NCBI GenBank assembly: GCA_030448005.1 | Contig: JAUJNT010000004.1 | Coordinates: 1-57,239, forward strand | DNA length: 57,239 bases | Direction of reading: 5' to 3' | Origin: Thermoleophilaceae bacterium | GTDB taxonomy: Bacteria > Actinomycetota > Thermoleophilia > Solirubrobacterales > Thermoleophilaceae | Shown: positions 1 to 57,239 of the stretch, in pieces | Numbering within the stretch: the first letter of the stretch is position 1 | How the letters are laid out: every line of letters begins with the position of its first letter | The notes under the pieces: model-generated | Database searches by the model: none | What the model saw: only the letters and a program-made list of their open reading frames with translations | What the model was told of the DNA's origin: nothing | Made by a program: the position numbers and the translations under genes

Positions 1-63
1 GGGGGGGGGGGGGGGGGGGGGGCGGGGGGGGGGGGGGGGGGCGCCCCCCCCCCCCCCCCCCCC
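1..63. other. Poly-G / poly-C contig edge, probable artefact
   Basis: The first 63 bases are almost only G, then almost only C (a G run of 22, a C, a G run, a short GCG switch, a C run). No coding or regulatory signal can be read. It looks like a sequencing or assembly artefact at a contig end rather than biology, and it abuts a GC hairpin that is itself difficult to sequence. Confidence 0.8.
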
Positions 64-115
64 CACAACCGGGGGCGCCGGGGCTCCCTCACAACCGATG
101 GGGCCGGGGGCTCCC
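64..115. repeat. 26-bp imperfect tandem repeat at contig edge
   Basis: Two adjacent units of about 26 bases, both starting CACAACCG and both ending in GGGGCTCCC or GGGCTCCC, at 64-89 and 90-115. The second unit supplies the 5' arm of the large hairpin at 103-133. It may be real or a misassembly product of the hairpin; the sequence alone cannot decide. Confidence 0.55.
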
Positions 116-220
116 GCCCCCGGAGCCCCCGGCGGAGCTTGCCCTACGGCGTCCCCTACGGGTTCGCGCGCTGAGGGCTCGGCGACGGTTAGCTACCTCT
201 GGCCCCGTTGGGGCCAGGGT
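103..220 (+). repeat. Structured intergenic repeat, copy 1
   Basis: An element of about 120 bases that recurs inverted at 5510-5632. In this orientation it has hairpin A at 103-133 (12-bp perfect GC stem, 7-base loop), a conserved core at about 140-198, and hairpin B at 199-217 (stem CTGGCCCC/GGGGCCAG, 3-base loop). By eye, the core plus hairpin B shows about 11 differences in 83 aligned columns with copy 2. Hairpin A differs in sequence between the copies but keeps its pairing. It lies upstream of the HIT gene at the contig edge, as expected of a multi-copy element that broke the assembly. Function unknown; a terminator-like or REP-like role is inference. Confidence 0.75.
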
Positions 221-314
221 TGCCCGGGGGTGCCGCGAATGCTCGCCGGCTTTCTCGGGCCCAGAGCCCCGGCCGCTCCACCCTGGGCCCTGACCAGGCG
301 GATAGGGTGAGCCC

Positions 315-722
315 GTGGCCGAGGACTGCATTTTCTGCAAGATCGTCGCCGGAGAGATCCCGGCTGAGCGCGTCCAGGAGGACGAGCACACGGTCGCTTT
401 CATGGACATCAATCCGTGGGTGCGCGGTCACGCGCTCGTGGTTCCCCGCAGCCATTCGAGGAGCCTTTACGAGATCGGGGAGGAGGACCTGCGCCACACC
501 GCGGTCGCATCGCAACGCCTCGCCCTGCGCATGCGCGACCGTCTCGGCTGTGACGGGGTGAACCTGCTGAACTCGTGCGAGCCCGCCGCCTGGCAGACGG
601 TATTCCACTTCCATGTGCACGTGATCCCGCGCTTCGTCGATGACCCGCTGAAGCTTCCCGGCGCCCCGGGCTCGACCGGCCCGGAGGAGCTGGCCGCCGT
701 GGCGCGGGAGTTGCGCGGATGA
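315..722 (+). CDS. HIT family nucleotide hydrolase/transferase
   Basis: This 135-residue protein of the histidine triad superfamily probably hydrolyses or transfers nucleotides from small substrates (Hint/AP4A hydrolase type) in the cytosol. The N-terminus has the family's C-x-F-C-K-I zinc-like signature (CIFCKI), and the catalytic triad reads HFHVHVIPR near residue 98, with His-x-His-x-His spacing intact. The length is normal for the family. The start is GTG at 315. The stop codon overlaps an in-frame ATG at 719 that leads towards infA, but that upstream extension is not part of normal IF-1. The exact substrate cannot be told. Confidence 0.88.
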
Positions 723-810
723 GTGATGCGCGCACGCTGGACAACGGCGCGCCGCTCTTCAAGACCGCCATCTGCGCGACGCAGTGCGCTCCATCGGCAG
801 GGCAGGGTGC

Positions 811-830
811 GCTCCTCCTCGCGGAGGGGC
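811..830 (+). other. Stable hairpin in the leader before infA
   Basis: An 8-bp stem (GCTCCTCC with GGAGGGGC, including one G-T pair) closes a four-base TCGC loop in the 206-base gap between the HIT gene and infA. No T-tract follows, so an intrinsic terminator of the E. coli type is unlikely. It could be a processing or leader structure of the infA transcript, or chance in GC-rich DNA. Confidence 0.4.
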
Positions 831-928
831 CGGGCCAAGGCCACGTTCGGTGGGCGGCGACTGCTAGCGTCCTCCGGCTGAGGGGCGGCTTGGGGGGCGC
901 CGGGCACGCAACCACGGGAAGGCAGTTC

Positions 929-1147
929 TTGGCGAAGGAAGAGAAGATCGAGATGGAGGGCGAGATCCTCGAGGCCCTGCCGAACACCATGTTCAAGGTG
1001 AGGCTCGACAACGAACACGAGGTGCTGGGCCACATATCGGGGAAGATGCGTCGGCACTACATCCGCATCCTGCCGGGGGACCGGGTGAAGATCGAGCTCT
1101 CCCCGTATGACCTCGACCGCGGGCGCATCACCTACAGGTACAAGTAG
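929..1147 (+). CDS. infA: Translation initiation factor IF-1
   Basis: IF-1 is a single S1/OB-fold protein that binds the 30S A site during initiation. The 72-residue product matches the family over its whole length: [11 protein letters not shown]-type N-terminus, PNTMFKV, a [18 protein letters not shown] core and a YDL-RGRI end. The start is TTG at 929, preceded six bases earlier by GGGAAGG (916-922). The reading frame is open back to ATG 719, but those extra 70 residues have no IF-1 counterpart and are rejected. Unlike many Actinomycetota, no rpmJ/rpsM follows; a secreted-protein gene does. Confidence 0.95.
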
Positions 1148-1163
1148 CCGGATTGCACAAGGT

Positions 1164-1182
1164 CGGCGCCTGCGAGGCGCCG
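1164..1182 (+). terminator. Possible terminator hairpin after infA
   Basis: CGGCGCC / GGCGCCG pair around a five-base loop 16 bases after the infA stop codon. Only a short CAACTTT follows, so it is a weak intrinsic terminator or an RNA 3'-end stabiliser. Confidence 0.45.
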
Positions 1183-1217
1183 CAACTTTGAGGATTGAAC
1201 GTGTTCCAGTGCTGAGA

Positions 1218-1910
1218 ATGAGGCCATATCTCGCCATCGCGGCGGCCCTTGTCGCCCTCCTCCTTCCACAGACGGCGTCCGCCAAGGTCGTGGAGCTGGG
1301 CTCGAAGATCCCGACGGCGCAGGTCAGCTGTCCTGCCAACTGCCAGGCTCTTGGCCGGGTCACCGGCTACCAGGGCAGAGGCGGTGAGGTGCGCGACCCG
1401 TTCGTCATCCCGAGGGCCGGCAAGATCGTGGCCTTCACCATCCGCCTCGGCGAGCCCGACGCGAACCAGAAGCAGTTCTTCGAGGACCTCTACGGGGGCC
1501 CCTCTCAGGTTCGCCTGTCGATCCTGCGCCGGGGAGAGCGACGCCGGACGAGGCGCGACCACCGCCTGCTCGCCCAGAGCCCTGCCTACCGGCTCGACGA
1601 TCTCTTCGGCACGGCACCAACGTTCGTGCTCGACAAGCCGATCCCGGTGTCGCGCAAGAACATCGCCGCGATCACCGTGCCCACGTGGGCGCCGGCATTC
1701 GCCGTCGGGCTCAAGCGGGACCACTGGTGGCGATCCTCGCGGGAGGCCCGCCGGTGTGACAACGTCAGCCAGAGCGCTCAGCAGGTGAGGCTCATGTCGG
1801 TCGAGGTCTTCGGGTGCACCTACTTCACGGCGCGCCTCTACTACACCGTCACCTACATCCCGGACAACCGTCCCCAGCGCAAGGACGCGGGCACCCGGGC
1901 CGGCGCCTGA
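1218..1910 (+). CDS. Secreted protein of unknown function
   Basis: The 230-residue product starts with a clear Sec signal peptide (MRPYLAIAAALVALLLP, cleavage after TASA). The mature part has a Cys pair (SCPANCQ) and two later Cys (RRCDN, FGCTY), suggesting disulfides outside the cytoplasm, and a basic C-terminal tail. No enzyme motif is recognised. It resembles lineage-restricted exported proteins common in soil Thermoleophilia; that is from family impression only. ATG 1218 is chosen because it places the signal peptide at the N-terminus; the frame is open upstream to 1107. Confidence 0.75.
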   Translation: MRPYLAIAAALVALLLPQTASAKVVELGSKIPTAQVSCPANCQALGRVTGYQGRGGEVRDPFVIPRAGKIVAFTIRLGEPDANQKQFFEDLYGGPSQVRLSILRRGERRRTRRDHRLLAQSPAYRLDDLFGTAPTFVLDKPIPVSRKNIAAITVPTWAPAFAVGLKRDHWWRSSREARRCDNVSQSAQQVRLMSVEVFGCTYFTARLYYTVTYIPDNRPQRKDAGTRAGA

Positions 1911-1988
1911 GGACCGGCCTGGAGCGCGGGTCCACGCCAAGCGCACACGGGGGTTTTCGGCTCGGGCGCGGCGGTCTATCATCGAGGC

Positions 1989-2339
1989 GTGAGCGCGGAG
2001 GGGTGGATCTTCGTGGTTGGCTTCCGCTTGCTGGACGTGGGCCTGCTCATCGTCTGGCTCGTGTGGTTCTTCCGGCTGCGCGACGACGGTGACGAGCCGC
2101 CCGACGAGGGCGGAGGCGGTGGTGAGGGCGGCCCCGAGCCAGACCTTCCCGCGGGGCCTGGCGGCGGCAACCTGCGCCTGCCCACCGGCAGGGTGCCCCC
2201 GGGAGGCCGCCGCCCGCGCGACGGGCACCGGCCCCGCCGGGCCCCGCGACACCGACGCGACGCGCCTCCTCTGCCCACTCCCCTGCCGGCCAGGGTACGC
2301 TCGCCCTCGAAGTCGCCCAGCAAGATCACCCGCCGCTGA
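1989..2339 (+). CDS. Small single-span membrane protein, Gly/Pro/Arg-rich tail
   Basis: A 116-residue protein with one hydrophobic segment (about residues 6-29, GWIFVVGFRLLDVGLLIVWLV) followed by an acidic, glycine-rich stretch (DEPPDEGGGGGEGG) and a long Pro/Arg-rich cytoplasmic-type tail. The start is GTG at 1989, close to the TM segment. The architecture recurs in Actinomycetota as small proteins without assigned function. The gap 1911-1988 upstream is short and holds no other recognisable signal. Confidence 0.7.
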   Translation: MSAEGWIFVVGFRLLDVGLLIVWLVWFFRLRDDGDEPPDEGGGGGEGGPEPDLPAGPGGGNLRLPTGRVPPGGRRPRDGHRPRRAPRHRRDAPPLPTPLPARVRSPSKSPSKITRR

Positions 2340-2366
2340 GGCGCGCGCCTGATCGCGCGCGGGCGC

Positions 2367-2708
2367 CTACCCGCAGCCGTCAGGGTTGGCTTCGCACTCC
2401 CGCTCGAATCGCTCGGCGGGCGAGCCGGGCGGCGGGGGCCGGTCGTTCTCCGGGCTGTCGGGCTCGGGAGCCGGTGAAGGTGCCGTGGCTCCGCCCGAGC
2501 CGGGGTCGCCGGTGGGGGGAGCCGGCGCGGGAGTGGTCGGCAGCGGGGCGGCGGTGGACGGGGGAGCGGTGGATCCGGGACCGGTGTCGCGGGGGACGGT
2601 TCGGCCGGGGGCCGTGGTGGGCTGCGTGGTGGACGTCTTCTCCTCGTCTCCGCCACACCCGCCGGTGAGCGCGGCTCCCAGGCAGAGCGCTGCCACGAGC
2701 TCTCGCAA
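2367..2708 (-). CDS. Small Pro/Thr-rich lipoprotein
   Basis: A 113-residue product with a lipoprotein signal peptide: MRELVAALCLGAALTGGCGG, lipobox TGGC, lipidated Cys about residue 18. The mature chain is a low-complexity Thr/Pro/Ala linker that ends in a short conserved-looking C-terminus with two Cys (ERECEANPDGCG). It is probably a surface or wall-associated protein. No enzymatic domain is seen. It runs convergently to the small membrane protein gene that ends at 2339 and lies 9 bases after the zinc-ribbon-like gene, so the two minus-strand genes may be cotranscribed. Confidence 0.72.
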   Translation of the reverse strand: MRELVAALCLGAALTGGCGGDEEKTSTTQPTTAPGRTVPRDTGPGSTAPPSTAAPLPTTPAPAPPTGDPGSGGATAPSPAPEPDSPENDRPPPPGSPAERFERECEANPDGCG

Positions 2709-2717
2709 GCCGGCGGG

Positions 2718-2987
2718 TCAGCCCTCGAGGGCGGGCAGGCGGCGCCCGCAGTGCGGGCAGTCGTTGAGGTCCCGCTGCACGAGCTGCTCGAGCGAGCAGC
2801 CGCACAGGCGCAGGTGCTCGACCGCATAGGGCAGGTGGCTGGGGGAGGGGGCCAGCGGCAGCACCTTGCTGACCACCTCGAAGGGCTCCCCGGACTCGCT
2901 GTCCACGTACTCCTTGCCCGGCTCGACCTCGCGGATGACCTCGCGGTCGGTGCCCGAGCGCAGGCGGTATCTCTGGCGGATGCCCAT
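2718..2987 (-). CDS. Small Cys-rich, zinc-ribbon-like protein
   Basis: The 89-residue product has LCGCS near residue 62 and CPHCG near residue 77, so two Cys pairs could bind zinc. The N-terminal half is polar with a YVDSESGEPFEVV segment. No known DNA-binding or enzymatic family is recognised. The start is taken as ATG 2987 (MGIRQRYRL); an alternative ATG at 3005 would nearly abut the divergent glycosyltransferase start (3011). A shared divergent promoter of that size would be very short, so one of the two genes may be transcribed from inside the other. Confidence 0.68.
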   Translation of the reverse strand: MGIRQRYRLRSGTDREVIREVEPGKEYVDSESGEPFEVVSKVLPLAPSPSHLPYAVEHLRLCGCSLEQLVQRDLNDCPHCGRRLPALEG

Positions 2988-3010
2988 CGCGCGGCAAGAT
3001 ACCAACCACC

Positions 3011-4582
3011 ATGCGGATCCTGATCTTCCACGGCTACCTGCTGCGCGGCACGGGCAGCAACATCTACACGGTGAACCTGTGCCGTGCGATGGTCAAGCTG
3101 GGGCACGAGGTTCACCTGCTCTGCCAGGAGCGCAGCGTCGGCCAACTCGGCCTCGTGGATGCGGTGGGCACATGGGAGGCCGGCGGGCTGCGGGTGCGTG
3201 CTGTGAGAGAGCCGACCCGGGTGACCGTCTACAACCCCGACATCGGTCGCACCTTGCCGGTGTACGTGGCCGACGCCTACGAAGGGTTCGACGCGGTTCC
3301 CCTCCCGGAGCTCGAGCCGGCGACCCTCGAGCGCTACGTCGAGGCCAACGTCACCGCGGTCCGCGACGTGGTGGACCGGGTGGACCCCGACCTCGCACTC
3401 GTAAACCACCTGGTGATGGGGCCGGCGATCCTCGCGCGTGCGCTAGGGGGCCGAGTGCCCTACGCGATCAAGGTGCACGGCAGCGCGCTCGAGTACACGG
3501 TCCGCCCCAATCCGGAGCGCTTCCTGCCCTATGCGCTCGAGGGCCTCGCATCCGCCGGCGGGGTGCTCGTGGGCTCACGGCATACCGCGGAGAGCCTGTG
3601 GGAGGTAACGGCTGACCCGGACCTGCCCACCCGCACCCGGCTCGGGCCACCTGGCGTGGACGTGGAGGCGTTTCGCCCGAGGGCCCTCGCGGAGAGGGCG
3701 GCCGCCCTGGCGGCGCTGGTCGATCGCCTGGAGGAGCGAGGCATGGCGGCCTGGGGCGGAGAAGGGGGGGCCGCAGAGGCCCTTCGCGCGCTCGATCCCA
3801 CTCGCGAACGGATCGTCGGCTACGTGGGAAAGCTGATCGTCTCCAAGGGGGTCGACCTGCTGCTTGCGGCGTGGCCGCTCGTGGTGGCCGAGGTCCCCGA
3901 GGCCCGGCTGTGCATCGTGGGGTTCGGCACCTATCGGGACGCCCTCACCGCCATGCTCGAGGCTTTCCGCGCGGGCAACCTGCCGGCCCTGCGCGCGCTT
4001 GCCGTTCGCGGCAGGGAGCTCGAGGGGGGCCCTCGCGGGCAGCTCGCCCACCAGCTCGCGTTCATCGACGGGTTGACGGGCGCCCGCCGCCAGCGCTACC
4101 TACGTGCGGCACCGGACGCCGCCGCGCGCGTTCACTTCACCGGGCGCCTCGAGCACGGGGACCTGCCCTCCCTCCTTCCCTCCTGGGAGGCGATCGTGGT
4201 GCCCAGCACCTTCCCCGAGGCCTTCGGAATGGTGGCCGCCGAAGGTGCGGCCAGCGGGGCGCTCCCACTCTCAGCGGCTCACTCGGGGCTCGCCGAGGTC
4301 ACGGCGATCCTGGCCGAGGCCCTCGATGAGCCGCTCAGGCCGCTGCTCTCCTTCGAGCGGGGGCCGGACGCAGTGGAGGATATCGCCCGCAAGCTGGTCG
4401 GATGGCTGCAGCTCGACCCCGATCAGCGCAGCCGCGCGTCGGCCTCGCTGGCGGACACGGCGCGTCGCCGCTTCAGCTGGGAGACCGCGGCGCAGGGCGT
4501 CATCGCAGCCGCTCTGGGGCGGCTCGCGGAGCTGCCGGAGCCTGGCGCGGGAGCCGCGTCCTCCGGCGACGCGAGTGGATAG
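3011..4582 (+). CDS. GT-B glycosyltransferase, GT4-like
   Basis: This 523-residue protein transfers a sugar from a nucleotide donor, probably in glycan or glycolipid synthesis at the cytoplasmic face. The N-terminal Rossmann half starts MRILIFHGYLLRGTGSN-IY, a GT4 signature, with NLCRAMVKLGHEV. The C-terminal half has GYVGKLIVSKGVDLLL and the donor-binding ExxxxxE motif PEAFGMVAAEGAASG. It is longer than typical GT4 enzymes (about 380-420) because of an insert at about residues 300-370. The acceptor cannot be told. The downstream cytochrome gene begins 12 bases after the stop. Confidence 0.85.
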   Translation: MRILIFHGYLLRGTGSNIYTVNLCRAMVKLGHEVHLLCQERSVGQLGLVDAVGTWEAGGLRVRAVREPTRVTVYNPDIGRTLPVYVADAYEGFDAVPLPELEPATLERYVEANVTAVRDVVDRVDPDLALVNHLVMGPAILARALGGRVPYAIKVHGSALEYTVRPNPERFLPYALEGLASAGGVLVGSRHTAESLWEVTADPDLPTRTRLGPPGVDVEAFRPRALAERAAALAALVDRLEERGMAAWGGEGGAAEALRALDPTRERIVGYVGKLIVSKGVDLLLAAWPLVVAEVPEARLCIVGFGTYRDALTAMLEAFRAGNLPALRALAVRGRELEGGPRGQLAHQLAFIDGLTGARRQRYLRAAPDAAARVHFTGRLEHGDLPSLLPSWEAIVVPSTFPEAFGMVAAEGAASGALPLSAAHSGLAEVTAILAEALDEPLRPLLSFERGPDAVEDIARKLVGWLQLDPDQRSRASASLADTARRRFSWETAAQGVIAAALGRLAELPEPGAGAASSGDASG

Positions 4583-4593
4583 TCTTCCCGCCC

Positions 4594-5313
4594 GTGAGGC
4601 ATCGCTCGCAAAGGCTCGCCCGGCTTGCAACGGTCGCCGTGGCACTGGCGATTCCGGCGTCCGGTTGCGGTCGTGAGAAGGAGGCGGACCTCGTCACCGG
4701 CAAGACCCTGTTCTCCCAGAAATGCGGGTCCTGCCATGCCCTCGAGCGCGCGGGCACGAAGGGCAAGCAGGGCCCGGACCTCGATGAGGCATTCGGCCCG
4801 GCCCGCCGCGACGGTCTCGGTGAGAGCACCGTGGAGGGCGTGGTACTGGACCAGATCGGGCTCGTGCGGAAGAACAGCACGATGCCCGCAGACCTCGTCA
4901 CCGGCCCTGAGGCACGCGCCGTGGCGGCGTACGTGGCCCTGGTGGCGGGACAGCCCGGCAAGGATCAGGGAGCGTTGGCCAACGCCGGCAGGCCGAAGGT
5001 CTCGAATAAGCCGATCGCCGCGAAAGGCGGCAAGCTGCAGATCGACGCCGACCCGACAGGGGCGCTCGCCTTTGTCACCTCGAAGGCCACCGCTATGGCG
5101 GGGCCCCTCATGTTCGTCAGCGAGAACAAAGCGTCGATCCCCCACAACATCGCGGTGAAGGACTCGGGCGGGAAGCTCCTCGGGGAAGGTCCGGATGTGA
5201 CCGGCGGCACCTCGAAGTTCTCGACAAAGGTCAAGGCCGGCAAGTACACCTTCGTCTGCACAGTGCCGGGTCATGAGGAGGGCGGCATGAAGGGCGACCT
5301 GACGGTCAAGTAG
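4594..5313 (+). CDS. Lipoprotein: cytochrome c fused to cupredoxin
   Basis: A 239-residue extracytoplasmic electron carrier. Domain order: signal peptide with lipobox (PASGC, lipid Cys25), class I cytochrome c with heme motif CGSCH at 44-48 and a candidate axial Met in STMPADL, a linker, then a cupredoxin of plastocyanin/azurin type with copper ligands His184, Cys222, His227 and Met232 (CTVPGHEEGGM). Heme and type 1 copper on one chain suggest it passes electrons to a terminal oxidase such as the caa3 enzyme encoded nearby; that partner is inference. The start is GTG 4594; the frame is open upstream inside the glycosyltransferase gene. Confidence 0.88.
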   Translation: MRHRSQRLARLATVAVALAIPASGCGREKEADLVTGKTLFSQKCGSCHALERAGTKGKQGPDLDEAFGPARRDGLGESTVEGVVLDQIGLVRKNSTMPADLVTGPEARAVAAYVALVAGQPGKDQGALANAGRPKVSNKPIAAKGGKLQIDADPTGALAFVTSKATAMAGPLMFVSENKASIPHNIAVKDSGGKLLGEGPDVTGGTSKFSTKVKAGKYTFVCTVPGHEEGGMKGDLTVK

Positions 5314-5509
5314 GCGTCGCGGCGTGAGCAGCCGCCGGGGACCGGGGGTACGCCACGATCCGTTGGTCTCGAGGCTCCCAGGCGCTTGGCGCTTGGCAAG
5401 GAACAGCAGTGGAAGCCGTGGCCCCGCGGTGCCGTCCTGCCCGGGGGTCGGCGGAGCGGTGTACTCGGACGACCGGGCGTACTCGGAACGAATCACTTGC
5501 CTGGGTGCG

Positions 5510-5632
5510 ACCCTGGCCCCACCGGGGCCAGAGGTCGCGAACCGTCGCCGAGCCCTCACCGCGCGAGCCCGCCAGGGGAGGCCGTAGAGCGAGCGCCGCC
5601 GGGGGTTCCGCGGGCGGGAGGCCCCCGGTGGC
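5510..5632 (-). repeat. Structured intergenic repeat, copy 2
   Basis: Inverted copy of the 103-220 element. Read on the minus strand it starts two bases after the suhB stop with hairpin A (arms 5622-5632 and 5595-5605, 11 bp including one G-T pair), then the conserved core, then hairpin B (5513-5531, CTGGCCCC/GGGGCCAG). The rest of the 320-base gap (5314-5509) shows only short direct repeats of GTACTCGGA and no gene. Position after a stop codon suggests a 3'-end or terminator role. Confidence 0.78.
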
Positions 5633-5633
5633 C

Positions 5634-6452
5634 TCACTCCACCAGCGCCAGCAGGTCCTCCACTATGCCCGTACCGGCCGCCACCAACCCGGCTGGCTCG
5701 CCTTTGAGGTCGCGCAGGGCACCGCCTGCCTCGGTCACGAGGATGCTGCCGGCGGCCCAGTCCCACGGCTTGAGCCCGCGCTCGTAGTAGCCGTCGAGCC
5801 TGCCCGCGGCCACCCAGCAGAGGTCGAGGGCCGCCGCCCCCGCGCGGCGGATGTCGCGGACGTGGGGGAGCACCGCCACGAGCAGTTCTGCCTGGGTCCG
5901 GCGTCGCTCGGCGTCATAGCCAAAGCCGGTGGCCACCAGTGCCGATCCGAGCTTCTCGGGCTCGCTCACGCGGATCGGCTCGCCGTTCAGCCGCGCCCCC
6001 AGGCCACGAGCGGCCGTGAATGTCTCGCCGCGTACGGGGTCGTGGACCACGCCCGCCGCGCCGCCAACCTCATCCTCGAGCGCGATGCTCACCGCCCAGG
6101 CGGGGAGCCCGTAGAGGAAGTTGGTGGTCCCGTCGAGAGGGTCGACGACCCAGCGGCGCCCGCTGCCTCCCTCCCTGTGTGCGCCCTCCTCGGCGACCAG
6201 GGCGTCGTCGGGACGCTCCCCGAGCAGGATCTCCTCTATCGCGGCCTCCGCATCGCGGTCGGCGTCGGAAACCATGTCGGTGCGGCTGGACTTGCGCTCG
6301 AGGCCGCGCGCCGGGCCGCCGAACCGCTCGAGGAGCAGCTCGCCGGCCGCGCGGGCGGCGCGCTCGGCCAGCGCGAGGTCGTCGAGGAGCGTCAGAGCGC
6401 GCGGACGACTACGACGACGGCGATCACGAGCAGCGCGGCGCCCCCCACCCAC
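5634..6452 (-). CDS. suhB: Inositol monophosphatase family phosphatase
   Basis: A Mg-dependent phosphomonoesterase of the IMPase/FBPase fold, probably acting on inositol-1-phosphate or a related sugar phosphate. The metal-binding motifs are intact: EEGAH, DPLDGTTNF and the C-terminal WDWAAG. The displayed GTG start (6452) gives 272 residues, but the first 19 are Arg-rich and are an alternate-frame reading of a tiny membrane protein gene (6392-6499). Homology-like sequence begins at LTLLDDLALAERAARAAG, so the true start may be the CTG at 6395-6393, overlapping that gene's stop. It ends against the structured repeat. Confidence 0.88.
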   Translation of the reverse strand: MGGGRRAARDRRRRSRPRALTLLDDLALAERAARAAGELLLERFGGPARGLERKSSRTDMVSDADRDAEAAIEEILLGERPDDALVAEEGAHREGGSGRRWVVDPLDGTTNFLYGLPAWAVSIALEDEVGGAAGVVHDPVRGETFTAARGLGARLNGEPIRVSEPEKLGSALVATGFGYDAERRRTQAELLVAVLPHVRDIRRAGAAALDLCWVAAGRLDGYYERGLKPWDWAAGSILVTEAGGALRDLKGEPAGLVAAGTGIVEDLLALVE

Positions 6453-6499
6453 AGGAGGAACCGAAACGCCTCGGGCTCGGAGCGGAGGGGGTTCAGCAC
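6392..6499 (-). CDS. 35-residue single-span membrane protein in oxidase operon
   Basis: A short frame starting GTG 6499 and ending TGA 6394-6392. The product begins MLNPLRSEPEAFRFLLW and continues with a strongly hydrophobic segment (VGGAALLVIAVVVVVRAL). It begins 4 bases after the subunit III stop and ends overlapping the likely suhB start. The layout (charged N-terminus, one TM helix) is like small accessory subunits of heme-copper oxidases, which are often missed by gene callers. Function is inference from position. Confidence 0.62.
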   Translation of the reverse strand: MLNPLRSEPEAFRFLLWVGGAALLVIAVVVVVRAL

Positions 6500-6503
6500 G
6501 CCA

Positions 6504-7133
6504 TCAGATGACGTAGATGACGGTGTAGACCACGATCCACATCACGTCCACGAAGTGCCAGTAGATGCCGGGTACCTCGACGCCGCGGTGCTCCTTGGCT
6601 GTGAAGTGGCCGCGGAAGGCGCGGGTCGTGGCCATGGCGAGCAGCGTGAGGCCGACGAAGACGTGCGCCCCGTGCAGGCCGGTGAGCCCGTAGAAGATCG
6701 AGCCCTGGGCGTTGTCGGCGGGGGCGAAGCCGATGAACACGTACTCGTTGATCTGAATGCAGAGGAACGTGAGGCCCAGCAGGAAGGTGGTGAGCATGCC
6801 CACCCTCAGAGCGGCGCGGTTCTCGTTGCGCGCACCCTCGAGTGCCCAGTGCATCGTGAAGCTCGAGGAGATCAGGATCGCGGTGTTGATGCCGGCCACG
6901 ACCACTGGCAGGTGCTCGCCGGGGGCGGGCCATTCGGTGTCCCCAACGACCCGGATGAAGAAGTAGGCCGTGAAGAACGCTCCGAAGAGCATGATCTCCG
7001 AGATGATGAAGAGGAACATCCCCAGCAGGGAGGCATCGATCCGCGAGGATTGGTTGGCCTCCGGCGGCCCGTGGTGGTCGTCGTGCTGGTCCTCGTCGTG
7101 GGTGCGGCCGAGGGCTACGGAGGCGGACTCCAT
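6504..7133 (-). CDS. ctaE: Cytochrome c oxidase subunit III
   Basis: A 209-residue membrane subunit of the caa3-type oxidase. After an acidic, His-rich N-terminus (THDEDQHDDHHG) it has five hydrophobic helices, including GMFLFIISEIMLFGAFFTAYF, and the family's GLHGAHVFVGL and YWHFVDVMWIVVY motifs. The start ATG 7133-7131 shares one base with the TGA of the preceding stress-protein gene (TGATG), so translation is probably coupled. The longer frame to 7229 is rejected because it runs back into that gene. Confidence 0.94.
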   Translation of the reverse strand: MESASVALGRTHDEDQHDDHHGPPEANQSSRIDASLLGMFLFIISEIMLFGAFFTAYFFIRVVGDTEWPAPGEHLPVVVAGINTAILISSSFTMHWALEGARNENRAALRVGMLTTFLLGLTFLCIQINEYVFIGFAPADNAQGSIFYGLTGLHGAHVFVGLTLLAMATTRAFRGHFTAKEHRGVEVPGIYWHFVDVMWIVVYTVIYVI

Positions 7134-7963
7134 CAGGCGGTGGCCTCCTCGCTGTCGCCGGCCACCACGTGATGCACGGGCTTGTTGGTGGACTGCTGCA
7201 CCCGCTCGATCAGGTCGGCACGCAACCACCCCGAGCGAGCCGCGGGGAAGGTGGAGATCACGACCTCGTCGATGCCGAAGAAGTGAAGGGCGTTCTGGAC
7301 CGCGGTGAAGGGGTCGGGGTGCGCCACCTGTCCCATCGCCTCGATTCCCTCGTCCTGTAGCACCTTGAGCGTGTGGGCGAGGCGCTCCGCGGCGGCCCCG
7401 TCGCCCTCCTCCTCCGGTTGCGGGCAGATCACGATGAAGCGGCGGGGCCCCTCGGCGGCCAGCTCCTCGAGCTTGTCGATCAGCGCCCCCCCGCCCACGG
7501 TCTGGTTGGCCACCACGAGCGTGCGGGTGACCTCGTCCGCGTCCACGTCGAGGTCCACCACGACGTGCTCCACCGGACGGCGAGTGGCCTGTGCCACGCG
7601 GGTGATGAGGTCCTGGCGAAGCCAGCCCGAGCGCGTCTCGGGGTGCGTGGAGATGATGATCTCCTCGAAGTCCTGCTCGCCGAGCGCGTCCATGATCGCC
7701 GAGTAGGGATCGGGGTCGGCGATCTCGCCGGTGGCCTCCAGGCCCGCCTCCCGGAGCTGGGCGATCGTTATGGCCAGCCGGTTCTCGGCGGCGCTCCTAA
7801 CCGAGTCCTCGTAGATCACGTGACCGTGCTTGGGCTGGTTCTGCGGGCAGATCACGCGCACGGCCACGACGCCTTCATCGGCGTGGCGCCTGACCGCCTC
7901 GATGAGGGCCGTGCCGCCGACGGTCTCGTTGGCCACCACGAGGATGCTCTTGCCCTCGCTCAT
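7133..7963 (-). CDS. Tandem universal stress-like protein in oxidase operon
   Basis: A 276-residue cytosolic protein built from two repeats: about residues 1-132 (SILVVANETVGGTALIEAVR) and 137-270 (RTLVVANQTVGGGALIDKLE). Each ends in a related segment (STHPETRSGWLRQDL, STFPAARSGWLRADL). This is the alpha/beta USP-like fold, possibly nucleotide-binding. The ATG overlaps the ctaD stop (ATGA) and its stop overlaps the ctaE start, so it is embedded between subunits I and III with coupled translation. A sensory or assembly role for the oxidase is inference; no known family member is characterised in that role to my knowledge. Confidence 0.8.
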   Translation of the reverse strand: MSEGKSILVVANETVGGTALIEAVRRHADEGVVAVRVICPQNQPKHGHVIYEDSVRSAAENRLAITIAQLREAGLEATGEIADPDPYSAIMDALGEQDFEEIIISTHPETRSGWLRQDLITRVAQATRRPVEHVVVDLDVDADEVTRTLVVANQTVGGGALIDKLEELAAEGPRRFIVICPQPEEEGDGAAAERLAHTLKVLQDEGIEAMGQVAHPDPFTAVQNALHFFGIDEVVISTFPAARSGWLRADLIERVQQSTNKPVHHVVAGDSEEATA

Positions 7964-9876
7964 TCGCCGGGCGGCGGCGCTCCGCCACCTCCGGCCGGTG
8001 CCGGAGTGGCCTTGGCCGGGGCACCTTCCTCCTTGAAGACCGCGTGCACCGCGCCCGGCACGCCGTACTCGTAGGGACCGCCGACCACGGTGGGTATCTC
8101 GTCGAAGTTGAAGATCGGCGGGGGAGAGGAAACCTGCCACTCGATCGAGTGGGCGCGCCAGGGGTTGGCGGCCGCCTTGGGCCCGTTGCGCCAGCTCGTG
8201 ATCATGTTGTAGAGGAAGACGAGGAACGAGAGTCCGAAGAAGAAGCTGGAGACGGAGATGAAGGCGTTCATCGTGGCGAACTCGTCGGCGTAGTCGGCCA
8301 CCCTCCTGGGCATGCCGTCCACACCGACGAAGTGCATCGGCCCGAAGGTGAGGTTGAAGAAGATGAACGAGAGCCAGAAGTGGACCTTGCCGAGGCTCTC
8401 GTCGTACATCCGGCCCGTCATCTTCGGGAACCAGTGGTAGATGCCGGCGAAGATCGTGAAGACGCTGCCGCCGAAGAGCACGTAGTGGATGTGGGCGACG
8501 ATGAAGTAGGTGTCCGACACGTGGATCACCACGGGGATGATCCCGAGCATGATGCCGCTGATCCCGCCGAGCGTGAACATCGTGATGAAGCCGAGGGCGA
8601 ACAGCATGGGCGTGGTCAGGTGGATGGCGCCCCGCCACAGCGTGGCGAGCCACGAGAAGACCTTGATGCCGGTCGGCACGGCGATCAGCAGCGTCGTGAT
8701 CATCATCGGCACCCGCAGCCAGTCGGACATTCCGGACACGAACATGTGGTGGGCCCAGACCGTGAAGCCCAGGATCACGATCGCCACGAGTGAGAAGGCC
8801 ATCATCCGGTAGCCGAACACCGGCTTGCGGGCGTGCGTGGAGATGACCTCGCTGATGATCCCGAAGCCCGGCAGCATCATGATGTAGACGGCGGGGTGCG
8901 AGTAGAACCAGAAGACGTGCTGATAGAGCAGCACGTCGCCACCGCCGCCCGCATCGAAGAAGTGGGTGCCCAGCGAGCGGTCGAGCAGGACGAAGAATTG
9001 GGAGCCGGCGATGAACGGCGTGGCGATGACCACGAGCAGCGAGGTCGTGAAGTTGGCCCAGACGAGCAGCGGCATGCGCCAGAACGTCATTCCGGGCGCG
9101 CGCATCGTGATGATCGTGACCAGGAAGTTCAGTCCGGTTGCTATCGAGGAGGCGCCCGCGAACTGCACCCCGAGGGTGAAGAACTGCTGGCCGACGGGCA
9201 TCTCGGTGGAGAGCGGGGCGTATGCGGTCCAGCCGGTGGCAAAGGCGCCGCCCTCCACGAAGAAGCTGGCCACCATCATCACTCCGGCGGTCGGAAGCAT
9301 CCAGAACGACAGGGCGTTCAGCCGCGGGAACGCCATGTCCGGGGCGCCGATCATGAGCGGGATCACGAAGTTCGCGATGCCGGCGAAGACCGGGATGATG
9401 AACAGGAAGATCATCAGCGAGGCGTGCACCGAGAACAGCCCGTTGTAGGTGTTCGGGTCCACGAACTGCGTGCCCGGCTGGGCGAGCTCGGCGCGGATGA
9501 GCATCGCCGTCAGCCCGCCGATGACGAAGAAGATGAACGTGGTGACGATGTACTGGATGCCGATCACCTTGTGATCGGTGTTCACCTTGAAGTAGTCCTG
9601 CCACTTCGTGGCCCCGTGGCCCGAGTGGTCCTCGGGAACCGTGGGCGCCCCGGCGGCCCACCGGAACCAGTAGTCGAAGCACCCGATCCCGACGATGAAC
9701 CCGAGCGGCATGGTGATCAGCGCCACGGTGGTGATGGCCTCCCAGTCGACCACGGGGTCCCATCCGTAGAGGGAGCGCACGAGCGCTACGAGCCCGAATG
9801 CGAAGAGAAACGCGATCGGCTGTGAGATCGCGGCGCGGTACCAACCGGGCCCCCGGAGCTTGGTGGCAAGCGTCAC
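7960..9876 (-). CDS. ctaD: caa3-type cytochrome oxidase subunit I (A2-like)
   Basis: Catalytic subunit that reduces O2 to water and pumps protons. It has 638 residues with about two extra N-terminal helices before the usual NTDHKVIG start of the core. Heme a ligand His151 (SVHASLMIF), CuB ligand His327 in FYSHPAVY with Tyr331 for the His-Tyr crosslink, and His376-His377 (WAHHM) are present; HIHYVLFGG carries later heme ligands. The YS-HPAVY form, lacking the HPEVY glutamate, is typical of A2-type oxidases. It overlaps ctaC and the stress-protein gene by ATGA. Confidence 0.95.
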   Translation of the reverse strand: MTLATKLRGPGWYRAAISQPIAFLFAFGLVALVRSLYGWDPVVDWEAITTVALITMPLGFIVGIGCFDYWFRWAAGAPTVPEDHSGHGATKWQDYFKVNTDHKVIGIQYIVTTFIFFVIGGLTAMLIRAELAQPGTQFVDPNTYNGLFSVHASLMIFLFIIPVFAGIANFVIPLMIGAPDMAFPRLNALSFWMLPTAGVMMVASFFVEGGAFATGWTAYAPLSTEMPVGQQFFTLGVQFAGASSIATGLNFLVTIITMRAPGMTFWRMPLLVWANFTTSLLVVIATPFIAGSQFFVLLDRSLGTHFFDAGGGGDVLLYQHVFWFYSHPAVYIMMLPGFGIISEVISTHARKPVFGYRMMAFSLVAIVILGFTVWAHHMFVSGMSDWLRVPMMITTLLIAVPTGIKVFSWLATLWRGAIHLTTPMLFALGFITMFTLGGISGIMLGIIPVVIHVSDTYFIVAHIHYVLFGGSVFTIFAGIYHWFPKMTGRMYDESLGKVHFWLSFIFFNLTFGPMHFVGVDGMPRRVADYADEFATMNAFISVSSFFFGLSFLVFLYNMITSWRNGPKAAANPWRAHSIEWQVSSPPPIFNFDEIPTVVGGPYEYGVPGAVHAVFKEEGAPAKATPAPAGGGGAPPPGE

Positions 9877-10943
9877 TTTGTCTCCTTTCCGCTCACATCC
9901 GAAAGGTACTTGACGAGCGTAGAGATCTCCGCACTCGAGAGGTTCTTTTTGTAGTTGTCCGGCATCGTGCCCTTCGTGAAGCCCGGGACGACGAACGCCT
10001 CGGGCTGCTCGATGGCCGTCTTCACGTACTCCTCGGCTGACTGGCCCTCGCGCTTCCCGAACTTCGCGGCGTCCTTGGTCAGGTCGTCGAGCGGTGGCCC
10101 GGCCGAGGCCTCCGAGCCGGCATCGGCCAAGGTATGGCAGGCGGTGCAGCCGGTGTCCGCGAAGAGGGTCTTTCCTGCCACGGCGGTATCGCCTCCGGCC
10201 GCTGCCACGCCGCCGTCACCGGCTCGCTGCTTTCGCTCGGAGACCCACCCCTGGAACTCGCCGGGGGGAACCACCCGCACCGCCTGGCGCATCGTGGCGT
10301 GTCCGATGCCGCACAGCTCGGCGCACACCACGTCGTACCGGCCCAGACGGTTGGGCGTGACGCGGACCTTCGTCGTGAGGCCAGGCACGGTGTCGGTCTT
10401 GAGGCGGAACTCCGGTACCCAGAACGAGTGGATCACGTCCTTGGTCTTCACGCGGAGCTCCACCCGGCGGTCCTTGGGCAGCACGAGCTGATTCGACTTG
10501 ACCTTGTCGAGGGCGGGGTACTCGAAGCTCCATGCGAACTGCTGGGCGGTCACGTTGACGATCAGCGGGTCCTTCTCCTTGGCCTCGATGTCGTCGAGCA
10601 CCACCCAGCCGTACAGCGCCAGGGCCGTGACCATCACGAAGGGGATGGTCACCCAGACCACCTCGAGCTTGGTGTGCCCGTGGATCGGGGCGCCGTCGCT
10701 TGTGTCGCCCGGCTTGACCTTCCAGGCGAACACCGAGTAGAGCGCGACCGACATCACGAGCACGAACACCGGCACCGAGGCGATCAGCAGGACGTCCCAG
10801 AGGTTGTCGATGTCCTTCGAGGCGGTCGACGCCGCGTCGGGAAACCAGTCGATCGCGAGCGATATGGCTATTCCCACCGCTGTCGCGGTACCGCTGAGCA
10901 GCGCCATGCCCAGCGCGGGACGCTTACGCAGAAGCCGGCGCAT
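9873..10943 (-). CDS. ctaC: Cytochrome oxidase subunit II with fused cytochrome c (caa3)
   Basis: 356 residues. An N-terminal signal/TM and a second TM precede a periplasmic-side cupredoxin with the CuA site: His172 (IHSFWVPEF), Cys207, Cys211, His215 and Met218 in CAELCGIGHATM. A C-terminal class I cytochrome c follows (CTACH at 266-270; Met in GTMPDNYKK). The fused cytochrome defines a caa3 oxidase, able to accept electrons directly from membrane donors or from carriers such as the cytochrome-cupredoxin at 4594. ctaD follows with a 4-base overlap. Confidence 0.95.
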   Translation of the reverse strand: MRRLLRKRPALGMALLSGTATAVGIAISLAIDWFPDAASTASKDIDNLWDVLLIASVPVFVLVMSVALYSVFAWKVKPGDTSDGAPIHGHTKLEVVWVTIPFVMVTALALYGWVVLDDIEAKEKDPLIVNVTAQQFAWSFEYPALDKVKSNQLVLPKDRRVELRVKTKDVIHSFWVPEFRLKTDTVPGLTTKVRVTPNRLGRYDVVCAELCGIGHATMRQAVRVVPPGEFQGWVSERKQRAGDGGVAAAGGDTAVAGKTLFADTGCTACHTLADAGSEASAGPPLDDLTKDAAKFGKREGQSAEEYVKTAIEQPEAFVVPGFTKGTMPDNYKKNLSSAEISTLVKYLSDVSGKETK

Positions 10944-11018
10944 CGCTCTCCGAGGGGGTACTCACGGCGCGCGAGTCTATTTCACGCGGGCGACGGGCGA
11001 CGCGGTCGGTGCGTTCTC

Positions 11019-11396
11019 TCAGGCGGCGAGCACTTCGGTGACGCCTCCCCTGAAGCTCGACGGCGGCGCACCGTGGTGGCGCCGGAACGCCTTTGCGAAC
11101 TGCGCCGCCTGGCGATAGCCCACCGCGCCCGCCACGACGTTGACCGGCGCGCTGCCCTCGCGCAGGAGCTCCGCGGCACGGTCCATCCGCACTCGCTGCA
11201 GGTAGGCCCGAAAGCTGGTCTCGCCGGCCTCGGCAAACGCCCGCTGGAGCTGCCTGCGGGAGGTGGCCACCCTCCGGGCCACGTCGTCGAGGGCGAGCCG
11301 GTCGTCGAACTCCGCGTCGATGATCGCAGTGGCCTCGAGAAAGAGGGTGCGGCGGCGCAGGGCGGTCTCGGGACGCTTCGCTTCGGACAGCATCAA
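11019..11396 (-). CDS. Short AraC-type HTH regulator
   Basis: A 125-residue protein that consists almost only of the AraC/XylS DNA-binding domain with its two helix-turn-helix units (LALDDVARRVATSRRQLQRAF and PVNVVAGAVGYRQAAQFAKAFRR). No sensor domain precedes it, so it may act as a constitutive or partner-dependent regulator. It lies in the same direction between the small oxidase genes (11494-11837) and ctaC, 75 bases upstream of ctaC, so the oxidase is a plausible target; that is inference. Confidence 0.85.
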   Translation of the reverse strand: MMLSEAKRPETALRRRTLFLEATAIIDAEFDDRLALDDVARRVATSRRQLQRAFAEAGETSFRAYLQRVRMDRAAELLREGSAPVNVVAGAVGYRQAAQFAKAFRRHHGAPPSSFRGGVTEVLAA

Positions 11397-11493
11397 AGGT
11401 ATCTACGAAGCACCTGCCAAATCGGATCGCTCCCCGTGGGGGAGAGGGGTGCCTATTGCGCCAAGACTCCGCGGGGCGGGCGTCTCGCTGGAG

Positions 11494-11733
11494 TCAGTGG
11501 TCGTGGTCGAGCGGCAGCTCGGCCATCTCCGCGCGGGTCTGGCCAACCCAGCGCACGATCGCCACCACGGTGATCACGACGCCGAGGGCGGCGAGGATCA
11601 AGTTGAGTACCACGCCCACCACCGCGAGCGTGGTTCCCGCCGCCACGATCACCGGCAGGTAGGACGGGTCGGGGAGGTGGATCGCCTCGCCGGCCGGAGG
11701 CACGTGGCCGTCGCTGGTGGCCTCGTCCGCCAT
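11494..11733 (-). CDS. Small oxidase-associated membrane protein (subunit IV-like)
   Basis: 79 residues: a polar, Pro-rich N-terminus with HLPDPSYLPVIVAAG, two closely spaced hydrophobic helices (about residues 26-60) and an acidic His-containing end (AELPLDHDH). The pattern resembles the small subunit IV-type proteins encoded with actinobacterial and caa3 oxidases. The ATG overlaps the TGA of the 34-residue gene upstream (TGATG). Assignment rests on topology and position, not on a recognised motif. Confidence 0.65.
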   Translation of the reverse strand: MADEATSDGHVPPAGEAIHLPDPSYLPVIVAAGTTLAVVGVVLNLILAALGVVITVVAIVRWVGQTRAEMAELPLDHDH

Positions 11734-11837
11734 CAGTAGATCATCCCCGCGACGAACGACAGGGCAAAGACGACGAAGATGATCGTGCCGGAGATCAGCG
11801 CCGTGCGCAGGTTGCGGTTGGCCAGGCGGCGGTCCAC
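11733..11837 (-). CDS. 34-residue single-span membrane protein
   Basis: GTG 11837 to TGA 11733. The product is MDRRLANRNLRTALISG followed by TIIFVVFALSFVAGMIY: a basic N-terminus and one TM helix, the classic layout of a minor oxidase subunit. Its stop overlaps the next start (TGATG), strong support that it is translated. It begins 27 bases after the ROK kinase stop, so it may belong to the same transcript. It is too short for ordinary gene callers. Confidence 0.62.
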   Translation of the reverse strand: MDRRLANRNLRTALISGTIIFVVFALSFVAGMIY

Positions 11838-11864
11838 GACCGCTCGTTCTACCAGATACGTCGC

Positions 11865-12827
11865 CTAAGCCCCCTCGCCGAGCAGCGCGGCGCCGATGGC
11901 TCCGCCCAAATCACCGAGCGCGGCCAACGCGACGGTGGGCGGGCGCTCGGGCACGAAGAGGTGTGGCCCCATGGCATTCTCGATCCGCTTCACGTACGGG
12001 ACGCCGAGGCGCGTGCCAAGCCCTCCGCCGATCACCACCGCCTCGACGTCAAGCAGGTTGACAGCCGAGGCGATGCCCGCGCCGAGTGCACCGATCGCGC
12101 GGTCCACCAGCGCAACGGCCATCGGGTCCTCCCGCTTCAGGGCGCGCGCCCAGACACCGCTCTGCAGGCGCGTGCGGCCGCGCTCCTCCATGATCTCGAA
12201 GAGCTTCGTCGGCTCTCCTTCCTTCACGAGCGCGCGCGCTCGCGCCTCCATGGCCGCGCGGCCGGCGTATGCCTCCATGCAGCCGCGCCGCCCGCACGTG
12301 CATATGGCGCCCCCCTTCCGGACGACCATGTGTCCGATCTCCCCCGCCGCGCCGCGGCCGAGCCACGGCCTCCGGTCGAGCACGAGCCCACCGCCCACGC
12401 CGGTGCCCCAGAAGACGCCGAGCAGTGAGGAGAAGTCCCGCCCCGCCCCGAGAGCGAACTCACCCTCGATTGCCACCTGGACGTCGTTGCCGAGGGCTAC
12501 CTTCGTGTCCAGTGCCGCCTGCAGCGTCGGCCCGAGGGGAAACGGGGAGTCCCATCCCGGGAGGTTGCCGGCGCTCGCGACGACCCCGCTGCCGGAGTCG
12601 ACGGCGCCCGGCGAGCCCACTCCCACGGCCGTCAGCTCCGCCGCCTCGAGCCCCGCCGCGCCCGCCGCCTCGACCAGCGTCTCGACGATCGCGGCGGCCA
12701 CACCCTCCGGGCCACCGGAGGTGGGCGTGGGGTTGCGGGCCTGGCCGAGCACCTCGTTCGAGCGGTCGAGGACGACCGCCTGGATCTTCGTCCCGCCGAG
12801 GTCAACCCCGCCCTTGGCATCGCTCAT
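11865..12827 (-). CDS. ROK family sugar kinase (glucokinase-like)
   Basis: 320 residues, ATP-dependent phosphorylation of a hexose, most likely glucose, in the cytosol. It shows the ROK phosphate motif (VDLGGTKIQAVVLD), the catalytic Asp in LGNDVQVA, WGTGVGGGLV, and the diagnostic zinc motif EIGH...CTCGRRGCMEAY. The start ATG 12827 is used; the frame is open far upstream but would cross the divergent kinase gene. It is divergent from a second ROK gene with about 64 bases between the starts. Downstream genes are oxidase subunits. Confidence 0.88.
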   Translation of the reverse strand: MSDAKGGVDLGGTKIQAVVLDRSNEVLGQARNPTPTSGGPEGVAAAIVETLVEAAGAAGLEAAELTAVGVGSPGAVDSGSGVVASAGNLPGWDSPFPLGPTLQAALDTKVALGNDVQVAIEGEFALGAGRDFSSLLGVFWGTGVGGGLVLDRRPWLGRGAAGEIGHMVVRKGGAICTCGRRGCMEAYAGRAAMEARARALVKEGEPTKLFEIMEERGRTRLQSGVWARALKREDPMAVALVDRAIGALGAGIASAVNLLDVEAVVIGGGLGTRLGVPYVKRIENAMGPHLFVPERPPTVALAALGDLGGAIGAALLGEGA

Positions 12828-12891
12828 CCCGTCACAGTAGCCCCATTCGCCGTGCTTGCATCGGCGGCGCGTCCATGGACAGAATGGGAAC

Positions 12892-13857
12892 GTGGCGGTA
12901 TTCGGGGTCGACGTGGGGGGCACGAAGGTCGCGGTGGCGGCGATCCAAGGTGCCGCGGCGCGGCACGCCGTGGAGCGCCCCACCGACCTGTCGGGGCCGG
13001 ACGCGCTGCTGGACGGGGTCGAGGCCGCGGTCGAGGAGGTGGCCTCGGTTGCGGGCCGGCCGGAGGCGATCGGGATAGGCGTTCCCTCGCAGGTGGAGTT
13101 CGCGACCGGCACCGTGCTCGCGAGCGTGAACATCCCACTGGCGGGGCTTCCCCTGCGCCAGGAGCTCGGCGCGCGCTTTGGGGTGCCGGTGTTCGTGGAC
13201 AACGACGCCAACTGCGCCGGCCTGGCCGAGGCCCAGATGGTGCCCGGCGCGCCGGCGCGCTTTCTGGTGATGTTCACGCTCGGCACGGGGGTGGGCGGCG
13301 GTGTGATCCTCGAGGGGCGCATCTTCCGGGGAGCGACCGGTCTGGGTGCCGAGCTGGGCCACGTGGTGATCGGCGGCGACGTCGAGGACGAAGAGCCGGA
13401 GGAGGGGTTTCCCCGCCCGGGCTCGCTCGAGTGGTTCTGCAGCGGGCGCGGGCTCGAGCGCGAAGCCACCCGCCGCGCCCGGATGGATCACGAGTCCCCC
13501 CTTGGGCGCGTCCTCGCCGAGAAGGGGCGCGTGTCGGGGCGCGACGCCGCTGCGCTGGCGCGAAGCGAGGACCCGGCGGCCCGCGAGCTCTTCAGGTGGC
13601 ACGGGCGCCGCCTGGGAATGGGAATCGCGGGCGCGGTGAACACCTTCGAGCCCCAGCACGTGGTGATCGGAGGCGGTCTCTCCCGAGCCGCGGACCTGTT
13701 CCTCGAAACGGCCCGCGCGGAGGCCGGGCGATGGGCGCTCCCCGCGCTGTGGGAGCGCGTCTCGCTGGGCGTCGCCCGCGGCGGGGCGGGCGCCGGTGTC
13801 ATCGGCGCCGGACTGCTCGCGGCGCAGGAGTTCGCCGGAACCCGGGATACTTCATAG
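12892..13857 (+). CDS. ROK family kinase lacking the usual zinc motif
   Basis: 321 residues; sugar kinase fold with [12 protein letters not shown], catalytic Asp in [20 protein letters not shown] and ELGHVV. Where ROK proteins usually have C-x-C-G-x-x-G-C-x-E it has [11 protein letters not shown], so three of four Cys are missing and zinc binding is probably lost. It could still phosphorylate glucose or another sugar, as some ROK enzymes lack zinc. GTG 12892 is the only in-frame start next to the conserved N-terminus. It sits 67 bases upstream of transketolase, feeding the pentose phosphate genes. Confidence 0.85.
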
Positions 13858-13924
13858 TTGCCGGTCCCTCACGACCGCCCGGCGGAAGCGGGGAGCGCGA
13901 CGTGACGACAAACGAGGGAGATCG

Positions 13925-15964
<2,040 letters not shown>

Positions 15965-16063
15965 CCCCCGGCCCGGTGCCGGCCGCTGTGGTGCCCTCGC
16001 CTGCGAGAGTTCGGCGAGCCGACACTTGAGAACCCACATGGAACACCGCGAAGGAGATAGGGC

Positions 16064-18805
16064 ATGGGCGTTACGTCAGGCGTGAACGAGAGGCTCAGGG
16101 CGCTGACGGCGGCCGGCACGAGCGTGTGGCTCGACCAGATCCGCCGCGGTCTGATCGAGCAGGGGGAGCTCCAGCGCCTGGTCGAGGAGGACTCCTTGCG
16201 CGGCGTGACCTCCAACCCCGCGATCTTCGAGAAGGCCATTCTCGGCTCCGAGGACTACGACGCCGAGATCGAGAAGCTCGCCGGCGAGGGCCTCGACGCC
16301 GTCGAGATCTACCTGAACCTGGCCATCAGGGACGTCCAGATGGCCTGTGACGTGATGGGCCCCGTCTGGGAGGAGGCCGGTGGCGCGGACGGCTTCGTGT
16401 CGCTCGAGGTCGAGCCCGCCGCGGCCTTCGACACCGGCGCGACGCTCGGCCAGGCCCGTGACCTCTGGAAGCGGGTCGACCGGCCCAACGTGATGATCAA
16501 GATCCCGGCCACGGATGAGGGTTTGCCCGCGATCGAGGACGCCATCGCGGAAGGCATCAACGTGAACGTGACCCTCCTCTTCAAGGTGGAGTCCTACGAG
16601 GCGGTCGCCGAGCGCTACGTGCGCGGCCTGGAGCGGCGAAAGGAGAAGGGGGAGGAGCTCGCGGTGCACTCCGTGGCCAGCTTCTTCGTATCGCGCGTGG
16701 ACTCGGAGGTGGACAAGCGGCTGGCGGAGCTGGGTCGCGAGGAGCTTCAGGGGATCGCTGCGGTGGCCAACGCACGTGCCGCCTACATGAGCTTCAAGCG
16801 CATCTTCGGGGGCGAGCGCTTTGCCGAGCTCGCGCAGGCCGGCGCGCCGGTGCAGCGCCCGCTGTGGGCCTCCACAGGCGTCAAGAACCCCAAGTACCCC
16901 GAGACCAAGTACGTCGCGGACCTCGTGGCGCCCGACACGGTGAACACGATGCCGATGCCCACGCTGCTGGCGGCCGCCGAGAACCTGGAGGTCAAGGGAG
17001 CCACAGCGGACGTCGACCCGGCGCCCGAGCTCGAGGCGCTCGCGGAGGCTGGAATCGACATGACCGACGTGACGGACAAGCTGCTCAAGGACGGCATCGA
17101 CGCGTTCGTCAAGCCGTTCGACAAGCTCATCGCGGGGGTGGAGTCGAGCAAGGAGGCCGCTATCACCGGACGGCCTCCCACGATCGAGTCCTCCATACCG
17201 GACGATCTCGAGCCGGCCATCGCCGAGCGCGTGAGGCGGGCGCTCGAGGAGCAGGTGGCGGCGAGGGTCTGGCGCAAGGATGAGTCGCTGTGGGGCGGCC
17301 CGGGCGTGCCGGAGATAGGCGATCGCCTCGGTTGGCTCACGATCACCGAGCCGATGCTCGAGCACGCGGGCCACCTGGACGACTTCGTCGAGCAGGTCAA
17401 GGCTGACGGCTTCACCCACGCCGCGCTGCTCGGCATGGGCGGCTCGAGCCTCGGGCCGGAGGTCATCCGGCGCAGCTTTGGCCAGATCCCGGGCGGGCTC
17501 ACGCTCCACGTGCTCGACTCGACCGATCCCACCGCGGTGCTGGAGCTCGAGAGGAAGATCGACCTCGAGAGGACGCTCTTCATCGTGTCCTCCAAGGCGG
17601 GCGGCACCGTCGAGACGCTCTCGCACATGAGGTACTTCTACTCGCGCACGGGCGGCAACGGGAGCCAGTTCGTGGCTGTCACCGACCCCGGGAGTGGCCT
17701 CATGGATCACGCGCGGGAGCGCGGGTTCCGGCGGGTGTTCGAGAACGACCCCGACATCGGCGGGCGCTACTCGGTGCTCTCCCTGTTCGGGCTCGTCCCG
17801 GCGGCTCTCATGGGCGTGAACATCGAGGCGCTGTTGCAGAGTGCTCAGGAGGCCGTGCAGAACTGCAACAGCTTCGACTCCACCGCGTCCAACTCGGGCC
17901 TGTGGCTGGGGCTCGTGATCGGTGAGCTGGCGCTACGGGGTCGCGACAAGCTCACCTTCGTCGTGTGCGAGTCGATCGCGAGCTTCGGGTTGTGGCTGGA
18001 GCAGCTCGTGGCGGAGTCGACCGGCAAGGATGGCCGCGGCATCCTGCCCGTGGCCGAAGAGCCACTGGGGGACCCCGAGTCCTACGGCGAGGACCGGGTC
18101 TTCGTCTACCTGCGTGATCCCGAGTCTGCGGACGAGGGCCTCGACGCGAAGGTCGAGGCCTTGGCAAAGGCCGATCAGGCCGTGATCAAGCTGTCCGCCC
18201 GCGGCCCCTCGGACCTCGGCCGGCTGTTCTTCTTCGCGGAGTTCGCCACCGCCGTGGCCGGCTGGGTGCTCGGCATCAACCCGTTCGACCAGCCGAACGT
18301 GCAGGAGGCCAAGGACAAGACGGAGGATGTGCTCGAGGTGGACGAGCCGCCGCAGGTCGAAGACGCCGACGAGGAGGCGCTGAGGGAGCTGCTCAGCCGG
18401 GCGCGGCCACCGCACTACGTGGCGCTGATGGGCTACGTGAAGCCCTCGGAGGCCTTCGACGCGGCGGTCTCCGAGCTGCGCGCCGCCATCCGCGACGCCA
18501 CGAAGGCCACAACCACCTTCGGCTATGGCCCCCGTTACCTGCACTCCACCGGGCAGTTCCACAAGGGGGGCCCGGGTTCCGGGCTGTTCCTGCAGCTCGT
18601 GCACGACGACGAGGAGGACGTGGAGGTCCCCGAGGCGGGCTATTCCTTCAGGACGCTCAGGAACGCCCAGGCCACCGGCGACATCCTCACGCTGCGCGAT
18701 CACGGCCTTCCGGCCGAGCGCCTGCGGCTGGAGGGCGACCCGGTGGATGCCCTACGGGCCCTGACCGAGAAGGTCACCCAGATGCTCGCCGGCGCCTCAT
18801 CCTGA
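16064..18805 (+). CDS. tal-pgi: Bifunctional transaldolase / glucose-6-phosphate isomerase
   Basis: A 913-residue fusion of two pentose phosphate/glycolysis enzymes. The transaldolase domain (about 1-370) has TSNPAIFEKA and the Schiff-base Lys146 in NVMIKIPAT. The isomerase domain (about 385-910) shows LGMGGSSLGPEV, SSKAGGTVET and the substrate region around HSTGQFHKGGP. The fusion is known from several bacteria and gives a channel-like link between sedoheptulose/fructose phosphates and glucose 6-phosphate. A good AAGGAG precedes ATG 16064. The 3' end including the stop codon is tandemly duplicated (18791-18830). Confidence 0.95.
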   Translation: MGVTSGVNERLRALTAAGTSVWLDQIRRGLIEQGELQRLVEEDSLRGVTSNPAIFEKAILGSEDYDAEIEKLAGEGLDAVEIYLNLAIRDVQMACDVMGPVWEEAGGADGFVSLEVEPAAAFDTGATLGQARDLWKRVDRPNVMIKIPATDEGLPAIEDAIAEGINVNVTLLFKVESYEAVAERYVRGLERRKEKGEELAVHSVASFFVSRVDSEVDKRLAELGREELQGIAAVANARAAYMSFKRIFGGERFAELAQAGAPVQRPLWASTGVKNPKYPETKYVADLVAPDTVNTMPMPTLLAAAENLEVKGATADVDPAPELEALAEAGIDMTDVTDKLLKDGIDAFVKPFDKLIAGVESSKEAAITGRPPTIESSIPDDLEPAIAERVRRALEEQVAARVWRKDESLWGGPGVPEIGDRLGWLTITEPMLEHAGHLDDFVEQVKADGFTHAALLGMGGSSLGPEVIRRSFGQIPGGLTLHVLDSTDPTAVLELERKIDLERTLFIVSSKAGGTVETLSHMRYFYSRTGGNGSQFVAVTDPGSGLMDHARERGFRRVFENDPDIGGRYSVLSLFGLVPAALMGVNIEALLQSAQEAVQNCNSFDSTASNSGLWLGLVIGELALRGRDKLTFVVCESIASFGLWLEQLVAESTGKDGRGILPVAEEPLGDPESYGEDRVFVYLRDPESADEGLDAKVEALAKADQAVIKLSARGPSDLGRLFFFAEFATAVAGWVLGINPFDQPNVQEAKDKTEDVLEVDEPPQVEDADEEALRELLSRARPPHYVALMGYVKPSEAFDAAVSELRAAIRDATKATTTFGYGPRYLHSTGQFHKGGPGSGLFLQLVHDDEEDVEVPEAGYSFRTLRNAQATGDILTLRDHGLPAERLRLEGDPVDALRALTEKVTQMLAGASS

Positions 18806-18830
18806 CGGGCGGCGCCTCACCCTGACGGTG
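18791..18830. repeat. 20-bp tandem repeat covering the tal-pgi stop
   Basis: GGCGCCTCATCCTGACGGGC is followed at once by GGCGCCTCACCCTGACGGTG. The first unit contains the last codons and TGA of tal-pgi. It looks like a small slippage duplication. Confidence 0.75.
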
Positions 18831-18926
18831 TGGATGATTCGTTGCCTCCTCGCGTACGAAAAGCCACACCCCCTACGTCTCCGCGCAGCCCAACGAGTAA
18901 CGGCCGCGTGGATATGCTCGCGCACT

Positions 18927-19706
18927 ATGCACGCGTCCGTCGAGGATCTGCTGTTCGCGGAGCTCGGGGAGCGTCTGGAGCCTCGCCTCTCGGAGCGGAT
19001 CCCAGTCATCGGCCGCAGAGCCGCCCGCAAGCGCAGGGAACGCGACGGCGGTCCTCTCCTGATCGGTGCCCTGCAGGCGCTGGGCCTGGTGAGCGCCGAG
19101 GAGGCGGCCCGGTGGCAGAGCCGTCTGACGGAGGCGCTCAGTAGCAGGGAGGACAAGAGCGAGGGTTGGACGCCGGAGGCACGGGCCCGCGGCGAGGCTC
19201 ACCTGCAGGCACTGAGGTCGGACGGGCGCGACTCGTCCCGACGCGCCGCACTCGAGAGCTACGTCAGCACCGGTGTGCTCGGCCCGGAGGAAGCCAAGGA
19301 GTGGGAGCAGGACGTGGATCTCGCTGACCTCGAGGACGAGGAAGAGACCCGCGCGGATGCCTTCAAAGGCGAGCTCGGCTGGCTGCACGCGGTCGTGCTC
19401 GGGCCGCCCAACCCCATCGGCGGGCTGCGGCTGGTGGCTGCCGAGCTCTACGACGGCGGCGTGGTCATCCGCTGGCACAGGCTGCGCACGGCGCCCGGTC
19501 ACGACCTCTGTGCAGATGGAGGGGAGATAGCCCGGCTCCGTGACGAGCTCGGAACCGACTACGCGCTGTTGCAAGGTGGGGCCGGGCAAAGCGGCGAGGC
19601 ATTGGCGGGCAGTTGGTGGTTCGAGCCGGGCGCTCCGGAGGGCTGCACGCGCCTGGAGCTCGAGGCACCCGGGGCCCGATTCGGGATCGAGCTCGATCCC
19701 CGGTGA
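18927..19706 (+). CDS. Unknown soluble protein, first of a paralogous pair
   Basis: 259 residues, acidic, no signal peptide or TM helix. The N-terminal half is helical and charged, with repeats like ALGLVSAEEAARWQSRL and GVLGPEEAKEWEQDV, each describing a short helix pair. The C-terminal half is a probable beta domain (GPPNPIGGLRLVAAELYDGGVVIRWH, then LRDELGTDY and FEPGAP). The next gene has the same plan, so this is a duplicated family. The start is ATG 18927. Its stop overlaps the GTG of the next gene. No known family recognised; its place inside the pentose phosphate cluster is unexplained. Confidence 0.68.
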   Translation: MHASVEDLLFAELGERLEPRLSERIPVIGRRAARKRRERDGGPLLIGALQALGLVSAEEAARWQSRLTEALSSREDKSEGWTPEARARGEAHLQALRSDGRDSSRRAALESYVSTGVLGPEEAKEWEQDVDLADLEDEEETRADAFKGELGWLHAVVLGPPNPIGGLRLVAAELYDGGVVIRWHRLRTAPGHDLCADGGEIARLRDELGTDYALLQGGAGQSGEALAGSWWFEPGAPEGCTRLELEAPGARFGIELDPR

Positions 19707-20520
19707 CCGCGCTGCCGCCGGAACAGGCGATCGAGCGCCACCTCGCCAGGCGGCTCTCGAAGGTCCGCGAGTTCGGGCTGGCCGGCCCCCACGAGCTGGC
19801 CGAGGCGTGCTCCGCGGTGGAGGCGCTCGAGCGCGCGGGAGGGCTGTCCGCAGAGGACGCCGCCGAATGGTCCCGCCGTATCGTCCGGACGGCACAGGGG
19901 CCGGGGCCGGGGGATCCGCAGCGGCGCGCACGCGCGCTCGACTTCGTGGCCGATCTCGTAAGCCGGGAGGGAGGTGACCGCGCACGCGTTGTGGCGGAGG
20001 CTTTCCGCCGGCTCGGCCTGTTATCCGATCAGGATGAGCTCGCCCTGCTGTGGCCCTCCTTGCTCGACGAGGACATCGAAGATGATGTAGATGCCTTCCG
20101 TGGTGCCGGTGGCTTTCGCGATGACCGGCCGCTTCGGGTGGTGCCGGGGCCGAGCCAGCGTGTCGGAGGCCTGCGCGTGACGGTGATCGAGCTGTTCGCG
20201 GCCGCCGTCTCGGTTCACTGGCACTTCGATTCGAGGCTCGCACGAGGGGGACCGGCGAGGAGCTCAAGGGGCTGATGGAGGAGCGGTCGCCCTTCGCCAC
20301 CCGGCTCCTCTCGACGAAAGAGGTCATCCTCCGGATGGCCCTACCGCTGATCGGGCTGCGAGACGACAGCGGGGGTGACGATTACACCGGGTTCCGCTGC
20401 GACCAGGTGAGCTCGAATCCCGACGTGATCGGGAGCAGCGGGTTCGTTCCGGGTCCGCCGGAAACCGCCGAGAGACTTGCGGTGATGATCGGGGAGATGG
20501 ATCTCTGGGTCGAGCTTTGA
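19703..20520 (+). pseudogene. Second paralogue, split by a frameshift
   Basis: GTG 19703 overlaps the previous stop. The first frame reads to a stop at 20275 (190 residues) and contains the conserved GPSQRVGGLRVTVIELF and VHWHF segments. The paralogue's C-terminal signature continues in another frame, GTGEELKGLMEE then IGLRDDSGGDDY...GFVPGPPE, to TGA 20520. The switch falls at or near the run of five G at 20246-20250, as if one base were missing. Joined, the protein would be about 272 residues, close to its 259-residue neighbour. It may be a sequencing error, a recent mutation or programmed slippage. Confidence 0.72.
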
Positions 20521-20638
20521 CTCGGGCATCCGGTCTAGCCAGTCGTCCTGTCCAGGGTCCCGGTCGCCTTGTCCGCTGCGCCGGTCTCCGCGCGCTGACG
20601 GAGATGGGACACCGTTGCCTGAGGAGAGGTATCTCCTG

Positions 20639-21418
20639 CTAGGACTGATCGGCGTTTGCCTGCGCGCCCATCATCGTCAGCCCGCCATCCACGATGAACG
20701 ACGCGCCGGTGGCATAGCGCGCCCCCGACGAGACTAGAAAGGCCACCGTGGCCGCGATCTCCTCGGCGTGGCCCGGGCGCCCGAGCGGGATCAGCGGCCG
20801 CTCGACCGTCCCGGGGTCGAGGTCCTCGTTACCGGTCATCTCCGTGGCGATCTCGCCGGGGGCCACCGAGTTCACCGTGATGCCGTGCTCTGCCAGTTCG
20901 ATCGCCATCACCTTCGTGAGCAGCCCCAGGCCGCCCTTCGACGCACAGTAGGGCGCCGCTCCCCGGAGCGGGACGTGCTCGTGAACGGAGGTCACGTTCA
21001 CGATCGAGCCGCCGCGGCCGGCGTCCACCATCAGCCTGGCCGCGCGCTGCCCGCAGACGAACGCTCCGGTGAGGTTGACCTCGACCGCCTCTCGCCAGTC
21101 CTCGAGGGGCAGCTCGAGGAACGGTTGTGTGGGCACACCGCCGGCGTTGTTCACGAAGGCATCGAGCCCCCCGAGCTCTTCCGCCATCCGCTCGACGACC
21201 GCGGCGGCGTCCCGGCCACGGGTCACGTCGAGCCGCTCGAGGACCGCCCGGCCGCCCTCCTGCTCCACCTGGCGTGCGGTCTCCTGCGCCCCGGGCTCGT
21301 CGGAGTGCCAGGTGACGCCGACGTCGAAGCCCTCGTGCGCCAGCACGACCGCGGTCGAGCGCCCGATGCCCGAGTCCGACGCCGTGACGATCGCCCGCGG
21401 GCGATCTGCCGCTTCCAC
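20639..21418 (-). CDS. SDR family oxidoreductase
   Basis: A 259-residue NAD(P)-dependent short-chain dehydrogenase with a Rossmann fold. The cofactor motif reads TASDSGIG (TGxxxGxG variant), with NNAGG, the catalytic Ser in VTSVHEH, the YCASK active site, and a VAPGEIATEMTG lid. The C-terminus has FIVDGG typical of 3-oxoacyl-ACP reductase and glucose 1-dehydrogenase-like members. The substrate cannot be told; given the neighbours, a sugar dehydrogenase is possible. It is oriented against the surrounding pentose phosphate genes, so it has its own promoter. Confidence 0.88.
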   Translation of the reverse strand: MEAADRPRAIVTASDSGIGRSTAVVLAHEGFDVGVTWHSDEPGAQETARQVEQEGGRAVLERLDVTRGRDAAAVVERMAEELGGLDAFVNNAGGVPTQPFLELPLEDWREAVEVNLTGAFVCGQRAARLMVDAGRGGSIVNVTSVHEHVPLRGAAPYCASKGGLGLLTKVMAIELAEHGITVNSVAPGEIATEMTGNEDLDPGTVERPLIPLGRPGHAEEIAATVAFLVSSGARYATGASFIVDGGLTMMGAQANADQS

Positions 21419-21576
21419 GAAACCGGCCTACCCGGCAGCTGGGCCTCGAAACCGCCCGTAGGGGGCGGTGTCATGGGCCGCGCGCGTCCCCCGGGGCGCC
21501 GAACTTGCCACGGGGGGTTGCACGGATGCTCCTGGCACGGCGACAATGGCCAGAAGTCCCCGCAACAGGAGAGCGC

Positions 21577-22530
21577 ATGCAACTCGGCTTCATAGGCCTC
21601 GGAAAGATGGGCGGAAACATGGTGCATCGCATTCACCGCGACTCGGAGCACCAGGTGGTGGCCTTCGACGTCGCCGTGGACGCCGTGGAGGAAGCCGAGG
21701 GCCATGGAGCCACCGGGGCCAGCGGGCTCGAGGACCTGGTGTCAAAGCTCGAGGCCCCGCGCGCGGTGTGGGTGATGGTGCCCGCGGGAGATCTCACCGA
21801 GAGGACCGTCGACGACCTGGCCGGCCTGCTGGAGGAGGGAGACACCATCATCGACGGCGGCAACTCGCGCTGGACCGACGACAAGCGCCGGGCCGAGGCG
21901 CTCGAGGAGAAGGGGATCCACTACGTGGACGTCGGGACCTCGGGCGGGGTGTGGGGCATCGACGTGGGCTACTGCATGATGGTCGGCGGTCCCGGTGAGG
22001 CCGTCGCGCGCCTGTCGCCGATCCTCGACGTGCTGGCGCCACCCCACACGGAGGCGCACGGGCCGGGCTGGGGGCACTTCGGGCCGACCGGCGCAGGGCA
22101 CTACGTGAAGATGGTCCACAACGGCGTGGAGTACGGGATGATGCAGGCCTACGCGGAGGGCTTCTCGCTCTTCGACGGCTGCGAGTACGACCTCGACAAG
22201 GCGAAGATCGCCCATCTCTGGATGCAGGGCTCGGTGGTGCGCTCGTGGCTGTGCGAGCTCGCCGCCAGGGCCTTCGAGCAGGAGGGCAATGACCTGGCCC
22301 GGCTCGAGCCCTTCGTCGAGGACTCCGGCGAGGGCCGCTGGACGGTCGAGGACTCGATCGACAGGCGCATCCCAACCCCCGTCATCACCACGTCGCTGTT
22401 CGAGCGCTTCTCCTCGCGCGGTCAGGGAGCCTTCGCCGCCAAGGTCAACGCGGCGCTTCGCAACCAGTTCGGCGGCCACGCGGTGAAGGCAGCCGATCCC
22501 GATGCGCAGTCCGATCCAAGCGCTGAGTAG
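21577..22530 (+). CDS. gnd: 6-phosphogluconate dehydrogenase, short form
   Basis: Oxidative decarboxylation of 6-phosphogluconate to ribulose 5-phosphate. 317 residues: the short class (about 300), not the 470-residue enterobacterial one. It has the Rossmann motif GLGKMGGNM at residues 6-14, DGGNSRWTDD, and the catalytic Lys/Asn region in GHYVKMVHNGVEYG. The conserved C-terminal dimer helix ends the protein. The start is ATG 21577 behind CAGGAGAG. zwf starts two bases after the stop, so the two oxidative-branch genes are coupled. Cofactor (NAD or NADP) cannot be judged safely. Confidence 0.93.
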   Translation: MQLGFIGLGKMGGNMVHRIHRDSEHQVVAFDVAVDAVEEAEGHGATGASGLEDLVSKLEAPRAVWVMVPAGDLTERTVDDLAGLLEEGDTIIDGGNSRWTDDKRRAEALEEKGIHYVDVGTSGGVWGIDVGYCMMVGGPGEAVARLSPILDVLAPPHTEAHGPGWGHFGPTGAGHYVKMVHNGVEYGMMQAYAEGFSLFDGCEYDLDKAKIAHLWMQGSVVRSWLCELAARAFEQEGNDLARLEPFVEDSGEGRWTVEDSIDRRIPTPVITTSLFERFSSRGQGAFAAKVNAALRNQFGGHAVKAADPDAQSDPSAE

Positions 22531-22532
22531 CC

Positions 22533-24071
22533 ATGGCCACCGCGGCGCAGCCACGAGTCGATGCCAACCCCCTCGTCGAGGGGCTCGAGCGGCTGCCGAT
22601 CCACCCGACCACGCTCACGATCTTCGGGGCGACCGGCGACCTCTCCAAGCGCAAGCTGCTGCCGGCGATCTACAACCTCGCCCACGAGGGAGCGCTGCCC
22701 GAGCGGTTCAACCTGATCGGCAGCTCGCGCGGGGTGATGAGCGACGACGACTTCCGTGAGCTCGCGCGGGAGTCGATCCGCAGCTTCTCGCGCCGCAGGG
22801 CCGACGAGAAGGTGCTGGGCGCCCTGCTCGAGCACGTGCGGTATGTGGCCGGGTCCTTCGACGACCCCACGGTCTACGAGCGGCTCGCCGAGTGCAACCG
22901 TGCCTTCGACGAAGAGGCAGGCATCGCCTTCGACCGGGTCTACTACCTCTCGACCGCCCCGTCGTTCTTCTCGGTGATCGTCGGCAGGCTCGGCGAGCAC
23001 GGCCTCCACCGCAACGCGGGCTCCGAGGTGCGCGTGGTGATCGAGAAGCCGATCGGCACGAACCTCGCGGAGGCGCGGGAGCTCAACAACGCCGTGCTGG
23101 ACGTGCTCGAGGAGCGGCAGGTCTACCGGATCGACCACTACCTGGGCAAGGAGACCGTCCAGAACATGCTGGCGTTCCGGTTCGCCAACGGACTCTTCGA
23201 GCCGCTGTGGAACCGCAACTTCATCGACTACGTGCAGATCACCGCCGCCGAGGACATCGGGATCGGCACTCGCGCCGGCTACTACGACACCTCTGGCGCG
23301 CTGCGGGACCTCGTCCAGAACCACATGCTCCAGCTGCTCACGCTGCTGTGCATGGAGCCGCCCGTCGCCTTCTCCGCCGACGAGGTGCGCGACGAGAAGG
23401 TGAAGGTACTGCGGGCAATCCACCCGCCGACGCCCGAAGCGGCGATGTACATGGCAGTGCGCGCGCAGTACGGGGAGGGAACCTCGGGGGGAGAGGACGT
23501 CAAGGGCTACCTGCAGGAGGACGACGTCCCCACCGACTCGACCACCGAGACCTACGCCGCCCTGAGGCTCGAGGTGGACAACTGGCGTTGGGCGGGCGTG
23601 CCGATCTACCTGCGCACCGGCAAGCGGCTTGCCCGCAAGGTCACCGAGATCGCCGTCACGCTCAAGCCCGTGCCGCACCTGGCCTTCCACCAGGATGGCT
23701 CTGTCGGGGTACAGCCCAACCAGATCGTGCTCACGATGCAGCCGAACGAGGGGGTCTCGATCTCGATTGGGGCCAAGATCCCGGGCACCCGCATGCGGAT
23801 CCGACCCGTGAACATGCAGTTCCTCTACGGCACCGCCTTCATGTCCGAGTCCCCCGAGGCCTACGAGCGGCTCATCACGGACGCGATGCGCGGCGACGCC
23901 ACCCTCTTCACGCGCGACGACGAGGTCGAGGCGCAGTGGGAGATCGTGGATCCGATCCTCGCGGCATGGGCGGGCACGCCCGGGGCGATCCCGCAGTACC
24001 CGGCCGGATCCGGCGGGCCAGAGGAGGCCGACGCCCTGATGCAGGGAGAGCACCGGTGGAGGGCGATCTGA
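22533..24071 (+). CDS. zwf: Glucose-6-phosphate 1-dehydrogenase
   Basis: First, committed step of the oxidative pentose phosphate pathway, making 6-phosphogluconolactone and NAD(P)H. 512 residues, standard length. Dinucleotide motif FGATGDLSKRKLLPA, the substrate and catalytic motif RIDHYLGKE, and the EKPIGTNL segment are present. The last 18 bases, including TGA, form part of a 36-base direct repeat that recurs 72 bases downstream. opcA, needed for full activity of actinobacterial Zwf, follows. Confidence 0.97.
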   Translation: MATAAQPRVDANPLVEGLERLPIHPTTLTIFGATGDLSKRKLLPAIYNLAHEGALPERFNLIGSSRGVMSDDDFRELARESIRSFSRRRADEKVLGALLEHVRYVAGSFDDPTVYERLAECNRAFDEEAGIAFDRVYYLSTAPSFFSVIVGRLGEHGLHRNAGSEVRVVIEKPIGTNLAEARELNNAVLDVLEERQVYRIDHYLGKETVQNMLAFRFANGLFEPLWNRNFIDYVQITAAEDIGIGTRAGYYDTSGALRDLVQNHMLQLLTLLCMEPPVAFSADEVRDEKVKVLRAIHPPTPEAAMYMAVRAQYGEGTSGGEDVKGYLQEDDVPTDSTTETYAALRLEVDNWRWAGVPIYLRTGKRLARKVTEIAVTLKPVPHLAFHQDGSVGVQPNQIVLTMQPNEGVSISIGAKIPGTRMRIRPVNMQFLYGTAFMSESPEAYERLITDAMRGDATLFTRDDEVEAQWEIVDPILAAWAGTPGAIPQYPAGSGGPEEADALMQGEHRWRAI

Positions 24072-24161
24072 ATGTGCTCTGCCGAGAGGAATGCGAAGGA
24101 TTTGGCATCCATGCCAAATCCTTATCGGTGGAGGGCGATCTGAATGTGCTCTGCCGAGAGG
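24054..24161. repeat. 36-bp direct repeats around a perfect palindrome
   Basis: An exact 36-base repeat at 24054-24089 and 24126-24161 (both begin CGGTGGAGGGCGATCTGA) flanks a 36-base AT-richer spacer. Inside the spacer, 24096-24108 (AAGGATTTGGCAT) pairs perfectly with 24111-24123 around a CC centre. The first repeat holds the zwf stop codon. The 72-base period keeps one reading frame open from zwf's end into opcA. The origin may be slippage, template switching or excision of a small element. Confidence 0.9.
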
Positions 24162-24205
24162 CTCCGCCGGCCTGCCTCAGTGGCACCGGAGGGCGCGCGG
24201 TGCAG

Positions 24206-25261
24206 ATGAGCGGCAGCGTCTGGGCCGGGCAGGACGTCACTCCGCCCGAGGTGGAGGCGGCCCTGCGCGACCTGCTCAAGGAGCGCCACGCCCGCAGCGA
24301 GGCCTACGTGCCCGCGCGGGTGCTGAACCTGGTCGTGATCGCCGACCGCGAATGGCGGGGGGAGATCCAGAACCGGCTCGAGCAGGTGGGCCGCTACCAC
24401 GCGTCCCGCACGATCCTCTGCAGCGTGGAGGCCGGGCGGCGGAGCATCGACGCCCGGGCGACGATGGAGGGGGAGTGCGCCTCAGGGCCCACGGACATCA
24501 GCGTGCTCCACGAGCAGGTCGTGCTCGACATCGGACCCCGCCACCTGATGCACCTCGAGACGATCGTCGACCCGTTGGTGGTCACGGACCTCCCTACGCT
24601 CGTATGGTCGCCCCATGGGCACCCCGAGGCGGTGGATGCCCTGCTCGGGATCGCGCAGGTCGTGCTGATCGACTCGGTCAACGAGCCCGACCCCGCCGCG
24701 GCGATCGCCCGCGCGAGGGAGCTGATCCAGCGGGCCTACGTGGTGGACCTCGCGTGGCTTCGCTCCACGCCGTGGCGCGAGCGGGTGGCCTCCACCTTCG
24801 ACCCCGATCAGTGGCGGGAGGAGCTCGACCGGATCAGCTCGGTCACGGTGAAGCATCGCGTGGACTCCCGCAGCGCCGGGCTCCTGCTGCTGGGCTGGCT
24901 TGCCACGCGCCTGGGCTGGCGGCCGGCTCCGATGCCGGGGCTGGACGGGGCGCTCTGCGGGGTCGCCCGTGGGCGCCGGCAGGACGTGGGGCTGCGCCTC
25001 GAGCCCGTGGAGGACATGAGCGCTCCGGGCCTTGCCGGGATCGCTATCGAGACGGCGTCCGGCATGTCGATCTCACTCGACCGTGGGGCGGGCGGCCTGG
25101 CGGCCCGGCGGCGCATGCCCAGCGGCCGTGACTCGGGCTGGACCGTGATGGGCGCCTCACGGGGGGAGCCGGGGATCCTGGGGGAGGGCATCCGGCAGGC
25201 GCTCCTGCGGGACAAGGTGTACGCCCCGGCGCTGGCGGCCGCAGAGAGCTTCGTCTGCTGA
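24206..25261 (+). CDS. opcA: OpcA, glucose-6-phosphate dehydrogenase assembly protein
   Basis: A 351-residue partner that assembles or activates Zwf in Actinomycetota and Cyanobacteria. It is recognised by N-terminal VWAGQDVTPPEVEAALRDLL, RVLNLVVIAD, the central LVVTDLPTLVWSPHG, DSVNEPD and the C-terminal beta domain. The start is uncertain: ATG 24206 gives the normal N-terminus, but the frame is open upstream through the direct repeats, and the gene may once have started at a GTG within them. pgl follows after 15 bases. Confidence 0.9.
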   Translation: MSGSVWAGQDVTPPEVEAALRDLLKERHARSEAYVPARVLNLVVIADREWRGEIQNRLEQVGRYHASRTILCSVEAGRRSIDARATMEGECASGPTDISVLHEQVVLDIGPRHLMHLETIVDPLVVTDLPTLVWSPHGHPEAVDALLGIAQVVLIDSVNEPDPAAAIARARELIQRAYVVDLAWLRSTPWRERVASTFDPDQWREELDRISSVTVKHRVDSRSAGLLLLGWLATRLGWRPAPMPGLDGALCGVARGRRQDVGLRLEPVEDMSAPGLAGIAIETASGMSISLDRGAGGLAARRRMPSGRDSGWTVMGASRGEPGILGEGIRQALLRDKVYAPALAAAESFVC

Positions 25262-25276
25262 GAGTATCTGGGGGAA

Positions 25277-25972
25277 ATGGAGATCACAGTTGTCGAGGAC
25301 GTGGCGGGCGCCGCCGCCGAGCGGATCGCCGAGCGCGTGCGTGCCGGCGGACACATCGCGCTGTCGGGTGGCTCGACCCCGCGCGCCGCGCACGAGCGCG
25401 TGGCGGAGGCGGACCTCGACTGGGGGCGGACGACGCTGTGGTTCGGTGACGATCGCGCCGTACCTCCCGACCATGAGCACTCCAACTTCGCGATGGCCAA
25501 GGCGAGCCTGCTCGATCGCCTGAAGGGCGAGCCGCCCGACGTGCACCGCATCCAGGGCGAGCTCGGCCATGAGGAAGCGGCTGCCGCCTACGAGCGCGAG
25601 CTGAGGCAGGCGTTCGGCGAGGGACCGCCACGGATCGACCTCCTGATGCTCGGTATCGGCCCCGACGCCCACTGCGCCTCCCTCTTTCCCGGCGATGCGG
25701 CGCTATCCGAGCGCGAGCGCTGGGTCACCGGCGTGGACACGCCCGGCTTGCCCCCGCTGGTGTCCCGGGTGACGGTTACCCTTCCCGTCCTCAATGCGGC
25801 TGGCGCAGTGTTGTTCTTGGTCTCAGGAGATGACAAGGCCGAGGCCGTGGCGCGCGCGTTTGGCGACGCCCCGGGCCCCGACGCCCCGGCCAGCCTGGTG
25901 CGCCCCGACCCGGGCCGGCTCACCGTGCTGCTCGACCCGCCGGCGGCGGCACGGCTCGGGGAGAGCAGATGA
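25277..25972 (+). CDS. pgl: 6-phosphogluconolactonase
   Basis: Hydrolyses 6-phosphogluconolactone to 6-phosphogluconate, linking zwf to gnd. 231 residues, usual for the NagB/Pgl-like family. Motifs: ALSGGSTPRAAH, the WFGDDRAVPPDHEHSNFAM substrate region, and LLMLGIGPDAHCASLFPG with the catalytic His (usual form G-x-G-x-DGHTASLFPG; here PDAHCAS). The start is ATG 25277 after GGGGGAA. The stop overlaps the GH15 start (ATGA). Confidence 0.92.
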   Translation: MEITVVEDVAGAAAERIAERVRAGGHIALSGGSTPRAAHERVAEADLDWGRTTLWFGDDRAVPPDHEHSNFAMAKASLLDRLKGEPPDVHRIQGELGHEEAAAAYERELRQAFGEGPPRIDLLMLGIGPDAHCASLFPGDAALSERERWVTGVDTPGLPPLVSRVTVTLPVLNAAGAVLFLVSGDDKAEAVARAFGDAPGPDAPASLVRPDPGRLTVLLDPPAAARLGESR

Positions 25973-27954
25973 GCCCATTCAGGCCCCACAGCGGCATGTT
26001 CATACCGGGCAGCGGCGCCTTGGACACCAAGGTCCTCTTCGACTCCGACAAGACGATCGCCTCGAGCTCCTTTCCGCCCGTCGCCGACTACGCCTTTCTC
26101 TCTGACTGCGAGACCACGGCACTGGTGGCGCCCAGCGGCAACGTCGAGTGGATGTGCATTCCACGGATGGACTCGCCGAGCGTGTTCGGCTCGATCCTCG
26201 ACCGTGACGCCGGTACCTTCAGGATCGGGCCGGCCGACATCCAGGTGCCCGCCTCCCGGCGCTACCTGCCCGGCACGATGGTGCTCGAGACCAGCTGGGG
26301 CACCCGCGGCGGCTGGATCATCGTGCGCGACGTACTGCTGATAGGCCCATGGCATCACGAGCACGACCGATCGACGACCCATCGACGCTCGCCGACCGAC
26401 TACGACGCCGACCATGTGCTGTTGCGCATCGTGCGCTGCGTGAACGGGGAGGTGCAGACCCACCTCGACTGCGAGCCGGTGTTCAACTACGGGCGTGACT
26501 TCGCCACCTGGGAGTACGCGGGCCCCGGCTACCACGAGGCCACGGCCCAGGCCGATGGCACCGACATCCAGCTGCGCCTGACCTCCGACATGAACATCGG
26601 CTTCGAGGGCCCGCGCGCCACCGCCCGGACGCTGATGAAGGAGGGCGACACCCTCTTTGCGGCCCTCTCGTGGTCCGAGCACCCCGCCCCGCGGGACTAC
26701 GACGAGGCCTACGAGCGGCTGGTCTGGACCGCCCACCACTGGCAGCACTGGCTCGATCACGGGGCGTTCCCCGACCACCCGTGGCGCACGTTCCTGCAGC
26801 GCAGCGCGCTGACGCTCAAGGGGCTCTCCTACGCGCCCACCGGCGCGATGGTGGCCGCCGCCACCACCTCACTGCCGGAGACTCCCGGTGGCCAGCGCAA
26901 CTGGGACTACCGCTATACGTGGATGCGCGACTCCACCTTCATGCTGTGGGGCCTGTACACCCTCGGCTTCGACTGGGAGGCCAACGACTTCTTCTACTTC
27001 ATCGCCGACGTCGCGGAGGCCGAGCGGGGCCAGCTGCAGATCATGTACGGCATCGACGGTGAGGCAAAGCTTGAGGAGAAGGTGCTCGATCACCTCTCGG
27101 GCTACGAGGGCGCCCGACCGGTGCGCGTCGGAAACGGCGCGTACAACCAGGAGCAGCACGACGTGTGGGGCGCCGTGCTCGACTCGGTGTATCTGCACAC
27201 GAAGTCGCGGGACCACCTACCCGAGCGGCTGTGGCCGATCCTCGTCAAGCAGGTCGAGGACGCCATCGCCCACTGGCGGGAGCCCGATCGCGGGATCTGG
27301 GAGATCCGCGGGGAGCCCAAGCACTTCACCTCATCGAAGATGATGTGCTGGGTGGCGCTCGACCGCGGGGCACGGCTGGCAGAGATCCGGGACGACGCCA
27401 GGCGCGCCGAGGAGTGGCAGCGGACAGCGGACGAGATCCACGCCGACATCTGCGACAACGCCCTCGACGAGCGGGGGGTGTTCACCCAGCACTACGACAC
27501 CGATCAGCTGGATGCCTCGGTGCTTCTGATGCCGCTCGTGCGCTTCCTTCCGGCCGATGACGAGCGCATCCGCGGGACCGTGCTCGCAATCGCCGACGAG
27601 CTCACCGAGGAGGGCCTCGTGCTGCGATACCGCGTGGAGGAGACAGACGACGGGCTCGAGGGCGAGGAGGGCACCTTCACGATCTGCTCCTTCTGGCTCG
27701 TCTCGGCGCTCGTCGAGATCGGGGAGCTCAGCCGCGCCCGTGCCCTGTGCGAGAAGCTCCTCGGCTTCGCAAGCCCGCTCCAGCTCTACGCGGAGGAGAT
27801 AGACCCACGCTCGGGGCGCCACCTCGGCAACTTCCCTCAGGCCTTCACCCACCTCGCCCTCATCAACGCGGTCATGCACGTGATCCGGGCGGACGAGGAG
27901 TTCGAGCAGTCGCAGTTCGAACGCGAGTTGCGGCGCTCACGCGCCAACCGCTGA
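25969..27954 (+). CDS. Glycoside hydrolase family 15 (glucoamylase/trehalase type)
   Basis: A 661-residue cytosolic (alpha/alpha)6-barrel hydrolase that releases glucose from alpha-glucans or trehalose. The N-terminal beta domain includes SDCETTALVAPSGNVEWMCIPR. The catalytic part has NWDYRYTWMRDSTFML, the acid region GIWEIRGEPKHFTSSKMMCWVALDRG and LYAEEIDPRSGRHLGNFPQAFTH with the likely catalytic base. No signal peptide, so it acts on internal glucan or trehalose. Its 4-base overlap with pgl ties storage-sugar release to the pentose phosphate pathway. Glucoamylase versus trehalase cannot be settled from sequence. Confidence 0.92.
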   Translation: MSPFRPHSGMFIPGSGALDTKVLFDSDKTIASSSFPPVADYAFLSDCETTALVAPSGNVEWMCIPRMDSPSVFGSILDRDAGTFRIGPADIQVPASRRYLPGTMVLETSWGTRGGWIIVRDVLLIGPWHHEHDRSTTHRRSPTDYDADHVLLRIVRCVNGEVQTHLDCEPVFNYGRDFATWEYAGPGYHEATAQADGTDIQLRLTSDMNIGFEGPRATARTLMKEGDTLFAALSWSEHPAPRDYDEAYERLVWTAHHWQHWLDHGAFPDHPWRTFLQRSALTLKGLSYAPTGAMVAAATTSLPETPGGQRNWDYRYTWMRDSTFMLWGLYTLGFDWEANDFFYFIADVAEAERGQLQIMYGIDGEAKLEEKVLDHLSGYEGARPVRVGNGAYNQEQHDVWGAVLDSVYLHTKSRDHLPERLWPILVKQVEDAIAHWREPDRGIWEIRGEPKHFTSSKMMCWVALDRGARLAEIRDDARRAEEWQRTADEIHADICDNALDERGVFTQHYDTDQLDASVLLMPLVRFLPADDERIRGTVLAIADELTEEGLVLRYRVEETDDGLEGEEGTFTICSFWLVSALVEIGELSRARALCEKLLGFASPLQLYAEEIDPRSGRHLGNFPQAFTHLALINAVMHVIRADEEFEQSQFERELRRSRANR

Positions 27955-27985
27955 CGCCTGCGAGGGCGGGAGGGGCGGGCAGGCG
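27955..27985 (+). terminator. Possible terminator after GH15
   Basis: CGCCTGC (27955-27961) pairs with GCAGGCG (27979-27985) directly after the GH15 stop codon. No T-run follows. It would end the pentose phosphate transcript before the riboswitch-controlled gene. Confidence 0.45.
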
Positions 27986-28051
27986 GGACGCTCGCACCCG
28001 CGCGATGCTTAGGTGCTCACGGGAGGGTGTCCGCTGCCGATAGGAGTAGGG

Positions 28052-28249
28052 ATGGCTCCCGCAGCGGTGATCTCGATGAGCAAGGCCCGCAGCGCGGGCC
28101 CCTCGCTCGGACTGCTCGGCGATCGGCGGCTGACCCGAGAGGATGCGCCAGGCCCAGCTCAGCATGCAGCTCAGCCACAGGTCTACCAGCAGGCGATGCA
28201 AAGGGCTCAGCAGGTCATGAGCAACATGTTTCTCGCCCAGAGGAGATAG
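28052..28249 (+). CDS. Possible 65-residue protein
   Basis: ATG 28052 is preceded by AGGAG at good distance. The product begins MAPAAVISMSKARSAG and ends in a Gln-rich helix (VYQQAMQRAQQVMSNMFLAQRR). No family is recognised and no signal peptide or TM segment is convincing. It stands alone between the GH15 gene and the riboswitch. The ribosome binding site and codon phase make it worth listing, but it may not be real. Confidence 0.4.
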   Translation: MAPAAVISMSKARSAGPSLGLLGDRRLTREDAPGPAQHAAQPQVYQQAMQRAQQVMSNMFLAQRR

Positions 28250-28300
28250 GTCCTGACGGCGCATGGGCCGCGACGTTCTATCCGTGAGGCACTGCCTCAG

Positions 28301-28382
28301 AGACAAAACGGCAAACCCGCCGCGAGGCGGGGGCGCAAAACCAGGGGCCTCCTTCGGAGGCGGCCCAGTTGCCCAAGGAGGC
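28301..28382 (+). promoter_or_regulatory. c-di-GMP-I (GEMM) riboswitch
   Basis: The fold fits the class I c-di-GMP aptamer: ACGGCAAACC (28308-28317), a stem CCCGCC/GGCGGG closed by a GNRA tetraloop GCGA (28322-28325), the tetraloop-receptor side GGCGCAAAACCA (28332-28343), a second stem-loop (28344-28366, CCTCC-TTC-GGAGG core) and GTTGCC (28368-28373) closing with GGCAA of the 5' side. The G equivalent to G20 of the Vibrio Vc2 aptamer is kept, favouring c-di-GMP over cGAMP. The AAGGAGG ribosome site (28375-28381) starts right after the closing stem, so translational control is likely. Confidence 0.85.
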
Positions 28383-28387
28383 AAGAG

Positions 28388-29311
28388 ATGAAATTCACCA
28401 CCCGTCTGGCAACGGGAGCACTGATGGCTTCGCTCCTGGCAGTACCCGCTGGCGCCGAGGCAAAGCCGGTGTCCAAAGCCCGCACAGAGGCAGTGAAGGC
28501 CGATAAGTCGTTGGACCGTGTCGTCTCGCTCGCAAAGCGAAATCGCGACTCGGCCGCTGCCGGGGAGCTGCGTAACTACCGCCGCCATCTGCGCAGCGCA
28601 GAGGCCCAGGTTCGCCGGCAGCGTGCCTCCACAGGCAGCGTCGCCGGGGCAGAGAGCTATGGCCGCTCGGTCCGCGTGGTCGGAGCCGTGTCAGACCAGT
28701 GCGCCGACTCGCTCTCGCAGGTCGTCGGCGATGTCGGTGGCGGTCCTCAGGTAGCGCTCGCCAACGCGATCAAGGCATGCATCGCGGCCCGCGAACGCGT
28801 CGTCGAGGCCCTAACTCAGCTGCTCGACCAGGTGCCCGCGGAGGCCAGGCCCTATCTCGCCAAGGTGATCGCCATGCTCTCGACCGATGGGCAGAACGAG
28901 GTCGCGGCCATCACCGAGACTCTCGCCAACCCGGCCCTCCCGTCAGACGTCGCGGGCATCCTGACGCAGGCGCTCGAGATGGCCACGGCCGCGATCGACG
29001 ACGCGATGGCGCGGCTGCAGCAGGTGCTGGTCCTCGTGCCGGCCGACGTGCGGCCGATGGTCCAGGGCGCGCTCACGCTGGTGACCCAGCAGCTCCGGTC
29101 GGTCATGACGATGGTCAAGGACCTCCTCACCGGCCTGTTCGGTGGTGTGCCGACCAAGCCCGGCACGGGCACCTCGGGAGGCCTGCCCGGCTCCGGTGGG
29201 CTCCCGGGGCTGAACGTGCTGCAGGGCATCTTCGGCCAGGGGTTCCCATTCAACCTCGTGCCGATCGACCTGCCGTTCAACGTCTCGGGCTTCGGCTTCG
29301 CGACCCGCTGA
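28388..29311 (+). CDS. Secreted helical protein under c-di-GMP riboswitch
   Basis: A 307-residue exported protein. Signal peptide MKFTTRLATGALMASLLAVPAGA, then a charged helical N-terminal region (KARTEAVKADKSLDRVV), a long amphipathic all-alpha domain with two Cys (DQCADS, KACIAA), and a Gly/Pro linker (TKPGTGTSGGLPGSGG) to a hydrophobic C-terminus (FPFNLVPIDLPFNVSGFGF). No catalytic motif. A matrix, adhesion or surface-coating role would fit control by c-di-GMP, but this is inference. AAGGAGG lies seven bases before ATG. Confidence 0.8.
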   Translation: MKFTTRLATGALMASLLAVPAGAEAKPVSKARTEAVKADKSLDRVVSLAKRNRDSAAAGELRNYRRHLRSAEAQVRRQRASTGSVAGAESYGRSVRVVGAVSDQCADSLSQVVGDVGGGPQVALANAIKACIAARERVVEALTQLLDQVPAEARPYLAKVIAMLSTDGQNEVAAITETLANPALPSDVAGILTQALEMATAAIDDAMARLQQVLVLVPADVRPMVQGALTLVTQQLRSVMTMVKDLLTGLFGGVPTKPGTGTSGGLPGSGGLPGLNVLQGIFGQGFPFNLVPIDLPFNVSGFGFATR

Positions 29312-29326
29312 GGGACGCTAGCCGCT

Positions 29327-29368
29327 CCGGGGCCCCCGCTCGCTCTGCGCTCGGGGGCCCCGGCCTTT
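29327..29368 (+). terminator. Strong terminator hairpin
   Basis: A 12-bp perfect stem (CCGGGGCCCCCG 29327-29338 with CGGGGGCCCCGG 29352-29363), loop of 13 bases, followed by CCTTTG. It ends the secreted-protein transcript 15 bases after its stop. Confidence 0.75.
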
Positions 29369-29492
29369 GCGGGTCCGCGTACGTGCCCTATGCGGCGGGC
29401 CGGGATGGCCCAATGGCCGCCAGCGGGCGGGATATGAGCTGCCGCGGTTTGGCTCAGCCCACTAGCTCTCCCACCAGGCGCGGCCGGTCGGG

Positions 29493-30392
29493 TTACAGCT
29501 TGACGTCGGCCACCATGGCGGCGAACAGCAGCGCGAGGTAGGCAAGCGAGTAGAGGTAGAGCCAGAGCGCCGCACGGCGGTCCGCGCGCCGGTAGAGCCT
29601 CCAAGCGCCCCCGATGAACACCGCGCCCAGGGTGACCGAAGCCGCCAGGTAGATGCCACCGAACCCTCCGGCGCAAAACGGGAGCTGGGTGACCGCGTAT
29701 AGAAGCAGCGAGTAGAGGAGGATCTGCCTGCGGGTCTCTCGCTCGCCCCGGACGACCGGAAGCATGGGGACGCCGGCCTTCGCGTAGTCGTCCTTCATCA
29801 GCAGCGAGAGCGCCCAGAAGTGCGGAGGGGTCCAGTAGAAGACGATGGCGAAGAGGTAGAGCGCCGTCCAGCCGAGCCCGCCGGTGACGGCCGCCCAGCC
29901 GACAAGCGGCGGCACCGCGCCGGCGGCGCCGCCGATCACGATGTTCTGGGGCGTCGAGCGCTTGAGCCACAGCGTGTAGACCAGCGTGTAGCCGAGAAAG
30001 CCCGACAGCGACAGCGCCGCGGCGAGCGGGTTGACGCCGATCGCGAGCACCGCGAACGCGAGTGTGCCGAGCACGATCCCGTAGGCCAGTGCCGCGCGGG
30101 GCGCCACCCGACCCGAGGCCACCGGTCGGTCCGCGGTGCGCTTCATGCTGGCGTCGATGTCGCGGTCGTACCAGTGGTTGACCGCACCCGCCCCTCCGGC
30201 CGAGAGGTAGCCGCCGACGCAGGTCAGCAGCACGAGCGAGAACGACGGCTCTCCGGCGATGAACATGGCGGACACCGTGGTGAACAGCAGCAGCGACTGC
30301 ACCTTGGGCTTTGTCATCTCGATGTAGTCCGAGACCACCTGGCGCAGCCCCGGGGCGGCCGCGCGGATGGCTGGGGCCGCCGGCTGGCTCAC
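29493..30392 (-). CDS. ctaB: Protoheme IX farnesyltransferase (heme O synthase)
   Basis: UbiA-family membrane prenyltransferase that adds the farnesyl group to heme b to make heme o for aa3/caa3 oxidases. 299 residues, about nine TM helices. First Asp-rich motif NHWYDRDIDASMKRTADRP, and the second conserved loop with KRSTPQNIVIGG and YWTPPHFWALSLLMKDDYAKAG. The GTG start at 30392 overlaps the ctaA stop (GTGA), so it is cotranslated with heme A synthase. It lies next to pentose phosphate genes, a synteny also known from mycobacteria. Confidence 0.95.
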   Translation of the reverse strand: MSQPAAPAIRAAAPGLRQVVSDYIEMTKPKVQSLLLFTTVSAMFIAGEPSFSLVLLTCVGGYLSAGGAGAVNHWYDRDIDASMKRTADRPVASGRVAPRAALAYGIVLGTLAFAVLAIGVNPLAAALSLSGFLGYTLVYTLWLKRSTPQNIVIGGAAGAVPPLVGWAAVTGGLGWTALYLFAIVFYWTPPHFWALSLLMKDDYAKAGVPMLPVVRGERETRRQILLYSLLLYAVTQLPFCAGGFGGIYLAASVTLGAVFIGGAWRLYRRADRRAALWLYLYSLAYLALLFAAMVADVKL

Positions 30393-31390
30393 GCCGTCAG
30401 TGCCTCTGCCCGCGAGGCGCCCGCGTGCGACTCCACCGGGGCGTGCACCCGGTAGAGCTGCAACGTCAGACCCACCAGGGTGGCCCACAGCAGCGTGCCG
30501 AGCGCCAGGTGCAGGAGGATCAGGGCCTCGTACTCGTCCAGCCACACGTTGAGCGCACCGACCAGGATCTGGGCAGCGAGCAGGCCGGCCCCCAGCCAGG
30601 CGTTGCGCACCACGCCGGCGCTCGGCCGGCGACGCACGGCGAGCACGATCAGCGTGACCACCAGAATCGAGGCCAGGTACATGAACACCCGGTGGGTTAG
30701 GTGGATGTCCACCAGGCGTGCCTGGCCGAATGGCAGGAAGTCGCCATTGCAGGTGGGGAACTCCTTGCCGCACGCGTGGTGGGCGCCGTCGCCGGGCTGG
30801 TAGTCGGCGCGGCCGTAGTTCTGGGTGCCGGCCATGTAGCCGCCGGCGACGATCGTGCACAGGATCGCGCCGCTCGAAACGATCGACAGACCTCGGAAGC
30901 GGGGCCCGCCGTCGGCCGGCTCGGCACCGATGTTCTCGGCCCTCGAGGCGCGCCAGATGTAGGCGGTGAGCGCGAGCAGGGCCATGGCGAGGGCCAGATG
31001 GGACGCCACGAGCCGCTCGTCGAGGTCCTTCTCGACCGTCGCTGCCCCCAGCAGGCCCTGGGCGATCACGAGCGCCACGGCGGCGACGGAGGCGCGCACC
31101 AGCCCGCGGTGTGAGCGGTGGCGGCGGATCGCGATCACGGCCAGGGCGATCATCAGCAGGCCCACGATGCCCGCGAGCGTGCGGTGGCTGTACTCGATCA
31201 CCGCGTTGAGATCGAGCCCCGGCACGACGTCGCCGTTGCAGAAGGGCCAACCGTTCAGCCCCGATCCGGCAGGACCGCAGCCAAGGCCGGAGTCCGACAC
31301 GCGCACCACTCCGCCGACGAGGATCAGGAGGTAGGTGGCGACTGCGGTGGTCAGCGCCAGGCGCCGAAAGCCGGTCGAGGGAGCGCTCAC
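30389..31390 (-). CDS. ctaA: Heme A synthase
   Basis: Converts heme o to heme a in the membrane. 333 residues, eight predicted TM helices in two related halves. Conserved His ligands lie in EYSHRTLAG, ASHLALA, LTHRVFMY and LLHLALG. Extracytoplasmic Cys pairs (GLGCG...WPFCNG and HACGKEFPTCNG) match the loop Cys of Bacillus/actinobacterial CtaA. GTG 31390 overlaps the stop of the upstream ctaD (GTGA). Confidence 0.94.
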   Translation of the reverse strand: MSAPSTGFRRLALTTAVATYLLILVGGVVRVSDSGLGCGPAGSGLNGWPFCNGDVVPGLDLNAVIEYSHRTLAGIVGLLMIALAVIAIRRHRSHRGLVRASVAAVALVIAQGLLGAATVEKDLDERLVASHLALAMALLALTAYIWRASRAENIGAEPADGGPRFRGLSIVSSGAILCTIVAGGYMAGTQNYGRADYQPGDGAHHACGKEFPTCNGDFLPFGQARLVDIHLTHRVFMYLASILVVTLIVLAVRRRPSAGVVRNAWLGAGLLAAQILVGALNVWLDEYEALILLHLALGTLLWATLVGLTLQLYRVHAPVESHAGASRAEALTA

Positions 31391-33087
31391 GTTCCCGACG
31401 CCACCGGCTGGGCCACACTGCCCTCCGGCTCCCCGGCCTTCATCACCTCGCGCCGGATGTCCTTCATCGGCTCGACGGAGCGCACGCGCGGCACGACGTC
31501 GAAGTTGTTCTCGGGCGGCGGCGACTGGGTGAACCACTCGAGCGTGTTGCCCTTCCACGGGTCGTTGCCCGCAACCTTGCCCTTGCGGATCGACACGATC
31601 ACGTTGTAGAGCGTGATCAACACGCCGATGCCGAGGAGGAAGGACCCGATCGTGGAGGCCAGGTTGTAGCCCCACCAGCCCGCCCCCTCGGGGTAGTCGT
31701 AGATCCGCCGCGGCATGCCCGAAAGCCCCGCCGAGTGCTGCACGAGGAAGGTGAGGTTGAAGCCCACGAACATGACCCAGAACGAGAGCTTTCCGATGCC
31801 CTCGGAGAGCATCCGCCCCGACATCTTCGGGAACCAGTAGTAGAGCCCCGCGAAGATGCCGAACACCGAGCCGCCGAACAGCACGTAGTGCAGGTGGGCC
31901 ACCACGAAGTAGGTGTCGTGCAGCTGCCAGTCCACCGGGAACACCGCGAGGATCACGCCGGAGATGCCGCCGATCACGAACAGCGCCGGGAGCGCCGCGG
32001 CGAAGTAGAGGGGCGTCTTCATCACGATCGACCCGCGCCAGAGCGTGGCGATCCAGTTGAAGATCTTGATCCCCGTGGGCACCGCGATCGCGAACGAGGA
32101 CAGCATGAAGAAGACCAGCACCACGGTGGCGGTGGGTGTGGTGAACATGTGGTGTGCCCATACGAGCAGGCCGAGGAACGCGATGGCCACGGTGGCGGCC
32201 GCGATCGCCTTGTAGCCGAAGATCGGCTTGCGCGCGAACACCGGCAGGATCTCCGAGATGATCCCGAACGCGGGCAGGATCATGATGTAGACCTCGGGGT
32301 GCCCGAAGAACCAGAACAGGTGCTGCCACAGCATCGGGTCGCCGCCGCCGGTGGGATCGAAGAAGTCGGTGCCGAAGTGGCGGTCGGTGAGGAGCATCGT
32401 GACCGCGGCGGCGATGGCCGGCAGCGCGGCGATCAGCAGGTAGCTGTAGGTGAGGATCGTCCACACGAACAGCGGCATCCGCCCCCATCCCATGCCCTTG
32501 GCGCGCATGTTGTGGATCGTGGCGACGAAGTTGACGGCACCGACCAGGGAGGAGAGGCCCGTGAGGTGGATCAGGAAGATCCACGCGTCGACGCCCCCGC
32601 TCGGCAGGTAGGCGTCGTCCGATAGCGGGGCGTAGGAGGTCCAGCCCGCGCGCGGGGGCTCGAAGAAGAGGCTCCCGTAGAAGGCGATCCCGCCGAACAC
32701 GAGCAGCCACAGCGACAGCGCGTTGAGCCGCGGGAAGGCCATGTCGCGCGCGCCGATCATCAGCGGCACGAAGTAGTTGGCAAAGCCCGCGAACACCGGC
32801 ACCACGAATAGGAAGATCATCGTCGTGCCGTGCATCGAGACCAGGCCGTTGTAGGTCTCCGGCGAGACGGCGGTGCCGTCGGGAACCGCCAGCTGCACCC
32901 GCATGATGAGCGCCTCGACGCCGCCCAGGATGAAGAACAGGAAGGTGGCGAAGAGGTACATGATCCCAATCCGCTTGTGATCGGTGGTGGTGATCCACCC
33001 GAGCCAGCCCTTCGGCTTCTCCCTCATCCCGTGCATGACCACCTCTGGCCGCACGAGCTGGTCGATGCTCTGCCCGTTACTGCTCAT
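31387..33087 (-). CDS. ctaD: Cytochrome c oxidase subunit I (A1 type)
   Basis: 566 residues, 12 core TM helices. Core start TTTDHKRIG; heme a ligand His86 (SMHGTTMIF); CuB His263 in FGHPEVY with the D-channel Glu265 and crosslink Tyr267; WAHHMF; and HLHYVLFGG heme ligands. The HPEVY glutamate marks an A1 oxidase, unlike the YSHPAVY enzyme at 7960. The start is ATG 33087; GTG 33090 is possible. It overlaps the end of ctaC by about 11 bases. No subunit III gene is seen in this locus. Confidence 0.96.
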   Translation of the reverse strand: MSSNGQSIDQLVRPEVVMHGMREKPKGWLGWITTTDHKRIGIMYLFATFLFFILGGVEALIMRVQLAVPDGTAVSPETYNGLVSMHGTTMIFLFVVPVFAGFANYFVPLMIGARDMAFPRLNALSLWLLVFGGIAFYGSLFFEPPRAGWTSYAPLSDDAYLPSGGVDAWIFLIHLTGLSSLVGAVNFVATIHNMRAKGMGWGRMPLFVWTILTYSYLLIAALPAIAAAVTMLLTDRHFGTDFFDPTGGGDPMLWQHLFWFFGHPEVYIMILPAFGIISEILPVFARKPIFGYKAIAAATVAIAFLGLLVWAHHMFTTPTATVVLVFFMLSSFAIAVPTGIKIFNWIATLWRGSIVMKTPLYFAAALPALFVIGGISGVILAVFPVDWQLHDTYFVVAHLHYVLFGGSVFGIFAGLYYWFPKMSGRMLSEGIGKLSFWVMFVGFNLTFLVQHSAGLSGMPRRIYDYPEGAGWWGYNLASTIGSFLLGIGVLITLYNVIVSIRKGKVAGNDPWKGNTLEWFTQSPPPENNFDVVPRVRSVEPMKDIRREVMKAGEPEGSVAQPVASGT

Positions 33088-33946
33088 CACGCTTGCGCCG
33101 CTGGATCGCCAGGTCGGTCTGGGCTTCCTTGATGTCCGCCTTCCGGCGCGCTATGTAGCGCTCGTACTCCGCGGGCTCGACCGCGCGGACCCGGGCGCGC
33201 ATGTCGGCGTGGTTGTCGCCGCACAGCTCGGCGCACTGGCCCTCGTAGCTGCCGGGCTTCTCGATCTTGAACCACGTCTGGTTGGTGTGGCCCGGCGTGG
33301 CGTCGGCCTTGCCGCCGAGCTTGGGGATCCACCACGAGTGGATCACGTCGGAGGAGGTGATCTTCAGCGTGACGGTGGTCTTGGTCGGCACCACCATCTC
33401 GTAGTAGCCGTAGGCACCGCCGGGGTAGTCATAGCGCCAGAGGAACTGCTGACCGTTCACCGCGATCTCGAGGGCCTTGCCGTCCCCGGGCGGGGCGGAC
33501 TGCCCGATCGCCGCGACCTCGACACCCAGGGCAAGGCCGCCAGGGTCGGATGGCGGCGGGTTCTCGATGTCGGCGAGGAAGGCGAAGGTGACGACGGTGA
33601 TCACCACGAGGATCATCCCGGCCCCCACCGTCCAGCCCAGCTCGAGCGGTGTGTTGCCGCGGATCTGGGCCGGCTCGGGTCCCCCGCGGCGCGCCCGGTG
33701 CCTGACGAGCGACCAGATGAGCGCCCCCTCGACGATGAGGAACATGAGGAGCCCCACGTACAGGACGATCTTGTAGAGCGAGTCGATGCTGTCCGCGTTG
33801 GGTGACCCACCCGACTCCGGCGTGAACGCGTCGGCCCAGGCGCCCGGGGCCATCACGAGCAACGCGACTATCCCCGCCGCCAAGGCGAGCACGGTCAGTC
33901 TGCGGCGGATTGCGGCGCGGGAGGCGGGCAATGCAACGGGAATCAT
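33077..33946 (-). CDS. ctaC: Cytochrome c oxidase subunit II
   Basis: 289 residues from ATG 33946. Signal-like segment (LTVLALAAGIVALLVMAPGAWA), two TM helices (about 57-80 and 104-124), then the CuA cupredoxin with His203 (VIHSWWIPK), Cys238, Cys242, His246 and Met249 (CAELCGDNHADM), and a charged C-terminal helix. No cytochrome c domain, so it would depend on a soluble or bc1-linked donor, unlike the caa3 subunit II at 9873. GTG 34024 would add 26 residues with no recognisable role. Confidence 0.94.
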   Translation of the reverse strand: MIPVALPASRAAIRRRLTVLALAAGIVALLVMAPGAWADAFTPESGGSPNADSIDSLYKIVLYVGLLMFLIVEGALIWSLVRHRARRGGPEPAQIRGNTPLELGWTVGAGMILVVITVVTFAFLADIENPPPSDPGGLALGVEVAAIGQSAPPGDGKALEIAVNGQQFLWRYDYPGGAYGYYEMVVPTKTTVTLKITSSDVIHSWWIPKLGGKADATPGHTNQTWFKIEKPGSYEGQCAELCGDNHADMRARVRAVEPAEYERYIARRKADIKEAQTDLAIQRRKRDEQ

Positions 33947-34026
33947 ATCTGTGCGCCCCACCGGCGCGAGGCGGTCGGCGGACTTCGTAACGGCTGTTTC
34001 GAGCTCCGGCGCGGGGAGCGTCACGG

Positions 34027-34821
34027 CTACGAGCCCTCGAACCTCGGCTCTCTCTTCTCGGCAAAGGCTCCGAGCCCCTCGAGGAAGTCGTCGGTCCGCG
34101 CCAGCCCGTGCTGAATCTCGGCCTCGAGCGCAAGCTGTCCCTCGAGGTCGGGATAGAGCATTGCGTTCAGTGCCCTCTTCGAGCCCGCGTAGGATCGCGT
34201 CGGGCCGCCTGCCAGCCGCGCGGCCAGGTCCTGCGCGGCACCCATCAGCGAGCCGTCGGGATGAACCTCGTTCACGAGCCCCCAGGCGAGGGCCTGCTCG
34301 GCGCTCACCCGCTCGCCCAGGAACGCCATCTCGAAGGCGCGCGCCTTTCCCACGGCGGCGGGCACGAAGAGGGTCGATCCGCCGTCCGGCATGAGGCCGA
34401 TGTTCACGAACGCCAGGCTGAGGAAGGCCGACTCGGCCATCAGCACCAGGTCACAGGCCAGCGCGAGCGAGAGGCCTATGCCCACCGCGGGCCCGTTCAC
34501 CGCCGCGAGGACCGGCTTCTCGAGCCGGCGGATGCCGGCGATGACCGGGTTGTAGCTCTCGTGCAGCTCGCGCCTCACGTCCGGCCTGCCGTCCTGCGGG
34601 CTCGGCTCAAAGCCCGCCTTGAGGTCGGCGCCCGAGGAGAAGCCGCGCCCGGCGCCCGTGATCAGCACCGCCCGCACCGACGGCGCGGCGGCCTCCTCGC
34701 GCACCAGATGGCCGAGCTCCTTCCCGAGCCGGCCCGTCCAGGCGTTCAGCGAGTCCGGGCGGTTCAGGGTGATCCACCCGACGCCGGCGGCCTCCTCCCA
34801 CTTCACCGTCTCATAGCTCAC
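34027..34821 (-). CDS. Enoyl-CoA hydratase/isomerase family protein
   Basis: A 264-residue crotonase-fold enzyme acting on acyl-CoA. Oxyanion-hole motifs RGFSSGADLKAG and AAVNGPAVGIGLSLALACDLV, and VNIGLMPDGGSTLFVPAAVG with a candidate catalytic Asp rather than the Glu pair of classic hydratases. This pattern (PaaG-like) suggests an isomerase or 1,2-epoxyphenylacetyl-CoA isomerase-type reaction, but specificity is not assured. GTG 34821 start. It lies upstream of the A1 oxidase genes on the same strand with no clear functional link. Confidence 0.87.
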   Translation of the reverse strand: MSYETVKWEEAAGVGWITLNRPDSLNAWTGRLGKELGHLVREEAAAPSVRAVLITGAGRGFSSGADLKAGFEPSPQDGRPDVRRELHESYNPVIAGIRRLEKPVLAAVNGPAVGIGLSLALACDLVLMAESAFLSLAFVNIGLMPDGGSTLFVPAAVGKARAFEMAFLGERVSAEQALAWGLVNEVHPDGSLMGAAQDLAARLAGGPTRSYAGSKRALNAMLYPDLEGQLALEAEIQHGLARTDDFLEGLGAFAEKREPRFEGS

Positions 34822-34872
34822 GGGGCGACTTCCTCCGGATCGGGGCGTGCGGCGAAACGTATCCTCACGGGC

Positions 34873-35520
34873 ATGCTCGTCGACTCGCTCGAGTGGCTCG
34901 GCCACTCGGGCTTTCGAATCGCCACCGGGGACGCAACGATCTACATCGACCCCTACCGGATCTCCGATGGGCCCAAGGCCGACGTGATCCTGGTGACCCA
35001 CGGCCACTACGACCACTTCTCGCCGCAGGACATCGAGCGCGTCTCCCACCAGCACACGTGGATCGTGGCGCCGCCCGCGGTTGCCGAGCGCGCGAGTGGC
35101 CGGGTGGCCTCCATCGCTCCCGGAGAGGAGCTCGAGCTCGCGTCCGTCCGCGGGGTGGAGGTGACAGGGGTGGCCGCCTACAACACCTCCAAGCGCGACC
35201 GCGACGGGCGCCTCTTTCACCCCCGCGATGCCGGCTGGGTGGGCTTTGACGTGAACATCCGCGGCGAGCGCCTCTACCACGCCGGGGACACCGACGTGAT
35301 CCCCGAGATGGACGCCGTCGCGGGAGTGGACGTGGCGCTCCTGCCGGTGAGCGGTGTCTATGTGATGACCGCCGGAGAGGCCGCCGAGGCCGCACGCCGG
35401 ATCGGCCCACGCCTGGCGATTCCGATGCACTGGGACCAACACATCGGCACCCGCGCGGACGCGGAGGCCTTCGCGGCGCGCGCGCCGGTGGAGGTGCGCC
35501 TCCTCGAGCCCGCGGGGTGA
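34873..35520 (+). CDS. Metallo-beta-lactamase fold hydrolase (UlaG-like)
   Basis: A 215-residue MBL-fold metal-dependent hydrolase of the UlaG/L-ascorbate lactonase-like branch. It has WLGHSGFRI, the metal motif THGHYDH, the bridging-Asp segment YHAGDTDVIPEM and the late His in PMHWDQHIG. No signal peptide. ATG 34873 is 51 bases from the divergent enoyl-CoA hydratase start. The substrate is unknown; members act on varied phosphoesters, lactones or N-acyl lipids. Confidence 0.87.
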   Translation: MLVDSLEWLGHSGFRIATGDATIYIDPYRISDGPKADVILVTHGHYDHFSPQDIERVSHQHTWIVAPPAVAERASGRVASIAPGEELELASVRGVEVTGVAAYNTSKRDRDGRLFHPRDAGWVGFDVNIRGERLYHAGDTDVIPEMDAVAGVDVALLPVSGVYVMTAGEAAEAARRIGPRLAIPMHWDQHIGTRADAEAFAARAPVEVRLLEPAG

Positions 35521-35573
35521 GTGCTTCCCGGTCGTGACCCGCGGCCCCCTCTGCGAGCCCGCAGCCCAACAGG

Positions 35574-37103
35574 TCACCGGCGCGCGTGGATGGCCTCGTC
35601 GTACACGCTCGCCACCTTCCCGGCGATGGTGTTCCAGGAGAACTCGCGCCGGGTGGATTCGTAGCCGTTGCGGGCGCGCTCGAGCCGCGCGGCCGCGTGG
35701 TTCACCGCCTCGATCAGCGCACCGGCCAGGTCCTCGATGTCATCGGGCTCGACCAGCCAGCCGTTCGGGCGGCCCGGCTCGACGTTGATGAACGAAGGCG
35801 GCCCCCCCGCCCGCGCGGCGATGACCGGCACGCCACATGCCATTGCCTCCACGAAGACCTGTCCGAAGGACTCGTCCACGGAGGGCATGACCATCACATC
35901 GCAGCAGGCCAGGCCGCCCGGCAGCTCGTCGTGGCCGCGCCAGCCGAGGAAGAAGACGTCCTCGATCCGTTCACGCTCGACCACCGAGTGGGCGTGCTCG
36001 CCCTCCCACTCGCCGGGGAAGCCGCCCCAGATGACCAGCGGCGCCCGCTGCCTGAAGCGCACCCTCGCGCGTGCGTATGCGCGCACGAGTAGTGGGATCC
36101 GCTTGACCTCCGTGAAGCGGCCCACGAACAGCAGCACGGGCGCCGGCCCGCCGGTCTCGGGGTCGACGAAGGCCTCGAGGTCCGCCTCGTTGTACCCGAC
36201 GCTGCCGGGCTCACCGCCCTCCCGCCACCCGAGCGGCTCGTGCACCAGCCACTTGCGCCAGCGCGCGATGCGCTCCTTGGTGCTCACCTCCATGCGATCG
36301 AAGCGGCCGAGGTCGACGCCGTTCGGGACCCACTCGACCCGCTCTCCCCCGATCCCCAGCAGGCGGGCGGACTCCGCGCGGTCGTTCGGGGAGATCACCA
36401 TCAGCCGTCGGCTGCGCTGCGCCCACCGCCGCATCTGGGCCAGCCAGTAAGCGCCGTGTCGCCAGCAGCCCCAGCGCGTGGCTGCGCAGAGGGCTCGGTC
36501 CGCCGGTTCGAGGTCCTCGCCTGAGGGCATCCTGCCGGCGTCCACGCGGTCAGCCATACCCTGCAGGTCGGTGCCGAGCGCTTCGGCTATCGAGGTGAGG
36601 CGGAGGATCCGGTCGGCCATCTTCAGCTCGGTTCCGTGCAACTGGGTCACGAGCGGCACCCGGGGCAGCAGCCGGCAGGCCGCCTCGTGGATCGGGGTCA
36701 GGTGGTGCAGGTGGAGCACCTCGGGCGCTCGCGCGGCCGTGGCCGCCAAAGGCCCCTCCCACGCCGCGGCAAGGTGGTCGGCGAGGTGGGGAGCGACGGC
36801 CGTGAACACCCGGTCGGGCACGCCGGGACGCTCCTCGTAGGAGGGGTGCATCGGAACCGGCTCGGCCATCGGGTCGCGGCCCGCCTCCCACGCCGCGAGC
36901 GCGGAGTGATAGTCCACAGCGGAGACTTCCAGGCCGGCGAAGAACGTCGCGGCATGTCGCCGGTCCCCCGGCTCCCCGAGCGAGCCGCACACGATGCTCG
37001 CAGTCCACCGCTGCCTCGCAAGAGCGGCGGCGAGATAGCGAATCACCTGAGCCGATCCCCCCCGCGGATAGAAGAGCACCCCCATCCCGACCCGTCGGCT
37101 CAT
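35574..37103 (-). CDS. GT-B glycosyltransferase, GT4-like
   Basis: A 509-residue cytoplasmic or membrane-associated transferase of nucleotide-sugar type. N-terminal FYPRGGSAQVIRYLAAALA; middle LHLHHLTPIHEAACRLLPRVPLVTQLHGTELKM; C-terminal VLLFVGRFTEVKRIPLLVRAY and the donor-binding DESFGQVFVEAMACGVPVIAA. Longer than average because of inserts between the two Rossmann halves. Similar in size and layout to the enzyme at 3011; the two may be related glycan-building enzymes. Start ATG 37103. Confidence 0.87.
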   Translation of the reverse strand: MSRRVGMGVLFYPRGGSAQVIRYLAAALARQRWTASIVCGSLGEPGDRRHAATFFAGLEVSAVDYHSALAAWEAGRDPMAEPVPMHPSYEERPGVPDRVFTAVAPHLADHLAAAWEGPLAATAARAPEVLHLHHLTPIHEAACRLLPRVPLVTQLHGTELKMADRILRLTSIAEALGTDLQGMADRVDAGRMPSGEDLEPADRALCAATRWGCWRHGAYWLAQMRRWAQRSRRLMVISPNDRAESARLLGIGGERVEWVPNGVDLGRFDRMEVSTKERIARWRKWLVHEPLGWREGGEPGSVGYNEADLEAFVDPETGGPAPVLLFVGRFTEVKRIPLLVRAYARARVRFRQRAPLVIWGGFPGEWEGEHAHSVVERERIEDVFFLGWRGHDELPGGLACCDVMVMPSVDESFGQVFVEAMACGVPVIAARAGGPPSFINVEPGRPNGWLVEPDDIEDLAGALIEAVNHAAARLERARNGYESTRREFSWNTIAGKVASVYDEAIHARR

Positions 37104-37179
37104 GCGGCCAATCTAGACCTTGGAAGCCGAGCGGCCGAGGGAGCGGTATAGATCAAACCGGCGACGGGAGAATGCCGCC

Positions 37180-37968
37180 GTGCTCCGCGCGCTCCTCAAC
37201 GCACTGCTGTACTTCCCCTCGCGCGCGATCATGCAGACACCGGCGCGGGCAGGTCTCGACTACAGCGACCTCGTGCTCGAGACCGACGATGGGGAGCGGC
37301 TCCATGGCTGGTGGATCGGCGCCCGATCGGCGCCGGTCGGCCACCTGCTCGTCTGCCACGGCAACGCGGGCAACGTCGGCGACCGGGTCTTCCTTGCCGC
37401 GCTGCTCACCGCCGCGGGATTCGACGTGCTGCTCTTTGACTATCGCGGCTACGGCCGCAGCAGCGGCAGGCCGTGCGAGCAGGGCACCTACCGCGACGCC
37501 CGCGCCGCGCGCGCCTGGCTGCTCGACCGGCCCGACCTCGATCACTCACGGATCTTGTACCTCGGGGAATCGCTCGGCGGAGCGGTCGCCATCGAGCTCG
37601 CGTGCTCCCATCCGCCCGCCGGGCTCGTCCTCGTCTCGACGTTCAGCAGCATCCGCGAGGCAAGCCGCACTCACTACCCGTTCATACCGGCACGGCTCGT
37701 CCCCGACGCCTACCCGAGCCTCCAGCGCATCCGCACTCTGGATGCACCGCTGCTCGTCCTTCACGGCGAGCGCGACGAGATAGCCCCGCTCGCCCATGGC
37801 AAGGTTCTCTTCGACGCAGCGCCGGGTCCGAAGCGGATGCGCGTGTACCCGGGGCTCGGCCACAACGACCTCGTCCCGCGGGCCGGAAAGGCCCTCGCGG
37901 ACGAGATCGCCTCCTGGGCAAAGGAACTCGGTCCGCCGCCCCCACCCGACGGCTATCGATCCAGTTGA
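37180..37968 (+). CDS. Alpha/beta hydrolase (BAAT/BEM46-like)
   Basis: A 262-residue serine hydrolase. N-terminal hydrophobic stretch (LRALLNALLYFPSRAIMQTP), oxyanion HGNAGNVGDR, FDYRGYGRSSGRP, nucleophile elbow GESLGGA, the acid in HGERDEIAP and the His in GLGHNDL. The architecture matches the YfhR/BEM46-like group, often membrane-anchored. Start GTG 37180 with GGGAG upstream is preferred over the longer frame from 37120, which adds an Arg-rich, unconserved piece. Physiological substrate unknown. Confidence 0.88.
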   Translation: MLRALLNALLYFPSRAIMQTPARAGLDYSDLVLETDDGERLHGWWIGARSAPVGHLLVCHGNAGNVGDRVFLAALLTAAGFDVLLFDYRGYGRSSGRPCEQGTYRDARAARAWLLDRPDLDHSRILYLGESLGGAVAIELACSHPPAGLVLVSTFSSIREASRTHYPFIPARLVPDAYPSLQRIRTLDAPLLVLHGERDEIAPLAHGKVLFDAAPGPKRMRVYPGLGHNDLVPRAGKALADEIASWAKELGPPPPPDGYRSS

Positions 37969-38232
37969 AACCGATAACCAGCGCGCCCGGCGCCGGGGCG
38001 ACTGGTTCGCGTCGATTGCAGTCAGCCGCTCGGAGGCGAAGTTGGGCTGCCTGGGCAGGAGACACAGCCCCAGACAGTTACCGGCCCAACTCAAGTCCGC
38101 ACGAGAAAGAATCCCCCTGCTTGTCGATTTCCCGACGCCCCGTTCGACGTGAGGGTAGAAGCGCAGGTTCCAGCCGGGCCCGCGGGGGTCCGGGGGCTGT
38201 GCACGAACTACAAGCCACAAGGAGGAACACCG

Positions 38233-38658
38233 ATGCGATTCATGGTCCTGGTCAAGGCAAACGAGGAGACCGAGGCGGGCGTGATGCCGAGCGAGGACTT
38301 GCTCGCCGCGATGGGGAAGTACAACGAGGAGATGGTCAAGGCCGGCGTCCTCCTCGCGGGTGAGGGCCTCCAGCCGAGCTCCAAGGGCGCGCGCGTCAAG
38401 TTCTCGGGCAGGGAGCGCACCGTTGTCGACGGCCCGTTCGCCGAGGCGAAGGAGCTGGTGGCCGGCTTCTGGCTGATCCAGGTGAAGTCGAAGGAAGAGG
38501 CGATCGAGTGGGTCAAGCGCTGCCCCAACCCGATGGAAGGGGAGTCGGAGATCGAGGTTCGCCAGGTGTTCGAGGCGGAGGACTTCGGCGAGGAGCTCAC
38601 GCCCGAGCTGAGGGAGCAGGAGGAGCGCATCCGCGCGCAGGCCGAGGCCAATCAGTAA
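38233..38658 (+). CDS. YciI/DGPF-domain protein
   Basis: A 141-residue protein with the DGPF signature (VVDGPFAEAKELVAGFWLIQV) and an N-terminal MRFMVLVKANEETEAG, a ferredoxin-like fold related to YciI. Such proteins are often encoded with ECF sigma factors, but none is visible here. AAGGAGGAACACC before ATG 38233 is an excellent ribosome site. The upstream gap (37969-38232, 264 bases) shows no gene or recognised motif. Immediately downstream begins decayed DNA. Confidence 0.88.
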   Translation: MRFMVLVKANEETEAGVMPSEDLLAAMGKYNEEMVKAGVLLAGEGLQPSSKGARVKFSGRERTVVDGPFAEAKELVAGFWLIQVKSKEEAIEWVKRCPNPMEGESEIEVRQVFEAEDFGEELTPELREQEERIRAQAEANQ

Positions 38659-38671
38659 GGAGCATGGTGGG

Positions 38672-38930
38672 AGGAGCATGACGTCGATCCCGCGCTGGGC
38701 CAGCTCGTCTGCGAGGGCGGCATCCCACGCTTCGAGACTCGGGAACGAATTCGGCTCCAGAACTAGCGCCGGAACCCAAACGACTGGGCGAGCCCGATGG
38801 CGTTGATACCCGGTCGGCTGGCAAACAGCAGTACCACCTCAGCTGGCAGGGTGCCCGCGGCCGCCGCGCGCGCCACCGCCTCAAAAGTCGAACCACGACC
38901 GCTTGCCGCGACCGCAACGCGAATCCGCAT
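38672..38930 (-). pseudogene. purN-like formyltransferase fragment
   Basis: ATG 38930 starts MRIRVAVAASGRGSTFEAVARAA...VVLLFASRPG, matching the N-terminus of phosphoribosylglycinamide formyltransferase-type proteins. It stops at TAG 38765, but the family pattern continues in another frame (FPSLEAWDAALADELAQRGIDV) to about 38675, then is lost. About the first 85 of some 200 residues remain, with a frameshift. Function is presumably gone. Confidence 0.7.
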
Positions 38931-39129
38931 ATCCCCGTCGCCGGACACGAGGGCATTCTCGTGAGCGAATCTCACTGATGTCGCGCCGATGGCCGAAGAA
39001 GCTGTGCTGCGCGCGCGGATGAGTCGCCGCCTTGGCTGGCGCAGGGTCTTGTCCCCGTGCCTGCCACCTCGTCTGGAGGCCGCCGGATCTGCGAGGGGGC
39101 CGTCGTCGTCGAAGGCGGAAGCGCTGGAA

Positions 39130-40110
39130 CGCTTGCACGGCACTGCTGCTCTTCGACATCGCGAGGAGGACGAGCGCTACGGCGAGGCTCGCGGCGATGA
39201 GCTGCCGCCGCATCTGTCGACCGAGAACTTGATGGCCGGATCGGCTGCTTGATGTTCGGGACGCAAAGCGCCGAGCTTGTCGGAAAAGCGCGTCGAGGAG
39301 GCAGGTTGATCATCCCGCGCTCGCGCCCTGAGCGACGCTGCGGGAAGCGAAGCGTCGAATGGAGGAGGAGCGTCGAGGTCGAGTGCCGCGCGAACGCCGC
39401 GTTGCGAGGCCTACCGCGCGCGTGCCGGCCCGGTCTCGAAGCTGTTCCCGCGCGGTCGCGACGGCCGCTGCGCTTCGGTCGCCGTTCGTCAAAGGCCTGT
39501 CGAGCCGCCGGTCGCTGCCGGCCGGCAAGATCAACGTGACCGACCCCGGCTCGCGCAACGTCAAGACCCCGCGCGGCTACGTGCAGGGCTACAACGCGCA
39601 GGCCGTCACGAACGAGCAGCAGATCGTGATCGCCGCCGAGCTGAGCGCCGACTCGTGCGACGCGACTTCGACACCTCGAGCCGATGGTGATCGCCCAAGC
39701 CTCGAGCGCGAGCGCGTCGGCGTCGACCGACACCGCGTCCCGGGGTGCTCGTCGCAGATGCGGCTACTGGCACCAGGCACAGATGGAGACTGTCGTCGGG
39801 CGCGGGACTGGCAGGCGCTCGATTCCGCCGACGACGCGATCAAACGCAAGGGCGCTCGCCCCGGCGACGGGCCGGCTATACCGTGCCGCGCTACGCCTTC
39901 ATGCGTCGCGTGCTCGAGACTGCGACCACGGCGGCGGGCTCTACCGAAAACGCCAGGCGATGATCGCGCCCGTCTTTGCAGATACGAAGTTCAACCGGCG
40001 CGATCGACCGCTTCCAACGCCGGGGAAGATCGGCGTGTCGCTCAAGAGTCGGCGGCTGATCACCGCGACCCACAACCTGCTCAAGCTCTTCCGCCACCAA
40101 CCGCGCCCGC
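39130..40110 (+). mobile_element. Degenerate IS1182-family transposase remnant
   Basis: Transposase pieces occur in order but in different frames: EEDERYGEARGDELPPHL (about 39165), RSRPER and VECRANAA (about 39325-39400), TDPGSRNVKTPRGYVQGYNAQAVTNEQQIVIAAE (39540-39645), GYWHQAQME, KRKGARPG, RYAFMRRVLE, GLYRKRQAMIAPVFADTKFNRR and LITATHNLLKLFRHQ (to 40110). This is the DDE transposase layout of the IS1182 family. Several frameshifts make it inactive. Terminal inverted repeats were not found, so the element's ends are unknown. Confidence 0.85.
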
Positions 40111-40307
40111 CGCGGCCTGAGAGGCCCGCACCAGCACGACTTTCCAAATCACCAACCACCGAACGCTGCACTGCAGTCGCCGACAAGACGGGGAGCGACA
40201 CCATTTGTCAACAGCCACGCCTCAAAGCGGTCGCGGCGAGGAGGGCGAGGTGCCTTCTCGACGATCTGGGGAGCGGCGGGGTGCCTCGTGAGATCCAGCT
40301 GCGTGAG

Positions 40308-40672
40308 TCAGGCCAGACCCGCAAGGCGATACAGGACAAGGCTGCCGGCGACGGCTACGTTCAAGCTCGCGCCTTGGCCGACCATCGGGATCTCTACGCA
40401 CGCGTCGGCGCTCTCGACGAGATGGTCTGGGATTCCCTTGTGCTCGTGCCCGAGCAACACGACGGTTCGCTCCCGGGCCGGCTCGACCAGTGTGAGCGGC
40501 GTGGCATCTTCGGCGAGCTCAACCGCGACGATGCGCCAGCCGGCGGAGCGCTGCCGTTTGAGCCAGCGGTCCTTGCCGGTCTCGAGCGCATTTCCGCGCT
40601 CAGCGGCAATGCACTTGAGTGGCCCATGGCTCCGCGGGAAGCGCCAGCCGCGACTTGCACCCGGAGCCGCTA
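40308..40672 (-). pseudogene. SpoU/TrmH rRNA methyltransferase C-terminal fragment
   Basis: A minus-strand frame ending TGA 40310-40308 encodes the SPOUT knot end of a 2'-O-ribose methyltransferase: VVLLGHEHKGIP, VEIPMVGQGASLNVAVAGSL and LYRLAGLA. Upstream it reads back to about 40672 and meets TAA near 40690 without a usable start. The N-terminal half is absent, so this is a truncated gene next to the PadR promoter. Confidence 0.75.
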
Positions 40673-40704
40673 AGATATATCGTTATACATCGTGATACGT
40701 ACCG
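40673..40704 (+). promoter_or_regulatory. AT-rich operator/promoter of the PadR gene
   Basis: An AT-rich island in GC-rich DNA with an imperfect inverted repeat, TATATCG - 8 bases - CGTGATA, and a third ATACGTA half-like site. It lies 16-47 bases before the PadR ATG. PadR-family regulators of Actinomycetota commonly bind such TATATCG-type palindromes in their own promoters, so autoregulation is likely. Confidence 0.55.
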
Positions 40705-40719
40705 AAACGGAGGACAGTC

Positions 40720-41346
40720 ATGACTTACGCACATGCGGCCGGCAAGGGCTGCTTCAGGAATGAGCCAGCAGCCGATTGGCGTGAGGCATGCCACTGGCTA
40801 GCGATGGCGGCGCGCGGAGGCGGGCCACGCGGGTTCGGCGGACCGGGGCGGCATGGCTTCGCCGGACCGCGTGGCCGGCGTGGAGGGCGCCGGCCCCGGG
40901 GCGACGTTCGCGCCGCGATCCTGCTCCTGCTCGACGAGGAGCCGCGCAACGGCTACGGGATCATGCAGGAGATCGAAGAGCGCAGTGCCGGCGTCTGGCG
41001 GCCGAGCCCCGGATCGGTCTATCCAGTGCTCCAGCAGCTCGAGGACGAAGGGCTAGTGCGCGCCGACGAGAGCGGCGAGCGCAAGGTCATCCAGCTCACC
41101 GAAGGGGGGAGGCGGTACGTCGAGGACCACCGTGAAGCATTCGGCACGCCATGGGACACGGCCGCTGCAGGCGTCAGTGAGGAGATGATGGAGCTGCGCG
41201 CGCTCATCTTCCAAGTGGGCGCCGCCGTGCGGGAGGTCGTGACCAGCGGCACCGACGAGCAGCACGCGCAGGCCCGCGCCGTGCTGGCCGAAGCCCGCCG
41301 CTCGCTCTACCGCATCCTGGCCGGAGACGAGCCGGAGAAGCAGTGA
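40720..41346 (+). CDS. PadR family transcriptional regulator
   Basis: 208 residues. A Gly/Arg-rich N-terminus (ARGGGPRGFGGPGRHGFAGPRG) precedes the winged helix: RAAILLLLDEEPRNGYGIMQEIEE, SPGSVYPVLQQLEDEGLV, the wing GERKVIQLTEGGRRYV. A C-terminal dimerisation helix follows. ATG 40720 is preferred for its strong CGGAGGA six bases before; ATG 40804 (MAARGGGP) is the alternative if the leader is not conserved. The target is unknown beyond likely self-repression. Confidence 0.88.
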   Translation: MTYAHAAGKGCFRNEPAADWREACHWLAMAARGGGPRGFGGPGRHGFAGPRGRRGGRRPRGDVRAAILLLLDEEPRNGYGIMQEIEERSAGVWRPSPGSVYPVLQQLEDEGLVRADESGERKVIQLTEGGRRYVEDHREAFGTPWDTAAAGVSEEMMELRALIFQVGAAVREVVTSGTDEQHAQARAVLAEARRSLYRILAGDEPEKQ

Positions 41347-41347
41347 C

Positions 41348-41390
41348 GCCCGCAAAGGGCTGGGGACCCTTCCCCTCTGCGGGCTTCCTT
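41348..41390 (+). terminator. Terminator after PadR gene
   Basis: GCCCGCA (41348-41354) pairs with TGCGGGC (41378-41384); an inner stem AAGGG/CCCTT adds stability, and TTCCTT follows. A reasonable intrinsic terminator two bases after the stop. Confidence 0.65.
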
Positions 41391-41542
41391 CGCGGCCCGA
41401 GACCGCGCTCGCCTACGAGATCAGCACGTCCGCGACCGGGTGTGTGGCCACCTCACACCGCAGGTGACGGCGCACGACGTCGACTAGAAAGCGCCGCTTC
41501 CAGTGACGACGTCCGCTCGCCGCGGTCCAGCGACCTCGCCGC

Positions 41543-41911
41543 TCAAGTTTCCTCGTGCATTCCGATCGCGCGCTCGGGATCATCCTGGGCCGCTTCGGAG
41601 TTGCCACGACGCTGCTCCAACAGGGCCGCCGCGATCGCATCGAGCTTCTCCTGAATCGCCTGCTCGGCGCGCAGCTCGGAGTTCTTGAGCAGCGCGAGCA
41701 GTAGCAGGCTCACCGCGGCCATGCCGTCGCCCGAAACGTGATGGAACTTGTCGCTGAAGCCAAGCGCATATCCGCCGCCCCACGTGGCGACCAAAGCGAG
41801 GCAGATCGCGAAGAAGGCTGGGGAGCTGGTGAAGTTCGACGCGGATTCGGCCACCGACGCGAAGATGGAGCGTTGCCTCCCGCCGCGCTCAATCGGGTGT
41901 TTCGTGCTCAT
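41543..41911 (-). CDS. Low-affinity iron permease family protein
   Basis: 122 residues. Cytoplasmic N-terminus (STKHPIERGGRQRSIFASVAE), two TM helices (about 31-50 and 62-76) with SSPAFFAICLALVATWG and GDGMAAVSLLLLALLKNSELR, then an amphipathic helix (AIQEKLDAIAAALLEQR). The pattern is that of the small bacterial low-affinity iron permease-like family; transport itself is not proven for such short members. ATG 41911 is chosen; the frame to 41995 adds a low-quality extension. The gap 41391-41542 shows nothing recognisable. Confidence 0.75.
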   Translation of the reverse strand: MSTKHPIERGGRQRSIFASVAESASNFTSSPAFFAICLALVATWGGGYALGFSDKFHHVSGDGMAAVSLLLLALLKNSELRAEQAIQEKLDAIAAALLEQRRGNSEAAQDDPERAIGMHEET

Positions 41912-42039
41912 GAGCCACGCGCTACCCGCGTCAAGCGGACTTGAACCTCCCGCACCCGCTGAGGCCCGGCCGCGGACGAGCGGCTGCCGGTCCACCTGAA
42001 TCCAAGTAGTCGACTAAAGTCCCCCTCTGAAACGGCCGA

Positions 42040-42059
42040 CGTAGATCGACAAATCTACG
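42040..42059. promoter_or_regulatory. Perfect inverted repeat before small membrane gene
   Basis: CGTAGAT - CGACAA - ATCTACG: seven-base perfect arms, 17 bases upstream of the ATG at 42077. It could be an operator or a leader hairpin close to the ribosome site (CAGGAG). No regulator is identified. Confidence 0.5.
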
Positions 42060-42076
42060 ACAGGTCAGGAGACCTC

Positions 42077-42235
42077 ATGATCGGTTTCGGCATCTTCCTG
42101 CTCATACTTGCAGTGCTCTTTCCCAAGCTCGGGGTTCTGTGGGGCATTGGCATACTCGCCATCGTGATCGGCGTGATCCTCTTCGTGGTCGGCTCGCTGG
42201 GACACGCAATCGGGGGTCGACGCCACTACTACTGA
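42077..42235 (+). CDS. 52-residue hydrophobic membrane protein (DUF6131-like)
   Basis: ATG 42077 to TGA 42235, with CAGGAG upstream. The product has two hydrophobic stretches (IGFGIFLLILAVLFPKLGVL and GILAIVIGVILFVVGSLG) and a basic, aromatic end (GGRRHYY). Small actinobacterial membrane proteins with the same GxxxRRHYY-type tail are known as an uncharacterised family; my assignment is by pattern. The gap to the next gene (42236-42382) holds no recognisable feature. Confidence 0.72.
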   Translation: MIGFGIFLLILAVLFPKLGVLWGIGILAIVIGVILFVVGSLGHAIGGRRHYY

Positions 42236-42382
42236 TACCGAAGCCCTGTATTGCTCACCCCGGGCAACTCCAGGTCGGCACAGAAGCAGCCTGCACGCCT
42301 TTGTCCAGTCCGAACGTCGCAGCCGCGCCAAGACAGCCCCGCTGCCTTGCGCAGTCGCGCAGGTTCGGCTTGACTAACGCTG

Positions 42383-43843
42383 GTGATTGGGGACCGTCTC
42401 AGGTCGCGCTGGAGGGTTGCGGTCGTAATCGCCGTCGCCCTGGTTCTCGTGCCCGCGGGCTGCGGAGAGGACGACGACGCGGCGAAGACGGAGGCGCCCA
42501 AGCCGCAGTCCTCAGCAGGCAAGTGGAAGACCTGGGTGCTCGAATCCGGCTCAGAATTACGCGTGCCACCACCACCGAAGCCAGGCTCCGGAGCGGAAGA
42601 GACGGACAGGCGGCGCCTGAAGGATGCGAGGGCGAAGGGCACTCAGGAGGAGGAGCAGGTGGCGCGCTCATATACCCGCGCGCCGGTGGTCGAGCCATGG
42701 ATCGAGCAGAACATCCAGCTCGTGGCGAGCAAGCCGAAGGACGTGCCGGCCTCCTCGCGGTCATACTCGAACACGGCCGTCGCGATGTACGACGCGGTGG
42801 TTGCCGCCTCCCACTGGCAGCGGGCCTACAAGCGCAAGCCGCCTCCGGGCGACTCGCTGGTGCCGCGCTCCTCTGAGTTCTCGTATCCATCAGAGCATGC
42901 CGCCATCGCGGGGGCCGCATCGCGGGTGCTCGCATATCTCTATCCCGACTACCCGAAGGCCCGCCTCGAAGAGCGTGCCGAGGATGCCTCGAACGCACTG
43001 GTGGCGGCCGGCGCGGTCTACCCGAGCGACGTCGAGGCGGGCCTCGAGCTGGGACGCCGGGTGGGCGACCGGGTGGTCGCCCACGCAAAGAAGGACGGCG
43101 CAGAGACGATCAGATGGGACGGCAAGCGACCGAGGGGGCCGGAGCACTGGGAGCCGCCGCCCGGCTCGACGGGCAAGCCGAACCGACCAGAGGCCGGCAG
43201 GTGGAAGACCTGGATCTCAGACCCGGTCAGCCGCTTCCTGCCGAAGCCACCCCCCAAGTACGGCTCCAAGGAGTTCGTGGCGAACGCGCGGGAGGTCATG
43301 AGGACCAAGGAGCAGCTGACGCCCGAGCAGAAGCGCCTTGCGGACTTCTGGGAGGGGATGGAGGGGACGGCGCTGCCGCAAGGCATCTGGAACCGCGTGC
43401 TGATCGAGTACGTGCGGGACAAGAAGCAGAGCGTGCCGGAGCAGGCACGGACGTTTGCCTTGTTCAACGTGGCCCTGGCCGACGCCGGCGGAGCGATCTG
43501 GTACGCGAAGTACCAGACCGGGTGGTGGGACCCGAGGCCGATCAATGCGATCCGCGACCTCGGGCTCGACAAGCGCTGGAAGTCCTACCTCGATCCGACG
43601 CCGCTGTTCCCCGCCTATCCCTCCGGCACCTCCGGGTACTCGGGCGCGGCCGGCGAGATGCTCACTCACCTGTTCCCCGACGACGCCGAGATGTGGCGAA
43701 GCAGGGCCCGGGAAGCGGGCATGTCGCGCTTTTGGGGAGGCGTCCACTGGAAGATCGACGTCACCGCCGGGCTGGACGTCGGTCGCAACGTGGCGCGCGG
43801 CGTAGTCGAGCACGCAAAGAACGACGGCGCGGAAGAGCCGTAA
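42383..43843 (+). CDS. PAP2/vanadium haloperoxidase-like lipoprotein
   Basis: 486 residues. Lipobox VPAGC (Cys27), so surface-anchored. Two related helical halves: the first with SNTAVAMYDAVVAASHW and YPSEHAAIAGAASRVLAYLYP, the second with KYQTGWWDPRPINAI, YPSGTSGYSGAAGEMLTHLFP and SRFWGGVHWKIDVTAG. The second half carries the phosphate/vanadate motifs KxxxxxxRP and SR...H...D, but the usual PSGH has become PSGT, losing the acid-base His. A phosphatase or haloperoxidase function is therefore doubtful. Internal repeats KWKTWV / RWKTWI begin both halves. Start GTG 42383. Confidence 0.8.
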   Translation: MIGDRLRSRWRVAVVIAVALVLVPAGCGEDDDAAKTEAPKPQSSAGKWKTWVLESGSELRVPPPPKPGSGAEETDRRRLKDARAKGTQEEEQVARSYTRAPVVEPWIEQNIQLVASKPKDVPASSRSYSNTAVAMYDAVVAASHWQRAYKRKPPPGDSLVPRSSEFSYPSEHAAIAGAASRVLAYLYPDYPKARLEERAEDASNALVAAGAVYPSDVEAGLELGRRVGDRVVAHAKKDGAETIRWDGKRPRGPEHWEPPPGSTGKPNRPEAGRWKTWISDPVSRFLPKPPPKYGSKEFVANAREVMRTKEQLTPEQKRLADFWEGMEGTALPQGIWNRVLIEYVRDKKQSVPEQARTFALFNVALADAGGAIWYAKYQTGWWDPRPINAIRDLGLDKRWKSYLDPTPLFPAYPSGTSGYSGAAGEMLTHLFPDDAEMWRSRAREAGMSRFWGGVHWKIDVTAGLDVGRNVARGVVEHAKNDGAEEP

Positions 43844-43984
43844 GGCCGAAGCCGCTGCGGAGGAGCGGTTAGCGCCGGCCCGCTTGATGGGCAGTGCCAA
43901 GTCAAGCTGCGCAGGACCAGGCGCTACTCGCAAGTGCCTTTCGACTGCGCTGGCGCATATCGCCATGGAGAAGGGAGCGGCCGG

Positions 43985-44505
43985 TCACATTCGGGTTGAC
44001 CGGCCGGTGCCCTCCGGCCAGGAAGCCGCCGTCGGAGCTGATGAAGCCGAACAGGCCCCATCCCGGCGGCCAGGACGGCCATCCCGACTACGATCGGCGC
44101 CTTCCCCGAAGCGCCCGATCACAGGCGCCGCGGCGCCGACCATCAGCAGCATGATCAGCGCGGTCATCGGTAGGAGCGCCGAGCCGGCCTCGAAGGGCCC
44201 ATAACCGAGCACCTGCTGTAGGTAGAGGTTCAGCACGAACCACATCGGCACCCACGCCGCGCCGAGGAGCAGCGGGCTGGCGTTGGCGGACCGAGAAGCT
44301 CCCGGTGCGGAAGATCCGCAGCGGGACGAGCGGCTGCCGGGGTCAACCTCTGGCTGGCGACGAACGCAGTCATCAGTGCGAGCGCGCCCGCCAGGACCGC
44401 CACCGTCTGTGTCGAGGCCCAGCCGGCGTTGCCCGCGTCGACGATCCCGAACACCGCCAGCGCCACCTTCCCGAAGGCCCGTGGGCAGCGCCAGCGGCCA
44501 GACAT
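43985..44505 (-). pseudogene. MFS (DHA2/EmrB-like) transporter remnant
   Basis: Three frames carry consecutive pieces of a 14-TM drug:H+ antiporter: FGIVDAGNAGWASTQTVAVLAGALALMTAFV, then LLLGAAWVPMWFVLNLYLQQVLGYGPFEAGSALLPMTALIMLLMVG, then AVLAAGMGLFGFISSDGGFLAGG. Both the N-terminal and C-terminal thirds are missing and at least two frameshifts are needed. It fills most of the 720-base gap between the PAP2-like gene and the ATPase. Confidence 0.8.
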
Positions 44506-44563
44506 GGCTCGAGAGCATCGGGTGGAGGAGTGTCGTCCCCAGCGCCAGATCTACTCTTGCGCT

Positions 44564-45319
44564 ATGGCGCGACCGGATCGCCGGTCCTTCGGGGCCGGCC
44601 CCTACGTCCTCGGTGCGAGGCTCCGACCCGATGTCGACGACAGCGATTTCCGCTTTGGACTCCCGGCAGTGCGCGCGCTCGAGGCGTTGGAGTTCAGCAC
44701 ACCGATCACGTTTCTCATTGGGGAGAACGGAAGCGGCAAATCAACTCTGATCGAGGCGGTTGCACGGGCGCTTCGCTTCGATGAGGAGGGAGGCACCGAA
44801 GGAGGCGACCTCAGAAGACCGAAGCGCTTCGCGGACGACCCGCTAGGGAAGTCGCTCGCGCTCGAGCTCGGGCCGCACAAGCCCGAGCGGGCCTTCTTCC
44901 TGCGGGCGGAGAGCTTCTTCAACGCCGCCCGCAGGATCGATTCGGAGGGGCTCGAGTCGATCTATGGCGGGACCGCTCTGCACCAGCAGTCACATGGGGA
45001 GTCGTTTCTTGCTCTCGCCGCCAACCGCTTCGGCGGCGATGGTCTGTACCTGCTTGACGAGCCGGAGGCGGCGCTTTCGGTCACCAGCGCGCTCGCATTC
45101 CTTGCCGTGATGCACCGCGCTGCCACAGCCGGCGCACAGTTCATCGTGGCTACTCACTCGCCGATCCTGCTGGCCGTCCCTGGGGCCCGGATCTACGAGC
45201 TCGATGACACGGGCGCCGAGGTTGTTTCCTGGGACATGGCCGACCCGACCCGTCTCACGCGCGCCTTTCTCGAGGCGCCCGAGCGGTTCTTGAGAGAGGT
45301 ATTGGCAGACGACGACTAG
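44564..45319 (+). CDS. AAA/ABC-type ATPase
   Basis: A 251-residue soluble ATPase. Walker A GENGSGKST (53-61), a signature-like SHGESFLAL, Walker B LYLLDEPEAALS and the H-loop ATHSP. N-terminal FGAGPYVLGARLRPD and PITFLIGENG match stand-alone ATPases related to the YkfA/RecF-OLD group. No TM partner lies beside it. Role could be DNA-related or stress-related; not clear. ATG 44564; the frame upstream overlaps the MFS remnant. Confidence 0.85.
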   Translation: MARPDRRSFGAGPYVLGARLRPDVDDSDFRFGLPAVRALEALEFSTPITFLIGENGSGKSTLIEAVARALRFDEEGGTEGGDLRRPKRFADDPLGKSLALELGPHKPERAFFLRAESFFNAARRIDSEGLESIYGGTALHQQSHGESFLALAANRFGGDGLYLLDEPEAALSVTSALAFLAVMHRAATAGAQFIVATHSPILLAVPGARIYELDDTGAEVVSWDMADPTRLTRAFLEAPERFLREVLADDD

Positions 45320-45572
45320 GGCTGCCTCGTCATACGACGAGTGCGCCGTTTACACGGGCACCGTCCACGCCGTCGCAACCCACTCGCTGCGCGGAAAGTC
45401 GCCTTTCACGCTAGGCGGCGGGTCGTCTTGGATGTCTCGCCGCTGCTCGGCGACGGGTTCCGACACGGCCGGTCAACTCCTATCCGACTTTCAGTAGCTT
45501 GCGTGATGTGGGTTCTCGTCAGTATGGGTGCGCGGCACGTCAGGTAAACCCCTCGGTCGACGGAATCTAGCG

Positions 45573-46550
45573 GTGGACCCAGACTTCAGACTGCAGAGGC
45601 GGGAGGTGGCGCGCCGGCGCACCCGTCGGCAGCGGCTGATCGCACTCTGCGCCCTCGGGCTCGTGGCTTCACTGACGCTCGCAATGGTGGCCACGCGCGG
45701 AGGTGGGGGACAGAGCGGGCGCGGGGGCGGCGAGGCCACGGCGGAGAAGCGTCCGCCCAGGCCGCCGGAGCTGCCCCGGGGCGGCCGGCGTATCTTCCCC
45801 GACCACCGCGTGGTCGCCTTCTATGGGGCGCCCCAGAGCGAGGAGCTGGGCGCGCTGGGCATCGGCTCGCCGGCCCAGGCCGGTCGGCGCCTCGTGCGCC
45901 AGGCCCGGCCCTACGCGCGCCGGGGACGCCCGGTGCTCCCGGCCTTCGAGCTCATCTCGACGATCGTCCACAGCAGCGCCGGAGAGGACGGTGACTTCTC
46001 GGAGCGCCTGAAGCCGGCGGTGATCGACCGCTACCTCCGCGAGGCCCGCCGGCGCAAGGGGCTGCTGATCCTCGATATCCAGCCCGGGCGGTCTGCCTTC
46101 ATGCGCGAGGTGCGAGCGCTGCGGCGCTGGCTCGAGCAGCCCGACGTCTCGCTTGCCCTCGATCCGGAGTGGAGCATGGGCGAGGGCGAGATACCCGGCC
46201 AGAGCATCGGCTCCACCGACGCGCGCACGGTGAACCAGGTCTCTTCCTATCTCTCGAGGATCGTCGAGCAGCGCAACCTGCCGCAGAAGCTCCTCCTCGT
46301 CCATCGCTTCACCGCGGACATGATCGAGAACGAGCGCGCCCTGCGCAGCTACGCGGGAGTGGCGCTCACCGTGAACGTCGACGGCTTCGGGACGGCGGCG
46401 CAGAAACGGGCGAAGTACCGTGAGTTCACCCGCGGAAGACGTGATCGCCACCACGGCTTCAAGCTCTTCTACCGCGAGGACACGAACCTGATGTCGCCGC
46501 GCCAGACGCTGCGCCTGCGCCCGGCTCCGGACGTCGTGGCCTACGAGTGA
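45573..46550 (+). CDS. Membrane-anchored extracytoplasmic protein, barrel-like
   Basis: 325 residues: Arg-rich cytoplasmic N-terminus (REVARRRTRRQRL), one TM helix (LIALCALGLVASLTLAMVA), a Gly/Pro linker, then a globular domain with HRVVAFYGAP, PAFELISTI, LLILDIQPG, LALDPEWSM, KLLLVHRF, NVDGFG and FKLFYRED. The regular alternation of strands ending in acidic residues suggests a TIM-barrel hydrolase-like fold. Similar actinobacterial proteins are uncharacterised. Start GTG 45573 (MDPDFRLQ) is preferred; GTG 45528 is possible. The gap 45320-45572 shows nothing else. Confidence 0.75.
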   Translation: MDPDFRLQRREVARRRTRRQRLIALCALGLVASLTLAMVATRGGGGQSGRGGGEATAEKRPPRPPELPRGGRRIFPDHRVVAFYGAPQSEELGALGIGSPAQAGRRLVRQARPYARRGRPVLPAFELISTIVHSSAGEDGDFSERLKPAVIDRYLREARRRKGLLILDIQPGRSAFMREVRALRRWLEQPDVSLALDPEWSMGEGEIPGQSIGSTDARTVNQVSSYLSRIVEQRNLPQKLLLVHRFTADMIENERALRSYAGVALTVNVDGFGTAAQKRAKYREFTRGRRDRHHGFKLFYREDTNLMSPRQTLRLRPAPDVVAYE

Positions 46551-46636
46551 AGGAGCGTCGCAAATCCGCAGGGGTCGGGGCGATCGCCGCCGCGCGCTCA
46601 AGCACTCTCGGCACGCGCGCGTCGCTGCTCGGCTCC

Positions 46637-47755
46637 TCAGCCCACGAGGCCGCGCGCGCGCAGGTCGGCGAGGGCCTCGTCGCCGCCCTCGCGCACGCTC
46701 TGGGTGGCCACCCACTCCGCGAGCTCTGAAAGCCCGTCGGTGAGCTTGCGCCGGGCCCGGAAGCCGAGCAGCTCCTCGGCTCTGCGCACGTCCGCGAAGC
46801 AGTGCCGGATGTCCCCGGCGCGGAACTCGCCTGTTATGTCCGGAGCGAGGTCCGATCCGAGCGCCGCGGCGATGCGCCGGGCAAGCTCTGCCACCGTGAT
46901 GGTGCGGCCGGTGGCGACGTTGATGGCGTGCCCGGGGGCCGCCGGCGCGTCCATCGCCGCCAGCGTGGCGCTCACCACATCGGAGACGTGGACGAGGTCT
47001 CGCATCTGCCTGCCGTCCTCGAACACGCGCGGTGCGCGCCGGTTGAGGATCCGCGCGGCGAAGATCGCGGCGACCCCCGTGTAGGGATTGGCGAGTGCCT
47101 GCCGGGGCCCGTAGACGTTGAGGTAGCGCAGGGCCACGGTGTCGAGGCCGTATGCGCGGCCGAGCACGAGCGCCAGTTCCTCCTGATCGCGCTTGGTGAT
47201 GCCGTACACGCTGGCGGGTCGCAGGGGCGAGTCCTCGTGCGTGGCGACCGGCCGCAGCTGCTCCTCGCATGCCGGACAGCGCGGCTCCCACCGCCCGGCT
47301 TTCAGCTGCTTCGCTCCCCGCAGCCGGACGCTCGTTGCCCCGTGCCGCGGGCACTCATACGCCCCCTCGCCATACACCACCATCGACGAGGCAAGCACGA
47401 GACGTCGGACGTTGTCCCGCCGCTCGAGCAGCGCCTCCAGCAACGTCGCCGTTCCGCCGGCGTTTGCATCCACGGCGCGTCGCACGTTCATCATCGATTC
47501 GCCGTTTCCGACGGCGCCGCCGAGGTGGAACACCCGCTCGACGCCACCCAGCGCACGCTCCACGGCCACTCGATCGCCAAGGTCACCGATCACGAGCTCC
47601 GCGTCCGCGGGGAGATGGCCGGGCGGCTCCCGCGTGGGGTGAGCGAGTGGGTCGAGGTTGTCGAGGACCCGCACCCGCTCGCCGCGCTCGAGCAGCGCGT
47701 CGACCAGATGTCCGCCGATGAAGCCGGCGCCGCCGGTGACGAGCACTGTGCTCAC
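46637..47755 (-). CDS. NAD-dependent sugar epimerase with Cys-rich insert
   Basis: 372 residues, extended SDR. Rossmann motif TGGAGFIGG, catalytic SVYGITK (YxxxK) and RYLNVYGPRQ, as in UDP-glucose 4-epimerase/dehydratases. An insert after VVYGEG has YECPRHG and RCPACEEQL, four metal-type ligands that could form a zinc knuckle, an uncommon addition. It probably makes a nucleotide sugar for the envelope glycan genes beside it. The membrane glycosyltransferase upstream overlaps it by four bases. Confidence 0.87.
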   Translation of the reverse strand: MSTVLVTGGAGFIGGHLVDALLERGERVRVLDNLDPLAHPTREPPGHLPADAELVIGDLGDRVAVERALGGVERVFHLGGAVGNGESMMNVRRAVDANAGGTATLLEALLERRDNVRRLVLASSMVVYGEGAYECPRHGATSVRLRGAKQLKAGRWEPRCPACEEQLRPVATHEDSPLRPASVYGITKRDQEELALVLGRAYGLDTVALRYLNVYGPRQALANPYTGVAAIFAARILNRRAPRVFEDGRQMRDLVHVSDVVSATLAAMDAPAAPGHAINVATGRTITVAELARRIAAALGSDLAPDITGEFRAGDIRHCFADVRRAEELLGFRARRKLTDGLSELAEWVATQSVREGGDEALADLRARGLVG

Positions 47756-49065
47756 CAGATCGTCTCCAGCAGCAGCTCCGCGGCGAGCGCCTGTGCGGCC
47801 AACGCTCCGAGGACCGGGCGCAGGTGCCGCTCGGGAAGCGAGGCCGCCGCCGCCACGCAGGCGATCGGGACGATGAAGAGGTAGATGCGCTCCGTCTCTG
47901 CCTTGGTGAAGCCGAGCACCGCGGCTACCGCGAGCACGGCCACCACCGCGACCGCCGGAGCGCTGCCCGCGCCGGCGCTTCGCAGCGCGTACCAGGCGGT
48001 GGGCAGGCCGAGCGCTATCAGGAACGCCACGGGTGAGCCCAGCACCCAGAACGCGTACGGCCGCCCGCTCGCCACGCCCTCGCGGTAGACGCTCTCCGCG
48101 GCGCCCAGCGCCCCGACGGGGTCATAGCCCGTGGCCACGTGCAGTCCTGCGTAGAACGCGCAGAGCGCCGCCGCGCAGAGCGCCGCCAGCGTTACCGCCC
48201 GCCTGGTGCTCTCGCGGCGAGCGGCCACGATCGTGGCCCACGCGCCCACGGCAAGGTTCGCGTAAGAGAAGAACGAGGCAAGCGCAAGCGTGGCCGCGCC
48301 GAAGGTGCGCCCCAACCGCTTGCGCGCCACGAGCGCAAGCGCCGCGGCGAGCGCCAGGCTGGCGTACAGCGCGTCGGCCGACGTTGCGCCGTACAGCACC
48401 GCGGAGGGCGCGAACACGTAGAGCAGGGTGGCGGTTCGGGCTCGCTTCTCGTCGAGCAGTGCTCGTGCGAGCAGGTAGGCAAGCGGCACCGACAGCGCTC
48501 CTCCGAGGATCGTGAGCGCGGCCATGCCCGGCGCGGAGTCGATTCGGAGGGCGTGTAGGAGCACGAGCAGGCCGGGGGGGTGGCCCACCGCGTGGACGGG
48601 CAGCGAGGTGCCGATCTCCGCGAAGGTGTCGAGGAAGAAGCGCAGGCCGAACTCGAACGCGGGGAGCGCCGGCAGGTACTCGCTGGCCGCCTCATGGTTC
48701 GGCACGTCGTAGACGCCGTACCAGCCGACGATGCCCTCGCGGGCAGCGGCGAGCGCCAGCCGCAGCGCCAGTGCGAGCATCAACGCGGCGGCCGCAAACT
48801 GCCACGCGCTCACGGATGTCCACTGCAGCCGCGGGGCTAGGGTGGCGCCTACGGCAAGCAGCGCGGCGGCGGCCGCGGCGAGCGGCCCGATGCGTGGCTC
48901 CCACGCGGCAAGGAAGGGCGCCAGCGGGGTGCCTAGTTCCGTGCCGCCGGCGGTGGCGATCAGGCCGTATGCCACCGTTGCGGCCGCCACGAAGGCGCCA
49001 GTCACGGGCACGATGGTCTCGCCCCGCCCGCGCGGGGCGCTAACTGGAACCGCCTGCGCCTCCAC
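47752..49065 (-). CDS. Polytopic membrane protein, glycosyltransferase C-like
   Basis: 437 residues with about 11 hydrophobic helices. After the first helices there is an extracytoplasmic loop (YGVYDVPNHEAASEYLPALPAFEFGLRFF, then LPVHAVGHPPG) resembling the GT-C catalytic loop of mannosyl/arabinosyl transferases that use polyprenyl-phosphate sugars. APSAVLYGATSADALYASLALAAAL fits a GT39/GT87-like fold. No firm donor can be assigned. Start codon about 49065; it is cotranslated with the epimerase (ATGA overlap). Confidence 0.75.
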   Translation of the reverse strand: MEAQAVPVSAPRGRGETIVPVTGAFVAAATVAYGLIATAGGTELGTPLAPFLAAWEPRIGPLAAAAAALLAVGATLAPRLQWTSVSAWQFAAAALMLALALRLALAAAREGIVGWYGVYDVPNHEAASEYLPALPAFEFGLRFFLDTFAEIGTSLPVHAVGHPPGLLVLLHALRIDSAPGMAALTILGGALSVPLAYLLARALLDEKRARTATLLYVFAPSAVLYGATSADALYASLALAAALALVARKRLGRTFGAATLALASFFSYANLAVGAWATIVAARRESTRRAVTLAALCAAALCAFYAGLHVATGYDPVGALGAAESVYREGVASGRPYAFWVLGSPVAFLIALGLPTAWYALRSAGAGSAPAVAVVAVLAVAAVLGFTKAETERIYLFIVPIACVAAAASLPERHLRPVLGALAAQALAAELLLETIW

Positions 49066-49155
49066 GAGCGCAACCGTAAGGGCGCCGGCACCTGGGCAAC
49101 GGTCCGGAGCCGCTGACGTTGCCGTTTCGTAATGGGTTCCCCGTACCGTCGGCTC

Positions 49156-49806
49156 ATGCCGACGATCGACGTCATCCTCCCGGTGCTCGACGAGGCCGAG
49201 GCCCTCCCGGGAGTGCTCGAACTGATGCCCGCGGGCTACCGCCCACTCGTGGTGGACAACGGCTCGAGCGACGGCTCCGCGGAGCTTGCCGAGAGCCTCG
49301 GGGCAAACGTGGTGCGCGAGCCGCGACGCGGCTTTGGCGCGGCCTGCTTCTCCGGGCTGGAGGCGGCGCGCAGCGAGGTCGTGTGCTTCATGGACTGCGA
49401 CGGTTCACTCGACCCGCGCGACCTTCCGCGGGTGGTCGAGCCGGTCGTCCTCGGGCAGCGCACCCTTGTGCTCGGCGCGCGCGCGGCCGAGCGCGGCGCG
49501 TGGCCGGCGCACGCACGACTGGCGAACAGGCTGCTGGCGTGCGAGCTGGCGCGGCGCACCGACTTGAGGCTCCGTGACCTGGGGCCCATGCGCGCGGCGC
49601 CGCGCGGGAGCTTGATCGCGCTCGGCATCCGCGACCGGCGCTTCGGCTGGCCGCTCGAGATGGTGCTACGCGCAGCTGCCGCCGGTTGGCAGATCGAAGA
49701 GGTGGAGGTGCGCTACCGGGCTCGTAGCGGCGGGAAGTCCAAGATCACCGGCACTCTGCGCGGCACCGTCCAAACGGTGCGCGACATGTCCCTGGCGCTG
49801 AGGTGA
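49156..49806 (+). CDS. GT2 family glycosyltransferase
   Basis: 216 residues, GT-A fold: PTIDVILPVLDEAEALPGVLE, VVDNGSSDGSAELAE, RGFGAACFSGLEAA and the metal motif MDCDGSLDP (DCDGS in place of the usual DxD). A C-terminal SGGKSKITGTLRG segment is typical of dolichol/polyprenyl-phosphate sugar synthases. It probably charges a lipid carrier for the GT-C-like enzyme next door. ATG 49156 is chosen over 49132. Its stop overlaps the next GTG. Confidence 0.88.
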   Translation: MPTIDVILPVLDEAEALPGVLELMPAGYRPLVVDNGSSDGSAELAESLGANVVREPRRGFGAACFSGLEAARSEVVCFMDCDGSLDPRDLPRVVEPVVLGQRTLVLGARAAERGAWPAHARLANRLLACELARRTDLRLRDLGPMRAAPRGSLIALGIRDRRFGWPLEMVLRAAAAGWQIEEVEVRYRARSGGKSKITGTLRGTVQTVRDMSLALR

Positions 49807-50465
49807 GCTCACCCGCCGACGTCGCGATCGTGGTGGTCGCAAAGGCGCCGCAGGCGGGGCGTACGAAGACGCGGCTGTGCCCGCCTTGCACGCCCGGCGA
49901 GGCGGCGAGGCTCGCCGAAGCCGCCCTGTGCGACACGCTCGCCGCGGTGGCCGCCGCGCCCGCTCGCCGACGGGTGCTGGCGCTCGCCGGTGAAGTAGGC
50001 GGGTGGCTGCCGGACGGCTTCCGTGTGGTACGCCAGCGCGGCTCGGGTCTAGGCGAACGCCTCGCTCACGCGCTCACCGCGGCCCGTGGCCCGGCACTCG
50101 TGGTGGGTATGGACACCCCGCAGCTCACGCCAAGGCTCCTCGAGTGTGCGGCAGCGCGACTGGTCGAGCCCGACGTGGATGCCGTGTTGGGAGCAGCGCT
50201 CGACGGCGGCTACTGGACGATCGGCCTGAGGCGACCGGACCCCGCCGTCTTCCGGGGGGTGCCGATGTCGAGCAACGACACCTGCAGCGCGCAGCGTGGC
50301 CGTCTTCGGCGACTGGGCCTCCTCTGGGCAGAGCTGCCCGCGCTCCGTGACGTCGATACGATCGCGGACGCCCGCGCCGTGGCAGCCGCTGCTCCTGAGA
50401 CGCAGTTCGCGAGGACGCTCGGGGCGGTGTCGTCTGAAGGATGCTTGCCGGCGCCGGCGATCTAG
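49803..50465 (+). CDS. TIGR04282-family (DUF2064) glycosyltransferase-like protein
   Basis: 220 residues, GT-A-like fold. VVVAKAPQAGRTKTRLCPPCTP, VGMDTPQLTP (GxDxP motif) and LGAALDGGYWTIGLR are the family marks; FRGVPMSSNDTC follows. Members sit beside GT2 enzymes and methyltransferases in many Actinomycetota and are presumed nucleotidyl- or glycosyltransferases without a proven reaction. GTG overlap with the preceding gene suggests a complex or sequential steps. Confidence 0.85.
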   Translation: MSSPADVAIVVVAKAPQAGRTKTRLCPPCTPGEAARLAEAALCDTLAAVAAAPARRRVLALAGEVGGWLPDGFRVVRQRGSGLGERLAHALTAARGPALVVGMDTPQLTPRLLECAAARLVEPDVDAVLGAALDGGYWTIGLRRPDPAVFRGVPMSSNDTCSAQRGRLRRLGLLWAELPALRDVDTIADARAVAAAAPETQFARTLGAVSSEGCLPAPAI

Positions 50466-51373
50466 CGCACCCGGCCGACCATCACGAGGCCGTGCCCATA
50501 GCCGCCGGAGCCGCGGCCGTCGAGAGACCAAACGCGACGCGCCAGCTCTTGCGGCAGGCAATCACTGCACGCCACCACCCGCCGCCGGCGCGCGGCAATG
50601 CGGCGGTGGACCGCCGCGGGCGCTGCCGGCGGGAGCGCGGGAAGCGGCGCTGAGAGATCCGCGAGCGCCGGATGGGAGCGCTCTCCGCGTAGGAGGGCGG
50701 CCACCCCGCTCCGGATGCGCGGCAAGCCGGCCCAGTAGCGCGGCTCGCCCGTCTTCGGTGCACCCTGCACGGTCCGGTCGATGGCTCGCAGCACACGGAT
50801 TCCGGCGCTCTCGTAGCGGGCCGCCAGCTCTCGCGGCGCCCACGGGTGGACAGTGACATCGGCCCCAAGTCGATAGGGAATTAGGCGCGCCGCGCCAGGC
50901 TTCGTATGCCACAGTCGCGGCCACTCGAGTGAGTTCAGTCCGAGCGCCTCGAGCGCCACCACGGAACCTGGGCGTGCATGGCGTGCGATATCTCCCAGCA
51001 GCCGCTCGAGCTCGCGGGGAGCCAGGTGCGAGGCCATGCCGAAGGTGCCCAAGTAGAGGTCGTACGGCGCGGCGCCCACGGGCCCGAGCCCTTGGCGGAG
51101 GTCGTGGCGCAGGGCGCCGCCAGGAACGTCTCCCGGGTCGAGGTCGACACCTACGTAGCGTCCGAGCAATGGGCCCGCCAGCCAGCCCGCGAGTCCGTCC
51201 GCACAGCCCAGGTCGAGCATCGCACTCCCCCCGCTCTCGGCGAGCCATGTCGGGATCAGGCGGGCAAAGAACTCGCACTCGAACACCTCGCGGACCGGGT
51301 CGCCGGGCTGCACGAGGTATGGACGGACGGCCTCGGCGAGCATTGAGCGCACCGTAGTAGGCACGACCGTCAC
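50462..51373 (-). CDS. Class I SAM-dependent methyltransferase
   Basis: 303 residues. The Rossmann SAM motif reads AMLDLGCADG, followed by YVGVDLDPGD and a third motif DLYLGTFGMASHL. The C-terminal 100 residues are basic and end in a Gly-rich tail, with a Cys pair in VVACSDCLP. Methyl acceptor unknown; cluster context suggests a sugar or glycan. It runs convergently to the TIGR04282 gene, overlapping its stop by four bases. Confidence 0.78.
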   Translation of the reverse strand: MTVVPTTVRSMLAEAVRPYLVQPGDPVREVFECEFFARLIPTWLAESGGSAMLDLGCADGLAGWLAGPLLGRYVGVDLDPGDVPGGALRHDLRQGLGPVGAAPYDLYLGTFGMASHLAPRELERLLGDIARHARPGSVVALEALGLNSLEWPRLWHTKPGAARLIPYRLGADVTVHPWAPRELAARYESAGIRVLRAIDRTVQGAPKTGEPRYWAGLPRIRSGVAALLRGERSHPALADLSAPLPALPPAAPAAVHRRIAARRRRVVACSDCLPQELARRVWSLDGRGSGGYGHGLVMVGRVR

Positions 51374-51432
51374 ATCACGCTCTGGCGAGGAGCCGTAAGG
51401 AACCTGAAACCTAGGCCCGCTCGACTATCGGA

Positions 51433-52464
51433 ATGTCCGCGCGCCTCCTCGTGGTCGCACTCTTCGCGGTGGCCGGTTGCGGCGGCTCCACAGAGGAGCT
51501 GCCCCCCGCCGCCGAGCCGGCGCACTCGCCATTGCTTGCCGAGCGCCCCGCGGGACGTGTGGTTTCGGTTGGCCACAAGCCGGAGGGACTTGCGGTCGAT
51601 CCGCGTAGCGGCCTGGTGGCGATCGGGCTTACCAACCCGGATCGCCTGGCACTCGTGGACACGGCCAGTGGACGGGTCGTGCGGAGGGTGGTGCTGCCGG
51701 AGTCGCCACGCCACCTCCAGCTGGCCGGGCTCGGAGGTCCCGTACTGGTGCCCGCGGAGCGCGCCGACCGGCTGCTGCAAGTCGAGCTTCCGAGCGGGCG
51801 AGCGCACGCCACCCGTGTGGGGCGCTTTCCCCATGACGCCACCCCGGCAGCGGGGCGCGTCTTCGTGGCCGACGAGCTCGGCGACACGTTATCCGTGGTA
51901 TCCGGCGCTCGGCGCGTCAAGGTTCTGAAGGCGCCGGTGCAACCCGGTGGCGTCGCGGCCACCGCCGACGGGGGCCTGGTGGGCGTGGTGGCGGTGCGCG
52001 AGCGAGTGCTGCAGATCTACGACGCCCGCACGCTGCGCCCCACGGGCAAGATCGATGTGGGGATCGGGCCGACCCATGTGGTGGCCGCCGGAGACGAGCG
52101 CTTCTTCGTGATCGACACTCGCGGCAACGGCGTGCTCGAGATACGCCTGCGTCCGAAGCTGCGGGTGCATCGCCGCACGCACCTGCCCGGCGCGCCGTAC
52201 GGCGTGGCGATCGACCCCGTTCGGAGGCGCCTGTGGATCACGCTCACCGAACTCAACCGCGTAGCGGAGCTCACCAACCGGCGGGTGGTGCGCACCTATC
52301 CCACCGTGCGCCAGCCCAACAGCGTGGCGGTGGACCCCGCGACCGGCCGGGTCTTCGTCTCGAGCCGCACGGACGGAACGCTGCAGATCATCGACCCGGC
52401 TTACCGTTCCGTTACGAGCGGCCCGCGGGACGCCCCGAAGGCAACGACACCGGGCAGGCTGTAG
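51433..52464 (+). CDS. Beta-propeller (YncE-like) lipoprotein
   Basis: 343 residues. Lipobox AVAGC (Cys16). The mature part has about seven repeats built around PEGLAVDPRSG, NPDRLALVDTASGRVV, GVAIDPVRRRLWIT and NSVAVDPATGRVFVSSRTDG, the YVTN/NHL pattern of seven-bladed propellers. Such lipoproteins act as extracytoplasmic binding or scaffold proteins. The molybdopterin membrane protein starts three bases after its stop, so they probably act together. Confidence 0.85.
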   Translation: MSARLLVVALFAVAGCGGSTEELPPAAEPAHSPLLAERPAGRVVSVGHKPEGLAVDPRSGLVAIGLTNPDRLALVDTASGRVVRRVVLPESPRHLQLAGLGGPVLVPAERADRLLQVELPSGRAHATRVGRFPHDATPAAGRVFVADELGDTLSVVSGARRVKVLKAPVQPGGVAATADGGLVGVVAVRERVLQIYDARTLRPTGKIDVGIGPTHVVAAGDERFFVIDTRGNGVLEIRLRPKLRVHRRTHLPGAPYGVAIDPVRRRLWITLTELNRVAELTNRRVVRTYPTVRQPNSVAVDPATGRVFVSSRTDGTLQIIDPAYRSVTSGPRDAPKATTPGRL

Positions 52465-52467
52465 AGC

Positions 52468-53757
52468 GTGCCATTCCTACGGCCGCTGCGGATTCCCGAT
52501 GTAGGGCCCTTCCGGCGGGAGTTCTGGCGCAGCCCGCTGCGCGGCCCGTGGCTCGCCTCCTTTCTGAGCTCGGCGCTGCTCCCTCTGCTCGCGATCTGCA
52601 CTCTCACGGGCTTTCTCTCGCACGCCGCCTACGACACCGATCTCGGACGCAACGCCATCTTCGGCGACCGCCACGGCTTCGGCCTCTACGGCTTCGACTG
52701 GCCCACGAGTCCAGCCTGGCTGTACGCCGCCACGCAAGGGCTGCACGTGATCTCCGGCGTGGCCGCGACCCCCATCCTGCTCGCGAAGCTATGGGCGGTC
52801 ATCCCCAAGCTCTGGGAGAACCCTCCCGTGCGCTCGCTAGCCCACGCACTCGACCGGCTGAGCCTCACCCTGCTTGTGGGTGGCAGCCTGTTCGTGCTCG
52901 CGACCGGGATCATCAACATCCAGCTGTGGTACCCCTTCGGCTTCTCCTTCGTTCCGGCGCATTACTACGGTACGTTCGTCTTCCTCGCGGCGCTCGGCGC
53001 ACACGTGGCCTTCAAGCTGCCGCTGATGCGGCGAGCCTTCGCCAAGAACGGCGTCTTCCGCCCGCTCCGCGACGACCTCGCGCAGACAGAACCGGAGCCG
53101 GATCTGGAGGAGCACACGAGCGCCCCCGCATCCCCGGCCTTGCCCACGGTGAGCAGGCGAGGCATGATCGGCGCCGTGGGCGCCGCCTCGCTCGGACTCG
53201 GGGCGATGGCCACCGGGCAGGTTGTGGGCGGGCCGCTCAAGCACCTGGCCTTTCTCGCACCACGCGGCCGCGGGCGGGGAAGCGGCCCGAACGACTTTCC
53301 GGTGAACAAGACATTCGCCTCCGTGGGAATCAAGCGTCCCATGGTGGGGCCGGACTGGCGCCTCGTGCTTCACGTTGGCGATGAGAGGCGCGTCGAGCTC
53401 TCGCGGGCTGAGCTGCTCGAGATGAACGGCGCCATGGCCGAGCTGCCGATCGGCTGCGTCGAGGGCTGGTCCACCACACAGGTCTGGAGCGGCGTTCGGC
53501 TGGGCGAGCTGGCGCGGCTCGCCGGTGCGAACGATCCGGTGGAGCTCGAGGTCCGGTCGCTCCAGCCGCGCGGGTCCTTCTCCAAGGCGACCCTCAACGC
53601 GGGACAGATAGCCCACCCCGACTCGCTCCTGGCGCTGAAGGTGAACGGCGCGGATCTCTCCCTCGATCACGGCTTCCCCGCGCGCGTGATCGTCCCGGCC
53701 CTGCCCGGGGTGCACTGCACGAAGTGGGTGGGCGCAATGGTCTTCCGGGAGGCATGA
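52468..53757 (+). CDS. Membrane cytochrome b fused to molybdopterin domain, internal Tat signal
   Basis: 429 residues. Residues 1-190: four TM helices of cytochrome b561/DMSO-reductase-subunit type with candidate heme His (SHAAYDTD, GLHVISGV, PAHYYGTF, GAHVAFK). A polar linker leads to a twin-arginine motif at 229-235 (SRRGMIG) plus a hydrophobic helix, then a sulfite-oxidase-fold Moco domain with candidate Cys330 (PIGCVEGWS). This layout matches polytopic actinobacterial Moco proteins whose last helix is inserted by Tat after Sec inserts the rest. GTG 52468 start. Natural substrate unknown. Confidence 0.85.
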   Translation: MPFLRPLRIPDVGPFRREFWRSPLRGPWLASFLSSALLPLLAICTLTGFLSHAAYDTDLGRNAIFGDRHGFGLYGFDWPTSPAWLYAATQGLHVISGVAATPILLAKLWAVIPKLWENPPVRSLAHALDRLSLTLLVGGSLFVLATGIINIQLWYPFGFSFVPAHYYGTFVFLAALGAHVAFKLPLMRRAFAKNGVFRPLRDDLAQTEPEPDLEEHTSAPASPALPTVSRRGMIGAVGAASLGLGAMATGQVVGGPLKHLAFLAPRGRGRGSGPNDFPVNKTFASVGIKRPMVGPDWRLVLHVGDERRVELSRAELLEMNGAMAELPIGCVEGWSTTQVWSGVRLGELARLAGANDPVELEVRSLQPRGSFSKATLNAGQIAHPDSLLALKVNGADLSLDHGFPARVIVPALPGVHCTKWVGAMVFREA

Positions 53758-54236
53758 GGATGGTGCGCTTGCGCAGGTCCTATGGGGCGGGGCCGGTGCA
53801 CCTCGCCGTGACGGTGTTGAGCCTCGCAGTTGTCGCCTACTCGCTCTATCGGGTCTTTGGCGAGCTCTCAGACCCGCTGCGCTTCCTCATCTGGTTCGGC
53901 GGTGCGATCGTCGCCCACGACCTTCTCCTGGTCCCCCTCTACGCGGTCCTCGGCGCCCTCGTCGTCCGTGTCACACGCTCAGCCGACCCGTCGAATCGCA
54001 TGCGGGTCGCTGCCCTCAACCACGTCCGCGTGCCCCTTTTCCTCTCCGGCCTCAGTCTGCTGGTGTGGCTACCGCTCGTGCTGGGCAAGGGTGAGCGGTC
54101 GTACATGTCGGCGAGCGGCCTCTCGAACGATGTCTACTTCGAGCGCTGGCTGGTGCTTTCCGCTGCGCTCTTCCTCGGCTCCGCCCTCCTCTTCGCCCTT
54201 CGATTGAGGCGGCTGCGCACCATGCCCCCGGCCTGA
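53754..54236 (+). CDS. Four-helix membrane protein of unknown function
   Basis: 160 residues, about four TM helices (HLAVTVLSLAVVAYSLYRVF, FLIWFGGAIVAHDLLLVPLYAVLGALV, VPLFLSGLSLLVWLPLVLG, WLVLSAALFLGSALLFAL) and a short extracytoplasmic loop (GERSYMSASGLSNDVYFERW). No family recognised. ATG 53754 overlaps the molybdopterin gene stop (ATGA) and its stop overlaps the response regulator start (TGATG), so it links that gene to the two-component system. Confidence 0.72.
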   Translation: MRMVRLRRSYGAGPVHLAVTVLSLAVVAYSLYRVFGELSDPLRFLIWFGGAIVAHDLLLVPLYAVLGALVVRVTRSADPSNRMRVAALNHVRVPLFLSGLSLLVWLPLVLGKGERSYMSASGLSNDVYFERWLVLSAALFLGSALLFALRLRRLRTMPPA

Positions 54237-54958
54237 TGCGCGCCGATGGGATAATCGCGCCCGTGAACGCAGGCGAGTCGCGCGGCTCTGTCCTGGTCGT
54301 CGACGACGAGCCGACGATCGGCGAGGTCGTCTCGCGCTACCTCGAGCGTGCCGGCTACGAGACCCGAGTGGCGTGCGACGGCCGTGAGGCACTGCAACTG
54401 GTGGGCGATCGCCGCCCGGACCTCGTGGTGCTCGACCTGATGCTGCCGGGTATGGATGGCTTGGAAGTGATGCGCCGCCTGCGGGAGCGTGATGGGGTCT
54501 CGGTGATCCTCCTGACCGCCAAGGGCGAGGCGAGCGACCGCGTGATCGGCCTGCGCCTTGGCGCCGATGACTACGTGGTGAAGCCCTTCTCTCCTGCGGA
54601 GCTCGTTGCGCGGGTCGATGCGGTGCTCCGACGCACCGAGAGCTCGACTGAGCCCGAAGAGCCGATCGCCTTTGAAGGAGTGGAGCTCGACCCGGTGGCC
54701 AGGCGGGTAACGATCCGGGGCGAGGAGGCCCAGGTCACCGTCCGGGAGTACGACCTCTTGCACTTCTTCATGCGCCATCCGGGCCAGGCGTTCTCGCGCG
54801 ATCAGCTCATGGATGCCGTGTGGCAGTACACCTTCTACACCGACACCTCCACCGTCACCGTCCATGTGCGCCGCCTGCGCGAGAAGATCGAGGAGGACCC
54901 TTCGAAGCCTCGCTGGCTCCAAACGGTGTGGGGCGTGGGCTACCGGTTCCAGCCGTGA
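54236..54958 (+). CDS. OmpR/PhoB-type response regulator
   Basis: 240 residues. Receiver domain with Asp pair DDE (23-25), phosphoacceptor Asp67 in LVVLDLMLPGMDG, Thr and Lys in LLTAKGE. C-terminal winged helix with VTVREYDLLHFFMRHPGQAFSRDQLMDAVW and the VTVHVRRLREKI...VWGVGYRF end. It binds DNA when phosphorylated by the kinase encoded next. GTG 54263 is an alternative start, but TGATG coupling at 54236 supports the longer form. Confidence 0.93.
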   Translation: MRADGIIAPVNAGESRGSVLVVDDEPTIGEVVSRYLERAGYETRVACDGREALQLVGDRRPDLVVLDLMLPGMDGLEVMRRLRERDGVSVILLTAKGEASDRVIGLRLGADDYVVKPFSPAELVARVDAVLRRTESSTEPEEPIAFEGVELDPVARRVTIRGEEAQVTVREYDLLHFFMRHPGQAFSRDQLMDAVWQYTFYTDTSTVTVHVRRLREKIEEDPSKPRWLQTVWGVGYRFQP

Positions 54959-56157
54959 GCCCACTGCGCGGATTCGCAATGCTCGCCGTTGCCGGAGCCG
55001 CGGGAGGAGGACTCACTGCCGCCGTCTACGGCGCGGACGACGGCCTCCTGACCGGGTTGCTCCTGCTCCTGTGCGGGGCGCCCGTGATCGCGCTGTCGCA
55101 CCTCTTCGCGCGCCGCCAGGCGAAGATCCAATCGTTGACCAGAAAGTTCGTCTTGGGTGTGTCGCTCGCGGTAGGGCTGGTGCTGGTGGCCGTAGGTGTG
55201 GTGGGGGCGCTCATGTTCGTTTCTCCACATGATGCGTTCCTGATGGCGATACTGCTGTCGTTCGCGGGGTTTCTCGCGGCCTATACCGCCTCTCTGCTGG
55301 CCCGCGGGCTCATTGAGGACATCAGGGTCGTGCGGGACGGGGTCGTCGCCGTGGGGCGCGGTCGGCGCGATGCCCACATCGTGACCGGCTCGAGCGACGA
55401 AATGGCCGATCTAGCCAATGCGGCCAACCGCATGGCCGAGCAGCTTTCGGTTCGGGAAGAGCAGCGAGACGCCGCCGAGGACGCGCGGCGGGGGGTCGTA
55501 GCGGCAGTGTCGCACGATCTGCGCACGCCGCTCACCTCCCTGCGCCTGTTGGCGGAGGCGATCGAGGACGACCTGGTGGACGCAGACACCCGCCGTCGCT
55601 ACGTGGGGCAGATGTCGGTGCACATCCGGTCTCTCAGCGCCCTGATCGAGGATCTGTTCGAGTTGTCGAGGCTGCAGGCCGGCGACATCCAGTGGTCCAT
55701 GCAGCGGGTGCGCCTCGACGAGCTGATCGAGGACACCGTCGAGGCGATGCGCCCGCACGCGGACGCCAAGAGGGTCGCAGTCGAGGTTCGGGTGCACGGT
55801 GGCGTCGCGCCCGCGCAGGCAAACCCCGAGAAGCTTCAGCGGGTCCTCTTCAACTTGCTTCAGAACGCCATCCGCCATACCCCGGCCGACGGCAGCGTCA
55901 CGGTCGCCGCCGAGTCGAAGGGTTCCATCGTGGAGGTCGAGGTGGCAGACACAGGGGAAGGGCTGCCGCCTCAGGAGCGCGAGCGCGCCTTCGAACCGTT
56001 CTACCGAGGAGGCAATGGGCAGGCGCGTACCGGAGGTCGATCGGGCCTCGGGCTCACGATCTGCCGCGCCATCGTGGAGGCTCACGGCGGGATGATCTGG
56101 TTCGTGGAATCGAAGGCGGGCACGCGCGTACGATTCTGCGTCCCTGCCGCACGATGA
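54955..56157 (+). CDS. Sensor histidine kinase
   Basis: 400 residues. Four hydrophobic segments in the first 120 residues with almost no external loop, so it likely senses a membrane or intracellular signal. HAMP-like region (DGVVAVGRGRRDAHI), H-box AAVSHDLRTPLTSLR with His187, N-box FNLLQNAIRHTP, G1 DTGEGLPP, F-box AFEPFYRGG and G2 GGRSGLGLTIC are all present. GTG 54955 overlaps the response regulator stop (GTGA). Confidence 0.92.
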   Translation: MSPLRGFAMLAVAGAAGGGLTAAVYGADDGLLTGLLLLLCGAPVIALSHLFARRQAKIQSLTRKFVLGVSLAVGLVLVAVGVVGALMFVSPHDAFLMAILLSFAGFLAAYTASLLARGLIEDIRVVRDGVVAVGRGRRDAHIVTGSSDEMADLANAANRMAEQLSVREEQRDAAEDARRGVVAAVSHDLRTPLTSLRLLAEAIEDDLVDADTRRRYVGQMSVHIRSLSALIEDLFELSRLQAGDIQWSMQRVRLDELIEDTVEAMRPHADAKRVAVEVRVHGGVAPAQANPEKLQRVLFNLLQNAIRHTPADGSVTVAAESKGSIVEVEVADTGEGLPPQERERAFEPFYRGGNGQARTGGRSGLGLTICRAIVEAHGGMIWFVESKAGTRVRFCVPAAR

Positions 56158-56182
56158 CATCGATGGTGCGGGGTGCGGCCAG

Positions 56183-56974
56183 GTGAGAGTCGGGCTCCTC
56201 ACCGGGACCGGCACTTATGCCGTCGGTGGGGCACTTGACGGCCCGGACGTCGTATCCACGCCGTATGGGAACGCGCTGGTGACTCGCGGCGAGCTCTCCG
56301 GGATCGATCTGCTGCATGTCGCTCGCCATGAGCAGGGCCATGCTCGGCTTTCGAACCATGTCTGCCACCGGGCGAACGTCTTCGCCCTCCGGCACCTCGG
56401 CGCGGAGTGCGCCATCGGCGTGAGTGCCTGCGGCGCTGTGGAGCCCGGCGTGCCCCTGGGCTCACTCGTGGTGTTCGACGACCTGCACTTTCTCGCCAAT
56501 CGGCTCAGCGACGGATCGCTGTGCACTTTCCATGACCGGCCAGGCGATCCGGAGAGGGGCCACTGGATCTTCGACCGGCCGTTCTGCGATGTCGTGCGCG
56601 CGGCGCTGCTCGAGGCGTGCGGGGAATTGGACGTTCCCGTAGTACAGAGAGGTTGCTACGGGCACGTCGACGGGCCGCGGTTCAACTCCCGCGCGGAGGT
56701 GAGATCACTGGCGCTCGCCGGGGTCACCGCAATCAGCCAGACCAGCGGTCCGGAAGCGGTCCTCTGCGGAGAGCTCGAGCTTCCTTACGCCCTGCTTGGC
56801 TACGTCACCGACTACGCAAACGGAGTGGCTGAAGCCCCACCGGACCCCGACGACCTGGCTCGACGCGTCGCGGCGAGCAGCGAGGTGGTCTGGGCGGTGG
56901 TCCAACGAGCCCTGCCACGCTTGGACGGTGCTCGCCTCACGAGCCCCGGGATGGTTTACCGCTTTGGCGCGTGA
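56183..56974 (+). CDS. Purine nucleoside/MTA phosphorylase family protein
   Basis: A 263-residue phosphorylase of the PNP/MTAP superfamily, cleaving a purine nucleoside such as 5'-methylthioadenosine with phosphate. GTGTY at residues 8-12 replaces the usual GGSG; VARHEQGHARLSNHVCHRANVFAL matches RHGxxH...RANI; VDGPRFNSRAEVRSLALAGVTAISQTSGPEA matches the EGPRFET...GMT-PEA region; TDYANG ends the active site. Changes in the nucleobase segment (ISQTSG for V-GMT) leave the substrate open. Start GTG 56183. Confidence 0.85.
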   Translation: MRVGLLTGTGTYAVGGALDGPDVVSTPYGNALVTRGELSGIDLLHVARHEQGHARLSNHVCHRANVFALRHLGAECAIGVSACGAVEPGVPLGSLVVFDDLHFLANRLSDGSLCTFHDRPGDPERGHWIFDRPFCDVVRAALLEACGELDVPVVQRGCYGHVDGPRFNSRAEVRSLALAGVTAISQTSGPEAVLCGELELPYALLGYVTDYANGVAEAPPDPDDLARRVAASSEVVWAVVQRALPRLDGARLTSPGMVYRFGA

Positions 56975-57047
56975 ACCGAACGTGAGTCATTGGCCCGATG
57001 TCGCGCTCTGCGGTGGATGTACGGCTGATCCGGATCTGGTATATCTC

Positions 57048-57063
57048 TGTACTGATCGGTACA
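57048..57063. promoter_or_regulatory. TetR-type operator palindrome
   Basis: TGTACTGATCGGTACA is a 16-base near-perfect palindrome (one mismatched pair), the size and style of TetR-family operators, 20 bases before the next start codon and close to the AT-rich TATATCT. No TetR gene is in the window. Confidence 0.55.
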
Positions 57064-57083
57064 AAGCGCGTCCAAGGAGATCT

Positions 57084-57239
57084 GTGGCTGTTCTTGAAGC
57101 GGTGGGCCTGGGTCTCCTGGCGGGCGCGATCGGCACCGTCGCGCTGACCCTCGCTGAAAGGGCCGAGATGGCTCTCACCGGTCGTGCCCCGAGCATGGTC
57201 CCTGGCCAGGTCGGCGCGAAGCTCTCGGGCCGTGACCCG
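57084..57239 (+). CDS. Membrane protein, 3' end cut by contig edge
   Basis: GTG 57084 with AAGGAG (57074-57079) before it. The visible 52 residues begin MAVLEAVGLGLLAGAIG and contain one TM helix followed by TLAERAEMALTGRAPSMVPG. The frame is open at the end of the window. It appears to be an integral membrane protein of unassigned function, probably repressed through the adjacent palindrome. Confidence 0.7.
   Translation, partial: MAVLEAVGLGLLAGAIGTVALTLAERAEMALTGRAPSMVPGQVGAKLSGRDP

What the first reader, a model, noticed from the sequence alone, without database searches (positions are those of the whole stretch)
28301..29311. c-di-GMP-I riboswitch fused to the ribosome site of a secreted protein gene
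GNRA tetraloop, CGCAAAACC receptor side, two-stem fold and the closing GGCAA/TTGCC pairing are present, and the G20-equivalent is kept. The aptamer ends one to two bases before AAGGAGG, leaving almost no expression platform, so P1 closure itself may gate ribosome access. The target is an uncharacterised secreted helical protein with a Gly/Pro linker: a candidate matrix or attachment factor.
Basis: partly seen in the sequence, partly recalled or inferred. Interest (0 to 1): 0.7.

Follow-up and report, generated by a model that had tools for sequence, protein, structure and literature searches.

The report
c-di-GMP riboswitch touching a ribosome-binding site
A soil actinobacterium carries a real c-di-GMP-sensing RNA switch that runs straight into the ribosome-binding site of an unknown secreted protein, and the same RNA-plus-protein pairing recurs in related bacteria; the switch class is known, but the protein family and this compact layout are undescribed as far as could be searched.

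Summary
The riboswitch is real. Window 28301-28377 scores 62.0 bits on Rfam RF03167 (cut-off 59) and 59.7 on RF01051 (cut-off 35). The ligand-contact letters are the canonical c-di-GMP set (G20, A47, C92). The RF03167 'GGC' label is misleading, because that model's own consensus has G at position 47. The genome holds four such aptamers and several GGDEF matches. The downstream secreted all-helical protein has no credible Pfam or NCBIfam match. Of 34 examined homologous hits in relatives, 23 lie directly behind the same aptamer. Aptamer helices covary. A second hairpin (P0, 28285-28299) just upstream covaries (0 of 3000 permutations) only in leaders where the aptamer abuts the Shine-Dalgarno sequence, not in pilin-type leaders. 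No transcription terminator was found in the leader, so control is probably at translation. The direction is unresolved. I favour OFF (the ligand-closed aptamer and P1 cover AAGGAGG); ON through a TTGCC/GGCAA hairpin is a serious rival. A matrix or attachment role is plausible but untested. Known riboswitch class, new target family, compact layout.

The parts
28253..28281 (+). promoter-like element CTGAC-N17-GTTCTAT; predicted transcript start about 28284-28288
   Evidence: (C/T)TGAC or GTTAC-N11..20-GTT seen 28-33 nt before G20 in 6 of the 24 family leaders listed (a seventh lies at 42 nt); related pattern in 7 of 24 against shuffle mean 0.29, max 2 of 300. The sigma-70 scan found none, so this is inference
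28285..28299 (+). P0 hairpin TGAGGC-ACT-GCCTCA (SD-like 5' arm, anti-SD-like 3' arm)
   Evidence: Permutation of arms: family z -4.4, all SD-fused leaders z -7.5 (0 of 3000); non-fused leaders z -0.8; dinucleotide shuffles z -4.0 in the family
28301..28377 (+). c-di-GMP-I (GEMM-I) aptamer; G20=28310, A47=28337, C92=28372
   Evidence: RF03167 62.0 bits; RF01051 59.7 bits; pocket letters
28316..28331 (+). P2 stem with GCGA tetraloop (28322-28325)
   Evidence: 97.9% of cells paired, 3 of 6 pairs with changes on both sides
28340..28369 (+). P3 stem
   Evidence: 95% of cells paired, 3 pairs with changes on both sides
28293..28298 (+). UGCCUC, candidate 5' strand of an extended P1, complementary to SD GAGGCA (28378-28383); shared with P0
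   Evidence: Sequence; 5' flank against consensus SD, family z -3.2; no pair-specific covariation
28347..28354 (+). GCCTCCTT in P3, exact 8-nt complement of SD AAGGAGGC (28375-28382)
   Evidence: Sequence; paired in the computed ligand-free minimum; not covarying across relatives
28369..28384 (+). alternative hairpin TTGCC-CAAGGA-GGCAA, exclusive with C92 in the pocket
   Evidence: Sequence; seen in computed ligand-free folds of L001, L014 and L021; association of G91 with GGC after the SD, Fisher p 0.005 without phylogenetic correction
28375..28381 (+). Shine-Dalgarno AAGGAGG
   Evidence: Sequence; an SD within 8 nt of C92 in 53 leaders
28388..29311 (+). 307-aa secreted, all-helical protein of a family without a described domain
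   Evidence: ORF; no Pfam or NCBIfam match for this protein; AlphaFold2 mean pLDDT 78.6, nine helices between residues 11 and 251; homologues

Best explanation
This is a canonical c-di-GMP-I riboswitch in the 5' leader of a gene for a secreted helical protein, in an uncultured member of the Solirubrobacterales (probably Thermoleophilaceae). Shown by sequence comparison: the aptamer, its canonical pocket, its overlap with the SD, the covarying upstream hairpin P0, and the conserved coupling to this protein family. Inferred: c-di-GMP binding controls translation initiation, not termination. My preferred direction is OFF. Without ligand, P0 forms and the leader is loose enough for the 30S subunit to reach AAGGAGG. 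With ligand, the strand holding C92 locks into the folded aptamer and P1 closes, extended by UGCCUC:GAGGCA in this copy, so the SD two bases away is covered. Estimated likelihoods: c-di-GMP ligand about 0.9; control of translation about 0.75; OFF about 0.5, ON about 0.35.
For: Rfam scores over both cut-offs. G20, A47 and C92 kept here and in nearly all of 156 relatives; RF01051 consensus CGCAAA against RF03167 CGCGAA at position 47. P2 and P3 covariation, 0 of 500 shuffles reach the covariation score. GGDEF matches at E down to 1.8e-44 in the same genome. 23 of 34 examined homologue hits preceded by the aptamer. SD within 8 nt of C92 in 53 leaders. P0 covaries only in SD-fused leaders. No forward-strand terminator-like site at 28150-29450. 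Anti-SD strand upstream in the family (z -3.2). Vc2 is a precedent for a translational OFF c-di-GMP-I switch where P1 stability is decisive (PMC9262584).
Against: No ligand or expression data exist. The consensus P1 is poor here. Computed SD opening cost is lower in the bound state for 19 of 24 family leaders and equal for the window, which leans away from OFF. Own-partner tests for anti-SD:SD pairing are negative. A stable P0 would keep UGCCUC away from the SD.
Confidence: 0.55

Rival explanations
1. Translational ON switch. Without ligand, TTGCC (28369-28373) pairs with GGCAA (28380-28384), or the P3 strand GCCUCCUU pairs with AAGGAGGC, hiding the SD. Ligand recruits G91 and C92 into the pocket and locks P3, while P0 keeps the anti-SD strand occupied, so the SD is freed.
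For: Computed ligand-free folds of L001, L014 and L021 show P0 plus the TTGCC/GGCAA hairpin, and the window's free minimum pairs P3 with the SD. SD opening cost falls on binding in 19 of 24 family leaders against 15 of 28 other fused leaders. GGC after the SD goes with G91 (p 0.005). Vc1 activates an attachment protein gene in response to c-di-GMP (PMC4744006).
Against: No pair-specific covariation for either pairing within the family. The GGC association is confounded by descent (within the family p 0.18). Outside the family mean SD opening costs hardly change on binding.
Confidence: 0.35
2. A member of the variant class c-di-GMP-I-GGC with an altered ligand, as the Rfam label says.
For: Best Rfam score is RF03167, 62.0 bits over a cut-off of 59.
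Against: The letter that separates the two consensus lines, G at position 47, is A here and in nearly all relatives tested. RF01051 is also matched far above its cut-off.
Confidence: 0.05
3. Degenerate or constitutive leader: the aptamer persists but no longer switches.
For: Weak consensus P1; equal computed SD cost in the two states; a 73%-identical paralogue in the same genome lacks the leader.
Against: Pocket letters and helices are conserved across the family; P0 and the aptamer are kept together.
Confidence: 0.1

Closest known systems
c-di-GMP-I riboswitch (GEMM-I), Rfam RF01051; Vibrio cholerae Vc2 and Vc1
   Same: Same core, GNRA-capped P2, P3 and pocket letters G20, A47, C92; Vc2 is translational; Vc1 precedes an attachment protein gene
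   Different: Here the SD begins two bases after C92, with no separate downstream expression platform, and a covarying hairpin lies directly 5' of the aptamer; Vc1 has a 225-nt 5' UTR
c-di-GMP-I-GGC, Rfam RF03167
   Same: Best Rfam score; nearly the same consensus
   Different: Its position-47 G is A here, so the pocket is the ordinary c-di-GMP one
3',3'-cGAMP (GEMM-Ib) riboswitches
   Same: Same fold (established knowledge)
   Different: They carry a changed letter at the G20 position; here it is G
Riboswitches whose aptamer contains the SD (SAM-II, preQ1-II, SAM-III; own knowledge)
   Same: Works like: aptamer folding could mask the SD directly
   Different: Different ligands and folds; an analogy, not membership

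Membership tests
c-di-GMP-I riboswitch (RF01051) | Covariance-model score above the gathering cut-off | tested here: met
   59.7 bits against 35
c-di-GMP-I riboswitch (RF01051) | Ligand-contact letters G20, A47, C92 | tested here: met
   28310 G, 28337 A, 28372 C
c-di-GMP-I riboswitch (RF01051) | P2 with GNRA loop, and P3 | tested here: met
   GCGA loop; covariation in both helices
c-di-GMP-I riboswitch (RF01051) | P1 closing helix | tested here: inconclusive
   Two of three consensus pairs non-standard in the window; an alternative extended P1 UGCCUC:GAGGCA exists but does not covary
c-di-GMP-I riboswitch (RF01051) | Binds c-di-GMP and changes expression | not testable with these tools
   Needs in-line probing or ITC and reporters
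c-di-GMP-I-GGC (RF03167) | Covariance-model score above the gathering cut-off | tested here: met
   62.0 bits against 59
c-di-GMP-I-GGC (RF03167) | G at position 47, the letter that differs between the two consensus lines (that the name stands for G20/G47/C92 is my inference) | tested here: not met
   A at 28337; consensus lines CGCGAA against CGCAAA
3',3'-cGAMP riboswitch (GEMM-Ib) | Changed letter (A) at position 20 | tested here: not met
   G at 28310
Known protein family for the target | Pfam or NCBIfam match | tested here: not met
   No match for the window protein up to E 0.01; only scattered weak matches among 25 members
Known fold for the target | Convincing structural match to a natural solved protein | tested here: inconclusive
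   No Foldseek match at E <= 0.001; best VIA-align matches are designed helical repeats (Z 17.8 down), natural ones about Z 13 or less

The most novel reading that the evidence does not exclude
SD-fused GEMM-I leaders are a distinct, recurring riboswitch layout in Actinomycetota with no downstream expression platform. A dedicated 5' hairpin (P0) carries an SD mimic and an anti-SD strand, so three strands (mimic, anti-SD, SD) exchange partners around the ligand-bound core to gate production of a set of surface proteins, including a new secreted helical family encoded next to ECF-type sigma factors.
Probability: 0.3. Interest if true: 0.6.

Novelty: new member of a known kind. Interest (0 to 1): 0.4.

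Why it matters
It links c-di-GMP to an uncharacterised secreted protein family in a lineage of soil actinobacteria known largely from metagenome-assembled genomes, and gives that family its first functional clue. If the SD-fused layout with P0 is confirmed, it shows how a c-di-GMP-I aptamer can act with almost no expression platform, which would make a small translational sensor. It also warns that the Rfam label c-di-GMP-I-GGC can be attached to aptamers with an ordinary c-di-GMP pocket.

Tried and rejected
Pairing tests between anti-SD, C92-strand or P3-strand and each leader's own SD gave no pair-specific covariation, so none could be chosen on that basis. The first bound-state fold used a faulty constraint for P2 and was replaced. 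GGCAA/TTGCC as closing helix was rejected against the known fold. The altered-ligand reading was rejected on position 47. Reading six relatives as G47 came from a pattern that caught an overlapping GCGCGC; they carry CGCAAA. Fold searches gave no informative natural relative. The defining paper for the GGC variant was not held.

Full report
What was checked. The window is contig C9 positions 1-57239 of a 3.23-Mb genome. I infer an uncultured Solirubrobacterales species.

The aptamer. cmscan places a c-di-GMP-I-type aptamer at 28301-28377 (+): RF03167, 62.0 bits, cut-off 59; RF01051, 59.7 bits, cut-off 35. Four copies occur in the genome: the window, a second copy on C8 before a homologous secreted protein, one on C6 before tandem type IV pilin genes, and one on C4 before a short ORF. 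The two Rfam consensus lines differ at position 47: CGCAAA in RF01051, CGCGAA in RF03167. The window has A there, with G20 and C92, and nearly all of 156 distinct relatives share this triplet once a pattern artefact in six is corrected. I therefore file it as c-di-GMP-I, not as the GGC variant; that the name GGC denotes G20/G47/C92 is my inference. On an alignment of 24 family aptamers the helices hold in 96.5% of cells with 12 double changes, and no shuffle of 500 reaches the covariation score. GGDEF domains occur in the genome; no EAL domain was found.

GCGA is a GNRA loop and G20 is kept. GGCAA/TTGCC is not an aptamer helix: G21 and C22 pair with C46 and G45 in all 24 relatives. The consensus P1 is weak here. 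The SD starts two bases after C92, so the Rfam match overlaps it.

The target. The 307-aa ORF begins with a signal-peptide-like stretch (by eye) and has no Pfam or NCBIfam match. AlphaFold2 gives confident helices over residues 30-251 and a low-confidence Gly/Pro-rich tail. Structural searches return mainly designed helical repeats. Homologues occur in 21 of 151 genomes searched, and 23 of 34 examined hits have an aptamer directly upstream. Many lie next to a gene resembling an ECF sigma factor with a long tail (named from sequence, not from a domain search). Genes behind other aptamers include glycoside hydrolase-like proteins, ice-binding-like proteins, CAP, beta-helix and subtilase proteins and pilins. 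A surface or matrix role is plausible, untested.

The leader. In 53 leaders the SD lies within 8 nt of C92; in others, chiefly pilin leaders, it is far downstream. Only the SD-fused leaders have a hairpin directly upstream of the aptamer: swapping arms between sequences destroys its stability (family z -4.4, all fused z -7.5, 0 of 3000; non-fused z -0.8). In the window it is TGAGGC-ACT-GCCTCA. In the window family the arms are often GAGGC-like and GCCTC-like; in the other fused leaders they are of other sequence, so the anti-SD reading of P0 is not general. Its 3' arm can also pair with the SD, as can the P3 strand GCCTCCTT and the C92 strand TTGCC. None of these three pairings shows pair-specific covariation. 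Folding with and without an imposed aptamer gives SD opening costs of 3.4 and 3.3 kcal/mol for the window, and a lower bound-state cost in 19 of 24 family members. These energies ignore ligand and tertiary contacts. The direction of control is therefore open; I rank OFF slightly above ON because the SD is physically part of the aptamer's 3' edge and because Vc2 is a translational OFF switch, while Vc1 shows that ON before an attachment gene also exists. No forward-strand terminator-like site was found at 28150-29450.

Limits. Sequence relatedness is not corrected for in the shuffles. Gene starts for relatives were assigned by a simple rule. The literature search covered open-access text only, so absence of a description is not proof of novelty.

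Noticed in passing
G000:C8:665654-666478 (L068) against window 28150-28520: A 73%-identical paralogue keeps the upstream GATAGGTCCTGAC and the coding DNA but lacks roughly 28265-28412 (leader, aptamer, SD, first codons): a leader-less, possibly silent copy.
   Followed up: partly
L001, L014, L079, L027, L074, L081, L067, L045, L048, L050, L242, L243: A gene resembling an ECF sigma factor with a CxxC-like motif and long C-terminal tail lies just upstream of many family genes, but not of the window copy.
   Followed up: partly
L074 (G016:C4) and window 25969-27954: The glucoamylase-like gene upstream of the riboswitch gene is shared with another genus, so this neighbourhood is old.
   Followed up: no
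L161, L165: Some genomes carry two successive c-di-GMP-I aptamers before tandem pilin genes.
   Followed up: no
G000: GGDEF domains without any EAL match; c-di-GMP breakdown may use another enzyme type, not searched.
   Followed up: no
window 28699-29970: Long overlapping ORFs in other frames (280 and 372 aa) over the target gene look like high-GC artefacts.
   Followed up: no
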